A DNA stretch of 40,200 nucleotides from a bacterium (GTDB taxonomy: Bacteria; Pseudomonadota; Alphaproteobacteria; Rhizobiales; JAKIUO01): assembly GCA_024228495.1 (NCBI GenBank), contig JAAETJ010000423.1, forward strand, positions 1 through 40,200. Direction: 5' to 3'. Position numbers and translations under genes: made by a program. A model generated the notes under the pieces. That model had not been told where the DNA came from. It was given only the letters and a program-made list of their open reading frames with translations, and did no database searches. Shown piece after piece: positions 1-40,200 of this stretch; within the stretch, counting starts at the first letter, position 1; each line of letters begins with the position of its first letter.

Positions 1-591
1 CCCGCGCACGTCGGCCATAATGCCCAGGAACTGAACTCGGTTGCCGACTGGGTCCGATCCCGAGTGATTGGCTAGTTCAAGATCAATCATCTCGGTGATT
101 TTGTTGAACATGACGACTGCGTGCGGCGCAGCTTCATCGATAAGCATTTTAGTAGCCGGTTGCTCATTTGCTGAATTGGCTATTTTTTCAACCTGCCTTT
201 GAGCTGCCGCGAATTCGTCGAGGATCGTCTTGAATTCCGACCAGACTGTGATATTTCCAGGATCGGTCCAGTTCGTTGAGAGATCGTCCATTGCGGCTCT
301 GATGACGCCTATATCCTTCCAGATTGCCGATCTCTCTGTTTTGAACGCTTTCTTTCCAGTCAGCATCCATCCCCGTAGCGCCGCCAGCGAAGCGTAGATG
401 TTCTTGGTAAGATTGGCGCTTGCAGCCGCTGTCGGCGTGCGCAGAACCTTAATGCGGTGGGTAGCTGTATTGATAGTATCCACTTTCCACAGCGTTACTG
501 TGACGGCGGTAGTAAGCAAGATAACAATGAGAGTAAAGCCGATTGCCAGTCGGTGAGTAATCTTGAGCGATAGCTTGGAAAATTTTAACAT
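1..591 (-). CDS. Methyl-accepting chemotaxis protein, N-terminal part (cut by window edge)
   Basis: This frame stays open from an ATG at 591 to the window edge (197 codons), so only the sensory half is visible. Residues about 15-36 form a hydrophobic membrane anchor. A helical periplasmic region follows, with a stretch near residues 55-80 (NIYASLAALRGWMLTG and flanking residues) typical of four-helix or HBM-type ligand-binding domains of chemoreceptors. The signalling domain would lie left of the window. The start codon overlaps the last base of the upstream small ORF's stop (TAATG), so the two are probably translationally coupled. The ligand cannot be read from the sequence. The chemoreceptor assignment is inferred from the anchor plus the helical motif. 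Confidence 0.72.
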   Translation of the reverse strand, partial: MLKFSKLSLKITHRLAIGFTLIVILLTTAVTVTLWKVDTINTATHRIKVLRTPTAAASANLTKNIYASLAALRGWMLTGKKAFKTERSAIWKDIGVIRAAMDDLSTNWTDPGNITVWSEFKTILDEFAAAQRQVEKIANSANEQPATKMLIDEAAPHAVVMFNKITEMIDLELANHSGSDPVGNRVQFLGIMADVRG

Positions 592-908
592 TACAGCGTT
601 TCTCCTTGATACCGCATCACAACCATTGTGGCCTTTACGAAATTACGCTTTTTTATAGCTAAAGGTTTGATTGGATTTGTTCGTAAATAGAACTGAGGGT
701 AAAGCTGGCGCATCATGGAAACACTGTTGACCATCACCTGTTGGCTGATTTCATCGATGGTGCTGGTCATTTTTGCGTTGCTGAAGAAATATGTTCTTCC
801 AATTATCAACACACCCGCTACTGCAATAAATGCAATCAGGTTGATTTGAGAACTATTATTAAATCTGTTCAATATTGGAGATACATTAAGCTTCAAACTA
901 AGTCCCAT
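591..908 (-). CDS. Small membrane-anchored protein preceding a chemoreceptor gene
   Basis: This 105-residue ORF has a plausible ribosome site (AGGGAAA) a few bases before its ATG. A single hydrophobic segment lies at about residues 22-42, followed by about 60 polar, partly basic residues (STIDEISQQVMVNSV onward). I do not recognise a family. Its stop overlaps the chemoreceptor start by one base, so it is probably co-translated with it. The N-in, one-helix, short extracytoplasmic layout resembles the beginning of a sensory receptor. It could therefore be a truncated receptor remnant or a small partner protein. The sequence does not decide between these. Confidence 0.45.
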   Translation of the reverse strand: MGLSLKLNVSPILNRFNNSSQINLIAFIAVAGVLIIGRTYFFSNAKMTSTIDEISQQVMVNSVSMMRQLYPQFYLRTNPIKPLAIKKRNFVKATMVVMRYQGETL

Positions 909-1177
909 TGTTCATTTCCCTAAACATGTAAGTTTTTTTGAAATCGATAGTTTAGGTTTGGTGTTAATATACAGTTAAAGTATATATTTAATTGTTATTA
1001 TGTAGAGGGACAATTCTGAAAATCCGAAATCGATCATGTCTCTTGGCACCAAACAGAAGTAGGAGCCGCATCGAAAATGTACAACTATGAATGTCCGTTG
1101 TTGAGGGGCGAGCGGAATGTACGATAAAATCGTAACGGTTTTTGCACCGATGTCAGGTGAAGTCTGAGCTACTACAG

Positions 1178-1804
1178 TTAAGGCTTAACCATTAGTAGCA
1201 TTCGAATAAGCTCAGCCAGAGAAGTCGCGCCCATTTTACGCATTCCCTGCGCCCTATGCGCTTCAACAGTTTTCTCCGAGATATTAAGCTTTGCTGAGAT
1301 TTCTTTATTCGTAGACCCTTCAATGACAAGTTTACAAACCTGCTCCTCACGCTCAGTCAATGTAGAATACTGTTGATCCAGTTGAGATGTTTGTTCACGC
1401 TCTTCCGCTCGTTCAAGTCCATGACGGATGGCTTTATTTATGCTGTCTATGAAATGCTGATCGTCAAAGGGCTTTTCGATAAAATCGAAAACACCTTGTT
1501 TCATCGCATCCACCGCCAAGGCAATCTGTCCATGGGCTGTCATTACGATAACAGGTAAATCAATCTTACGTTTTTGCAGGACGGCATGCAGTTCGATACC
1601 ATTCATTTCAGGCATACGAAGGTCCGTGACCAAACAGCCTTGATGATGTATCCCAATGCCGGACAAAAAAGCATTTGCCGAACTATAAGTCTTTACGTTG
1701 AATGGCACGCTTTGGAGCAACCATTCGATTGAACGCAGAACGGCTTCATCGTCATCTACGACATAGACAATACACTCTTGAAATTGTGTTCCCATATTCG
1801 TCAC
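1178..1804 (-). CDS. ttrR: FixJ/NarL-type response regulator, TtrR-like
   Basis: A 208-residue two-domain regulator. The receiver domain occupies about residues 10-125, with the acidic pocket DDD at 17-19 and the phosphoacceptor D61 in TDLRMP. The C-terminal LuxR-type helix-turn-helix (about 145-205) contains LTEREEQV and NKEISAKLNISEKTVEAHR. The start is GTG, overlapping the kinase stop by four bases (GTGA), so it is translationally coupled to the upstream sensor gene. A FixJ-class regulator paired with a PhnD-like-domain kinase is the arrangement of TtrS/TtrR (tetrathionate) and related sulfur-anion systems. No tetrathionate reductase genes lie in this window, so the signal and targets are inferred and the gene symbol is provisional. 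Confidence 0.72.
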   Translation of the reverse strand: MTNMGTQFQECIVYVVDDDEAVLRSIEWLLQSVPFNVKTYSSANAFLSGIGIHHQGCLVTDLRMPEMNGIELHAVLQKRKIDLPVIVMTAHGQIALAVDAMKQGVFDFIEKPFDDQHFIDSINKAIRHGLERAEEREQTSQLDQQYSTLTEREEQVCKLVIEGSTNKEISAKLNISEKTVEAHRAQGMRKMGATSLAELIRMLLMVKP

Positions 1805-3636
1805 ACAGTCGGTAAAATGAAACTTATTTCGCTACCCTTATCTGAAGTTTTAATCAACTGCAACTGCCCCTTGTGGGCTTCAAGGATAGAGCGGCTGATA
1901 GAAAGACCGAGCCCCAGGCCACCGGATTTTTCCGTGACAAAGGGCGTAAACATATCCTCTTTGATTCTGGCAGGAACGCCCACTCCATTATCGACTATAG
2001 TCACCCGTGCAATAGCGTTTTTCTCAAGGCTGGTTCGAATGGTGATACACCCTGGAAACTGACTTGTTTGGGGGACCGCTTCTATCGCATTTCGTACAAG
2101 GTTTAGGATCACCTGCTCAATTTGTACCTTGTCAACTTTCACATTGAGGACGTTTGGCAGAGCATCGATTTCTAAAACAATAGAGCGATTATCTGTTTCA
2201 AGTCTGACCAGTTCCGTGGCCTCCCATACTATATCGTTGAGATCGATCTGTTCCTGCTCGCGGACATCGTCACGAACGAAGTCCATCATGACCTTGATGA
2301 CATTTGCCGAATGTTGGGCCTGTTGCGAGACTTGAGTTAGCACATTCTGAATGTCGCTGTGATTGCAATTGCCAGCATCCATACGCCTCGTACATCCTTT
2401 GACATAGTTCAAAATAGTCGTGAGAGGATGGTTGAGTTCATGGGCGATGCTTGATGCCATTTCGCCAAGCGAGTTTTGCCTTGCCACTCGCGTCAATTCA
2501 TTCTGTCGTTTTGCGACCTGTTCCTCAAGTCGTTGACGCATGGCCATCTGGTCTACCAGATCGTCATTCGCCTGTCGAAGTTCTCTTGTGCGGGTGGTCA
2601 CCAACCGCTTTGTCCATAGCGCCCACCCAAATGATAGTGCAAGCGCTGTTGCAATCATCGAGAACCAGACCCGATAGCGATATAATATTGTTAAAAAACT
2701 TATGTTTTCCTCTCTGGCATAGGGACCAATATTCAATTCGCGGAAAAGGGCATGAACGGGTTGATAGGTGAGCGGCACTGTCCAGCCCCCATACCACCCC
2801 TTGCGCGCGGCCAGATTCTCAGAGGACATGCTCAAAAGGTCGATAACGACTTTTTGTGAAAGCTCATTTGATGTTGTTTTCAGTTTGGAAAGAGGCCATT
2901 GCGGGTAAAGGGCTGTGGAGGATAAATCGGAAAAACCTGGATGATGTGTGCGAGCAAGAATGCGATAATCTGCCAGATTTATTTTTCCATCCCGATGCAG
3001 CGACTCCAATACACCAGTTCGCACTGTTCCAGCATCCACTGCTTCATCCCTGACAGCAAAAACAATCTTGTCTTGCGGAAAACCCGCATATGACAAAGAT
3101 TTGAAATCCTCGAAGGGGTCAATGCCAGAATTTTTCAACACCCTCCAGGCCATCTGGAATCCACCAAATGCACTTTTACTTACTACCATGAAAGACTTGT
3201 TTTTTAAATCCTGAATGCCATTGATGCTGATATTATCGGATCTAGAGAAAATAACAGCACCAAAGACATTCCCCGCATGCACATCATCCGGCGACTTTAA
3301 GGTTGCGATCCGGGTAATTCCGTACTTTGTCTCAAGACTGATATAATTACCTGGATTTGTGAACGCGAAATCAATCGTCTCATTACGAATGGCGTCGTCC
3401 ATTTGCTCTAGTGTGAGGGGAATGATCCGAAAACGATATTCTGTTTGCTTTGAGGAGAGATAATCTGCAGTCGGTCCCCACCTGTTTAAACACGCTGTTT
3501 CTCCACGAAAAGCAAGGACCCCAAGTCTTATTTCTTGTTCAGTATTCCCTCTGGCATCGCTCGGTAACATTATCCAGATAATCGCCAGCAAGCCAGTCAT
3601 GGCATAGAAATATTCTGCTCGTAGCTTGAAATGCAA
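1801..3636 (-). CDS. ttrS: TtrS-like sensor histidine kinase with periplasmic PhnD-type domain
   Basis: 611 residues. A signal/anchor segment (about 12-29) is followed by a periplasmic substrate-binding-like domain (about 35-305; RLGVLAFRG and WGPTADYLS are typical of TtrS-type sensors), then a membrane helix at about 322-342. The kinase core follows: phosphoacceptor H399 in AHELNHPL, N box around N516 (NLVRNAIEA), DNGVGV at 549-554 and GLGLGLS at 573-579. I accept the TTG start because GGAGG sits at 3647-3651, ten bases upstream, and the next in-frame ATG would remove only a short lead. It forms an operon with the downstream regulator. Tetrathionate is the best-known ligand of this architecture. 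Other sulfur oxyanions are possible. Confidence 0.75.
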   Translation of the reverse strand: MHFKLRAEYFYAMTGLLAIIWIMLPSDARGNTEQEIRLGVLAFRGETACLNRWGPTADYLSSKQTEYRFRIIPLTLEQMDDAIRNETIDFAFTNPGNYISLETKYGITRIATLKSPDDVHAGNVFGAVIFSRSDNISINGIQDLKNKSFMVVSKSAFGGFQMAWRVLKNSGIDPFEDFKSLSYAGFPQDKIVFAVRDEAVDAGTVRTGVLESLHRDGKINLADYRILARTHHPGFSDLSSTALYPQWPLSKLKTTSNELSQKVVIDLLSMSSENLAARKGWYGGWTVPLTYQPVHALFRELNIGPYAREENISFLTILYRYRVWFSMIATALALSFGWALWTKRLVTTRTRELRQANDDLVDQMAMRQRLEEQVAKRQNELTRVARQNSLGEMASSIAHELNHPLTTILNYVKGCTRRMDAGNCNHSDIQNVLTQVSQQAQHSANVIKVMMDFVRDDVREQEQIDLNDIVWEATELVRLETDNRSIVLEIDALPNVLNVKVDKVQIEQVILNLVRNAIEAVPQTSQFPGCITIRTSLEKNAIARVTIVDNGVGVPARIKEDMFTPFVTEKSGGLGLGLSISRSILEAHKGQLQLIKTSDKGSEISFILPTV

Positions 3637-3856
3637 TTGTTGTTTTCCTCCAACCTATAGGATTAAACTAGATGACTCATTTGTCAAAGTGAAGGAAGGA
3701 AGGTTAAAAGTCAGCAGTGGGTCAATTTGTGCCTTCCGCTGCATCTCATTCATACGGTGACAATGTGAGCAATACCGGTCATTTCTCCGTCTGCCAATAT
3801 CGCACACACAATCTTCTTTTGCGGTACAATGAAGGTGCGCATGAAATTACCACGGC
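3637..3856. other. Intergenic region upstream of the ttrS-like gene
   Basis: No convincing gene is seen in these 220 bases. The part next to 3637 should hold the promoter and ribosome site of the kinase operon. The rest lies just beyond the stop of the truncated antitoxin ORF, where the missing DNA-binding half of that gene would be expected. None of the three minus-strand frames here shows a recognisable helix-turn-helix, so that half appears to be lost. Confidence 0.4.
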
Positions 3857-4087
3857 TCAAAGAGAGCCCCGGTAAGGGGAATTAGTACATTTAAGGTCTT
3901 CTTTTGTCGCTGGCTGATTGTCCGGATCGCTCAAAGCTGCTGCCTCAGCCTCTTGCTCGGACATGGCTTTTAGCTGTGTCCAGTCTGTTTTGTCTTTAGG
4001 CATGGGGCGGGTGGAGCCATCTGGCATAACCTGCACAAGTGTCCCATCCTTTTGACGTTTAGATATTATGGTAGTCTCGCTCTTCAT
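3857..4087 (-). pseudogene. Truncated antitoxin of a BrnT-linked toxin-antitoxin module
   Basis: 76 residues. The first 65 or so look like the N-terminus of antitoxins encoded just after BrnT toxins: a DGTLVQVMPDGSTRP stretch, then TDWTQLKAMSEQEAEAAAL and SDPDNQP. In that family a DNA-binding domain (helix-turn-helix or ribbon type) follows. Here the protein ends after an unrelated tail (CTNSPYRGSL). No DNA-binding domain is found in the next 200 bases, so the gene is probably 3'-truncated. Its start overlaps the toxin gene by 29 bases, the usual toxin-first order. Whether the remaining part still neutralises the toxin is unknown. Confidence 0.5.
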
Positions 4088-4307
4088 GTCTGGTTGCTTT
4101 TCTCGCCGATATTATGCGTATTCTCTCAAAGCGTTCGGTAAATATAACGCTGATAACCACCCCGTCCACAAGTCCCGTGATTTTGTGCCGTTCTTTGCCA
4201 TCATCAGTTGTGTGGTCAAATGTAAATACGGCATTCTGGTAGTCAAATACAAAGCTGGCAGCTCCAAAAACAATATTGTGCTTTTTTGCCTTTCCGATGG
4301 CCGACAC
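4059..4307 (-). CDS. brnT: BrnT-family ribonuclease toxin (degenerate 5' end)
   Basis: The C-terminal half carries the BrnT signature: TERFERIRIISARKATRHEERDYH, preceded by GLVDGVVISVIF and an N-terminal KAKKHNIVFGAASFVFD that matches the usual KHGVSF/VFD region. BrnT toxins are small RelE-fold ribonucleases that cut cellular RNA. The expected opening FxWDxxK is only loosely kept. I chose the GTG at 4307 (82 residues), but the frame is open upstream to 4454 and the true start is uncertain. The opposite strand just to the right carries an IS630 remnant, so an insertion may have replaced the original 5' end. Activity is doubtful. Confidence 0.55.
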   Translation of the reverse strand: MSAIGKAKKHNIVFGAASFVFDYQNAVFTFDHTTDDGKERHKITGLVDGVVISVIFTERFERIRIISARKATRHEERDYHNI

Positions 4308-4391
4308 GGGATTATTGGTGCCCTTGCGGTTGGCTGGAAAAACCAGCACGTCATGAAGTTTTGGAAGTTGGCACAAAATGATCACGGCGGT

Positions 4392-4558
4392 TGCCCGCAA
4401 CGCGATGTCGGAGCAGCACTCGTCATGCCCTATGCCGATAGTGAGGCCATGCAAAAAAATATCTTGATGAGATCCGCAAAAATGTCAGCCCGAAAGCTCA
4501 TGCAGTCATAACGATCAATGATTTTGCGAATTGGTATTATAAGGCGTTTATGACATAG
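4392..4558 (+). pseudogene. IS630-family transposase remnant (C-terminal part, frameshifted)
   Basis: Two frames joined at a run of seven A (4453-4459) read like the C-terminal catalytic part of IS630 transposases. The first frame gives CPQRDVGAALVMPYADSEAMQ. The second continues LDEIRKNVSPKAHAVITIND and stops at TAG 4556-4558. In IS630 proteins this corresponds to GAALVLP..TEAM...I...VAPGAHAVLxLDxAGWH. The conserved DxAGWH here is altered (NDFANWY), and everything before and after is missing. It is a dead fragment. The N-terminal end of a similar transposase is found at the far end of the window. Confidence 0.6.
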
Positions 4559-4805
4559 CCGCGCAAACTATCGCGTGATTATGCCCCTTCTAAACAACAG
4601 CTTTCTGAAATCATTGCTCACCCGCAAGAGGCCAGCGTTGCAATAGACAGTATCCGATCAATAACATGAAATAATTTCTTTCATTCCTTGGTCTTGTTGG
4701 CATCCCTTTCTTCATGGTAAGGGAGGAACAAATGCGGGTAGAAATCCGTTATCGATCATCCCGTTTTATCGCCTCTGTGAATTTCAAATCGAAGGATCTA
4801 CCCTC
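4559..4805. other. Intergenic region upstream of glyA
   Basis: No gene is seen. The first part is probably residual insertion-sequence or flanking debris. The right end must contain the glyA promoter. I looked for the tandem-aptamer pattern of a glycine riboswitch and did not see one. No clear Shine-Dalgarno better than AAGGATCTACCCTC precedes the glyA ATG. Confidence 0.35.
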
Positions 4806-6104
4806 ATGTCAAATGTCCTCACTTCATTTTTTGGCGAAACACTCAGTGCGCGTGATCCAGAAGTTGCAGCTTCGCTCAATGAAGAGTTACACCGGCAACA
4901 AGAAGAAATCGAGTTGATCGCCTCTGAAAATATTGTTTCAAGAGCAGTGTTGGAAGCGGCTGGTTCAGTACTCACCAACAAATATGCCGAAGGTTATCCA
5001 GGAAGGCGCTATTATGGCGGTTGTCAGCATGTGGATGTGACCGAGGCGCTGGCCATTGATCGGGCCAAGAGACTGTTCGGCTGTTCATATGTGAACGTGC
5101 AGCCAAATTCAGGATCGCAGGCTAATCAGGGTGCTGTGATGGCGATGATCAAGCCCGGCGACACCATTTTGGGCATGAGCCTTGATGCGGGCGGGCATTT
5201 AACACATGGCGCGCGTCCCAATCAGTCAGGAAAATGGTTTAATGCGGTGCAATATGGCGTCGACAAACAGACCCATTTGATCGATTTTGATGAAGTGGAA
5301 AGCCTGGCGCGCGAGTACAAGCCTCAGCTCATTATTGCTGGCGGTTCTGCTTATCCGCGCGAAATTGATTTCGCGCGTTTTCGCGAAATTGCCGATGAGG
5401 TCGGGGCCTTTTTTCTGGTGGACATGGCGCATTTCGCCGGGCTTGTCGCAGCTGGCCTGCACCCCAGCCCCTTGCCATACGCCGATGTTGTAACGACCAC
5501 CACTCACAAGACCTTGCGCGGTCCACGCGGCGGCATGATCCTTTCCAATAATGACGATCTTGGCAAAAAATTTAATTCAGCCATCTTCCCCGGTCTGCAG
5601 GGCGGCCCCTTGATGCATGTGATTGCTGGCAAGGCCGTTGCCTTTGGCGAAGCGCTGACCCCTGCGTTCAAAACATATGCGCAAGGAGTCAAAGACAATG
5701 CGCGTGTACTTGGGGAAACGCTGGTGGCGGGGGGGCTTGACCTAGTTTCTGGTGGCACGGATACCCATGTTATTCTGGTTGATCTGCGTCCCAAGTGCTT
5801 AACTGGAAAAGCTGCCGAACTTGCCCTGGGTCGTGCTAATATCACCTGTAACAAAAATGGCGTGCCATTTGACCCTGAAAAACCAATGGTTACATCGGGG
5901 ATCCGTCTTGGTTCGCCCGCTGCAACGACCAGAGGATTTGGCATTGACGAGTTCAAGCAGGTGGGCGATCTCATTCTTGAAGTGCTCGACGGGCGGAAAA
6001 CAAACGGAAAGGATGGTAATGGCGAAGTAGAAGAGGTCGTGAAAGCCAAGGCCAAGACTCTTTGCGGTCATTTCCCGATTTATTCCGAATTAAGCTATAT
6101 CTAG
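4806..6104 (+). CDS. glyA: Serine hydroxymethyltransferase
   Basis: 432 residues, the usual length for bacterial GlyA. It is a cytoplasmic PLP enzyme that interconverts serine and glycine and transfers a one-carbon unit to tetrahydrofolate. Family landmarks seen are ELIASEN near residue 40, the [12 protein letters not shown] motif, and the PLP-binding lysine K235 in [14 protein letters not shown]. The C-terminal [15 protein letters not shown] region is also present. The start is the ATG at 4806, which gives the normal N-terminus. It heads a same-strand run with a small membrane protein, nrdR and the riboflavin genes, as in many Hyphomicrobiales. The last 25 residues are more variable. Confidence 0.97.
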
Positions 6105-6111
6105 AATACGA

Positions 6112-6279
6112 ATGGATAAAGACAAGGCCTGGCAATTTGACGAATTGATCCGTCGCAAGCGTGGCAAAGAGAAAAAGGCTGTTGCGATAATAACGATTGC
6201 CGTGGTGGTGGTGACTTTTTTGTTCGTGCCAATTGATCTCTCTCAAAGTGATATGGGGAACGGAACAGTTTTGTCCTGA
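6112..6279 (+). CDS. Small single-pass membrane protein between glyA and nrdR
   Basis: A 55-residue ORF starts 7 bases after the glyA stop. It has a charged N-terminal half (MDKDKAWQFDELIRRKRGKE), then one strongly hydrophobic helix at about residues 23-40 (AVAIITIAVVVVTFLFVP) and a short polar tail. A basic segment just before the helix predicts N-in topology. I do not recognise a family. The close spacing to glyA and the clean charge-helix-tail design make it likely to be translated. No Shine-Dalgarno is obvious, so it may depend on coupling to glyA. Confidence 0.5.
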   Translation: MDKDKAWQFDELIRRKRGKEKKAVAIITIAVVVVTFLFVPIDLSQSDMGNGTVLS

Positions 6280-6476
6280 ACATGAATTCAAACAGATGAA
6301 GGAAGCGGTTTTTATGTTCTTTGGGTTGAATTGGCTCATGGCTCAAAAGCTAATGTGTCGGCGAGCCGGTATGGCAGGTTTCCCTTCGTTGGAGAGCGCA
6401 TAAGAATCGTGAAGGTGAAAAGTCTCTTTCGAGGTACTCGTTACCGTTGGAAGAGGGGTGGAACTAAGGAATATAT

Positions 6477-6938
6477 ATGCGCTGTCCCCAATGTGGTGAA
6501 CGTAATACGCAGGTCAAGGATTCGCGTCCCTCTGAAGATGATACGGTGGTGCGTCGTCGCCGTGAATGTCTGGAATGTGAAGCCCGTTTTACGACGTTTG
6601 AGCGTATTCAATTGCGCGAACTGATTGTTGTAAAGCGTTCTGGCAAACGCTTTCCGTTTGACCGCGAAAAACTGGTTCGCTCCATCTCGATTGCCACACG
6701 CAAGCGTGATGTCGATATGAAAACCATAGAACGGTTGGTCGACGAGATTACCCGCTGCCTCGAAAAAAGAGCGGAGGAGGAGATCCCCACCGAGCATATT
6801 GGTCTGTTGGTCATGGAGACGTTGAAAGGGGTTGATGATGTCTCGTTTGTGCGTTTTGCGTCCGTTTATCATGATTTTAAAGGCACAGATGATTTTAGCC
6901 GTTTTCTGGCCAATCTTCCTCTTGAGGGTGATGATTGA
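6477..6938 (+). CDS. nrdR: Transcriptional repressor NrdR
   Basis: 153 residues, typical length. The zinc ribbon has C3, C6, C31 and C34, with the usual MRCPQCG opening. It is followed by an ATP-cone domain (about 48-138) that senses ATP/dATP. NrdR represses ribonucleotide reductase genes when dATP is high by binding NrdR boxes in their promoters. No nrd gene lies in this window. A good ribosome site (TAAGGAA) sits about seven bases before the ATG. The stop overlaps the ribD start (TGATG), so it is co-transcribed with the riboflavin genes, a common arrangement (nrdR-ribD) in proteobacteria. Confidence 0.96.
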
Positions 6939-7996
6939 TGAGTGGTTCTGCAACATCTAGAGGTGTCAAAGAAATTGATCGTCAATTCATGATGATGGCC
7001 CTTGCAATGGCTCGACGTGGATTGGGCACCACAGGGCAAAATCCTTCAGTGGGAGCGGTGGTTGTTGATACGAATAATGTCATATTGAGGCGCGGCTGGA
7101 CGCAACCTGGGGGGCGACCTCATGCCGAAGTTGTAGCGCTGGAGCGAGCGGGAGATGCCGCCAAAGGCGCAACGCTCTATGTGACGCTTGAGCCCTGCTC
7201 TCATCATGGAAAAACTCCGCCCTGTACTGATGCTGTGATCAAAGCTGGTATTGCGCGGGTCGTATGCGGTGTTCAAGACCCCAATGAGCTGGTAGCGGGG
7301 CAGGGTTTTGCAAAGCTTCGCGAGGCTGGTGTTGAAGTGGTTGAAAATGTCCTCGCCAACGAATCCTATTGGCTGGCCCTTGGTCATATATTGAAAGTCA
7401 CCAGCAACAGACCTTTTGTGCAGCTCAAGCTTGCCACAGGACACGATGGTCTGATCGCGCCAGGAGATGGTGAACCCGTTTGGGTGACAGGGCCGCAAGC
7501 GCGAGCTCAAGTGCATCTGTTGCGTGCACGAGCCGACGCCATACTTGTGGGTATTGGCACCGTGTTGGCGGATGACCCTTCTCTTGATTGTCGCTTGCCG
7601 GGGCTGGAGCAACGCAGTACGAAAATTATAGTGCTTGATCGCAAAAAGCGGTTGCCGGACCGTTCAAAGGTGGCAAAGAGCGGCAGAAAGTTCGACCTTC
7701 CACCATCGGATAATCTTGTTGATCTGCTGGCCAATGTCGCAGATGAAGGTGTCACGCGGCTGTTGGTAGAGGGCGGGCCTCATGTCTGGCGCAGTTTTCT
7801 TGAGGCAGGCGTTGTCGACGAAATCGTGCATTTCCAGGGACCAAAAGATGTGGGGTTTGGCGGGCTTAAACCCTTTGTGGATCAGGGAGTGGCACTTTTT
7901 GAGCAGAGCGCGACGTTTGAAAAGGTTGACCAGCGGATGATGGGCGGCGATAAGATGATGAGCTACCGCAACAGACACAGCATGAAGGCGAAATGA
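6938..7996 (+). CDS. ribD: Bifunctional diaminohydroxyphosphoribosylaminopyrimidine deaminase / 5-amino-6-(5-phosphoribosylamino)uracil reductase
   Basis: Catalyses the second and third steps of riboflavin synthesis. The N-terminal deaminase domain (about 10-150) has the zinc site H62-A-E64 with C87 and C96 (EPCSHHGKTPPC). The C-terminal NADPH-dependent reductase domain begins near residue 158 (RPFVQLKLA) and contains the VEGGPHVWRSFLEA segment. A TTG three bases earlier is also in frame, but I chose the ATG at 6938, whose A is shared with the nrdR stop. 352 residues, near the usual size. The stop directly abuts the GTG start of ribE. Confidence 0.95.
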   Translation: MSGSATSRGVKEIDRQFMMMALAMARRGLGTTGQNPSVGAVVVDTNNVILRRGWTQPGGRPHAEVVALERAGDAAKGATLYVTLEPCSHHGKTPPCTDAVIKAGIARVVCGVQDPNELVAGQGFAKLREAGVEVVENVLANESYWLALGHILKVTSNRPFVQLKLATGHDGLIAPGDGEPVWVTGPQARAQVHLLRARADAILVGIGTVLADDPSLDCRLPGLEQRSTKIIVLDRKKRLPDRSKVAKSGRKFDLPPSDNLVDLLANVADEGVTRLLVEGGPHVWRSFLEAGVVDEIVHFQGPKDVGFGGLKPFVDQGVALFEQSATFEKVDQRMMGGDKMMSYRNRHSMKAK

Positions 7997-8605
7997 GTGT
8001 TTACTGGCATAATTACAGATGTGGGCAAACTGCATGAAATGGCTGGTGGGCATATGCGCATCCGCTCCAGCTATGATCCCTCAACTATCGATATTGGAGC
8101 TTCAATTGCCCATGATGGCTGCTGTTTGACGGTGACAGATACTGAAACCGTATCTGGGGGAGGCTGCGTATATGGAGTTGATATCGGCCCGGAGACCTTG
8201 TCCGTGACCACACTTGGCGACTGGTCGGTTGGCAAGCGCATTAATCTGGAGCGTGCGCTCGGGCTTGGCGCAGAACTTGGCGGGCATATGGTGACCGGCC
8301 ATGTGGATGGGCTTGGCACCCTGAAATCGCGTAAAATAGAGGGAAGTTCCGAGCGCTTCACCATCGAAGTGCCCCTTGAATTAGCGCGATATATTGCTGC
8401 CAAAGGTTCTATCGCGTTGAACGGCACCTCCCTGACCGTTAATGAAGTCACAGATATATCATTTGGTATTTGTCTTATTCCTCACACCTTACAGGTGACA
8501 AACTGGAATGAGCTGAAAGCCGGTGACCAGATAAATCTGGAAATTGACGTTCTGGCACGCTATGTTGCGCGGCTGAACGATATGGAACATCTGGAGAGAC
8601 CATGA
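7997..8605 (+). CDS. ribE: Riboflavin synthase, alpha subunit
   Basis: 202 residues made of two tandem lumazine-binding domains (about 1-95 and 96-190), the family's hallmark. The enzyme dismutates two molecules of 6,7-dimethyl-8-ribityllumazine to riboflavin. The start is GTG, immediately after the ribD stop. It is fixed by the invariant N-terminus MFTGIITDVG, so no alternative start is credible. The second-repeat motif GHVDGLG is seen near residue 100. The end overlaps the next gene by four bases (ATGA). Confidence 0.95.
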   Translation: MFTGIITDVGKLHEMAGGHMRIRSSYDPSTIDIGASIAHDGCCLTVTDTETVSGGGCVYGVDIGPETLSVTTLGDWSVGKRINLERALGLGAELGGHMVTGHVDGLGTLKSRKIEGSSERFTIEVPLELARYIAAKGSIALNGTSLTVNEVTDISFGICLIPHTLQVTNWNELKAGDQINLEIDVLARYVARLNDMEHLERP

Positions 8606-9729
8606 ACGGTGCCGAAAGCGAGTCAAAGACCCAAAGTACGATCGCTCCCATTGAGGATATTATCGAAGATGCCCGGAACGGCAAGATGTTCATCCTTGTT
8701 GATGCGGAAGACCGTGAAAATGAGGGTGATTTGATCATCCCGTCGCAAATGGCCACACCAGAGGCCATTAATTACATGGTTATGCACGGACGCGGCCTTG
8801 TTTGCATGTCGCTGACCGGCGAACGTGCCGAACAGCTTGGCCTCGAAATGATGGTGCGGCACAATCAAGAACGTTTGCAAACTGCTTTTACTGTCAGCAT
8901 TGAAGCGCGTGAAGGCGTCACCACAGGCATTTCGGCCCATGATCGTTCTCACACTATCGCGGTGGCCATTGATCCCACCAAGGATCATCAGGACATCGTC
9001 AAACCAGGGCATGTGTTTCCTTTGGTGGCCCGCGAGGGCGGCGTACTTGTGCGTGCTGGACATACAGAAGCAGCTGTCGATATTTCGCGTCTTGCGGGGC
9101 TTTATCCCTCTGGTGTGATCTGTGAGATAATGAATGATGATGGCTCCATGTCGCGGCTGGATGATCTTATCCCCTTTGCCAAACGTCAAGGTATGAAAAT
9201 CGGCACCATTGCCGATCTCATCGAGTATCGACGCAAATATGACAGTATCGTCCAGGTGGTCGAAGAAACCACCATTGATAGTGAATTTGGCGGCGAGTTT
9301 GCTTTGAAAGTCTATTCCAATACGGTGGAACCAGCCGAACATATCGCCCTTGTCAAAGGCGAGCTGGACATCTGCAAACCTGTACCCGTGCGCATGCATC
9401 ATTGCAATGTCAGCAAGGATTTGCTGGGAGCAGGTGGGGACAAGCGCTCCGACATTCAAAAGGCCATGGAGATCATCGGCGAAGAGCCTTGTGGTGTGGT
9501 AGTCATCATACGCGAAGTGGAAGCTGATGCGATCTCAGCCAAATTACGTTCGGACAAAAATGTGAAACCCGGCAAGCGCTTGATTGAATATGGTGTGGGT
9601 GCCCAGATCTTGTTAGACCTCGGTGTCAAGGAAATCGAACTTCTAACCGATAGCCCTTTGCCAAAAGTTGTTGGTCTCGAAGGTTTTGGCTTGTCGATCA
9701 AGGGTACCAGAGCTCTCACTCCCTCATAA
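8602..9729 (+). CDS. ribB: 3,4-Dihydroxy-2-butanone-4-phosphate synthase with a degenerate GTP cyclohydrolase II-like domain (RibBX type)
   Basis: 375 residues. The N-terminal domain (about 16-215) is DHBP synthase: DRENEGD at 37-43, the HGRGLVC region and RAGHTEAAVD near 151-160. It makes the four-carbon unit of riboflavin. The C-terminal domain (about 225-370) has the GTP cyclohydrolase II fold pattern. However, the zinc-binding cysteine cluster normally written CxTGDxxxSxRCDCG is replaced by MHHCNVSKDLLGAGGDKRSD at 265-284. It should therefore lack cyclohydrolase II activity, as in the RibBX proteins known from alphaproteobacteria. A separate RibA would be needed elsewhere in the genome. 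Coupled to ribE by an ATGA overlap. Confidence 0.92.
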   Translation: MNGAESESKTQSTIAPIEDIIEDARNGKMFILVDAEDRENEGDLIIPSQMATPEAINYMVMHGRGLVCMSLTGERAEQLGLEMMVRHNQERLQTAFTVSIEAREGVTTGISAHDRSHTIAVAIDPTKDHQDIVKPGHVFPLVAREGGVLVRAGHTEAAVDISRLAGLYPSGVICEIMNDDGSMSRLDDLIPFAKRQGMKIGTIADLIEYRRKYDSIVQVVEETTIDSEFGGEFALKVYSNTVEPAEHIALVKGELDICKPVPVRMHHCNVSKDLLGAGGDKRSDIQKAMEIIGEEPCGVVVIIREVEADAISAKLRSDKNVKPGKRLIEYGVGAQILLDLGVKEIELLTDSPLPKVVGLEGFGLSIKGTRALTPS

Positions 9730-9747
9730 GAATTGAAAGATCCACAT

Positions 9748-10236
9748 ATGACTTGCAAACCAAGCCTCCTGCTCATCGTATCTCCTTATTATACGGAGAT
9801 CGTCGAAGAACTGGTCAAAGGTGCCATCAACGAACTCAAAAGCCGCAATTGTGACTATGAACGCATTGATGTGCCTGGTGCACTAGAGATACCTATCGCG
9901 CTGGCATTGGCGGTAAAGGCCAGGCAAATTGGCACACGCCAGAAACATCAAGGATGTGTGGCCCTTGGTTGCGTCATTCGTGGGGAAACCTCGCACTATG
10001 ACATTGTGGCGGGTGAGTCGGCTCATGGCCTCGTTAAAATTGGTATGGAATCAGGTATTCCCATTGGCAATGGCATCTTGACTGTTGATAGTGGAGATCA
10101 GGGGCGGGTTCGGGCGGCTTCTGATGGCAAAGATAAGGGCGGGGACGCCGTTCGGGCCTGCCTGTCGCTATTGGCCCATCGCGATGATTTTATCAATCGG
10201 GACCGGGTGACAATCCTGACGAGCATACAAAAATGA
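9748..10236 (+). CDS. ribH: 6,7-Dimethyl-8-ribityllumazine synthase
   Basis: 162 residues from the ATG at 9748. An in-frame TTG at 9733 would add five residues, but the ATG has GAAAGA at suitable spacing. Landmarks are VSPYYTEI near residue 11, GALEIP at 44-49, GCVIRGETSHYD at 74-85 with catalytic H83, and a LTVDSGDQ segment. The enzyme condenses the RibB product with the pyrimidine from the RibD branch, forming the substrate of RibE. The family usually assembles into pentamers or 60-mers. The stop overlaps the nusB start (ATGA). Confidence 0.94.
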   Translation: MTCKPSLLLIVSPYYTEIVEELVKGAINELKSRNCDYERIDVPGALEIPIALALAVKARQIGTRQKHQGCVALGCVIRGETSHYDIVAGESAHGLVKIGMESGIPIGNGILTVDSGDQGRVRAASDGKDKGGDAVRACLSLLAHRDDFINRDRVTILTSIQK

Positions 10237-10751
10237 GCAAATCGAACGGCAAACCAAAGGGTAAGCAAAAGCCCAAAAAAGATCCAACTCCGCGTAGCAC
10301 GGCGAGGCTTGGGGCCGTGCAGGCGCTGTACCAAATGGATATTGCCGGTACTGACCTCAATGACGTGGTGGAAGAATTTTCCGAGCATCGGCTCGGTGCT
10401 GAAGTTGACGGCGATCACTACAAAGATGCTGATATCGAGTTTTTCGAAGCTATCATCCGCGGCGTTGTCAAACATCAACGAGATATTGATCCCCTGCTTG
10501 ATGAACGCTTGGCGACGGGGTGGCGCCTGGCTCGCATCGACAGTATCATGCGGGCCATTTTGCGCAGCGCGGCTTTTGAATTGCGCGAGCGTCTCGATGT
10601 GCCAGCGCGTGTAGTGCTCAACGAATATATCGATATTGCCAATGCCTTTTTCGAGCAGGACGAGCCCAAGGTCGTTAATGGAGTTTTGGACAGTCTCACC
10701 AATCATTTGCGGCCCAAGGAACTGGGACAGAAAGCAAAAGCAGGCGGATGA
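10233..10751 (+). CDS. nusB: Transcription antitermination factor NusB
   Basis: 172 residues. A basic, disordered lead (SKSNGKPKGKQKPKKD, about 2-20) precedes the all-helical NusB domain with the usual opening ARLGAVQALYQMD. The C-terminal VVLNEYIDIANAF and VNGVLD region is characteristic. NusB binds boxA RNA with NusE (ribosomal protein S10) and supports antitermination on rRNA operons. Position between ribH and thiL is a widely conserved order. It overlaps both neighbours by four bases, so translation is coupled across the whole cluster. Confidence 0.95.
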   Translation: MSKSNGKPKGKQKPKKDPTPRSTARLGAVQALYQMDIAGTDLNDVVEEFSEHRLGAEVDGDHYKDADIEFFEAIIRGVVKHQRDIDPLLDERLATGWRLARIDSIMRAILRSAAFELRERLDVPARVVLNEYIDIANAFFEQDEPKVVNGVLDSLTNHLRPKELGQKAKAGG

Positions 10752-11746
10752 CCGGAGAACATGATCTCATAAAGCGTTTTTTTGCGCCTCTTTGTTCTTG
10801 TCCAGATGATTTTCCGGCGTTTGGCCTTCTAGATGATACGGCGCTTATACCTTCTTGTCGGGGTGGGGATGTGCTCCTGACCAGTGATATGCTGGTAGCC
10901 GATGTGCATTTTTTCGCTGATGATCCTCCCTTTGACATTGCCCACAAGGCGTTAGCCGTCAATGTTTCCGATATCGTTGCCAAGGGGGGACTGCCGGACC
11001 TCTATCTTCTGTCTCTGGCTTTGCCGGCCAACTTGTCATCAGACTGGCTGGAGGCGTTCTCCAGTGGTTTGTTACAGGCACAAAAGCGCTATGACTGCGA
11101 GTTGGTCGGTGGTGATACGGTTTCGACAAAGGGACCTTTGGTGATTTCAGTCACTATGCTGGGAGATATCGAAGCCGGTAAAATGGTGCGTCGTAACGGG
11201 GCGTTCCCTGGCGATCAGGTTTTTGTTAGCGGCACGATTGGTGATGGTACGCTTGGTCTGCTTGCTCGAAGTGGAGAGCTTGAGAAAACGGGTGTGAAAT
11301 TGCCGCGCCAACAGCACGAGCACTTGTTAAACCGCTATTTGCGTCCAGAGCCAGACCTTGCACTTTCCTCCCTGATATATCGCTATGCCAGCGCATCGAT
11401 GGATATATCGGATGGATTGTTTGGCGATTTTACGAAGCTGTGTGCGGCCTCCCATGTGGGCGGGATTATTGAGGCAGCAAGGGTGCCGCTATCTGATGCG
11501 GCTGCTAGCGTTCTTGCGCACCAACCTGATTTGTTGGATAATATTCTAACAGGCGGTGATGATTATGAAGTGCTGATGACCATTAGGGCTGATCGAGCCG
11601 ACAAGTTCGAGGTAGAGGCTGAAAATGTCACCCGGATCGGCTTGGTAGTTGAGCGCGTTGAAGGCGTCAAGATGCTTGATTCAGATGGACAACCGCTTGA
11701 GCTAGCTCAAAGCGCTTATGATCATTTTGGTGATATTGAAAGTTAA
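10748..11746 (+). CDS. thiL: Thiamine-monophosphate kinase
   Basis: 332 residues, normal size. ThiL phosphorylates thiamine monophosphate to thiamine diphosphate. The AIR-synthase-like N-terminal half begins with LIKRFFAPL and contains DDTALI and the KALAVNVSDIVAKGG segment. DISDGLFGDFTKLC and GGDDYEVLMT mark the C-terminal half. It is last in the nrdR-rib-nusB-thiL run and overlaps nusB by four bases. No TPP riboswitch is visible upstream, as expected for an internal operon gene. Confidence 0.95.
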   Translation: MTGEHDLIKRFFAPLCSCPDDFPAFGLLDDTALIPSCRGGDVLLTSDMLVADVHFFADDPPFDIAHKALAVNVSDIVAKGGLPDLYLLSLALPANLSSDWLEAFSSGLLQAQKRYDCELVGGDTVSTKGPLVISVTMLGDIEAGKMVRRNGAFPGDQVFVSGTIGDGTLGLLARSGELEKTGVKLPRQQHEHLLNRYLRPEPDLALSSLIYRYASASMDISDGLFGDFTKLCAASHVGGIIEAARVPLSDAAASVLAHQPDLLDNILTGGDDYEVLMTIRADRADKFEVEAENVTRIGLVVERVEGVKMLDSDGQPLELAQSAYDHFGDIES

Positions 11747-11747
11747 A

Positions 11748-11836
11748 TGTAGGGCGCAATTTATTGCGCCGATTGGCATATTGGCCAATGAACGTGTTTG
11801 TAATTTGGCCAAAGGTGCAATTCACTGCACCCTACA
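11748..11836. repeat. 89-bp MITE-like element with imperfect terminal inverted repeats
   Basis: The element starts with TGTAGGGCGCAAT and ends with GCACCCTACA. The outer 23 bases at each end match in inverted orientation at 18 of 23 positions. Each arm is itself nearly palindromic (GGCGCAAT..ATTGCGCC; GGTGCAAT..GCACC), and the centre holds two TTGGCCAA-like boxes. No ORF fits inside. It begins one base after the thiL stop and ends 26 bases before the transporter start. It could act as a bidirectional terminator or RNA hairpin, or be a non-autonomous mobile repeat. Copy number elsewhere is unknown. Confidence 0.6.
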
Positions 11837-11862
11837 GGGTGAATCCACAATTGGAGTGAATA

Positions 11863-13140
11863 ATGTTCTGTAATGGCGCGTGCGGCGATGCTTTGCAAAG
11901 CTCATTTGAAAATGGCGAGGTGATCATCGCACTGGACGATGCACGGACGCGCCGCAATGCGGTGGTTCTGGCCATTGCCAATGGGCTAAACGGGCTTGGC
12001 GCAGTGGTACTGATGACCCTTGGTAGCATCATCGGACAGAGTTTGTCAGGACGCGATGAACTGGCCACCATGCCTATAGCGGCCTTTTCTATCGGATCGC
12101 TATTGATGCTGTTTCCAGCAAGCACTATCATGCAGCGTTTTGGACGGCGTGCCGGATTTCTGGCAGGAGCTGAGCTTGGCTTTATCGGCGGTTTGATCGG
12201 TGTGTATGCGATCTATCAACAAAGCTTCGCGCTGTTTTGTGTCAGTGCGGTGTTTACGGGATTTTATCAGGCGTTTGCTAATTTTTACCGCTTTGCGGCC
12301 GCCGATACAGGTCGCGCGAGCATTCGCCCCAAGGCGGTGTCCTGGGTGATGCTGGGGGGACTCGCATCCGCTCTGCTTGGTGCAACATTTGTGCTTGAGA
12401 CCAAGGATTTACTGGCCCCGGCCTTTTATGCGGGGGCGTTTCTTGGTGCCTCGATGCTGGCTATTGTTTCTATGGTGGTGCTGTATTTTGTTGATGTGCC
12501 TCATTCGCCTGTGCACCGCTATGACAATCGCAGTGATGAAGCGCCAAGACCGTTGCGTGAGATTTTACGCGGCAGCAAAATCAAGATCGCTCTTTTGAGC
12601 GGCACAATATCACATGGCGTCATGATGTTTGGCATGACCGCCGTCCCCATTGCCATGATGGCTTGTAATCATTCTGTTGGCGATGCCGCCACGGTCATTC
12701 AGATTCATTTGCTCGCCATGTATCTGCCAGGGTTTTTCACCGGTCATTTGATTAACCGTTTTGGTGTTGAGCGCGTTATGCTGACGGGCCTCGTTCTGCT
12801 TGGGATTGCCGGTTCCGTTGCTCTTGGTGGTTTGGAGATTTCGCGCTTTGCGATTGCCATGGGTTTGCTGGGACTGGGCTGGAATCTGTCATTTGTCGGA
12901 GCAACCACATTACTGACCCAGTGTTATCACCCATCAGAACGTGGGCTTGTGCAAGGGTTTAATGAGGTCGTGGTATTTGGTTTTGTGACTGTGGCTGCGC
13001 TGATGTCGGGCCCAATATTGAAATGGGGAGGCTGGAGCGGCCTCAATACAATGCTTATTCCATTCGTCGTGGCCTGTTTTGGGCTGGTGGTGTGGCTCTA
13101 TCATCGCGATAAAAATACCATTGCGAATTCCGCCTCTTAG
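11863..13140 (+). CDS. MFS transporter
   Basis: 425 residues with about 12 hydrophobic segments in two halves, joined by a polar loop around residues 210-235 (HRYDNRSDEAPRPLRE). The loop after the second helix carries FGRRAGFLAG, the major-facilitator motif-A region. GGAG lies about seven bases before the ATG. The substrate cannot be read from the sequence. Transporters of this kind often sit next to the rib-nusB-thiL cluster in Hyphomicrobiales, which hints at but does not prove a link to cofactors. The MITE-like element separates it from thiL, so it is probably transcribed separately. Confidence 0.85.
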   Translation: MFCNGACGDALQSSFENGEVIIALDDARTRRNAVVLAIANGLNGLGAVVLMTLGSIIGQSLSGRDELATMPIAAFSIGSLLMLFPASTIMQRFGRRAGFLAGAELGFIGGLIGVYAIYQQSFALFCVSAVFTGFYQAFANFYRFAAADTGRASIRPKAVSWVMLGGLASALLGATFVLETKDLLAPAFYAGAFLGASMLAIVSMVVLYFVDVPHSPVHRYDNRSDEAPRPLREILRGSKIKIALLSGTISHGVMMFGMTAVPIAMMACNHSVGDAATVIQIHLLAMYLPGFFTGHLINRFGVERVMLTGLVLLGIAGSVALGGLEISRFAIAMGLLGLGWNLSFVGATTLLTQCYHPSERGLVQGFNEVVVFGFVTVAALMSGPILKWGGWSGLNTMLIPFVVACFGLVVWLYHRDKNTIANSAS

Positions 13141-13547
13141 GGACAGGCTTTCTTCAGATTTCCCATGATGTACTCGCTTACAGCGTCTTTAGGGTACGAA
13201 AACCGCTACAGGAATTTAATTTGGTGCAATGACCTCAAAACCGGGACAAAAACGAACCACTGTTAATGCACCATGGTATTGCAATATGATTTTTGAGGTT
13301 TTGGCTGCTTTGCAGGTGGAGTGTAGCACAGTTGCAATAACCCTCCAGACTGTGTGAAAATGCGGATCATGGATTTCATCTGCATACATCCCGTGGTAGG
13401 TTCTGGTCATGTAATCGCGGTAATCCACACCGGGAGGGTGGAGAAGGACGTTTGTGTGACGTGCGTCACATCAGGGCTGAGGGCATTCGGGTATATTGGC
13501 GTTATGAACAGCAATATGTGCTGATGTCATTCCCAAAGGAGAAGACA
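13141..13547. other. 400-base intergenic region, possible regulatory leader
   Basis: No gene is securely supported. A minus-strand frame (13216-13428, GTG start, 70 residues) is open, but it shows no recognisable motif and no good ribosome site. The right part holds a perfect CRP-type palindrome at 13455-13470 and an AAAGGAGAAG ribosome site just before the small secreted-protein gene. The segment therefore most likely contains the promoter of that gene. Confidence 0.4.
13455..13470. promoter_or_regulatory. CRP/FNR-superfamily operator (perfect TGTGA-N6-TCACA)
   Basis: TGTGACGTGCGTCACA is a perfect inverted repeat (TGTGACG-TG-CGTCACA) and matches the textbook CRP half-sites TGTGA/TCACA with six-base spacing. 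It lies 77 bases before the ATG of the 54-residue secreted peptide, a fitting position for an activator. Which CRP/FNR-family protein binds it, and whether it acts on that gene, is inferred. Confidence 0.6.
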
Positions 13548-13712
13548 ATGACCCGCGTAGCAAAAAAAACCATTCACTCCATCATCACCTTCAGTTTTAT
13601 CGTCTCTATGGCGATATCCACAATCTCCACGGCTGAAGCAGGTCCATTCTGGTTCGATGATTTCAGCGACACCAAGGGTGTATCAGGACTAGACCTTGGC
13701 TCTGGCAGTTGA
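13548..13712 (+). CDS. Small secreted peptide (54 residues)
   Basis: A strong ribosome site (AAAGGAG) lies about eight bases before the ATG. An in-frame start further upstream would run through the CRP-type site and is unlikely. The protein begins with a basic stretch and a hydrophobic core, with a likely signal-peptidase site after STAEA (about residue 30). This leaves a mature peptide of about 24 residues, AGPFWFDDFSDTKG and a Gly/Ser-rich end. No family is recognised. The stop lies four bases from the convergent stop of the phosphomutase gene. Possible roles such as an envelope or signalling peptide cannot be decided. Confidence 0.6.
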   Translation: MTRVAKKTIHSIITFSFIVSMAISTISTAEAGPFWFDDFSDTKGVSGLDLGSGS

Positions 13713-13716
13713 GTCT

Positions 13717-15225
13717 TCAAAGTTTCTGATTATAATCGCCGATTTCCTCATAAGTTGAGAGGTGCGCCTCCAGGTCCTTGAAGATGGCGCGCATCATCTG
13801 ATCGGAGGTCGTGCTTTCGACGACGACAACCAGTTGCGGGGTATTGGAACTGGCGCGAACAAGACCCCAACTGCCGTCTGCTAGCACCATGCGGATGCCG
13901 TTGACAGTGTTGATCTGCTTGATGTCCTGCCCGGCGATCTGACCGCCTTCATCAGCGTGTTTCTGGAAATGAGCAATGATTTGATCGACCACGCCATATT
14001 TCAGCTCGTCGGCGCATTGGGGTGACATGGTGGGGGACTGATAGCTGGTTTGCAGCTCCATATATAGATCGTTCATGCTTTTGTCAGCATTGTGGTCGAG
14101 TAGGTCAAGGACGGCCAGGCCAGACGTGAGGCCACAATCATAGCCAAAACCCAGCGGCTTGTTGAAGAAGAAATGCCCCGATTTTTCAAAGCCCACCAAG
14201 CAATTATGCTTGTGTGAGTAATGCTTGATATAGGAATGGCCGGTTTTCCAGTAATCGGTTGTGGCGCCATTTTTTCTCAGCACAGGGTCGGTAAGAAACA
14301 GGCCGGTTGATTTGACATCGACGACGAATTTGGCGCCCTTGTGGCGGTTCGAAATATCGCGCGCCAGCATCAGGCCCACCTTGTCGGAGAAGATTTCTTC
14401 ACCCCTGTTGTCGACGACGCCGCAACGATCACCATCGCCATCAAAGCCAAGGGCGATATCGGCTTTGTGCTCAAACACCGCATCGCGCATAGCGTGCAGC
14501 ATCTTCATGTCTTCGGGGTTGGGGTTGTGCGCGGGAAAACTGTGATCGAGGTCGCAGTTGAGCTCGATGACCTCGCAGCCAATGGCCCTCAAGACTTGCG
14601 GGGCAAAGGCCGCAGCAGTTCCGTTGCCGCAGGCGCAAACCACTTTGAGTTTTCGTTTAAGAGCGGGGCGATCTGTGAGGTTATTGATGAAGCGCTCGGA
14701 CATATCATTGATCGCGTGATAGTATCCGCCCCCCGGACCTTCTTCGACGCCATTGAGAACGATCTCTTTGAGTTCGCTCATTTCGTCCGGGCCAAAAGTC
14801 AGCGGTTTGTCCAGGCCCATTTTGATGCCGGTCCAGCCATTATCATTGTGGCTCGCAGTCACCATAGCGACCCCTTCAACATCCAGTTCAAACTGGGCGA
14901 AATAGGAGGTAGGGGAGAGGGCGAGACCAATATCGAACACTTCCATGCCACCAGCAAGCAAGCCAGAGATCAAGGTATATTTGATCGAAGAGCTATAGGA
15001 GCGGTAATCATGGCCAACGACAATGCGCAAAGGTACGCCACGCCGCCTGAACAGCTCCGCCATGCCAAGACCGATCTGGTGGATACCGATCAGGTTGATT
15101 TCCTCGCCAAAAATCCAGCGGGCATCATATTCGCGAAAGCCCGTGGGCTTGATAAAAGCGCAGCGCTCAAAGGTGGCTGTGTTGGCCTTGAGGTCAGCGC
15201 GCGGTTTTGTAGGAGGGGTGGTCAT
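13717..15225 (-). CDS. Phosphomannomutase/phosphoglucomutase
   Basis: 502 residues from the ATG at 15225. A TTG at 15255 in the same frame is less likely, because AAGAGA precedes the ATG. Four family sites are seen: the phosphoserine loop TASHND with S125, the metal loop DGDGDR, the sugar-binding loop GFEKSGH, and the phosphate-binding loop RASSNTPQL near the end. The enzyme interconverts hexose 1- and 6-phosphates and supplies sugar nucleotides for exopolysaccharide, LPS or periplasmic glucans. The true substrate preference (mannose or glucose) is not readable. It lies 36 bases downstream of sufE on the same strand. Confidence 0.92.
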   Translation of the reverse strand: MTTPPTKPRADLKANTATFERCAFIKPTGFREYDARWIFGEEINLIGIHQIGLGMAELFRRRGVPLRIVVGHDYRSYSSSIKYTLISGLLAGGMEVFDIGLALSPTSYFAQFELDVEGVAMVTASHNDNGWTGIKMGLDKPLTFGPDEMSELKEIVLNGVEEGPGGGYYHAINDMSERFINNLTDRPALKRKLKVVCACGNGTAAAFAPQVLRAIGCEVIELNCDLDHSFPAHNPNPEDMKMLHAMRDAVFEHKADIALGFDGDGDRCGVVDNRGEEIFSDKVGLMLARDISNRHKGAKFVVDVKSTGLFLTDPVLRKNGATTDYWKTGHSYIKHYSHKHNCLVGFEKSGHFFFNKPLGFGYDCGLTSGLAVLDLLDHNADKSMNDLYMELQTSYQSPTMSPQCADELKYGVVDQIIAHFQKHADEGGQIAGQDIKQINTVNGIRMVLADGSWGLVRASSNTPQLVVVVESTTSDQMMRAIFKDLEAHLSTYEEIGDYNQKL

Positions 15226-15261
15226 CAAGGGTCTCTTTTTTGATTGAAAGGTCAAAGGAAA

Positions 15262-15681
15262 TCAGGTCAAAGCATTTTGGGCGTCAGATTTGATACGTTC
15301 GATCATGGACGCAAGGCCGTTGGAGCGTTGTGGCGTCAAGGCTTCATCGAGGCCCAGCTGTTTGAGGGCGGCGTTGGCGTCGATTTCAATGATTTTGCTG
15401 GCGGTTTGCCCCGAGAACAAGCTCAGCATGATGGCCACCAGCCCGCTGACAATATGGGCATCACTATCGCCTTTGAAATGTAGCAGTGGGCTGCCATCAG
15501 GGTTTTGCTCAACGCTTGTTTGCAGCCAGACCTGTGACACGCAGCCATGGACCTTATTGGTTTCATTGTGAGCGTTCTCTGACAGCGGGTCTAGGCTGCG
15601 TCCCAGTTCAATTACATAGCGATAACGATCTTCCCACTCGTCGAGAAATTCAAAATCGGCAACAATATCATTATAACTCAT
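15262..15681 (-). CDS. sufE: SufE-family cysteine desulfuration protein
   Basis: 139 residues from the ATG at 15681. SufE accepts persulfide sulfur from the cysteine desulfurase SufS on an active-site cysteine, here C47 in HGCVSQVWL, and passes it to the Fe-S scaffold. The LGRSLDPL and GLDEALTPQRSNGL segments are typical. Longer in-frame starts exist upstream, but the family begins near MSYNDIVADFEFL. The suf operon itself is not in the window. In Hyphomicrobiales an isolated sufE beside a DUF5330 gene, as here, is common. Confidence 0.93.
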   Translation of the reverse strand: MSYNDIVADFEFLDEWEDRYRYVIELGRSLDPLSENAHNETNKVHGCVSQVWLQTSVEQNPDGSPLLHFKGDSDAHIVSGLVAIMLSLFSGQTASKIIEIDANAALKQLGLDEALTPQRSNGLASMIERIKSDAQNALT

Positions 15682-15754
15682 TTGCAGATTATCCCGTAAT
15701 TGCTTCAAAGCTATCCATAAAGCACAAACTTGCTGGTTGGAAACAGTTTTGAGA

Positions 15755-15779
15755 CAAAAGAGGGCCCGCTCGAGCGGGT
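15755..15779 (-). terminator. Probable rho-independent terminator after the DUF5330 gene
   Basis: On the minus strand a GC-rich stem-loop (CCCGC-TCGA-GCGGG, from the palindrome at 15765-15778) is followed by CCCTCTTTTGTC. It lies about 50 bases after the DUF5330 stop and before sufE, where a terminator would be expected. The stem is short and the U-tract interrupted, so strength is uncertain. Confidence 0.4.
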
Positions 15780-15826
15780 GCAAGCGCGCGCGTGGCCACT
15801 AATTTCCGGATTATTTATTATGGAAT

Positions 15827-16255
15827 TTATTTGTTGCCGCGCCAGCCGGGCTTGAGATCCGAGGGGTTCAGCGTATTGCTGGTGCTGCCGTAATGATCGT
15901 TATATTGCTTGTCCTGGTAGGTTGGAAAACGATATGCACTTTGCGCGGGCATAGGTTGCGGGCGATTTAGGCCGCGCGACAGATTGGTGGCTTTCAGCAA
16001 TTGCGCCACATCGTCCAAGCTCGTTCCTGATTGTTCCTTGGCGATATCAACCATCATGCGGGCGCCAAATTCAGCCTTGGTGGCTAGTTTGTCGATAGCA
16101 GCATTGCCTTTTTCGCAGACACCGGAGTTGCGGTCGCAAAAGCCCATAATATCAGAAACGGTCGATTTGGCCGCCTCATAGAGATCAGTCTGATTTTCCC
16201 GGTCAAGGGGGATCACAGCGATGATGGCACCGATAAAAAGAAGTTTTTTAAGCAT
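15827..16255 (-). CDS. DUF5330 family protein
   Basis: 142 residues. A short N-terminal hydrophobic segment (LKKLLFIGAIIAVIPL, about 2-17) suggests export or membrane anchoring. The conserved core includes AAKSTVSDIMGFCDRNSGVCEKG with two cysteines, then a helical GARMMVDIAKEQSG region. The C-terminal third is rich in Pro, Asn, Tyr and Ser and probably disordered. The family is found in Hyphomicrobiales, often near sufE, as here. Its function is not known. Transcription probably ends at the hairpin downstream. Confidence 0.75.
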   Translation of the reverse strand: MLKKLLFIGAIIAVIPLDRENQTDLYEAAKSTVSDIMGFCDRNSGVCEKGNAAIDKLATKAEFGARMMVDIAKEQSGTSLDDVAQLLKATNLSRGLNRPQPMPAQSAYRFPTYQDKQYNDHYGSTSNTLNPSDLKPGWRGNK

Positions 16256-16406
16256 TTACTGTTCCCGAACAACTCAAACCAGAGATTTTGCGCGACATTT
16301 TTAAAAAATTTTGCCGCTATGCATTGTTAAAGCCGACTATAGCAAATGGACAATAAAATAGGGTTCACAGCGTCTGGAGGTTTTGATTAAAAACGCATTT
16401 AACCTG

Positions 16407-17033
16407 TTAAGGTTTTGTTAGGATGGAGGCAATCAATCGTACGCCGTCACAGGCATTCTGTAGTGATAGCTGATGTTTTCCGTCATGATTTGCGGGGATA
16501 AACCCTGCATCGGTTTTTAGGGCCGGGATATGGACGAACAGGGATGAGCGTGAGCGGGTCAGCGATAGATAGTAGGACTTATTACATAAATAACGTCCTG
16601 GATCATTGGAGATCATGGCGTTAAAACCGGCAGCTGACAGTTCTTGTTCGATCATCTCGAGGGGGAAGTTGCTCGTAAGCTGCAATGGCTGTTCACCGAG
16701 GACGGGATCGCAAGAACCGGTATGTCCATCGACGTCTGGCTGTGCGCAGGTTTCATTGTAGGCGGTTGTCTCAAGGCAAAAGCCGCAGGAGTGAGCGCTG
16801 TATCCCAAATGGACACAAAGGTCGGGTTGATGGTGCTCAAGCAGTTGCGTGAGAGCGTGGGCCAGCTTTTGCCAGTGTGTCGGCAACAACCCATAGACCA
16901 GATTTGCATTGATTGCGGAGGGGCTGTTTTCCCGTTCAGCCAACGCCTTCACAAGCAATTGGCTGGGATTATCGGGAGCGCCGGGGAAGGGGCCAAAGCC
17001 GGTAATCAATATGGAGGGTATATGCTTGCTCAT
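16407..17033 (-). CDS. pcp: Pyrrolidone-carboxylate (pyroglutamyl) peptidase, family C15
   Basis: 208 residues. The enzyme removes N-terminal pyroglutamate from peptides in the cytoplasm. The opening ILITGFGPFPG is the family signature. The catalytic triad is visible: E88 in CLETTAYN, C150 in DPGRYLCNKSYY and H168 in FVHIP. Length matches bacterial Pcp. It lies about 120 bases downstream of the deformylase gene on the same strand. Both act on N-termini, but co-regulation is only a guess. Confidence 0.9.
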   Translation of the reverse strand: MSKHIPSILITGFGPFPGAPDNPSQLLVKALAERENSPSAINANLVYGLLPTHWQKLAHALTQLLEHHQPDLCVHLGYSAHSCGFCLETTAYNETCAQPDVDGHTGSCDPVLGEQPLQLTSNFPLEMIEQELSAAGFNAMISNDPGRYLCNKSYYLSLTRSRSSLFVHIPALKTDAGFIPANHDGKHQLSLQNACDGVRLIASILTKP

Positions 17034-17156
17034 GGGCGATTATAGCGTACCCATGAGCATACATATAGTCCGTGCGAGCGCTTTACATCACAAAGCCCCT
17101 GTGATTTTAAGATCAAATAGTCCGCAGCTCGAAAAGGTCGCTGCGTGGTTTTGGCT

Positions 17157-17681
17157 CTATAGAGCCAGTGTTTCGGCGCGTTTACGGTCTTTGGTGAGTT
17201 TGCGCACAATACGGTCGCGCTTTAATTTCGAAATATAATCAATGAATTGCTTGCCATCCAGATGGTCGATCTCATGTTGCACAACAGTCGACAGCAGATC
17301 ATCGAATTCGTCTTCGTGCTGTTTGCCATCCCGGTCAATATAGCGCACCAGCACGCTGGCAGGGCGCTCGATTTCGGCGAAATGCTCTGGGATTGACAGG
17401 CAGCCTTCATCATGCACACGCATCTCGCTAGATGAGCTGATAACTTCAGGATTGATCAAGAAGAGAGGTTTTTTGTCTTCTTCACCGTGGGAAATATCCA
17501 TGACCAGCACGCGACGCGGCACGGCCACCTGAATGGCAGCAAGGCCAATACCGGGAGCGTCATACATGGTCTCTAGCATATCATCGAGCAGTTTGTGCAG
17601 ATCGGCATCCAAGCGCTCGACAGGATTGCTGATCTTGCGCAGCAGGGGGTCTGGAACCGTTATGATTTCTTTTAAGGACAT
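17157..17681 (-). CDS. def: Peptide deformylase
   Basis: 174 residues from the ATG at 17681, giving the normal N-terminus MSLKEIITVPDPLLR. All three catalytic motifs are present: GIGLAAIQ at 44-51, EGCLS at 92-96 (metal-binding Cys) and HEIDH at 136-140 (metal-binding His residues and catalytic Glu). It removes the formyl group from nascent proteins and is normally essential. fmt, a frequent partner, is not adjacent. The stop codon lies inside a 16-base palindrome (17152-17167), which is possibly part of a weak terminator. Confidence 0.96.
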   Translation of the reverse strand: MSLKEIITVPDPLLRKISNPVERLDADLHKLLDDMLETMYDAPGIGLAAIQVAVPRRVLVMDISHGEEDKKPLFLINPEVISSSSEMRVHDEGCLSIPEHFAEIERPASVLVRYIDRDGKQHEDEFDDLLSTVVQHEIDHLDGKQFIDYISKLKRDRIVRKLTKDRKRAETLAL

Positions 17682-17763
17682 AGGGGACAGATAAGTGACG
17701 GGGGCGAGATGGTCAAGTCTATCTCGCCTCCTCTGCATTGTTTAGAATTCTCCGGTCCGGTGC

Positions 17764-18243
17764 CTAACTTTGCAATTGCCAGCTACGGTCCTTGGCTCGG
17801 CACGCCGTAGTCTCAATCCGCTTTATATAGGAGCCGAGCGCCAGGGAGACGATAACCTGGCGACAGATCGTACCTTTTTTGTTGCGGAAGGAGCTAGTGG
17901 GCGTGATAAAGGCGCGCAGCTGGCGTTTAGGGCGTCCCCAGATATAGGTCTGGCCGTCGCCAACCCGACTAAGCGCGATGAGCAATGCGTTGAGGGTCGC
18001 ATATTCATCGGCAGGCCGCAGTTTTGCGCGCAATTTTGTGAGGGTCATTTTGCGCGGCTTCTTGGCGTCCGACCAGTTTAGGTCTATCTTGGGAGCCCCT
18101 TTGATAAAAGGTGCCTGGGATTGTGCGAAGGCATCAGGTGCGAACGTGATGAGACCCGCCATGAATAGTGCAACGAGGGATTTATTTATAAGACGGGAAG
18201 GGGAGGCGGAATTTAGTTTTCTTTCGCGTGGGTTAAAACGCAT
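17764..18243 (-). CDS. Secreted protein with RT0821/Lpp0805-like C-terminal region
   Basis: 159 residues from the ATG at 18243. A basic N-terminus and hydrophobic core (SLVALFMAGLITFAPDAFA) form a signal peptide, with likely cleavage after DAFA. The C-terminal part (GTICRQVIVSLALGSYIKRIETTACRAKDRSWQL) has two cysteines in the pattern CRxxxxxxxxxGxxxxxxxTACRxxDGSW, seen in alphaproteobacterial surface-antigen/outer-membrane proteins. The role is unknown. It may be a periplasmic or surface protein with one disulphide. It is divergent from pdxH, and the 105 bases between them should hold both promoters. Confidence 0.7.
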   Translation of the reverse strand: MRFNPRERKLNSASPSRLINKSLVALFMAGLITFAPDAFAQSQAPFIKGAPKIDLNWSDAKKPRKMTLTKLRAKLRPADEYATLNALLIALSRVGDGQTYIWGRPKRQLRAFITPTSSFRNKKGTICRQVIVSLALGSYIKRIETTACRAKDRSWQLQS

Positions 18244-18348
18244 GACAACAAACCTTTCAACTACTACAAACAACTGACAGACATACTCGAATACAACTGA
18301 CGTCTATTGTTGCAGTTTATGGTTAAGAAATAGTGATTCGGATACAAT

Positions 18349-18990
18349 ATGACCAAAATAAAAAGTCCAGATTATGAGGATACACCCCAGGCTCCTGATT
18401 TTTCCAAGGAAGAACAGCCGTTTGCTTTGTTCGAGAGCTGGATGAAGGAGGCGGAAAGTACCGAACTCAATGATCCAAATGCCATGGGACTCGCTACGGT
18501 TGACGAGCAAGGCATGCCGAATTTGCGAACCGTGTTGCTGAAAAACGCCCATAAAACAGGTTTTGTGTTCTATACCAATCTTGGCAGCGCCAAGGGTGCT
18601 GAATTGCAAGCCAGCGGCAAGGCGGCGCTTAATTTCCACTGGAAAAGCCTGCGCCGTCAGGTGCGTTTACGCGGACCGGTATCTCTTGTCAGCGATGAAG
18701 AGGCCGACGCCTATTATGCAAGCCGCGCCAGAGGGTCGCGCATCGGTGCCTGGGCATCAAAGCAATCAAGAGAGCTTGAAAGTCGCTTTGCGCTGGAAAA
18801 ACGAGTGGCAAAATTTGCCACCAAATATGCGATTGGCACTGTGCCAAGGCCACAATGGTGGTCAGGCTTTCGCCTCATACCGCTGGAAATGGAATTCTGG
18901 CACGACCGCCCGTTCCGCTTGCATGACAGGCTCTTGTTTCAACGGTCCGACATTGATGAGCCATGGATGCCAGCAAGGCTCTATCCTTGA
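18349..18990 (+). CDS. pdxH: Pyridoxamine 5'-phosphate oxidase
   Basis: 213 residues, normal length. This FMN-dependent enzyme oxidises pyridoxine or pyridoxamine 5'-phosphate to PLP. Landmarks are [35 protein letters not shown], the [11 protein letters not shown] segment, and the C-terminal [14 protein letters not shown] ending in W.ARLYP. It needs FMN, which the riboflavin cluster in this window ultimately supplies. The stop lies three bases from the convergent moaD stop, so the two genes meet tail to tail without a terminator between them. Confidence 0.96.
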
Positions 18991-18993
18991 TGC

Positions 18994-19251
18994 TCATCCC
19001 CCCGTCACAGGGGGGAAGAAGGCGATTTCGCGGGCACCGGCAATGGGGCAGTCATTGGTGACATGCTGTTGATCAAGGGCAACGCGGATGGCATCCTCAT
19101 CCGCAAAGGCTTCGCCAAATTGAGGGGTGCGCTGTTTTTGCCATTGGATGAGATCAGCAACGGATTTCAACTCGGCAGGAAGATCCAACTGTTCAGCGCC
19201 CAACCCCGTTTTCTCACGGACCCAGGAAAAATATAGCAGTTGTACTTTCAT
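18994..19251 (-). CDS. moaD: Molybdopterin synthase small subunit MoaD
   Basis: 85 residues with the ubiquitin-like fold pattern: opening MKVQLLYFSWVREKTG and the end IAFFPPVTGG with the obligatory C-terminal Gly-Gly. That end is adenylated by MoeB and converted to a thiocarboxylate. MoaD with MoaE inserts dithiolene sulfur into precursor Z to form molybdopterin. In relatives moaD and moaE are often adjacent. Here moaE is about 9 kb away. Divergent from the glycosyltransferase gene. Confidence 0.93.
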   Translation of the reverse strand: MKVQLLYFSWVREKTGLGAEQLDLPAELKSVADLIQWQKQRTPQFGEAFADEDAIRVALDQQHVTNDCPIAGAREIAFFPPVTGG

Positions 19252-19378
19252 TTATCTTGGCGGCTCCTGTGCTTGGCAAACGCTATCAGATTTTGGGTTG
19301 TAAATCCAGCGATGGATTTTACTATGAAACTGTTTATACTGATGAAATATATAAAGACTCGCTGGGGCGTTAAATTTC

Positions 19379-21322
19379 GTGACATTGGAAAAAGAACAAT
19401 CTGGCGAACCAGCGCAAACAAATGCGGCGCGCGGCGATGGGATGCACGCCCCTGGCTTTTTGGACAATGCAGGCATTGATTCTGCTGTTTTGGCGGCAGC
19501 ACGGGAGCAGGCAGTACAAAACCAAACCCATATTTCACATGTTTTGAGTTCGCAAGGCATCCTTTCCAGGGATAATTATGTGCGCCAGCTGGCCGCTCAT
19601 CATGGTCTTTATTGTGTGTGTGATGTTTCGGAGCTTGCAGGCTTCGAGGTGGATCACGTCACTGATTTTGAACGCCGCGACCACAGAATTGCGAGCGATA
19701 AAAGCGGTTTGATCAATCTCACAAAGAACGGCCAGTTTTATGTGGCGCTGGATGCGCTCCATTATGATGAAGCCGCCATGCAGCTGTTTTTGCATAGCGG
19801 CCAGGTCCATCGCGACCGCTTGTTGTTGACCACACCCGAACTCAAACAAAAACTGTTACAGAGCGATCATGAGACCGCCCGTCTCAATCATGCGGTTTAT
19901 GGATTGGCTCAAAAGCACAAGGGGTTTAGCGCGCGCGATAAAACCACCTATGGTCAAAAAATTGTGCTGTCATTTCTATTTGGATTGCTGGCCTGGGGCA
20001 TGGTGCTGGCACCGATCAGTACACTTTATGTGCTGGGGGGCGTGCTCAATCTATTGTTTATTTATAGCAATTTGTTGCGGTTGGTGGCGGTGACCTCTCT
20101 TGAACCAGTTGAAGGACCCGTATATCCGCGCATAGAGGATGCCGAACTCCCGGTCTATACGATTTTGGTGCCCTTGTTTTGTGAGCATCGGGTGGTGGGG
20201 CAACTCATTGAAAGCCTGCTGGCTCTCGATTATCCGCGCGACAAACTCGATATCAAGCTGATCTTTGAGCAAGAGGACGAGGAAACCTTGCGGGCCGCTA
20301 ATTTGTGCGATCTCCCGGACTGTTTTGAATTTGTCATTGTTCCTAAGAAAATGCCTCAAACTAAGCCCAAGGCATTGAATTTCGCGCTGACCAATGCAAA
20401 GGGGCACTATGTGGTGGTTTATGACGTGGAAGATCGCCCGCAACCCGATCAGTTGCGCAAGGCGGTGTCGGCTTTTGCGAACGCTCAAAAGGAGCAAATG
20501 GAGGGGGATGAGCGTCCGCTGGCCTGTCTGCAAGCTGGTCTCAACCATTATAATCCGCAAGAAAACTGGCTGGCGCGCCAGTTCACAATTGAATATACCG
20601 CGCTTTTCGATGGCCTGTTGCCAGCCTTACAGCGTCTTGATCTGCCCATGCCACTGGGCGGCACGTCCAATCATTTTAACTCGCAGATATTGAAAGAGAT
20701 TGGCGGCTGGGATGCGTTCAATGTCACAGAGGACGCCGATCTTGGGATCCGTCTGGCACGCTTTGGTTATCGCTGCAATATTTTACATTCAACGACCTAT
20801 GAAGAGGCTTGTTGTCGGCCCCGTGACTGGGTGCGTCAGCGCACGCGTTGGCTAAAAGGCTGGCTGCAGACCTATCTCGTTCACATGCGTCGCCCGCGCG
20901 AGCTGTTCAAGCAGTTGGGAGCACGTGGTTTCGCCGGGTTTCAGATCATTTTGGGGGCGCAGGTTCTCTCTCTGGTCATCCATCCCGTGTTTTTAGCGTT
21001 CATGATCTATGAAGCTTCCAGCGGCAAATTGTTCAATGCCCCCTATGGCCCGATTGGGACACTTTTCTGGACCTTGGCTATCTTCAATTTCATTCTGGGA
21101 TATGGCGTCGCCATCTGGCTTGGTTTTGCAACCCTCAAACAGCGTGGCTACCGCTCGCTTTATTGGCATCTGCCTTTTATGCCGCTCTATTGGCTCTGTA
21201 TGTCGTTCGCGGCTTTTAGGGCGCTTGTTCACTATGTGATCAAGCCCTTCCATTGGGAAAAAACCGAGCACGGGCTTGGCAAGGGTTCACTCAAGAGCCC
21301 GTTTAAGAGCCTGGGACACTGA
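19379..21322 (+). CDS. Membrane family-2 glycosyltransferase with MshEN-like N-terminal domain
   Basis: 647 residues. The first 160 or so (ISHVLSSQGILSRDNYVRQLAAHHGLYCV) resemble the MshEN/GspE N-terminal domain. Two membrane helices follow (about 195-240), then a processive GT2 catalytic domain with the Asp motifs (YDVEDRPQ, TEDADLG) and QRTRWLKG, the QxxRW motif of cellulose/hyaluronan synthase-type enzymes. About four C-terminal helices complete it. It likely makes or exports a polysaccharide at the inner membrane. The product is unknown. MshEN domains in bacterial polysaccharide and secretion proteins can bind c-di-GMP, so control by that messenger is possible. The GTG start at 19379 lacks a clear ribosome site; an ATG at 19440 is an alternative. 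Confidence 0.85.
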   Translation: MTLEKEQSGEPAQTNAARGDGMHAPGFLDNAGIDSAVLAAAREQAVQNQTHISHVLSSQGILSRDNYVRQLAAHHGLYCVCDVSELAGFEVDHVTDFERRDHRIASDKSGLINLTKNGQFYVALDALHYDEAAMQLFLHSGQVHRDRLLLTTPELKQKLLQSDHETARLNHAVYGLAQKHKGFSARDKTTYGQKIVLSFLFGLLAWGMVLAPISTLYVLGGVLNLLFIYSNLLRLVAVTSLEPVEGPVYPRIEDAELPVYTILVPLFCEHRVVGQLIESLLALDYPRDKLDIKLIFEQEDEETLRAANLCDLPDCFEFVIVPKKMPQTKPKALNFALTNAKGHYVVVYDVEDRPQPDQLRKAVSAFANAQKEQMEGDERPLACLQAGLNHYNPQENWLARQFTIEYTALFDGLLPALQRLDLPMPLGGTSNHFNSQILKEIGGWDAFNVTEDADLGIRLARFGYRCNILHSTTYEEACCRPRDWVRQRTRWLKGWLQTYLVHMRRPRELFKQLGARGFAGFQIILGAQVLSLVIHPVFLAFMIYEASSGKLFNAPYGPIGTLFWTLAIFNFILGYGVAIWLGFATLKQRGYRSLYWHLPFMPLYWLCMSFAAFRALVHYVIKPFHWEKTEHGLGKGSLKSPFKSLGH

Positions 21323-21335
21323 TTTTGGATCCGCA

Positions 21336-21710
21336 ATGATAGGGATTGGTGTGCTGTTTTTGGCAGCCATCGTTATTAACCTTAAAAGTATGACGCGAAA
21401 ACAACGCTGGTGGGCCATGTTTCTGATAGCCGTGTTTATCTCCATCAGATGTTTTCTGGCTGCTTTTCTTGTGATGGTGCTTCTGAGCAAGCTGGTGTCC
21501 GGTGACACGCATTTAGGCTTTGGGAAACTGAGCTTATTTCGCAGGCGCTGCCGCTACGGCTGGAGTGCTGGCGTGCAGTCTTTTCAAGGTAGTGTGATTC
21601 AGTACCCGCAGCCCTTCGATGATATTGGAGGTCTGAGCATTGCCATCGCCTTTGAGGTTCTGGCGGACAATGGCACGGATGGTATCCACATGCTGATCGA
21701 TGACGGGTAG
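21336..21710 (+). CDS. Doubtful small membrane ORF overlapping the Hpt gene
   Basis: The first 60 residues or so from this ATG (MIGIGVLFLAAIVINL, then a second hydrophobic stretch around FLIAVFISIRCFLAAFLVMVLL) look like a two-helix membrane protein in the 211-base gap after the glycosyltransferase. The frame then runs 177 bases into the opposite strand of the well-supported Hpt gene, where the residues look like a shadow translation. Either a small membrane protein has lost its own stop by mutation, or the ORF is fortuitous. No family is recognised. Confidence 0.25.
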   Translation: MIGIGVLFLAAIVINLKSMTRKQRWWAMFLIAVFISIRCFLAAFLVMVLLSKLVSGDTHLGFGKLSLFRRRCRYGWSAGVQSFQGSVIQYPQPFDDIGGLSIAIAFEVLADNGTDGIHMLIDDG

Positions 21711-22088
21711 AGGGATTTGCACGCCAACAGGTGTTTTATCGATGAGATCAGCGAGCAATTTACCAATCACCCCAGCGATTGGATAACCATAGGTTGCCGC
21801 CTGCCCCTTGATATCGTGAGCGCAGGTAAAGAGTTGGTCGAGCCGTTCAGCTGTATAACCCTCTTTTACCATTTCCACGCGGATCTTGTTCAGCCGGCTG
21901 CTTTCTCCCTGCATCCATGCGGGAAATTGGGCGGAAAGTTGCTCGATGGCGGTATCGGCTTTTTTGGTCGCAGCGGCAAGAGCATCGTGCGGATTGCCTG
22001 GTCTGAGTGCTTTGGCACCAAGCGCATTCTCTACTTCAATGCTCCTATATTCCGGCCAGCTTACTTGGGTGTTTTCAGGCTGGTTCAT
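21534..22088 (-). CDS. Hpt-domain phosphotransfer protein
   Basis: 184 residues. The central part has the histidine phosphotransfer signature CAHDIKGQAATYGYP with phosphoacceptor H91, inside a helical bundle (about 60-160). The N-terminal half begins with polar sequence and a helical segment. The Ala-rich tail (HASTPAVAAAPAK) is probably disordered. It lies just downstream of a stand-alone receiver protein on the same strand, so the two likely exchange phosphate in a relay. This pair recurs in Hyphomicrobiales. The sensor kinase feeding it is not in the window. Confidence 0.82.
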   Translation of the reverse strand: MNQPENTQVSWPEYRSIEVENALGAKALRPGNPHDALAAATKKADTAIEQLSAQFPAWMQGESSRLNKIRVEMVKEGYTAERLDQLFTCAHDIKGQAATYGYPIAGVIGKLLADLIDKTPVGVQIPLPVIDQHVDTIRAIVRQNLKGDGNAQTSNIIEGLRVLNHTTLKRLHASTPAVAAAPAK

Positions 22089-22133
22089 TCGTGTATCCTT
22101 TGTAGTTGAGATAGGTTTGGGCTGATCAAAAGG

Positions 22134-22649
22134 TTAATCCGGGACTGCTATAAATTGTTTGCTGTCTTCCACTCGTCTGTCTTCGCCTGAAAACGAGCTT
22201 TCCTGACGGCGCCGATCCGGTCCGAAGTAAGTCGACGTACGGATATAGGGTCGTGGGCTTTCAATAATATTCTGGATGCGCCCGTAAAGTGTTGCGGCTG
22301 AAACCGGCTTGCACATAAAGTCATTGGCACCGGCGTCTCTGGCGGCGATCACTTGACTTTTTTCTGAATAGGCGGACAGTACGATGATGGGCAAATAGGC
22401 CTGTGAAAAGCCATCCGGGTTGCGGATCATGCGCGTTAGTTCAATGCCGTCAAAAATGGGCATTTTTATATCCGTGATGAGAATGTCAGGCTGATAAGCT
22501 TCTACCGCTTCCAGACCCGAAGCGCCCTCTTCCGCTTCATAAATCTCGCGCGAGCCAAAGGCACGCAACATGGTGCGTAATATTCGGCGCATATGCGCGT
22601 TGTCGTCGCATACAACAAAGCGAAGTAGGTCAAAAGCGATCTTGGCCAT
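22134..22649 (-). CDS. Single-domain response regulator
   Basis: 171 residues. The receiver domain (about 8-130) has acidic pocket residues DD at 15-16, phosphoacceptor D60 in ITDIKMP, and the conserved Lys in MCKPVSAATL. No output domain follows. The tail has the sequence TYFGPDRRRQ seen in many alphaproteobacterial receivers of this group. The Hpt gene starts 46 bases downstream of its stop. Together they probably form part of a phosphorelay acting on motility, cell cycle or stress. The sequence does not show which. Confidence 0.85.
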   Translation of the reverse strand: MAKIAFDLLRFVVCDDNAHMRRILRTMLRAFGSREIYEAEEGASGLEAVEAYQPDILITDIKMPIFDGIELTRMIRNPDGFSQAYLPIIVLSAYSEKSQVIAARDAGANDFMCKPVSAATLYGRIQNIIESPRPYIRTSTYFGPDRRRQESSFSGEDRRVEDSKQFIAVPD

Positions 22650-22915
22650 GATATTCCAGACAGTTACAACTGCGTTCCATTGTTCTTTTTATGGGTTCAT
22701 TCACTCTGCCATTTCATGGTTAAAATATTGCTAATAATTTTTGTTATTAAGCTTCTGTTCCATCACAAAATTATCTGATATTGACAATTTCCGTGGTTCA
22801 TCCTCATATTGAAATAGTACCGTTGAAACCCTATCTAGAGCACAGTCATAAAAGTGGTCACGGGTTTTCTGAAATAAGTGTTTTAAAACAAACGGATCGA
22901 TCAAAAAGGTTCATC
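22650..22915. other. Divergent intergenic region between receiver and cysE
   Basis: 266 bases without a supported gene. A longer in-frame start for cysE at 22781 exists, but it would add 45 residues that do not belong to the family, so I read this stretch as the shared promoter region. It is AT-rich around 22720-22780. No operator was recognised. Confidence 0.35.
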
Positions 22916-23755
22916 ATGAGCAAACAGTCACTATCTGACCTTCATGGTAATGTGGAGCCGCTGGACCCGATATGGCAAAAAGTGCGCGGCGAAGCTGAAA
23001 AAATCGCCAGTGCTGAGACGGCTCTTGCAAGCTTTGTGTTCGCCACCGTGCTCAATCATCAGCAGCTGGACCAGGCTGTTTGTCACCGGCTTGCGCAACA
23101 GCTTGAGCACCTGGATGTAGATCGCGGTTCTTTGCGCCAGACATTTGACGAGCTTTTGTCAGAAAACCCCCAGCTCGGTAACGCATTTCGCGCGGATATT
23201 TCTGCCGTGTTTGAACGTGATCCTGCCTGTTCGCGCTATGTCGAACCTCTTCTGTATTTCAAGGGTTTCCATGCTTTGCAAACACAAAGGCTGGCGCATC
23301 TGTTGTGGCAGGATGGGCGCAAGGACCTGGCGTTCTTTCTGCAGAGCCAGTCATCGAGAGTTTTTGGCATTGATATTCATCCGGCCGCACAAATCGGCTG
23401 CGGGGTGTTCATCGATCATGGCCATGCCATTGTCGTGGGGGAAACCGCGGTGATCGGCAATAATGTATCCATTCTTCATAATGTTACATTGGGGGGAACG
23501 GGCAAGGCGGCAGGGGATCGCCATCCTAAAATTGGTGACCATGTGCTGATTGGTGCTGGTGCAAAAATACTTGGCGATATCAATATCGGTTGCGGCTCGC
23601 GGATCGCTGCTGGTAGCGTTGTTTTAACAGATGTGCCGCCGAAAACCACCGTTGCTGGCGTACCTGCCAAGGTGATCGGAGCTGTGGATTGTAAAGAGCC
23701 GGAGTTGACGATGGATCACACTTTGGATAGTTGCAAAGACTTTACGGGAAAATAG
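22916..23755 (+). CDS. cysE: Serine O-acetyltransferase
   Basis: 279 residues from the ATG at 22916, matching the family length. It makes O-acetylserine from serine and acetyl-CoA, the first step of cysteine synthesis. The helical N-terminal domain (about 15-140) precedes a left-handed beta-helix of hexapeptide repeats (DIHPAAQIGCGVFIDHGHAIVVG, then VSILHNVTLGG and IGAGAKILG). Catalytic His and Asp lie in the FIDHGH segment. The C-terminal tail, where cysteine feedback occurs, is about 45 residues. Followed by a DUF3126 gene, a conserved pairing in Hyphomicrobiales. Confidence 0.95.
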   Translation: MSKQSLSDLHGNVEPLDPIWQKVRGEAEKIASAETALASFVFATVLNHQQLDQAVCHRLAQQLEHLDVDRGSLRQTFDELLSENPQLGNAFRADISAVFERDPACSRYVEPLLYFKGFHALQTQRLAHLLWQDGRKDLAFFLQSQSSRVFGIDIHPAAQIGCGVFIDHGHAIVVGETAVIGNNVSILHNVTLGGTGKAAGDRHPKIGDHVLIGAGAKILGDINIGCGSRIAAGSVVLTDVPPKTTVAGVPAKVIGAVDCKEPELTMDHTLDSCKDFTGK

Positions 23756-23819
23756 CGCAGGCCATTCGCTCAACGGGTCGCCGCACAGAAGCAAATTTAA
23801 CGCTAAAAGGATCACCTTG

Positions 23820-24032
23820 ATGAAGAAGGAAGAATTGGGCCGCCTCCAGGCTTATATGCGCGGCGTGTTCAGGCTTGACGAATTGCAGATCAAGGCGCGA
23901 CCTCAAAAGAATGATTCTGCCGAAGTTTATATTGCTGACGAATTTGTCGGCGTCATTTACCGCGATGATGAAGATGAAGATCTGTGCTATAACTTCCAAA
24001 TGGCCATCCTCGATTTTGATCTGGAACAGTGA
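23820..24032 (+). CDS. DUF3126 family protein
   Basis: 70 residues from the ATG at 23820; the TTG three bases before is also in frame. AAAGGATCACC provides a ribosome site. Acidic and compact, with the pattern ELxRLQAYMRGVF, IKARPQKNDSAEVYI and EFVGVIYRDDEDEDLCYNFQMAIL. The family is known from alphaproteobacteria, commonly right after cysE as here, and has no established function. Association with cysteine biosynthesis is inferred only from this neighbourhood. Confidence 0.85.
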   Translation: MKKEELGRLQAYMRGVFRLDELQIKARPQKNDSAEVYIADEFVGVIYRDDEDEDLCYNFQMAILDFDLEQ

Positions 24033-24100
24033 TCAAAAACGACAATTAGCTACAATTATCGAGATAATCACAATCATTCCTCTTTTTTGGAGATATAGGT

Positions 24101-24454
24101 ATGAATTTGACAACAGTGATCGTTGCATCAGGCTTGGCTTTATGCGTATCGATACCCTTAGTGCAGGCGCAGGATTTGAGGGGGAACCGACCCTTTAATC
24201 CAGACCCGGCGAGAGGATATCAAACAGCAAGTAAGCTGTGTACGACTTGTCACATTATTGACAATGGTCAGATCGGCACGGTTCAGCCAGGGGTTCCCTC
24301 ATTCATTCACATGGCCAACAAGCCCGGTCAAACGAGCGAAAAACTGGCAGCAATCATGATTCATCCCTTTCCACCGATGATCGATACTCATCTTACAACT
24401 CATGAGATCAAGGATATCAGTGCTTATATTTTGTCATTAAAATCAAAGAAATAA
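24101..24454 (+). CDS. Small periplasmic c-type cytochrome
   Basis: 117 residues. A signal peptide (core VIVASGLALCVSIPLVQAQ) leaves a mature protein of about 94 residues. The heme site is C47-T-T-C50-H51. A PFPPM segment downstream offers a plausible sixth heme ligand Met, and a final helix (EIKDISAYILSLK) completes the class I cytochrome c pattern. It would carry electrons in the periplasm. Its partner is unknown, and no oxidase or sulfur-oxidation gene is adjacent. A GGAGATATAG ribosome site precedes the ATG. Confidence 0.85.
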   Translation: MNLTTVIVASGLALCVSIPLVQAQDLRGNRPFNPDPARGYQTASKLCTTCHIIDNGQIGTVQPGVPSFIHMANKPGQTSEKLAAIMIHPFPPMIDTHLTTHEIKDISAYILSLKSKK

Positions 24455-24507
24455 GGAAACTACTTTTGAGCTGAGTTGTCCCCACAACATCAGCAAGGGA
24501 GTTGCAA

Positions 24508-24726
24508 ATGAGTCGTTTCAGAAAATTATCACATTCAATATGGCACTGTCAGTACCACATTGTCTGGTTTCCTAAATATAGGTTCATGGTCGTCGTCAAT
24601 TTACCTCCCCGTCAGATCGGTCCCTTTATGTCACAAGTGCTGCCCCTTGGCTTTCCAGATGAGGAGGGTGAAGTGGTGCTGCTCCAAGCCGATCAAAAAC
24701 TGAAAAATGGTGCAAAGCCCTTTTAA
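24508..24726 (+). pseudogene. tnpA: IS200/IS605-family TnpA remnant (N-terminus only)
   Basis: The first 26 residues (MSRFRKLSHSIWHCQYHIVW, then FPKYRF) match the start of IS200/IS605 transposases of the Y1 type. After about 24587 the frame continues to 24726 but no longer resembles TnpA: the HUH motif and catalytic Tyr are missing. The gene is thus broken about 80 bases in. No tnpB is present. An in-frame start two codons earlier exists but is not the family start. Confidence 0.65.
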
Positions 24727-24747
24727 ACAGACAAGCCTTGAGATCAA

Positions 24748-26124
24748 CTATAACGGCATTGCTATTGTGGCTTTAAGGCCGCCAAGGGCGCTGTCATCAA
24801 GAAGGATTTCGCCGCCGTGACTGTGGATGATGTCGCGCGCAATCGACAGGCCAAGGCCGGTGTTAGCCCCTTCATACTGAGTGCGGGCATCTTCAAGCCG
24901 TACGAAAGGCTGGAACACCTCCTCTCGTTTGGCAGCTGGGATCCCAGGGCCATCATCATCTATATGAATGAGCAATTGCTTGGTGGTAATGGCGCTTGAG
25001 AGTTTGACTGTGCTGGCATAGCGCGCGGCATTGGCGACAAGGTTGGTGACGGCTCGTTTGAAAGCGGCCCGCCTTAAGGGCAGATCGATGCTGTTGAGAT
25101 GGGTTTGCAAGTCGATTGATTTGTGACTGCGGATCATTTCACTGGCGACTTCTTTGAGTAAATTGTCTATGTTGGTTGGCTCGGTTTGTTCGTTGCCTTC
25201 TCCTTTGGCGAAATTCATATAGGCACTGATCATGTCTTGCATCTCGTCAACATCCTTGCGCATGGCGGAGATTTCCGGGCTGTCTTTCGTTAGGGCAAGC
25301 TCCAGTTTGAAGCGGGTCAAAACTGTCCGCAAGTCGTGGGAGACGCCGGCTAGCATGGCGGTTCGTTGTTCCACATGGCGTTCGATGCGATCACGCATTA
25401 ACAAAAAGGCCTGTGACGCCTGACGGATTTCCAGAGCGCCGTGGGGATGAATTTCTCGCAGCGGAGGTAGCCCTTTGCCAAACCGCTCAGCCGCTTCCGA
25501 TAGTTGCAGAATAGGTCTAATCTGATTGCGCAAAAACATCACGGCAATAAGCAACAAGATGATGGATGATCCCACCATCCAGACAATAAAAATATGGCTG
25601 TTGGAAGCGTAGACCTGTTTGCGTTTGACGAATAGGCGGGCTGTGGTGTGATCAAGTTTGATGCGGATCTCAACCATCTTGTCAGGAGCTTGCGTATCGA
25701 CCCAGTGCGGTTGTTTTATATTGGTTTTGATGGCATCGCGAAAGATACTGTCAAGAATATCGAACATGGTTTGTGGCGGCGTTGGGGGGAATGGTTTGCT
25801 TTTTTGAAAATCGAGTGTGAATCCAAGTGTTTCGGCTGTTTCGATGGCCAGTTGGCGATTTCTGCGATGGTGCGGTTTACTTTCATGAACCTTGATCAGA
25901 GCGGCAATGTCTTTCACGGCGACCTCGGAGAGGCGGGCCGTCACCAGTTGCCAATGGCGTTCCATCGATACGAATGCCAAGATTGATTGCAGCAATACGA
26001 GTGGTGCAGCTATGATAATCAGAGTGCGTGGAAACAGGCGTTTGGGCATCATGTCAGGTAGCACATTCTTGAAGTAAGATTGTGCATGACGGAGCTGTCT
26101 GGATATAAAAGAACGGTTACTCAT
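24748..26124 (-). CDS. EnvZ-like sensor histidine kinase
   Basis: 458 residues from the ATG at 26124, which overlaps the stop of the upstream regulator (ATGAGTAA). Membrane helices lie at about 34-53 and 176-197, enclosing a periplasmic domain of about 120 residues. A HAMP linker (about 198-250) and a kinase core follow: phosphoacceptor H263 in VSHDLRTVLTRFKLE, NLVANAARY, DDDGPGIP and NTGLGLSIA. VSHDLRTxLTR is the EnvZ-type signature. It would phosphorylate the adjacent OmpR-like regulator. The stimulus is not readable. Osmolarity is known only for the E. coli relative. Confidence 0.88.
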   Translation of the reverse strand: MSNRSFISRQLRHAQSYFKNVLPDMMPKRLFPRTLIIIAAPLVLLQSILAFVSMERHWQLVTARLSEVAVKDIAALIKVHESKPHHRRNRQLAIETAETLGFTLDFQKSKPFPPTPPQTMFDILDSIFRDAIKTNIKQPHWVDTQAPDKMVEIRIKLDHTTARLFVKRKQVYASNSHIFIVWMVGSSIILLLIAVMFLRNQIRPILQLSEAAERFGKGLPPLREIHPHGALEIRQASQAFLLMRDRIERHVEQRTAMLAGVSHDLRTVLTRFKLELALTKDSPEISAMRKDVDEMQDMISAYMNFAKGEGNEQTEPTNIDNLLKEVASEMIRSHKSIDLQTHLNSIDLPLRRAAFKRAVTNLVANAARYASTVKLSSAITTKQLLIHIDDDGPGIPAAKREEVFQPFVRLEDARTQYEGANTGLGLSIARDIIHSHGGEILLDDSALGGLKATIAMPL

Positions 26125-26830
26125 CGGTGTGAAGTATATATCCTTTGCCGCGGATAGTCTGAAGGTAAACGGGGTTTCCGGGATCTTTTTCAATTTTGCG
26201 GCGTAAGCGGTTTATTTGCACGTCAACGGCTCGATCTGAGCTGTCGCCGTCGCCCCCAGATAGCTCGTGACGGCCAACTGTTTCGCCACGCCGCCTGGCA
26301 AATATGCGCAGTAGCTCACGCTCGCGCTCGGTCAGCTTGATCGTCTCGCTGTTTGATTTGAGATCGCCGCGCGCAATGTTGAACTGGAATTCGCCGATAT
26401 TGATATCATCATTTGAGACGCTGCTTTTTTCAATTCTGCGCAAGATATTACTAATGCGAATGAGTAATTCCCTAGGCTCGAAGGGTTTGGAAATATAGTC
26501 GTCGACGCCGATTTCAAGGCCTTTGACCCGTTGTTCAGGTTCGCCAAGTGCAGTGAGCATGAAAATGGGCGCATTGATCTCGTCTTTGATGGATTGGGCT
26601 AGTTCAAAGCCTGTTTCGCCCGGCATCATCACGTCAAGGATCAGCAGATCAAATTCCAGTCCAGAAAGGGCACTACGCGCCGCAATAGCATCACGGGCCT
26701 TGGTGACACGATAGCCATTGCCCATCAGATATTTGGCCAGCAGATCACGAATGCGCTCATCGTCATCGACAACGAGAATATGGGGAGCATTGTCTGGCAG
26801 ATCATTTCGATCGCTCATACTGGTTGTCAT
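26117..26830 (-). CDS. OmpR-family response regulator
   Basis: 237 residues. The receiver (about 17-130) has VVDDDE at 20-25, phosphoacceptor D66 in ILDVMMPGE, and KPFEPRELL with the conserved Lys. The winged-helix DNA-binding domain (about 140-235) contains LTERERELLRIFARR and the AVDVQINRLRRKIEKDP segment ending GKGYIL. It begins two bases after the marR stop and overlaps the kinase by eight bases, so marR, regulator and kinase form one operon. Target genes are unknown. Confidence 0.92.
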   Translation of the reverse strand: MTTSMSDRNDLPDNAPHILVVDDDERIRDLLAKYLMGNGYRVTKARDAIAARSALSGLEFDLLILDVMMPGETGFELAQSIKDEINAPIFMLTALGEPEQRVKGLEIGVDDYISKPFEPRELLIRISNILRRIEKSSVSNDDINIGEFQFNIARGDLKSNSETIKLTERERELLRIFARRRGETVGRHELSGGDGDSSDRAVDVQINRLRRKIEKDPGNPVYLQTIRGKGYILHTDE

Positions 26831-26832
26831 TT

Positions 26833-27387
26833 CTAACCTTTCAATTCACGTTTCGAACGTGAACGAGAGAATAATTCCAAGACGGCTTCGTGGTCGACCG
26901 AGTTGATCATATTATATAAAAACCTGCGGCTGGTCTGTTCGCTTTCAATGCCAGAAGATTTCAATGCCTGGATTATACGCGACAATTGCGGCTCCATGAG
27001 GCGGATGGCGAGTTTTTGCCCTTCAGGTGTTACATACAAGCGCCGTTCACGGCGATCAGATTTGCCGGGATGTTGCTCAATAATACTCTTGTCGACAAGC
27101 TGCTTGAGGACCCGGGCCAAGCTTTGTTTGGTAATTTTGAGGATTTCGAGCAAATCTGCAACCCGCAGTCCGGGATAGCGGTTAACAAAATGCAGGACGC
27201 GGTGATGGGCGCGGCCGAAACCAAATTCCGTCAATATCACATCTGGATCTTGTGTGAAATCGCGATAAGCAAAAAAGAATAGCTCGATCAAATCGATTAT
27301 AGAGGGATCGGGCAGGTTGTTTTCACAGCCTTTAATTGCCTCTTCACCGGGCCGGGCCGGGGTTTCTTTGCTATTTATGTCAGCCAT
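26833..27387 (-). CDS. MarR-family transcriptional regulator
   Basis: 184 residues. The winged helix-turn-helix lies about 65-130 (GRAHHRVLHFVNRYPGLRV, LLEILKITKQSLARVLKQL, DRRERRLYVTPEG), with helical dimerisation regions on both sides. It is first in a three-gene operon with the OmpR-like regulator and the kinase. It is divergent from ilvE, and the 136 bases between them could be its operator region. The ligand is unknown. Confidence 0.9.
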   Translation of the reverse strand: MADINSKETPARPGEEAIKGCENNLPDPSIIDLIELFFFAYRDFTQDPDVILTEFGFGRAHHRVLHFVNRYPGLRVADLLEILKITKQSLARVLKQLVDKSIIEQHPGKSDRRERRLYVTPEGQKLAIRLMEPQLSRIIQALKSSGIESEQTSRRFLYNMINSVDHEAVLELFSRSRSKRELKG

Positions 27388-27523
27388 GTTGACTTATTTT
27401 ATCCTGTTTGATAAATCAAATCCAGCAAAAGTTTATTTCTCAAAGTGATTGATCGTACCCATACAGTTTAATTATGGGTTTTGACCCTAGCATAATAGAC
27501 CAACAGCCAAGGAATGTGGTGAG

Positions 27524-28405
27524 ATGGCAGACCAGCCCTATGATGACCGAGATGGCATAATCTGGATTGATGGGGAGCTGGTGCCGTGGAGGGATGCAAA
27601 ATTGCATATCCTGACACATGCCCTGCATTACGGATCTGGCGTGTTTGAAGGCGCGCGGGTTTATAATGGCGAGATATTCAAGCTCAATGAACACTCGATG
27701 AGACTGCATGAGAGCGCCAAATATCTAGATTTCGAAATACCCTGGTCGGTTGAGGAGATCAATCAGGCTTGCCGTGATACGGTCAAGGCGCAAGGTCTGG
27801 TGGATGGCTATGTACGGCCAATCGCCTGGCGCGGATCCGAGGATATGGGTATATCTGCGCCGCATACAAAAATTCATCTTTCTATTTCGGCCTGGGAATG
27901 GGGGTCCTATTTCGATCCCGAACAAAAGATGAAGGGTATTACCTTGCGCATAGCGGACTATAAGCGCCCTGATCCAGCGACTGCTCCCACCAAAGCTAAA
28001 GCCGCAGGTCTTTACATGATCTGTACCATCGAAAAGCACAAGGCGGATCGTCTTGGTTTTGCAGATGCATTTTTTCTCGATTGGCGTGGGCAGGTTGCCG
28101 AGGCAACCGGTGCTAACGTGTTTTTCGTCAAGGGAGATGTTCTGCACACACCTATACCTGATTGCATTCTGGATGGCATTACGCGGCGCACGGTGATTGG
28201 GCTGGCTAAAAATAGAGGGCTTGAAGTCGTACAGCGCGTCATCATGCCCGAAGACATGGCCGAGTTTGATCAATGCTTTTTGACAGGGTCTGCGGCCGAG
28301 GTCACCCCTGTTTCACAGATTGGCGACTATAGATTTGTACCTGGCGATATCACACGAACGCTGTTGGATGATTATGCGCGTCTGGTGCGCGGCGAACAGG
28401 CCTGA
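27524..28405 (+). CDS. ilvE: Branched-chain amino acid aminotransferase
   Basis: 293 residues, fold-type IV PLP transaminase. It transfers the amino group between glutamate and the keto acids of leucine, isoleucine and valine. Landmarks are the WIDGELVPWRDAKLHILTHALHYG opening, PLP-site lysine within TKAKAAGLYM, the EATGANVFFVK segment and the C-terminal FLTGSAAEVTPV. The neighbouring marR-regulator-kinase operon divergent from it is a conserved arrangement in Hyphomicrobiales. The stop directly abuts the convergent moaE stop (28405/28406). Confidence 0.94.
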   Translation: MADQPYDDRDGIIWIDGELVPWRDAKLHILTHALHYGSGVFEGARVYNGEIFKLNEHSMRLHESAKYLDFEIPWSVEEINQACRDTVKAQGLVDGYVRPIAWRGSEDMGISAPHTKIHLSISAWEWGSYFDPEQKMKGITLRIADYKRPDPATAPTKAKAAGLYMICTIEKHKADRLGFADAFFLDWRGQVAEATGANVFFVKGDVLHTPIPDCILDGITRRTVIGLAKNRGLEVVQRVIMPEDMAEFDQCFLTGSAAEVTPVSQIGDYRFVPGDITRTLLDDYARLVRGEQA

Positions 28406-28885
28406 TTACTCGTCATCCTTTTCGTGCTCAGCAGTGTTTTGCCATGATTTTGTTGCTTCTTGATCCTCCTGCTTTGCCTTGACCCAATTACCTAGTTCCT
28501 CTGCATCAAGTTCTTTTTTCCAGAACGGGGCGCTGGTTTTTAAATAATCCATCAAGAAAGAAGCGGCCTGAAAGGCATCATTGCGATGTTTTGAGATCGT
28601 CACTACCAACACAATATTGTCACCGGGCACCAGGGTGCCATAACGGTGGATGATCAAGCAATCGATCAATTGCCACCTTGCGCGCGCTTTGGTTTCAATC
28701 GCCGACAACTCGCGTTCGGTCATGCCGGGATAGTGCTCAAGCACCATTGAGGTAATTTTCTGGTCGCCGGAGCCGCCCCGTACAACGCCCGTGAAGCTGA
28801 CAATAGCCCCCAGATCCTGATGGATTTGTTTTAACTCATCAATTTCGTTTGCGATATTAAAGTTGTCAACTTGAACCTTGATCAT
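28406..28885 (-). CDS. moaE: Molybdopterin synthase large subunit MoaE
   Basis: 159 residues. MoaE carries the active site that uses MoaD thiocarboxylate to convert precursor Z to molybdopterin. Seen here are IVSFTGVVRGG near the start, HYPGMTERELSAIE, IIHRYGTLVPGDNIVLV, the HRNDAFQAASFLMDYLK segment, and the catalytic Lys region APFWKKE. The tail after about residue 135 is acidic and variable. Its partner moaD is 9 kb to the left, on the same strand but not in the same operon. Confidence 0.94.
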   Translation of the reverse strand: MIKVQVDNFNIANEIDELKQIHQDLGAIVSFTGVVRGGSGDQKITSMVLEHYPGMTERELSAIETKARARWQLIDCLIIHRYGTLVPGDNIVLVVTISKHRNDAFQAASFLMDYLKTSAPFWKKELDAEELGNWVKAKQEDQEATKSWQNTAEHEKDDE

Positions 28886-29147
28886 ATTTGTTAGCTCTTC
28901 TCAATTTGCAAAGCGCAGCGAATCACTAGAGATATATTGTTTTATATTCAATATCTCTGTTATGAAGCCGATTCTTGCGTAAATTTAGTTAGTACATATA
29001 TCGGTTGTTAGTCGCTGATTAACGCAACTAGTGATAAAGTTTCACGTGGCTTGTTTTGCTTCCATTACATTGTTGGGTTTTTTTTAACACATACAGTTTA
29101 ATGCATCAGTTGGTTGCTTAAAAAAAATAACCACAAGGAGCGGTAAA
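28886..29147. other. AT-rich intergenic region
   Basis: 262 bases without a supported gene, divergent between moaE and a lipoprotein gene, so both promoters should lie here. It contains T-rich and A-rich runs near 29070-29130 and an ACAAGGAG ribosome site at the right end for the lipoprotein. No molybdenum-cofactor riboswitch fold was recognised by eye. Confidence 0.35.
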
Positions 29148-29471
29148 ATGCACTTCATTCGTATCACGACGAGATCAATTATTCTGCTTGGGGCCGGATT
29201 ATTTCTGGCGGGTTGCAATCCTGCGACAAAGGGATGGAGTTCCACAAAAGGTAAAAGCGTATCATTTGGACGTCTGTCTGTTGCCAAACAAAACTGCGAT
29301 TATCCAAGGGCGCGCCAACGGGCGATAAACCTGCTGGAAGCTGGCAGCAACAAACAACGCAATGAACGACGCGCAGCTGCCGTTCTGGGTGCCGCTGAGC
29401 AATGCATGAAAAAATATGGTGTTAGTTATAGAAAAAGCGCCTTTACGGTCGGTCATTTAAAATCGAGATAG
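29148..29471 (+). CDS. Small lipoprotein
   Basis: 107 residues. A lipoprotein signal peptide ends in the lipobox LAGC with the modified cysteine C23. The mature part is basic and contains two further cysteines (QNCDYPRARQRAINLLEAG and AAEQCMKKYG) in a helical, repeat-like region. A strong ribosome site (AAGGAG) precedes the ATG. No family is recognised. It is likely anchored in the inner or outer membrane on the periplasmic side. It is convergent with the PAS_5 gene, with 21 bases between stops. Confidence 0.7.
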   Translation: MHFIRITTRSIILLGAGLFLAGCNPATKGWSSTKGKSVSFGRLSVAKQNCDYPRARQRAINLLEAGSNKQRNERRAAAVLGAAEQCMKKYGVSYRKSAFTVGHLKSR

Positions 29472-29492
29472 CGGGCTTGTGGGCTTTAAACG

Positions 29493-30107
29493 CTAGCCTT
29501 TGCCGCCATCGATGACGCGGAACAATCGACCCTTGGAGCTGACAATGCGATCAATACCTGATGGCGCGATTGTTAAATCATCTGTTTCGTCACGCGAGAA
29601 TTCGAGCTTGATATCTGGCCAGATCAAATCGAGATTGTCCAGCTTCTGGGATTTCAGGCGTTTGCTGCCAAGCCAGTAGGGATCATCAATTGAAGACAAG
29701 GAACCCATAATGCGATTGACCCGTTCCCCGGAATGAATGAGCGGCAACAACAAGATTTCAAAACGGCAGTCTTCTCCATCGCTATTGGTCGCCGTAAATT
29801 CAAGAAGTCCAGCACTGCCATCCTCTTTTATGGTATGTAGCAAGCTTTCAACCGCCTCATGGTCATTGCGATCTTTCCAAAACGAGATGAAATCCACTCC
29901 CTTTAGCTCATAGCCATAGGTTTCGCAGATCTTTGTTCCCGCAAGGCGAAAGCGAAAGCTGCGCGTTTCATCTGTTTCCAGGATGAATGTATCGGGTAGC
30001 AGGAGACCGATTTTCCTGGGTTCAATCTCGAACCGGTTGGGTGCCTTGCGACCATTACGAAGTTCATTCCAGTAAGTGAAAAGCCAAAGGCTTGCCGTCT
30101 GTTTCAT
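29493..30107 (-). CDS. PAS_5 domain protein
   Basis: 204 residues from the ATG at 30107. The frame is open far upstream, but the family begins at about MKQTASLWLFTYWNELRNGR. It consists of one PAS-like domain of the PAS_5 type: the opening with WNELRNGRKAPNR, FRLAGTKICETYGYELKGVDF and LLLPLIHSGERVNRIMGSLSSID. No kinase, cyclase or DNA-binding domain follows. These stand-alone proteins are common in alphaproteobacteria and of largely unknown role. Some are linked to cell-surface regulation. It is divergent from the rhomboid gene. Confidence 0.82.
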   Translation of the reverse strand: MKQTASLWLFTYWNELRNGRKAPNRFEIEPRKIGLLLPDTFILETDETRSFRFRLAGTKICETYGYELKGVDFISFWKDRNDHEAVESLLHTIKEDGSAGLLEFTATNSDGEDCRFEILLLPLIHSGERVNRIMGSLSSIDDPYWLGSKRLKSQKLDNLDLIWPDIKLEFSRDETDDLTIAPSGIDRIVSSKGRLFRVIDGGKG

Positions 30108-30375
30108 TCTGTATTTCCAATGGACATTTATCCGATGTCCTGTTTTTGATAGTGTTACAATGTCGAAGATGGCTGATCGGGCGGTTCGTATCTTGTCGGG
30201 CAGTTGTTCAAAACTGATCAGATCTTTACAATTTGAGGGAACCTCGCGAAATGCGTGCCAGCTTTGACAAGTAACGCAAAAACAATCGGTTCTGTGTGGG
30301 GCATGGTTGATCAAAGTGATTAATACGGGGGTAAATGGATGAACAGATTGAAGGTGATAAACCAAGGAGCTGCGT

Positions 30376-31209
30376 GTGGAAGACCATAGTGAGACAGGCC
30401 AAGGGGGGCCCGAATGGAATGAACAGGTCGAAGAACCCGCCCAGCCAATGTTTAACGTGCCAACAAGCATTTTAGTATTAATCGTTCTCTTTAGCTTGGT
30501 GCACGGCCTGCGATATTTATTGAGTCCCGGACAGGATCTGGTATTTTTGATCGAAATGGCCTTTATTCCCATCCGTTATGTCGATGGTCTGTTCTCTAGC
30601 GGTATCGCGGGCTTTACGTCCTTTGTAAGTTATAACTTCCTGCATGGTGATCTCACCCATCTGGGTATTAATAGTATCTGGATGTTGGCGATGGGCAGTG
30701 CTGTTGCCAAGCGGATCGGTACTTTGAGGTTTTTGCTGTTTTCATCTGTTTGCGGATTGTTTGCAGCGCTTGCGCATCTTGTCACTCACTGGGGAGAGAT
30801 TGTTCCAGTAATTGGCGCATCGGGTGCCATTTCTGGCCATATGGCAGCGGCTATCAGATTTATTTTTAGCGTTCCAAGTGATCGCCACGGGGCGGGGATG
30901 CTGCATGGTAATTTGCGGGCGATCCCTTTGAAACCATTGTTTCAGGCGCTACAGGATGGGCGTGTCCTGGCTATTTTGGCCATATGGATGATGACCAATG
31001 TTGTCTCGGGGCTTGGCATCATTTCCGTTGGAGACGAGAACCCCATCGCCTGGGAGGCGCATATTGGCGGCTTTGTAGCCGGCTTGCTACTGTTCAGGGT
31101 CTTTGATCGTTCCGGAAACGGGGGAGGGAAATCCGGCGATGGATCTGAGTTCATCGAAGATGCAGATGGCATGGATCAAGTCGAAACTAATACAGATCAA
31201 GGATCTTGA
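30376..31209 (+). CDS. Rhomboid-family intramembrane serine protease
   Basis: 277 residues with about six membrane helices. The catalytic pair is visible: S149 in GASGAISG and H229 in AHIGGFVAG. H95 and N99 (HLGINSIWM) fit the oxyanion residues. A polar N-terminal region of about 25 residues is cytoplasmic, and the C-terminal tail is acidic and Gly-rich. The start is GTG, supported by AAGGAG six bases upstream. It cleaves unknown membrane proteins within the bilayer. Its stop is one base from the convergent neighbour's stop. Confidence 0.9.
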   Translation: MEDHSETGQGGPEWNEQVEEPAQPMFNVPTSILVLIVLFSLVHGLRYLLSPGQDLVFLIEMAFIPIRYVDGLFSSGIAGFTSFVSYNFLHGDLTHLGINSIWMLAMGSAVAKRIGTLRFLLFSSVCGLFAALAHLVTHWGEIVPVIGASGAISGHMAAAIRFIFSVPSDRHGAGMLHGNLRAIPLKPLFQALQDGRVLAILAIWMMTNVVSGLGIISVGDENPIAWEAHIGGFVAGLLLFRVFDRSGNGGGKSGDGSEFIEDADGMDQVETNTDQGS

Positions 31210-31210
31210 T

Positions 31211-32050
31211 TTAAAATAATCGCTCTTCATAGATGGCTTTATCATCCAGCTGCAAACCAGAGATCGCGGCTTCACCGCTTTGTTTGTCGATACGGGCAAT
31301 AACCGCGAACCGGTTAGCCATGTTCAGGCGATTTTGTGCAATCAGTTTTGACAATTTGGTTCGCATCGGTACGAGTTGGGCCGACAGGTCCTTAATGTCT
31401 TGTCTTTCAGCTTTTTTCTGTTTTTGCCGCTGCTGGCGATAGCTTTTTTCCAGTTCTCGGATCTGTTTGCGTAGCTCTGTGATTTCTGTAGATTGTTGCC
31501 GACCAAAATCTTCCAGCTTTTTAGCGCGTGTTTTGTCAGCAAAAAACTTTTCGATGCCATAGCGCAAGCTCAAAGTGCAGCGATCCTTGGAGCGCATGCG
31601 ACTCCGGCAGCTATATGACCTTACTCGGCCACGAATAAAGACGCGCTCTTTGCGGTCTTGCGGTAAGAAGCGATAGACCCAGTAAGGCGACCAGAAACCA
31701 CTAGACATGGGGCGCAGTTCGACATAGACGTTTGCATGTTTTTTGTACCCGTCACGTTTGAGAGGGATTTGGCGGTCTTGACGATAGCCCGCAAGTTTTT
31801 TCAATTCGAGGCGGCTGATATCGTAGCTAAGGCGAACAAAATAGCCACGCAACAGATCGCGAGGGTCAACCGGCGCGGTTTTGAGGACGACCTGCGTGCC
31901 GTTTTGTAGCAGGGAAACACGGCCCCAGACCATTGCCCCCAGCATGAGAGTAAGGATGAACAAGGTCGCAAGGATGGTGATCAAGGACTTCAGATCCAAT
32001 GGACGGCCGAAGAAGGGGCGGTCTTTGAAATATGGTTTCAAATTGATCAT
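31211..32050 (-). CDS. GDYXXLXY-domain membrane protein
   Basis: 279 residues. One N-terminal membrane helix (about 22-45, SLITILATLFILTLMLGAMV) is followed by an extracytoplasmic domain starting with APVDPRDLLRGYFVRLSYD. This corresponds to the GDYxxLxY motif (RGYFVRLSY here). An unusual charged, likely coiled-coil stretch rich in Lys, Arg, Glu and Gln occupies about residues 180-255 (FGRQQSTEITELRKQIRELE). The start overlaps the stop of the DUF2157 gene by four bases (ATGA). These two families are regular neighbours, probably a two-component membrane complex of unknown function. Confidence 0.8.
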   Translation of the reverse strand: MINLKPYFKDRPFFGRPLDLKSLITILATLFILTLMLGAMVWGRVSLLQNGTQVVLKTAPVDPRDLLRGYFVRLSYDISRLELKKLAGYRQDRQIPLKRDGYKKHANVYVELRPMSSGFWSPYWVYRFLPQDRKERVFIRGRVRSYSCRSRMRSKDRCTLSLRYGIEKFFADKTRAKKLEDFGRQQSTEITELRKQIRELEKSYRQQRQKQKKAERQDIKDLSAQLVPMRTKLSKLIAQNRLNMANRFAVIARIDKQSGEAAISGLQLDDKAIYEERLF

Positions 32051-33510
32051 GATGGAACCTCGCTAGCGGGGGTGCTTGGCTCTTCCAGTCGCTGGTGCAA
32101 GCGGTAAAGAAAATAGGCCAGCCCGATTGTCAAGATGCCTCCCACAAGGAAGAATAACGAGGTTTCGAGCAGGGAGCCGAATATGCTGAAATAGATATAA
32201 AGAACTTCAACCGCAAAGGTGGCGAGGGCGGCCCAAACATAAAGATCAGATCCGCGCCGGTGGCCAAAGGCGATCAGCCAGATCAGCATGGTAAGGAATG
32301 CGGCGCCATAGATCCATGTGGTGAGGAATTTATGGGTCTCTTTGGCAATCAGCCAGCCATCAGTCTCAAATGCATAGGGCGAACTGATGAGGGCATAGAG
32401 TAAAGTGCTGGCAGCAATCGCAACGAAGAACACCAGATCAAGACGGCGCAGCAATTTTTCGCGCCATGACATAACCAGCAGTAAAACTGTACCGATCAGT
32501 AACAGGCTCGTCAATGGGAACCAGCCAAAACTGCCTTGCAGCATAGAACCGTTAGAGTCCCGGGAAATGGTGCCTGGGGCATACAGACCTCTTGAGACTA
32601 TGATGGGCAAGGTCTGCAGGAAAAACAACGAGGGCAACAGACCAATGATCGCATATCTCTCTAGCCAGGTCGCAAAGCCATAGGGTTGTGTTTGCGTATT
32701 TTTGATCTGCCATACAAAGGCAACAGCCAGCATGAGCAGGAACATCATGATAAACAGGGATAGGGTGCCGTGGGACGACCAGTCGCCATAGTGGATGATA
32801 GAGGTGATGGTCCAGATGAGGAGGGATATGAAAGCCAAATGATTGGCAAAAGACCAGCGCATCCACAAGGTGAGGCCAAAGGCTGCTCCCCAGACCATCA
32901 GGAAGGGCCAATGGATCAATTCTTGATAGGTCAAAACTTCCATCATCGACCAGGTAATGGCGCCAATAAATGTCAGCGCAAGGGCTGCTTTTGAACGCAA
33001 TAGCGCGGCGGCGACAAGGGCACCGATGGTCCACATTAACACGCCGTTTGGTGGATGGCTGTCAATATGGAACATTTGCGCAATCAGGGTGATATTGACC
33101 CCGAACAGGCCAATACCCAGCGTATAGGCGATTTCGGCAAGGCGGGGGTGCTCATTGGCGGTCAAGCGCCAACTGACCAAAAAGGTGGTCCAAAGGATGA
33201 TGATCAGCCATATGAGCCGCGACAGTCGGCTCATATCGTCCCAATTGGCAGCGACAAAGCTGACGGCGGAAAATAACAGCAAGAGTGCGCCGAGCAGCCC
33301 AACCAGAAACACGAGACGTCCCGCCAGCCCCTTGGGGCGTTTGTCAGCCAGGAGTAAAGCAGCATTTTCAGGGCTGATCCAGCCCTCGGTCTGCCATTTC
33401 TTAATATCGTGAGAAAGTAATCTAAAATACAGGTTGCGCCAGCCAAAAGTCATTGCGAGGCCTATAATGGTAGCGATGGTCAAAAAGAACGCAATTATTA
33501 TTTCAATCAT
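32047..33510 (-). CDS. DUF2157 multi-pass membrane protein
   Basis: 487 residues with about 12 hydrophobic segments. After the first helix, a cytoplasmic DUF2157-type motif is seen (DIKKWQTEGWISPENAALLL). The next helices include LVFLVGLLGALLLLFSAVSFVAANWDD, typical of this family. The last part has LFFLVGGILTIGLAYFLYRLHQR. It is followed by a GDYXXLXY protein gene that overlaps it by four bases, the usual pairing. Function is unknown. No catalytic motif is evident. Confidence 0.85.
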   Translation of the reverse strand: MIEIIIAFFLTIATIIGLAMTFGWRNLYFRLLSHDIKKWQTEGWISPENAALLLADKRPKGLAGRLVFLVGLLGALLLLFSAVSFVAANWDDMSRLSRLIWLIIILWTTFLVSWRLTANEHPRLAEIAYTLGIGLFGVNITLIAQMFHIDSHPPNGVLMWTIGALVAAALLRSKAALALTFIGAITWSMMEVLTYQELIHWPFLMVWGAAFGLTLWMRWSFANHLAFISLLIWTITSIIHYGDWSSHGTLSLFIMMFLLMLAVAFVWQIKNTQTQPYGFATWLERYAIIGLLPSLFFLQTLPIIVSRGLYAPGTISRDSNGSMLQGSFGWFPLTSLLLIGTVLLLVMSWREKLLRRLDLVFFVAIAASTLLYALISSPYAFETDGWLIAKETHKFLTTWIYGAAFLTMLIWLIAFGHRRGSDLYVWAALATFAVEVLYIYFSIFGSLLETSLFFLVGGILTIGLAYFLYRLHQRLEEPSTPASEVPS

Positions 33511-33693
33511 TCGATCACTTTACGATAGGCACAAGAAAGACTTGTGCAATTTTCTGTTTAGGCGCAAAATTACTTTACGGCAATATTGCAAAATGTTGTG
33601 CCAATTGTAGGGCTGCGATTTCTTTGTCTTTCATTGAAACAGACCCTTTGCAGGAATGCTACGAATATTTGCGAAAGAGAAAAGGAACAAAGC

Positions 33694-34125
33694 ATGAATG
33701 TCGCGACGATTTTAAAAAATAAGGGGTTTGAAGTTATAACCCGCCACCCAGAGGCTACCCTCAGCGATATCGCCCACCTTCTTAATGAGCACAAGATCGG
33801 TTCTATCGTGATTGTCGACGCCGGTGACAAGGTTTGCGGTATTGTTTCCGAGCGTGATATCGTGTCTGCCATCGCCATGAAGGGTGGGGTTGTGCTGGAG
33901 GAGCCGGTGAGCACCTGCATGACCGAGGATGTTTATACATGCACGAAAGAAGATACGTTGGAAAAACTGATGACCCAAATGACCAAACATCATTTCCGCC
34001 ATCTGCCGGTGATCGCGGATGGCAAGCTGGTCGGACTGGTGTCTATCGGTGACCTCGTGAAACAACGCATAGCACAAGCTGAAATGGAAGCCGCCGCCAT
34101 GCGCGACTATATCAAAACCGGTTGA
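33694..34125 (+). CDS. CBS-domain protein (tandem CBS pair)
   Basis: 143 residues from the ATG at 33694, which has AAAGGAACAA upstream. A longer in-frame start exists, but its extra residues are not family-like. Two CBS motifs fill the protein: about 5-65 (TRHPEATLSDIAHLLNEHKI, GIVSERDIVSAIA) and about 70-130 (MTEDVYTCTKEDTLEKLM, LVGLVSIGDLVK). They would bind adenine nucleotides as a single Bateman module. Stand-alone proteins of this kind are common in alphaproteobacteria and their targets are not known. It is convergent with the phosphate transporter. Confidence 0.88.
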   Translation: MNVATILKNKGFEVITRHPEATLSDIAHLLNEHKIGSIVIVDAGDKVCGIVSERDIVSAIAMKGGVVLEEPVSTCMTEDVYTCTKEDTLEKLMTQMTKHHFRHLPVIADGKLVGLVSIGDLVKQRIAQAEMEAAAMRDYIKTG

Positions 34126-34224
34126 AGAACGAAGAGAATGTTCCGTGTGGATAGCAGCCCGGAAATATGAACAGGGAATTGTCCCCCTGCACCTCAACTT
34201 GTGGTGATTTAACGCTTATACGTC

Positions 34225-35790
34225 TTAAACCAGCAACATGCCTCTGATAGTGAAATAGAGCAGGGCGGCCATCATGGCGGCGACGGGCACTGTGATGATC
34301 CAGGCGGCTGCTATTTTCAGCAAGATGGATCGTTTGACCAGTTCTTTGTGATAAACCTTTTTCAGCTGTTTGCGCTCTTTCTTGGCCAGATGCGGGCCTT
34401 TTTTCTGTTTGAGCTGTTTCAGCATAATGCCTTTTTCCATGATGTTTGCAGCCTCGAACTCATTCAAAAATGCTTCTACAACTTCGGGCTCATCATCCTG
34501 GTGATGATCGATAATATCATCGATCATGCGGGCATGGTTGGCTTCGAGATATTCGCGCAGGAAGCCAACGCCGAAAATACCGCCAACGGCGATATGAGTG
34601 GAGCTTACCGGCAGTCCCAGTTGGGAAGCGATGATGACGGTGATGGCAGCGGCCATGGCAACACAAAAGGCGCGGATTTTATCAAGCTCGGTGATCTCGC
34701 TCCCTACAGTTTTGATGAGTTTTGGCCCATAGAGAGCCAAACCCATTGCGATGCCTATTGCCCCTACCAGCATGACCCATAGGGGAATGCTGGCCATGGC
34801 GACAATACCACCATTAGTGATGGCATCATTAATGGCGGCCAGGGGGCCAACGGCATTGGCCACATCATTGGCACCGTGAGCAAAACTCAACAAGGCAGCG
34901 GCAAAAATCAGCGGGATCGTGAACAGGCTATTGATACCTTCGCGCGTATTATCCAGTTTGGCTGAATTGCGGGCAATCCTTGGTTTGATGAACAAGTAGA
35001 TGGCAACGGCGATAGAAAGTCCTATAAGCGAAGCAGAGATGAAATCAAATTTCCAGAGTTTTTTCAGGCCCTTCAACACCAGATAGGTCGCAAATGCCCA
35101 GGCCATCAATGATATCAGATACGGCACCCAGTTATTGGCGGCCTTGACCATGTTTCGTCGGTATATGATCGAGTTTTTTATCAGATATAGCAAGCTTGCA
35201 GCGATGATCCCGCCCAATACGGGAGATATAACCCAGCTGGCTGCGATTAGCCCGAACTTGCTCCAGTCAGCAATCGCCCAACCGCCAGCAGCGATACCAG
35301 CACCAAGCACACCGCCAACGATGGCGTGGGTGGTGGAGACGGGGGCTCCTATATAGGTGGCGATGTTGAGCCAGATTGCGGCAGCCAGAAGAGCGGCCAT
35401 CATCAGCCAGATAAAGGTGTCTGTATCATTGATGAGCGAAGGGTCGATAATGCCCTTTTTGATGGTTCCCACAACATCACCGCCGGCAATAAGCGCTCCG
35501 CCCGCTTCAAATATTGCAGCAATCAGGATCGCGCCGGTTAAGGTAATAGCCTTTGAACCAACGGCTGGACCGACATTATTGGCAACATCATTGGCACCAA
35601 TATTAAGCGCCATATAACCACCAATCATGGCAGCGATGACCAGCAGCATGGATCCCGAATTGGCGTCCATGCGATTGTAAGTGAACAGCATGATCCCGAC
35701 AATGAACAAAAGGGCCATCCCCATGCGGAACAGCTCTTGGCGGCCGATCTTGGTGGCGTTTTCGATCGTATCGATATTTTTGAGGTCCAT
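34225..35790 (-). CDS. pit: Inorganic phosphate transporter, PiT family
   Basis: 521 residues from the ATG at 35790, preceded by AAGGAACG. About 10-12 membrane helices. Two PiT signatures mark the duplicated halves: GANDVANNVGPAVGSKA near residue 65 and GANDVANAVGPLAA in the second half. GAPVSTTHA and GLPVSSTHI follow in each half. A charged cytoplasmic loop is present (LEANHARMIDDIIDHHQDDEPEVVEAF). It takes up phosphate with a cation. An FNR/FixK-type box lies about 120 bases upstream of the start codon. The C-terminal loop and last helix extend the length a little beyond the minimal family. Confidence 0.9.
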   Translation of the reverse strand: MDLKNIDTIENATKIGRQELFRMGMALLFIVGIMLFTYNRMDANSGSMLLVIAAMIGGYMALNIGANDVANNVGPAVGSKAITLTGAILIAAIFEAGGALIAGGDVVGTIKKGIIDPSLINDTDTFIWLMMAALLAAAIWLNIATYIGAPVSTTHAIVGGVLGAGIAAGGWAIADWSKFGLIAASWVISPVLGGIIAASLLYLIKNSIIYRRNMVKAANNWVPYLISLMAWAFATYLVLKGLKKLWKFDFISASLIGLSIAVAIYLFIKPRIARNSAKLDNTREGINSLFTIPLIFAAALLSFAHGANDVANAVGPLAAINDAITNGGIVAMASIPLWVMLVGAIGIAMGLALYGPKLIKTVGSEITELDKIRAFCVAMAAAITVIIASQLGLPVSSTHIAVGGIFGVGFLREYLEANHARMIDDIIDHHQDDEPEVVEAFLNEFEAANIMEKGIMLKQLKQKKGPHLAKKERKQLKKVYHKELVKRSILLKIAAAWIITVPVAAMMAALLYFTIRGMLLV

Positions 35791-36151
35791 GCGGCGTTCC
35801 TTTGCACAGAATTGGATCAGCGAACGTTTTTTCAACCGTGCAGGGCGCGGGCCCTGTCAGTGAATAGGCCAAGATTTTCGTCATATATCAACAAACCGGT
35901 CGAAAATAGTTGATATCGATCAATTTAAATCGAACAATTTGCCCCGAAAAAGAGGTTTCACGTAGCGAGGAATAGTTCGTATAACTCGTTGAAAAAATCT
36001 GCTGCAATCTTTCACTTAATTCGTCTTAAATCGCAATATCAGGAAAATGTACAGTCATTTTTGCTTGCAGTTTTAGGTGCGCTGTGGGGATGCAGATTTT
36101 ATAAGGGGAGGCCGGGTGTTTCAAGGAACAAGAAATGCGTAAAAAATGCAG
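35791..36151. other. Intergenic region between hisI and pit
   Basis: 361 bases without a supported gene. It contains the FNR/FixK-type box at 35910-35923 and should hold the pit promoter. An open plus-strand frame from 35989 continues into the antisense of hisI and is a shadow. The hisI 3' end shows no strong terminator hairpin here. Confidence 0.4.
35910..35923. promoter_or_regulatory. FNR/FixK-type box (perfect TTGAT-N4-ATCAA)
   Basis: TTGATATCGATCAA is a perfect 14-base palindrome matching the FNR/FixK/Anr consensus exactly. It sits in the 361-base gap upstream of the phosphate transporter, 119 bases before its ATG. The other neighbour, hisI, is on the same strand with its 3' end facing the box. 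The transporter is therefore the only gene it can plausibly serve. Oxygen-responsive control is inferred from the motif alone. Confidence 0.65.
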
Positions 36152-36616
36152 CTATTTCTTTTTACCATAAACCTCTTTTGGATCAAAAAGTGGGGCATCT
36201 TCCTTTAAGTCCAGTTGCAGGTCGGGCAACGGGGCATAGCCAGTGGGAATGGCGCGAAAGAAGCAGCTTTTATAGCCAACATGGCAAGCAGCTCCTTTTC
36301 CTTGTTGCTCAACACTCATCCAGATGGCGTCCTGATCGCAATCGGTGCGCAGCTCGATGATGCGTTGCAGATTGCCGCTAGTTTCGCCCTTTTTCCAAAG
36401 CTGGTTGCGTGAGCGGCTCCAGTAATGAGCAATGCCGGTTTCAATGGTCAACGCCAGCGCTTGTTCGTTCATATAGGCCAGCATCAGTACATCACCGGAT
36501 TTGGCGTCGGTGGCGATGGCCGGTAACAGACCATCCTTGTCAAATTTTGGTGAAAAAACCGTGCCGGTTTCAAGCTGGTGCTTGTCAGGGCGATCCGCAA
36601 ATTTTGAGGTGCTCAT
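36152..36616 (-). CDS. hisI: Phosphoribosyl-AMP cyclohydrolase
   Basis: 154 residues, the single-domain form without HisE, as usual in alphaproteobacteria. It opens the adenine ring of phosphoribosyl-AMP in histidine synthesis. Landmarks are [18 protein letters not shown]-like [19 protein letters not shown], the metal-binding DCDQDA motif, and the zinc cysteines in [12 protein letters not shown]. The C-terminal tail is charged. It begins three bases after the folE stop on the same strand, a conserved folE-hisI pairing. Both act on purine-nucleotide rings, but the pairing reflects genome order rather than one pathway. Confidence 0.95.
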
Positions 36617-36619
36617 GAT

Positions 36620-37267
36620 CTACCGTTTCCACCCTTCGTTCTTGATCATGTCCAAGAAGCGATTTTGCAAGTGCTGATCGGTTTTAAACACTCCGGTAAA
36701 TTTGGTGGTGATGGTCGCTACATTTGGTTTTTGCACACCGCGCAGGGACATGCATTGATGCACGGCTTCAATTACGACAGCGACGCCTTTGGGCTTTAAA
36801 GCCTCATCTATGGCGCCAGTGATCTGAGCGGTCATGGTTTCCTGGGTCTGCAAACGCCGTGAATAAATCTCGACAACGCGAGCCAGTTTGGAAATGCCGA
36901 CAACCGTGCCCGTTGGGTAATAAGCCACATGTGCCTTGCCAAGGAAGGGGATCATGTGATGTTCGCAATGGGAGTTGATGTCGATATCACGCAGCAAGAC
37001 GATATCATCATAGCCACTATCTTCATTGAAGGTACGCGACAGGGCTTTTACGGGGTCTTGCTCGTACCCCTTGAAAAAGTCGTTGTAAGAATTGACCACA
37101 CGCTTTGGCGTATCGAGCAAGCCGTTTCTTGTGGGATCGTCGCCGGCCCAGCGAATGAGCGTGCGCACAGCTTCTTCGGCTTCGTCCCTTGAAGGGCGGA
37201 TGATTTTGCCATCAGATGTTTTAATGTCTGAATTTTCTTTCAGCAATTTTTTAGCAATAGCGTCCAT
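36620..37267 (-). CDS. folE: GTP cyclohydrolase I
   Basis: 215 residues from the ATG at 37267; a TTG two codons earlier is less likely. It converts GTP to dihydroneopterin triphosphate for folate. The family motifs are present: SHCEHHMIPF with the zinc ligands Cys and His, GTVVGISKLARVVEIYSRRLQTQE, and HQCMSLRGVQKP with the second zinc Cys. Length and motifs fit the FolE type IA. It is first of a two-gene unit with hisI. It is divergent from the IscU-like gene across a 350-base region. Confidence 0.95.
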   Translation of the reverse strand: MDAIAKKLLKENSDIKTSDGKIIRPSRDEAEEAVRTLIRWAGDDPTRNGLLDTPKRVVNSYNDFFKGYEQDPVKALSRTFNEDSGYDDIVLLRDIDINSHCEHHMIPFLGKAHVAYYPTGTVVGISKLARVVEIYSRRLQTQETMTAQITGAIDEALKPKGVAVVIEAVHQCMSLRGVQKPNVATITTKFTGVFKTDQHLQNRFLDMIKNEGWKR

Positions 37268-37530
37268 CGTCAACTTCTCTCACCTTCACGTTCATTGTAT
37301 CCTGATTGTAATCGAGGATCATTTATACATATTCAGACATTAGTCATACGAATCGATTTCCGCAAAAAGAGAGTCTCGTGCTTAGCTTTGCAAGTTCATC
37401 TGGAAGGGTTATAATTTCCCCAAAAACAACGTCCTTTGTATAACTAACGCGCCATTATGGCGATTGGTTCCCTATAACCATATATATTGGTCGGGATTGT
37501 GCTGCAAGTATGAAGCTTATCTAATATATG

Positions 37531-37554
37531 TTCGCGCCGCTTCTAAGGCGCGAA
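37531..37554. repeat. Perfect 8-bp stem-loop (hairpin 1)
   Basis: TTCGCGCC and GGCGCGAA flank an eight-base loop. It is GC-rich and lies about 65 bases before the IscU-like start codon. Neither strand has a U-tract after it, so it does not look like a terminator. It could be a transcript-leader structure or an operator. Confidence 0.5.
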
Positions 37555-37574
37555 TTTGCCAAGTTCATTGGGGG

Positions 37575-37602
37575 GCTATATCTTCAAGGTTGAAGATATA
37601 GC
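37575..37602. repeat. Perfect 12-bp stem-loop (hairpin 2)
   Basis: GCTATATCTTCA and TGAAGATATAGC are exact inverted repeats around a four-base loop (AGGT). The right arm ends 16 bases before the ATG of the IscU-like gene, close enough for an mRNA hairpin to affect its translation. As DNA it could equally be the operator of a dimeric repressor. No T-run follows. Confidence 0.6.
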
Positions 37603-37618
37603 AATAACAAGGCTGGAA

Positions 37619-38062
37619 ATGAAAGAACTTTATACCAATGAGATTATGTCATTTGCTGCCCATATCCCTCATATAGGCTTAATTGAAGGGGCGCAGGGGA
37701 GTGGCAGTGCTCATTCAAGGCTGTGCGGGTCTCGTATAAATGTATGGCTCAACATGGAAGAAGGCGTTGTTACTGAATTTTCACAGGAGGTGAAAGCCTG
37801 TCTGGTGGGGCAGGCCTCTGCTTCTATGCTGAGTCATAATATCATTGGCTGTTCGCGACAAGAAATCGCTCAAACGCGCGAAACCGTGCGCCTCATGCTC
37901 GAAGAAGAGGGTACTGCCCCTGTTGGCAAATGGCAGGCTTATGAGCTTTTAATCCCGGTTCGTAACTATAAGTCTCGCATTAGCACGGTGCTGATTGCCT
38001 TCGATGCGGTACTTGATGCGATGGATATGGCCCTTGAAAACAAAGAAGCAAGCAATGTCTGA
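37619..38062 (+). CDS. IscU/NifU-N-like iron-sulfur cluster scaffold protein
   Basis: 147 residues from the ATG at 37619. The pattern is that of the IscU-like scaffold: HSRLCGSRINVWL with C36 and VKACLVGQASASML with C61. The third cysteine of classical IscU is absent at the end (SRISTVLIAFDAVLDAM has Ser where Cys is expected), as in a group of alphaproteobacterial homologues next to folE/hisI. It may therefore bind clusters differently or act outside the main Suf pathway. It overlaps the next gene by eight bases, so is translationally coupled to the cupin and yidD genes. Two hairpins precede it. Confidence 0.78.
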   Translation: MKELYTNEIMSFAAHIPHIGLIEGAQGSGSAHSRLCGSRINVWLNMEEGVVTEFSQEVKACLVGQASASMLSHNIIGCSRQEIAQTRETVRLMLEEEGTAPVGKWQAYELLIPVRNYKSRISTVLIAFDAVLDAMDMALENKEASNV

Positions 38063-38534
38063 CAAGTCTTATCCTTACAAAGCTACCATTGCGGATCTGC
38101 TAGCACGGATCGGTTCGGGGTATCCGGCTCCGTTTCATGAACCATGTACCAGCCGTGAAAAAACTGTGCTCGGCGACGCAGTCGGGCTGTCACAATTTGG
38201 GGTCAATCTGCTTGTTTTGAATCACGGCGACTGGTCCGCCCAGCGCCATTGGCATCAAAACGAGGACGAATTTGTCTATATCCTTGAAGGAGAAGTGACC
38301 CTTATAATTGATGAGGGGGAAAGCCTTTTGAAGGCTGGCGACATTGCCGGTTTTCCTGCTGGCCAGTCAAATGGTCATCATTTGGTGAACAAAAGCACCG
38401 CCATTGCGAAGGTATTTGAGGTGGGAACGAGGTGCCAAGCTGACGTGGTGGATTATCCTGATGTGGATATGACAGCCAAAAAAGAGGAAGCAAAATATCG
38501 TTTTTTATACAATAACGGCGATCCTTACGAATGA
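38055..38534 (+). CDS. Cupin-domain protein
   Basis: 159 residues starting inside the end of the IscU-like gene. The central cupin motifs are clear: HWHQNEDEFVYILEGEVTLI with metal-type His/His/Glu, then LKAGDIAGFPAGQSNGHHLVN with the second His. The C-terminal part (YPDVDMTAKKEEAKYRFLYNNGDPYE) is charged. The family covers many enzymes and sensors. Substrate and metal cannot be told. The stop overlaps the yidD start by four bases (ATGA), so the three genes form one coupled unit. Confidence 0.82.
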   Translation: MSDKSYPYKATIADLLARIGSGYPAPFHEPCTSREKTVLGDAVGLSQFGVNLLVLNHGDWSAQRHWHQNEDEFVYILEGEVTLIIDEGESLLKAGDIAGFPAGQSNGHHLVNKSTAIAKVFEVGTRCQADVVDYPDVDMTAKKEEAKYRFLYNNGDPYE

Positions 38535-38887
38535 CTTTCCTTGCAAAAATTACCAAAGCGATACTGCGTGCGCCGATCCTTGTTTATCGCTATGGCATAT
38601 CCCCCTTTTTACCAGGCGCTTGCCGCCATTTGCCGACTTGTTCGGAGTATGCATCCGACGCCATTGATCTCAATGGTGCCTGGAAAGGCGGTTGGCTGAC
38701 CCTGTCACGCATCTTGCGGTGCCACCCATGGGGGTCGCACGGACTTGATCCAGTACCGGATCTGCGAGAGGAGTACCAGCCAATGTATGCGCCCTGGCGC
38801 TATGGCCGCTGGACGGGCACCCATATCAAGGAGCGCTTTAATGAAGACGGGCTGCGGGGTAGGAATTGCAAAAACGGCGATCATTAG
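38531..38887 (+). CDS. yidD: YidD membrane protein insertion efficiency factor
   Basis: 118 residues. The small family supports insertion of membrane proteins with YidC. The conserved core is seen at residues 10-60: YRYGISPFLPGACRHLPTCS, EYASDAIDLNGAWKGGWLTLSRILRCHPWG and GLDPVPD. The N-terminal amphipathic helix probably binds the inner membrane. In many bacteria yidD sits between rnpA and yidC. Here it follows a cupin gene, which is normal for Hyphomicrobiales. The C-terminal 30 residues after DLREEYQ are variable. Confidence 0.88.
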   Translation: MTFLAKITKAILRAPILVYRYGISPFLPGACRHLPTCSEYASDAIDLNGAWKGGWLTLSRILRCHPWGSHGLDPVPDLREEYQPMYAPWRYGRWTGTHIKERFNEDGLRGRNCKNGDH

Positions 38888-39045
38888 ATTCTTTCCCAAT
38901 GATTTGGCGGAGTTATTGCGGGGTTGGTACGTAGAACGCGACTAAACATTCAAAAACCACATCGCCCTCCTACGGGAACTTCTAAAAATTCTCCAGAGTG
39001 CATCTTGATCGGCCAGGATGACAATAGCGGAGAAACTGATTCGGT

Positions 39046-39159
39046 TATTGTTGCCAGCGCCATCAGACGACGGCTCTGCTAACCATCACACGCTAGGGCT
39101 GCCAAACGCCGTAACTCCTCACAACTATAATCATCCCGCAATTTGATCGCCCCTGACAT
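39046..39159 (-). pseudogene. IS630-family transposase remnant (N-terminus, with in-frame stop)
   Basis: Reading the minus strand from the ATG at 39159 gives MSGAIKLRDDYSCEELRRLA, then ALACDG, a TAG stop, and QSRRLMALATI. IS630 transposases begin MSxAIxLRxDxxxxELRRLA, followed by QARRLLALAxV, so the match is clear across the stop. Homology fades after about 39046, so only the N-terminal 40 residues survive. A C-terminal fragment of the same family is at 4392-4558. They are too far apart to be one element and point to at least two old insertions. Confidence 0.62.
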
Positions 39160-39397
39160 TGCACCTCTCCCAATCAGTTGAAACAACAATTATAGAGAAT
39201 CACAATTTAGTCCTGATGGGAATCCATCAATTGTGAGTCGGCACTTTCGCAAGCTGGTATTAGTTCCTTGTTAACAGTAATTCTATACATAATTTGAAAC
39301 ATATATATTGGTACTTTTTGTCGCACAAACATAATAACATTTGAATATTCAGATATTCTATTATATATCTTGTTTCCATCAGTAACAGATCCGGCAA

Positions 39398-39414
39398 AGA
39401 TGCCTGAAGCATCT
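39398..39414. repeat. Small hairpin in the leader of the repeat-protein gene
   Basis: AGATGC-CTGAA-GCATCT is a perfect six-base stem with a five-base loop, 29 bases before the ATG. In a transcript it would lie in the 5' untranslated region and might stabilise the mRNA. It could also be an operator. No further support. Confidence 0.35.
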
Positions 39415-39443
39415 ATCGGACAACAATAGATGGAAAAAAGACA

Positions 39444-40001
39444 ATGAAAAAGATTATGAAAACAGCATTGGTTGCCAGTGCACTCGTTCTTGCAGCTACT
39501 CAGGCTAATGCTTGGGGTTTTGGCAACTGGGGCAACAACTCGGGCAATGGTTTTGGTAATGGCGCAGGTAACGGCGCTGCCAACGGTACAGGAAATGCTT
39601 CTGGTGGTTTTAACTTCGGTTTCAACGGCAATGCCCAAGCTAAAGGTAACACCGCTTATAATGGCGATGTTCGCACTGCTTACCAGGGAAATGGTTATAA
39701 CGGTTATAACGGTTACAACGGATACAATGGATACAACGGATACCGCGCTCCAATGGGTTACCGCGCTCCAGCAGCTGGTCTTCCAGCCGCACCAGCTGCC
39801 GCACCAACTGTTCAGGCTCCAGTAGCTCAGGCTCCTTATGGGATGCAGGCTCCTTATGGAATGCAGGCTCCTTATGGAATGCAGGCTCCTTATGGAATGC
39901 AGGCACCTTGGGGAATGCGTGCTGCACCAGCACCATTGGCTCCTGTTGCTCAGGCTAAACCTGTTGCTCCAGTAGCGCCAGCTGTTAAAAAAGTGAACTA
40001 G
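39444..40001 (+). CDS. Secreted Asn/Gly/Tyr/Pro-rich repeat protein, sulfur-globule-protein-like
   Basis: 185 residues. A Sec signal peptide (MKKIMKTALVASALVLAATQ, cleavage after ANA, about residue 23) is followed by a WGFGNWGNNSGNGFGNGAGN-type Gly/Asn region. Next come six NGY repeats (about 83-100) and five near-identical QAPYGM repeats (about 129-158). The end is Pro/Ala-rich with a basic terminus (KKVN). No Cys and few charged residues in the mature part. This composition and order (signal peptide, W-GN/Asn-Gly block, Gly-Tyr block, Pro/Ala/Val tail) resembles the structural proteins SgpA/B/C that coat periplasmic sulfur globules. Other secreted glycine-rich matrix or adhesive proteins are possible. 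A TGGAAAAAAGAC segment precedes the ATG. A strong terminator follows. Confidence 0.6.
   Translation: MKKIMKTALVASALVLAATQANAWGFGNWGNNSGNGFGNGAGNGAANGTGNASGGFNFGFNGNAQAKGNTAYNGDVRTAYQGNGYNGYNGYNGYNGYNGYRAPMGYRAPAAGLPAAPAAAPTVQAPVAQAPYGMQAPYGMQAPYGMQAPYGMQAPWGMRAAPAPLAPVAQAKPVAPVAPAVKKVN
39690..39743 (+). repeat. Six tandem 9-bp repeats encoding NGY
   Basis: The unit AAYGGNTAY (AACGGTTAT or AATGGATAC) is repeated six times without interruption inside the secreted repeat-protein gene. The synonymous codon changes between copies show that the peptide, not just the DNA, is conserved. Such arrays can change copy number by slippage without frameshift. Confidence 0.9.
39828..39917 (+). repeat. Five tandem 18-bp repeats encoding QAPYGM
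   Basis: The unit CAGGCTCCTTATGGAATG occurs five times in frame. Copies 2-4 are identical, the first differs by one base, and the last reads QAPWGM. The near-identity suggests recent expansion. Any gain or loss of a unit keeps the reading frame. Confidence 0.9.
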
Positions 40002-40064
40002 TCTTGGTTGCAATAAACGAACAAGAAACGCTGCGGGCTGGTTGTAAGAACATGACAGAAGCAA

Positions 40065-40093
40065 AAAAATGCAATGGGGTCCCGTTGCATTTT
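40065..40093 (+). terminator. Hairpin after the repeat-protein gene (first of two)
   Basis: AAAATGCAA and TTGCATTTT flank a GC-rich centre (TGGGGTCCCG), about 65 bases after the stop. The right arm ends in TTTTA. It may assist termination or protect the mRNA 3' end. The stronger terminator follows 16 bases later. Confidence 0.5.
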
Positions 40094-40108
40094 ATCCCCC
40101 CCAAAAGG

Positions 40109-40141
40109 GAGCACAGATTGCGGGATCTGTGCTCTTTTTTT
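40109..40141 (+). terminator. Strong rho-independent terminator
   Basis: GAGCACAGAT-TGCGGG-ATCTGTGCTC is a perfect ten-base stem with a six-base loop, followed by seven T. It closes the transcript of the secreted repeat protein. A hairpin this strong suggests the gene is highly transcribed. Confidence 0.88.
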
Positions 40142-40200
40142 GTGGGCAAAGCAACTTGCTGCTCGCCAGAAAAGCGACGGTGTTGATCGGTCCGCTATGA
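40142..40200. other. Right edge of the window
   Basis: 59 bases after the terminator with no supported feature. An open plus-strand frame crossing this region begins inside the terminator leader and has no family features. Confidence 0.3.

Follow-up and report, generated by a model that had tools for sequence, protein, structure and literature searches.

A probable sulfur-globule envelope protein encoded in an alphaproteobacterial genome with dsr and sox genes

The window (the whole stretch of DNA analysed, 40,200 nucleotides) comes from an alphaproteobacterial draft genome (G000; 1254 contigs totalling 5.1 Mb, with a completeness of 99.38% and a contamination of 4.52%). Near its end lies a reading frame at 39444–40001(+), known from the ORF list and the translation of the window, which starts with ATG, encodes 185 amino acids and is here called sgp. 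The window and its contig, C422, both terminate 199 bp past the sgp stop codon. The gene and its surroundings comprise the following features:

38971..39047, no strand assigned: dispersed repeat of about 75 bp, a neighbour outside the function of sgp; nine further contigs of the source genome each carry a copy at 76–92% identity
39046..39265, reverse strand: dispersed repeat with a transposase 5′ remnant, MSGAIKLRDDYSCEELRRL..., and an internal stop read by eye (DNA search)
39269..39443, forward strand: conserved upstream block, promoter / 5′ UTR (DNA alignment with congeners)
39444..40001, forward strand: sgp-type gene, PF17228, 185 aa (Pfam, shuffles, family alignment)
39444..39512, forward strand: predicted Sec signal peptide, residues 1–23 (by eye; A21 and A23 invariant and the next W nearly so among 14 aligned sequences)
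39600..39635, forward strand: signature SGGFNFGFNGNA, residues 53–64, one copy (G54, F56 and F60 invariant, G62 nearly so, among 14)
39693..39743, forward strand: NGY array, 9/18-bp tandem repeat (tandem-repeat scan)
39828..39918, forward strand: QAPYGM array, 18-bp unit, 5.1 copies, 94% match (tandem-repeat scan)
39919..39998, forward strand: Pro/Ala/Val tail ending in KKVN (translation; a P/A-rich tail also occurs in the aligned family)
40066..40093, forward strand: first hairpin past the stop codon (repeat scan, folding)
40097..40146, forward strand: second hairpin and T-run, intrinsic terminator (repeat scan, folding)

The protein opens with a putative Sec leader, MKKIMKTALVASALVLAATQANA|W, in which an A-x-A site and ANA|W cleavage can be read by eye, and the mature chain is computed at 162 aa, 16.3 kDa and pI 9.7, with neither Cys nor Glu. 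A first-pass annotation had described a leader, a W/G/N block, NGY and QAPYGM arrays, a Pro/Ala tail and an absence of cysteine, and each of these is present in the translation, the leader and the W/G/N block as read by eye. Its further suggestion of recent repeat expansion fits one repeat and not the other: aligned by eye with three congeners, the window protein has five QAPxGM units against three, three and two, but a single FNFGFNGNA module against two in each of the same congeners. A PDB search with the protein returned nothing below 0.027, and a single-sequence AlphaFold model was uninformative (mean pLDDT 49.5).

The upstream block carries CACTTNTTGTCGCA at 39312, with one mismatch in the window, and TTTGAATATTC at 39340. 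Over the 164–165 bp before the ATG, identity with genomes G001, G002 and G004 is 90%, and coding-sequence identity, with gapped columns excluded, is 86% (G001) and 84% (G004); across about 190 bp, the block retains 81% identity in G003 and 73% at a paralogue on contig C1011 of the source genome. A sigma-70 consensus scan found no excess of sites (2 found versus 1.9 expected). Downstream, a pair of hairpins forms when 40060–40150 is folded, with a T-run after the second; z is −5.26, and none of 200 shuffles is as stable. The program terminator scan did not list the site after sgp, and the DNA match with G001, G002 and G004 stops at about 40144–40153. Two further promoter candidates were rejected. 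For a sigma-54 promoter, TTGGCAC...TTGTCGCA has the spacing GG-N11-GC by eye and not N10, and the GG is missing at C1011. For a promoter element common to sgp and the sulfur-oxidation genes, the 14-base element, with one mismatch allowed, is absent from the dsr (L046) and sox (L047) stretches. The commoner 11-base TTTGAATATTC occurs with one mismatch at 9 further places, one of which, L046 15287(-), is about 175 bp before dsrA, an unproved association that may be chance.

First, at the level of protein family, the sole Pfam match of the window protein is PF17228, sulphur globule protein, at 40.6 bits (E 4.6e-10; cut-off 26.7), so that the profile search proposed at first pass places the protein over the gathering cut-off; in a six-frame search the gene scores 30.3 bits, and an NCBIfam scan of the protein gave nothing meaningful. 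A match by chance or composition is excluded by shuffling, as none of ten shuffled versions (five global and five local, within blocks of 20) matches the family. Six of eight relatives scanned also exceed the PF17228 cut-off, and the two below it include a copy on contig C587 of the source genome (18.5 bits). Alignment of 14 members from 10 genomes shows ten invariant positions, including the leader A-x-A and three core residues, and a family core of G-x-F-x-[MF]-x-F-x-[GA] in the 14 sequences. With a home-made profile built from this alignment, the source genome contains two sgp-type genes besides the window copy, which scores 116 bits on C422, followed by those on C1011 (106 bits) and C587 (68 bits). 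A fourth, weak stretch (34 bits with the same profile) lies within a modular frame of 431 aa on C587, which reaches 25.1 bits against PF17228 in the six-frame search, below cut-off, and as a protein matches no Pfam family at E <= 1. As a side observation, L058 6759-7718(+) in G051 encodes an SGP-type N-terminal part that runs by eye into a long, charged, helix-like tail, and scores 25.3 bits, slightly under the PF17228 cut-off.

Second, the source genome encodes the enzymes of a sulfur-oxidation pathway. Contig C240 carries dsrA (553 bits) and dsrB, and near them dsrE, dsrF, dsrH, dsrC (TusE/DsrC family), DsrK and DsrO are over their NCBIfam cut-offs. DsrM, DsrJ and DsrP are the best families of their frames, yet fall below cut-offs that were set on sulfate reducers; for a DsrL-like frame the match is to a broad NAD(P)-binding subfamily, and by eye a further frame resembles dsrN. 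The dsrEFH genes are a mark of the oxidising direction of Dsr. On C216, soxX (62.5 bits, cut-off 61), soxA (235, cut-off 110) and soxB (687, cut-off 550) are over cut-off, and soxC, the fourth sox gene looked for, has no match in the genome at E <= 1e-10. The search that had been suggested, for sox genes without soxCD and for dsr genes, returned soxX, soxA, soxB, dsrAB, dsrEFHC, dsrK and dsrO, with no soxC match. The dsr and sox contigs differ from the sgp contig in this draft of 1254 contigs with 4.52% estimated contamination, and the congeners repeat the combination, with dsr in four of four and soxB over cut-off in three of four. Congener MAG records are JAJRPI and JAJRRW (Alphaproteobacteria, 'Dive100') and JALXEI (Hyphomicrobiales); Dive100 refers to a sample from the Longqi vents, for which vent chimneys are described in the accessible part of PMC9769843. 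The draft of one congener, G003, holds two dsrA copies over cut-off, on C235 and C271.

Third, sgp co-occurs with dsr across genomes. PF17228 was found at E <= 0.01 in 9 of 61 relatives, eight of them over cut-off, and in none of 14 control genomes. All nine of these relatives carry dsr: dsrA is over cut-off in seven, and in G001 and G004 the only match is dsrB-like and lies at or near a contig end. In the same nine, soxB is over cut-off in seven, a fragment in G012 and absent from G004; soxC is found in none of them, compared with over-cut-off matches in 14 of the 61 relatives. Across the order (397 genomes), PF17228 at E <= 0.01 occurs in 16 genomes, of which 12 are over cut-off, and dsr (dsrA or dsrB, E <= 1e-20) occurs in 41. 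All 12 genomes with PF17228 over cut-off are dsr-positive, as are 14 of the 16 at E <= 0.01; the four weaker hits divide into two dsr-positive genomes and two dsr-negative ones (G644 and G743, both below cut-off). Fisher tests by genome, without tree correction, give p values of 1.7e-13 (14/16) and 2.9e-13 (12/12), and by genus, again without tree correction, dsr occurs in 8 of 10 SGP genera versus 21 of 141 genera (p 2.4e-6). The home-made profile, whose rows came from 10 of the 16 hit genomes and not from G001–G004, G052 or G479, matches 16 of 41 dsr-positive and none of 39 dsr-negative genomes (p 5e-6), G644 and G743 giving no match. Because every genome with SGP over cut-off is dsr-positive, sgp implies dsr in the genomes sampled; dsr does not imply sgp, as 25 of the 41 dsr-positive genomes lack SGP by the home-made profile. 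In a class-wide set, PF17228 occurs in 1 of 385 genomes, the source genome itself, and SGP is missing from all five other dsr-positive genomes of that set. Within the set tested, the signature and profile separate dsr-positive from dsr-negative genomes.

This distribution bears on whether the protein could instead be a low-complexity secreted matrix protein, adhesin or envelope protein that resembles Sgps in composition and is unrelated to sulfur. Low-complexity proteins can mislead profile searches, and two weak PF17228 hits do fall in dsr-negative genomes; however, shuffles of the same composition match nothing, the F-x-[MF]-x-F signature is conserved and the family is confined to dsr-positive genomes, making this explanation highly improbable. 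The pattern that had been named as contrary to a sulfur role (no homologues among sulfur-globule proteins, no sulfur genes and relatives in non-sulfur organisms) is contradicted by the 14 of 16 PF17228 genomes that carry dsr.

We have high confidence that the window gene encodes a PF17228-family protein of the sulfur-globule envelope. That reading now has support at both sequence and genome level, from PF17228, dsr, and sox without a soxC match. The protein is very probably an exported sulfur coat, encoded in a genome with both sulfur-making and sulfur-burning enzymes. The protein would be exported by Sec and cleaved after ANA, leaving Trp as its mature N-terminus, and the low-complexity aromatic/Gly/Asn chain with its F-x-[MF]-x-F motif would assemble into a periplasmic skin around zero-valent sulfur. 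The source of this sulfur would be thiosulfate, converted by SoxXAB in the absence of SoxCD, with sulfide as a possible second source; once stored, the sulfur could later be oxidised by reverse Dsr, comprising DsrEFH, DsrC, DsrAB, and DsrMKJOP-type and DsrL-type components. For the window protein itself, we infer periplasmic location, sulfur binding, polymerisation and a function of the repeats.

Coat-protein-based sulfur storage has been studied mainly in gammaproteobacterial sulfur bacteria, and the present branch of bacteria is better known for rhizobia. The window gene thus represents a known protein family in a new setting, alphaproteobacterial lineages, a set of which would now be included among those with coat-based sulfur storage. 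Our comparisons with SgpA/B/C, SgpD and the Beggiatoa protein are by published description and not by sequence. Like SgpA/B/C of Allochromatium vinosum, as portrayed in the accessible parts of PMC10386293 and PMC8877833, the window protein has a putative leader, is small, is of Gly/Tyr-rich low complexity and occurs as several paralogues in a genome with rDsr and Sox. The A. vinosum sgp genes have their own promoter and terminator according to the same parts of these sources (PMC10386293, PMC8877833), to which the conserved upstream block and terminator hairpin of the window gene may correspond, its promoter scan showing no excess and other sgp copies of the order lying in clusters. Unlike SgpA/B/C, the window protein has an alphaproteobacterial host, is Asn-rich, carries a QAPYGM array and a basic Pro/Ala tail, and is not hydrophobic overall: the literature describes the Sgps of A. 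vinosum as extremely hydrophobic, and the GRAVY of the mature window chain is −0.47, a value set here against a verbal description and not against GRAVY scores of the A. vinosum proteins. SgpD of A. vinosum has repeats with regular prolines and a mature N-terminal Trp, is almost confined to Chromatiaceae and is partly helical, as far as the accessible part of PMC10386293 describes it; a helix-like charged tail is seen by eye on the SGP relative in G051 and not on the window protein. In the gammaproteobacterium Beggiatoa leptomitoformis, whose sulfur globule protein is a thiosulfate-induced candidate for a periplasmic coat, sgp disruption accompanies loss of sulfur storage (accessible part of PMC7356093); the window host is an alphaproteobacterium. 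A literature search that covered few subscription journals found no sgp together with dsr in Hyphomicrobiales in the accessible parts of PMC9995734, PMC9769843, PMC7356093, PMC12481199, PMC10686091, PMC8877833, PMC2702494, PMC5088516, PMC10386293 and PMC13207237; in the last, one Bradyrhizobium gene is annotated as sulfur globule protein.

The position of sgp in the window is less regular than its sequence. The sgp block starts 4 bp past the 220-bp dispersed repeat at 39046..39265, which carries a transposase remnant that we take to be of IS630 type and recurs at seven further places in the genome (88–98% identity); the copy on C281 is a remnant of 105 aa that matches DDE_3 weakly (22.9 bits versus a cut-off of 28.6). 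Copies of the adjoining 75-bp repeat also lie close to where contigs C726 and C182 end. The preceding part of the window, 36134–38974, is conserved in G001 (83%) and for the most part in G004 (80%), where sgp does not adjoin it; in G001, G002 and G004, the sgp orthologue instead adjoins sigma-factor and ATP-synthase genes. In the source genome, C726 and C182 both stop just where sgp would be expected, 358 and 221 bases, respectively, past the last homology and each after a 75-bp repeat copy, so that its own sigma-factor/ATP-synthase locus is split. The first 141 bases of C575 equal the end of the window, making C575 its likely neighbour in the assembly graph. A join of C587 to C726 was ruled out by the lack of any exact end overlap of 21–200 bases.

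Either the sgp unit of the window was moved by IS-driven rearrangement, or it was joined by the assembler across a repeat. The orthologous positions in G001, G002 and G004, the split locus at C726/C182 and the start of sgp 4 bp past a dispersed repeat would all fit a decayed or mis-assembled copy beside yidD, resulting from such a rearrangement or join, with its true neighbourhood elsewhere. We regard this as possible but doubtful; as none of its reading frame, upstream block and terminator is damaged, the window copy is not decayed, and misplacement would alter the address of sgp and not its identity. The C1011 paralogue, at L049 10578-11045(+), adjoins a fragment of an IS66-type transposase (33.3 bits; the cut-off is 23.1), and the repeats at 38971–39265, together with a genome of 5.1 Mb versus 2.7–3.8 Mb in congeners, are a hint that IS elements have expanded or that the bin is mixed.

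Elsewhere in the order, sgp has different company. In 46 stretches of DNA, we examined 28 frames with the sgp core, taking distances between open frames and not between start codons. At the loci of 8 of the 28, in eight genomes (G012:C225, G015, G052, G444, G446, G469, G479 and G739:C100), sgp is preceded on its own strand by an HlyD-type adaptor and an RND pump, the latter at a distance of 41–2944 bases, with Pro/Tyr-rich frames between pump and sgp:

L056 2183-11718, same strand: HlyD/RND/Pro-Tyr/sgp cluster, with a DUF4412-like partner after sgp
L063 3-6606, same strand: HlyD/RND/Pro-Tyr/sgp cluster, without the partner
L097 8571-18409, same strand: HlyD/RND/Pro-Tyr/sgp cluster, with the partner after sgp
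L101 57-8311, same strand: HlyD/RND/Pro-Tyr/sgp cluster, without the partner
L102 1771-11065, same strand: HlyD/RND/Pro-Tyr/sgp cluster, with the partner after sgp
L138 4412-13819, same strand: HlyD/RND/Pro-Tyr/sgp cluster, with the partner after sgp
L139 1100-12165, same strand: HlyD/RND/Pro-Tyr/sgp cluster, with the partner after sgp
L141 643-9486, same strand: HlyD/RND/Pro-Tyr/sgp cluster, without the partner

The cluster pumps are 52–58% identical to the G012 pump, and the two tested match ACR_tran (436 and 482 bits). An exported-looking partner lies at most 576 bases downstream of sgp at ten places in ten genomes (C587 of the source genome, G002, G012:C139, G015, G017, G051, G052, G446, G469 and G479); nine of these match the C587 partner at E 3e-33 or better, and DUF4412 matches are sub-cut-off in three of five partners tested and absent in two. 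A [PA]P-x-[DG]-[FY]DP motif, chosen post hoc, is common to seven frames of the 46 stretches. The window gene stands alone, next to transposon debris, and no cluster parts accompany it or the copies on C1011 and in G003 and G723 within the stretch examined. In G001 and G004, an adaptor lies 7–9 kb from sgp, and the source genome has an adaptor and partial pump on C726.

An exporter beside sgp could also suit a PF17228 protein of the same chemistry whose place of action is sulfur outside the cell or the cell surface, where it would stabilise excreted sulfur or anchor cells to it instead of coating periplasmic globules. The mature window chain is not hydrophobic overall, and dsr-positive bacteria may keep sulfur outside the cell (accessible part of PMC2702494); against this, sulfur-excreting Ectothiorhodospiraceae are reported, in the part of PMC8877833 available to us, to lack sulfur globule proteins, and we consider a surface role unlikely. 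Returning to the coat of a periplasmic globule, the clusters raise the tentative proposal, for which we would give slightly less than even chances, that the order has an undescribed sulfur-globule assembly system built on the RND pump cluster, with the window sgp as its solo, separately regulated coat gene. Such a system would comprise an HlyD-type adaptor and an RND pump whose C-terminus is extended by a long Pro/Ala/Lys-like stretch, together with sgp genes and Pro/Tyr-rich exported proteins, one or two of each, and an exported partner that distantly resembles DUF4412; the pump might move hydrophobic sulfur species or a coat component across the envelope. The link between exporter and sgp is only correlational, and it is the part of this analysis that would surprise a specialist. 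The literature search, mostly outside subscription journals, found nothing joining sulfur globules with an RND exporter. In A. vinosum, sgpD adjoins a gene for a 'hydrophobic/amphiphilic exporter' (accessible part of PMC10386293), which parallels the RND–sgp clusters in eight other genomes of the order; if that parallel is true, exporter-coupled globule formation would be general. Given clusters in which sgp is accompanied by an RND exporter and by a conserved partner, the question of how globules are built turns into one about named genes.

A further family upstream of sgp, defined by NPW at eight loci, was given less weight on three grounds: 28 of 2600 frames contain NPW, the best between-family BLAST E (0.003) is near the best among shuffles (0.016), and two of the eight loci (G446 and G051) have no leader directly before NPW. 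Finally, the C587 locus of the source genome (L048 1493-5045(-)) contains a modular frame, 431 aa or longer because the contig end removes its start, with GNARGNFGF modules and MPKVPEWVKKP repeats, together with a 251-aa exported-looking protein, sgp and the DUF4412-like partner, and the same order is seen in G002:C250.
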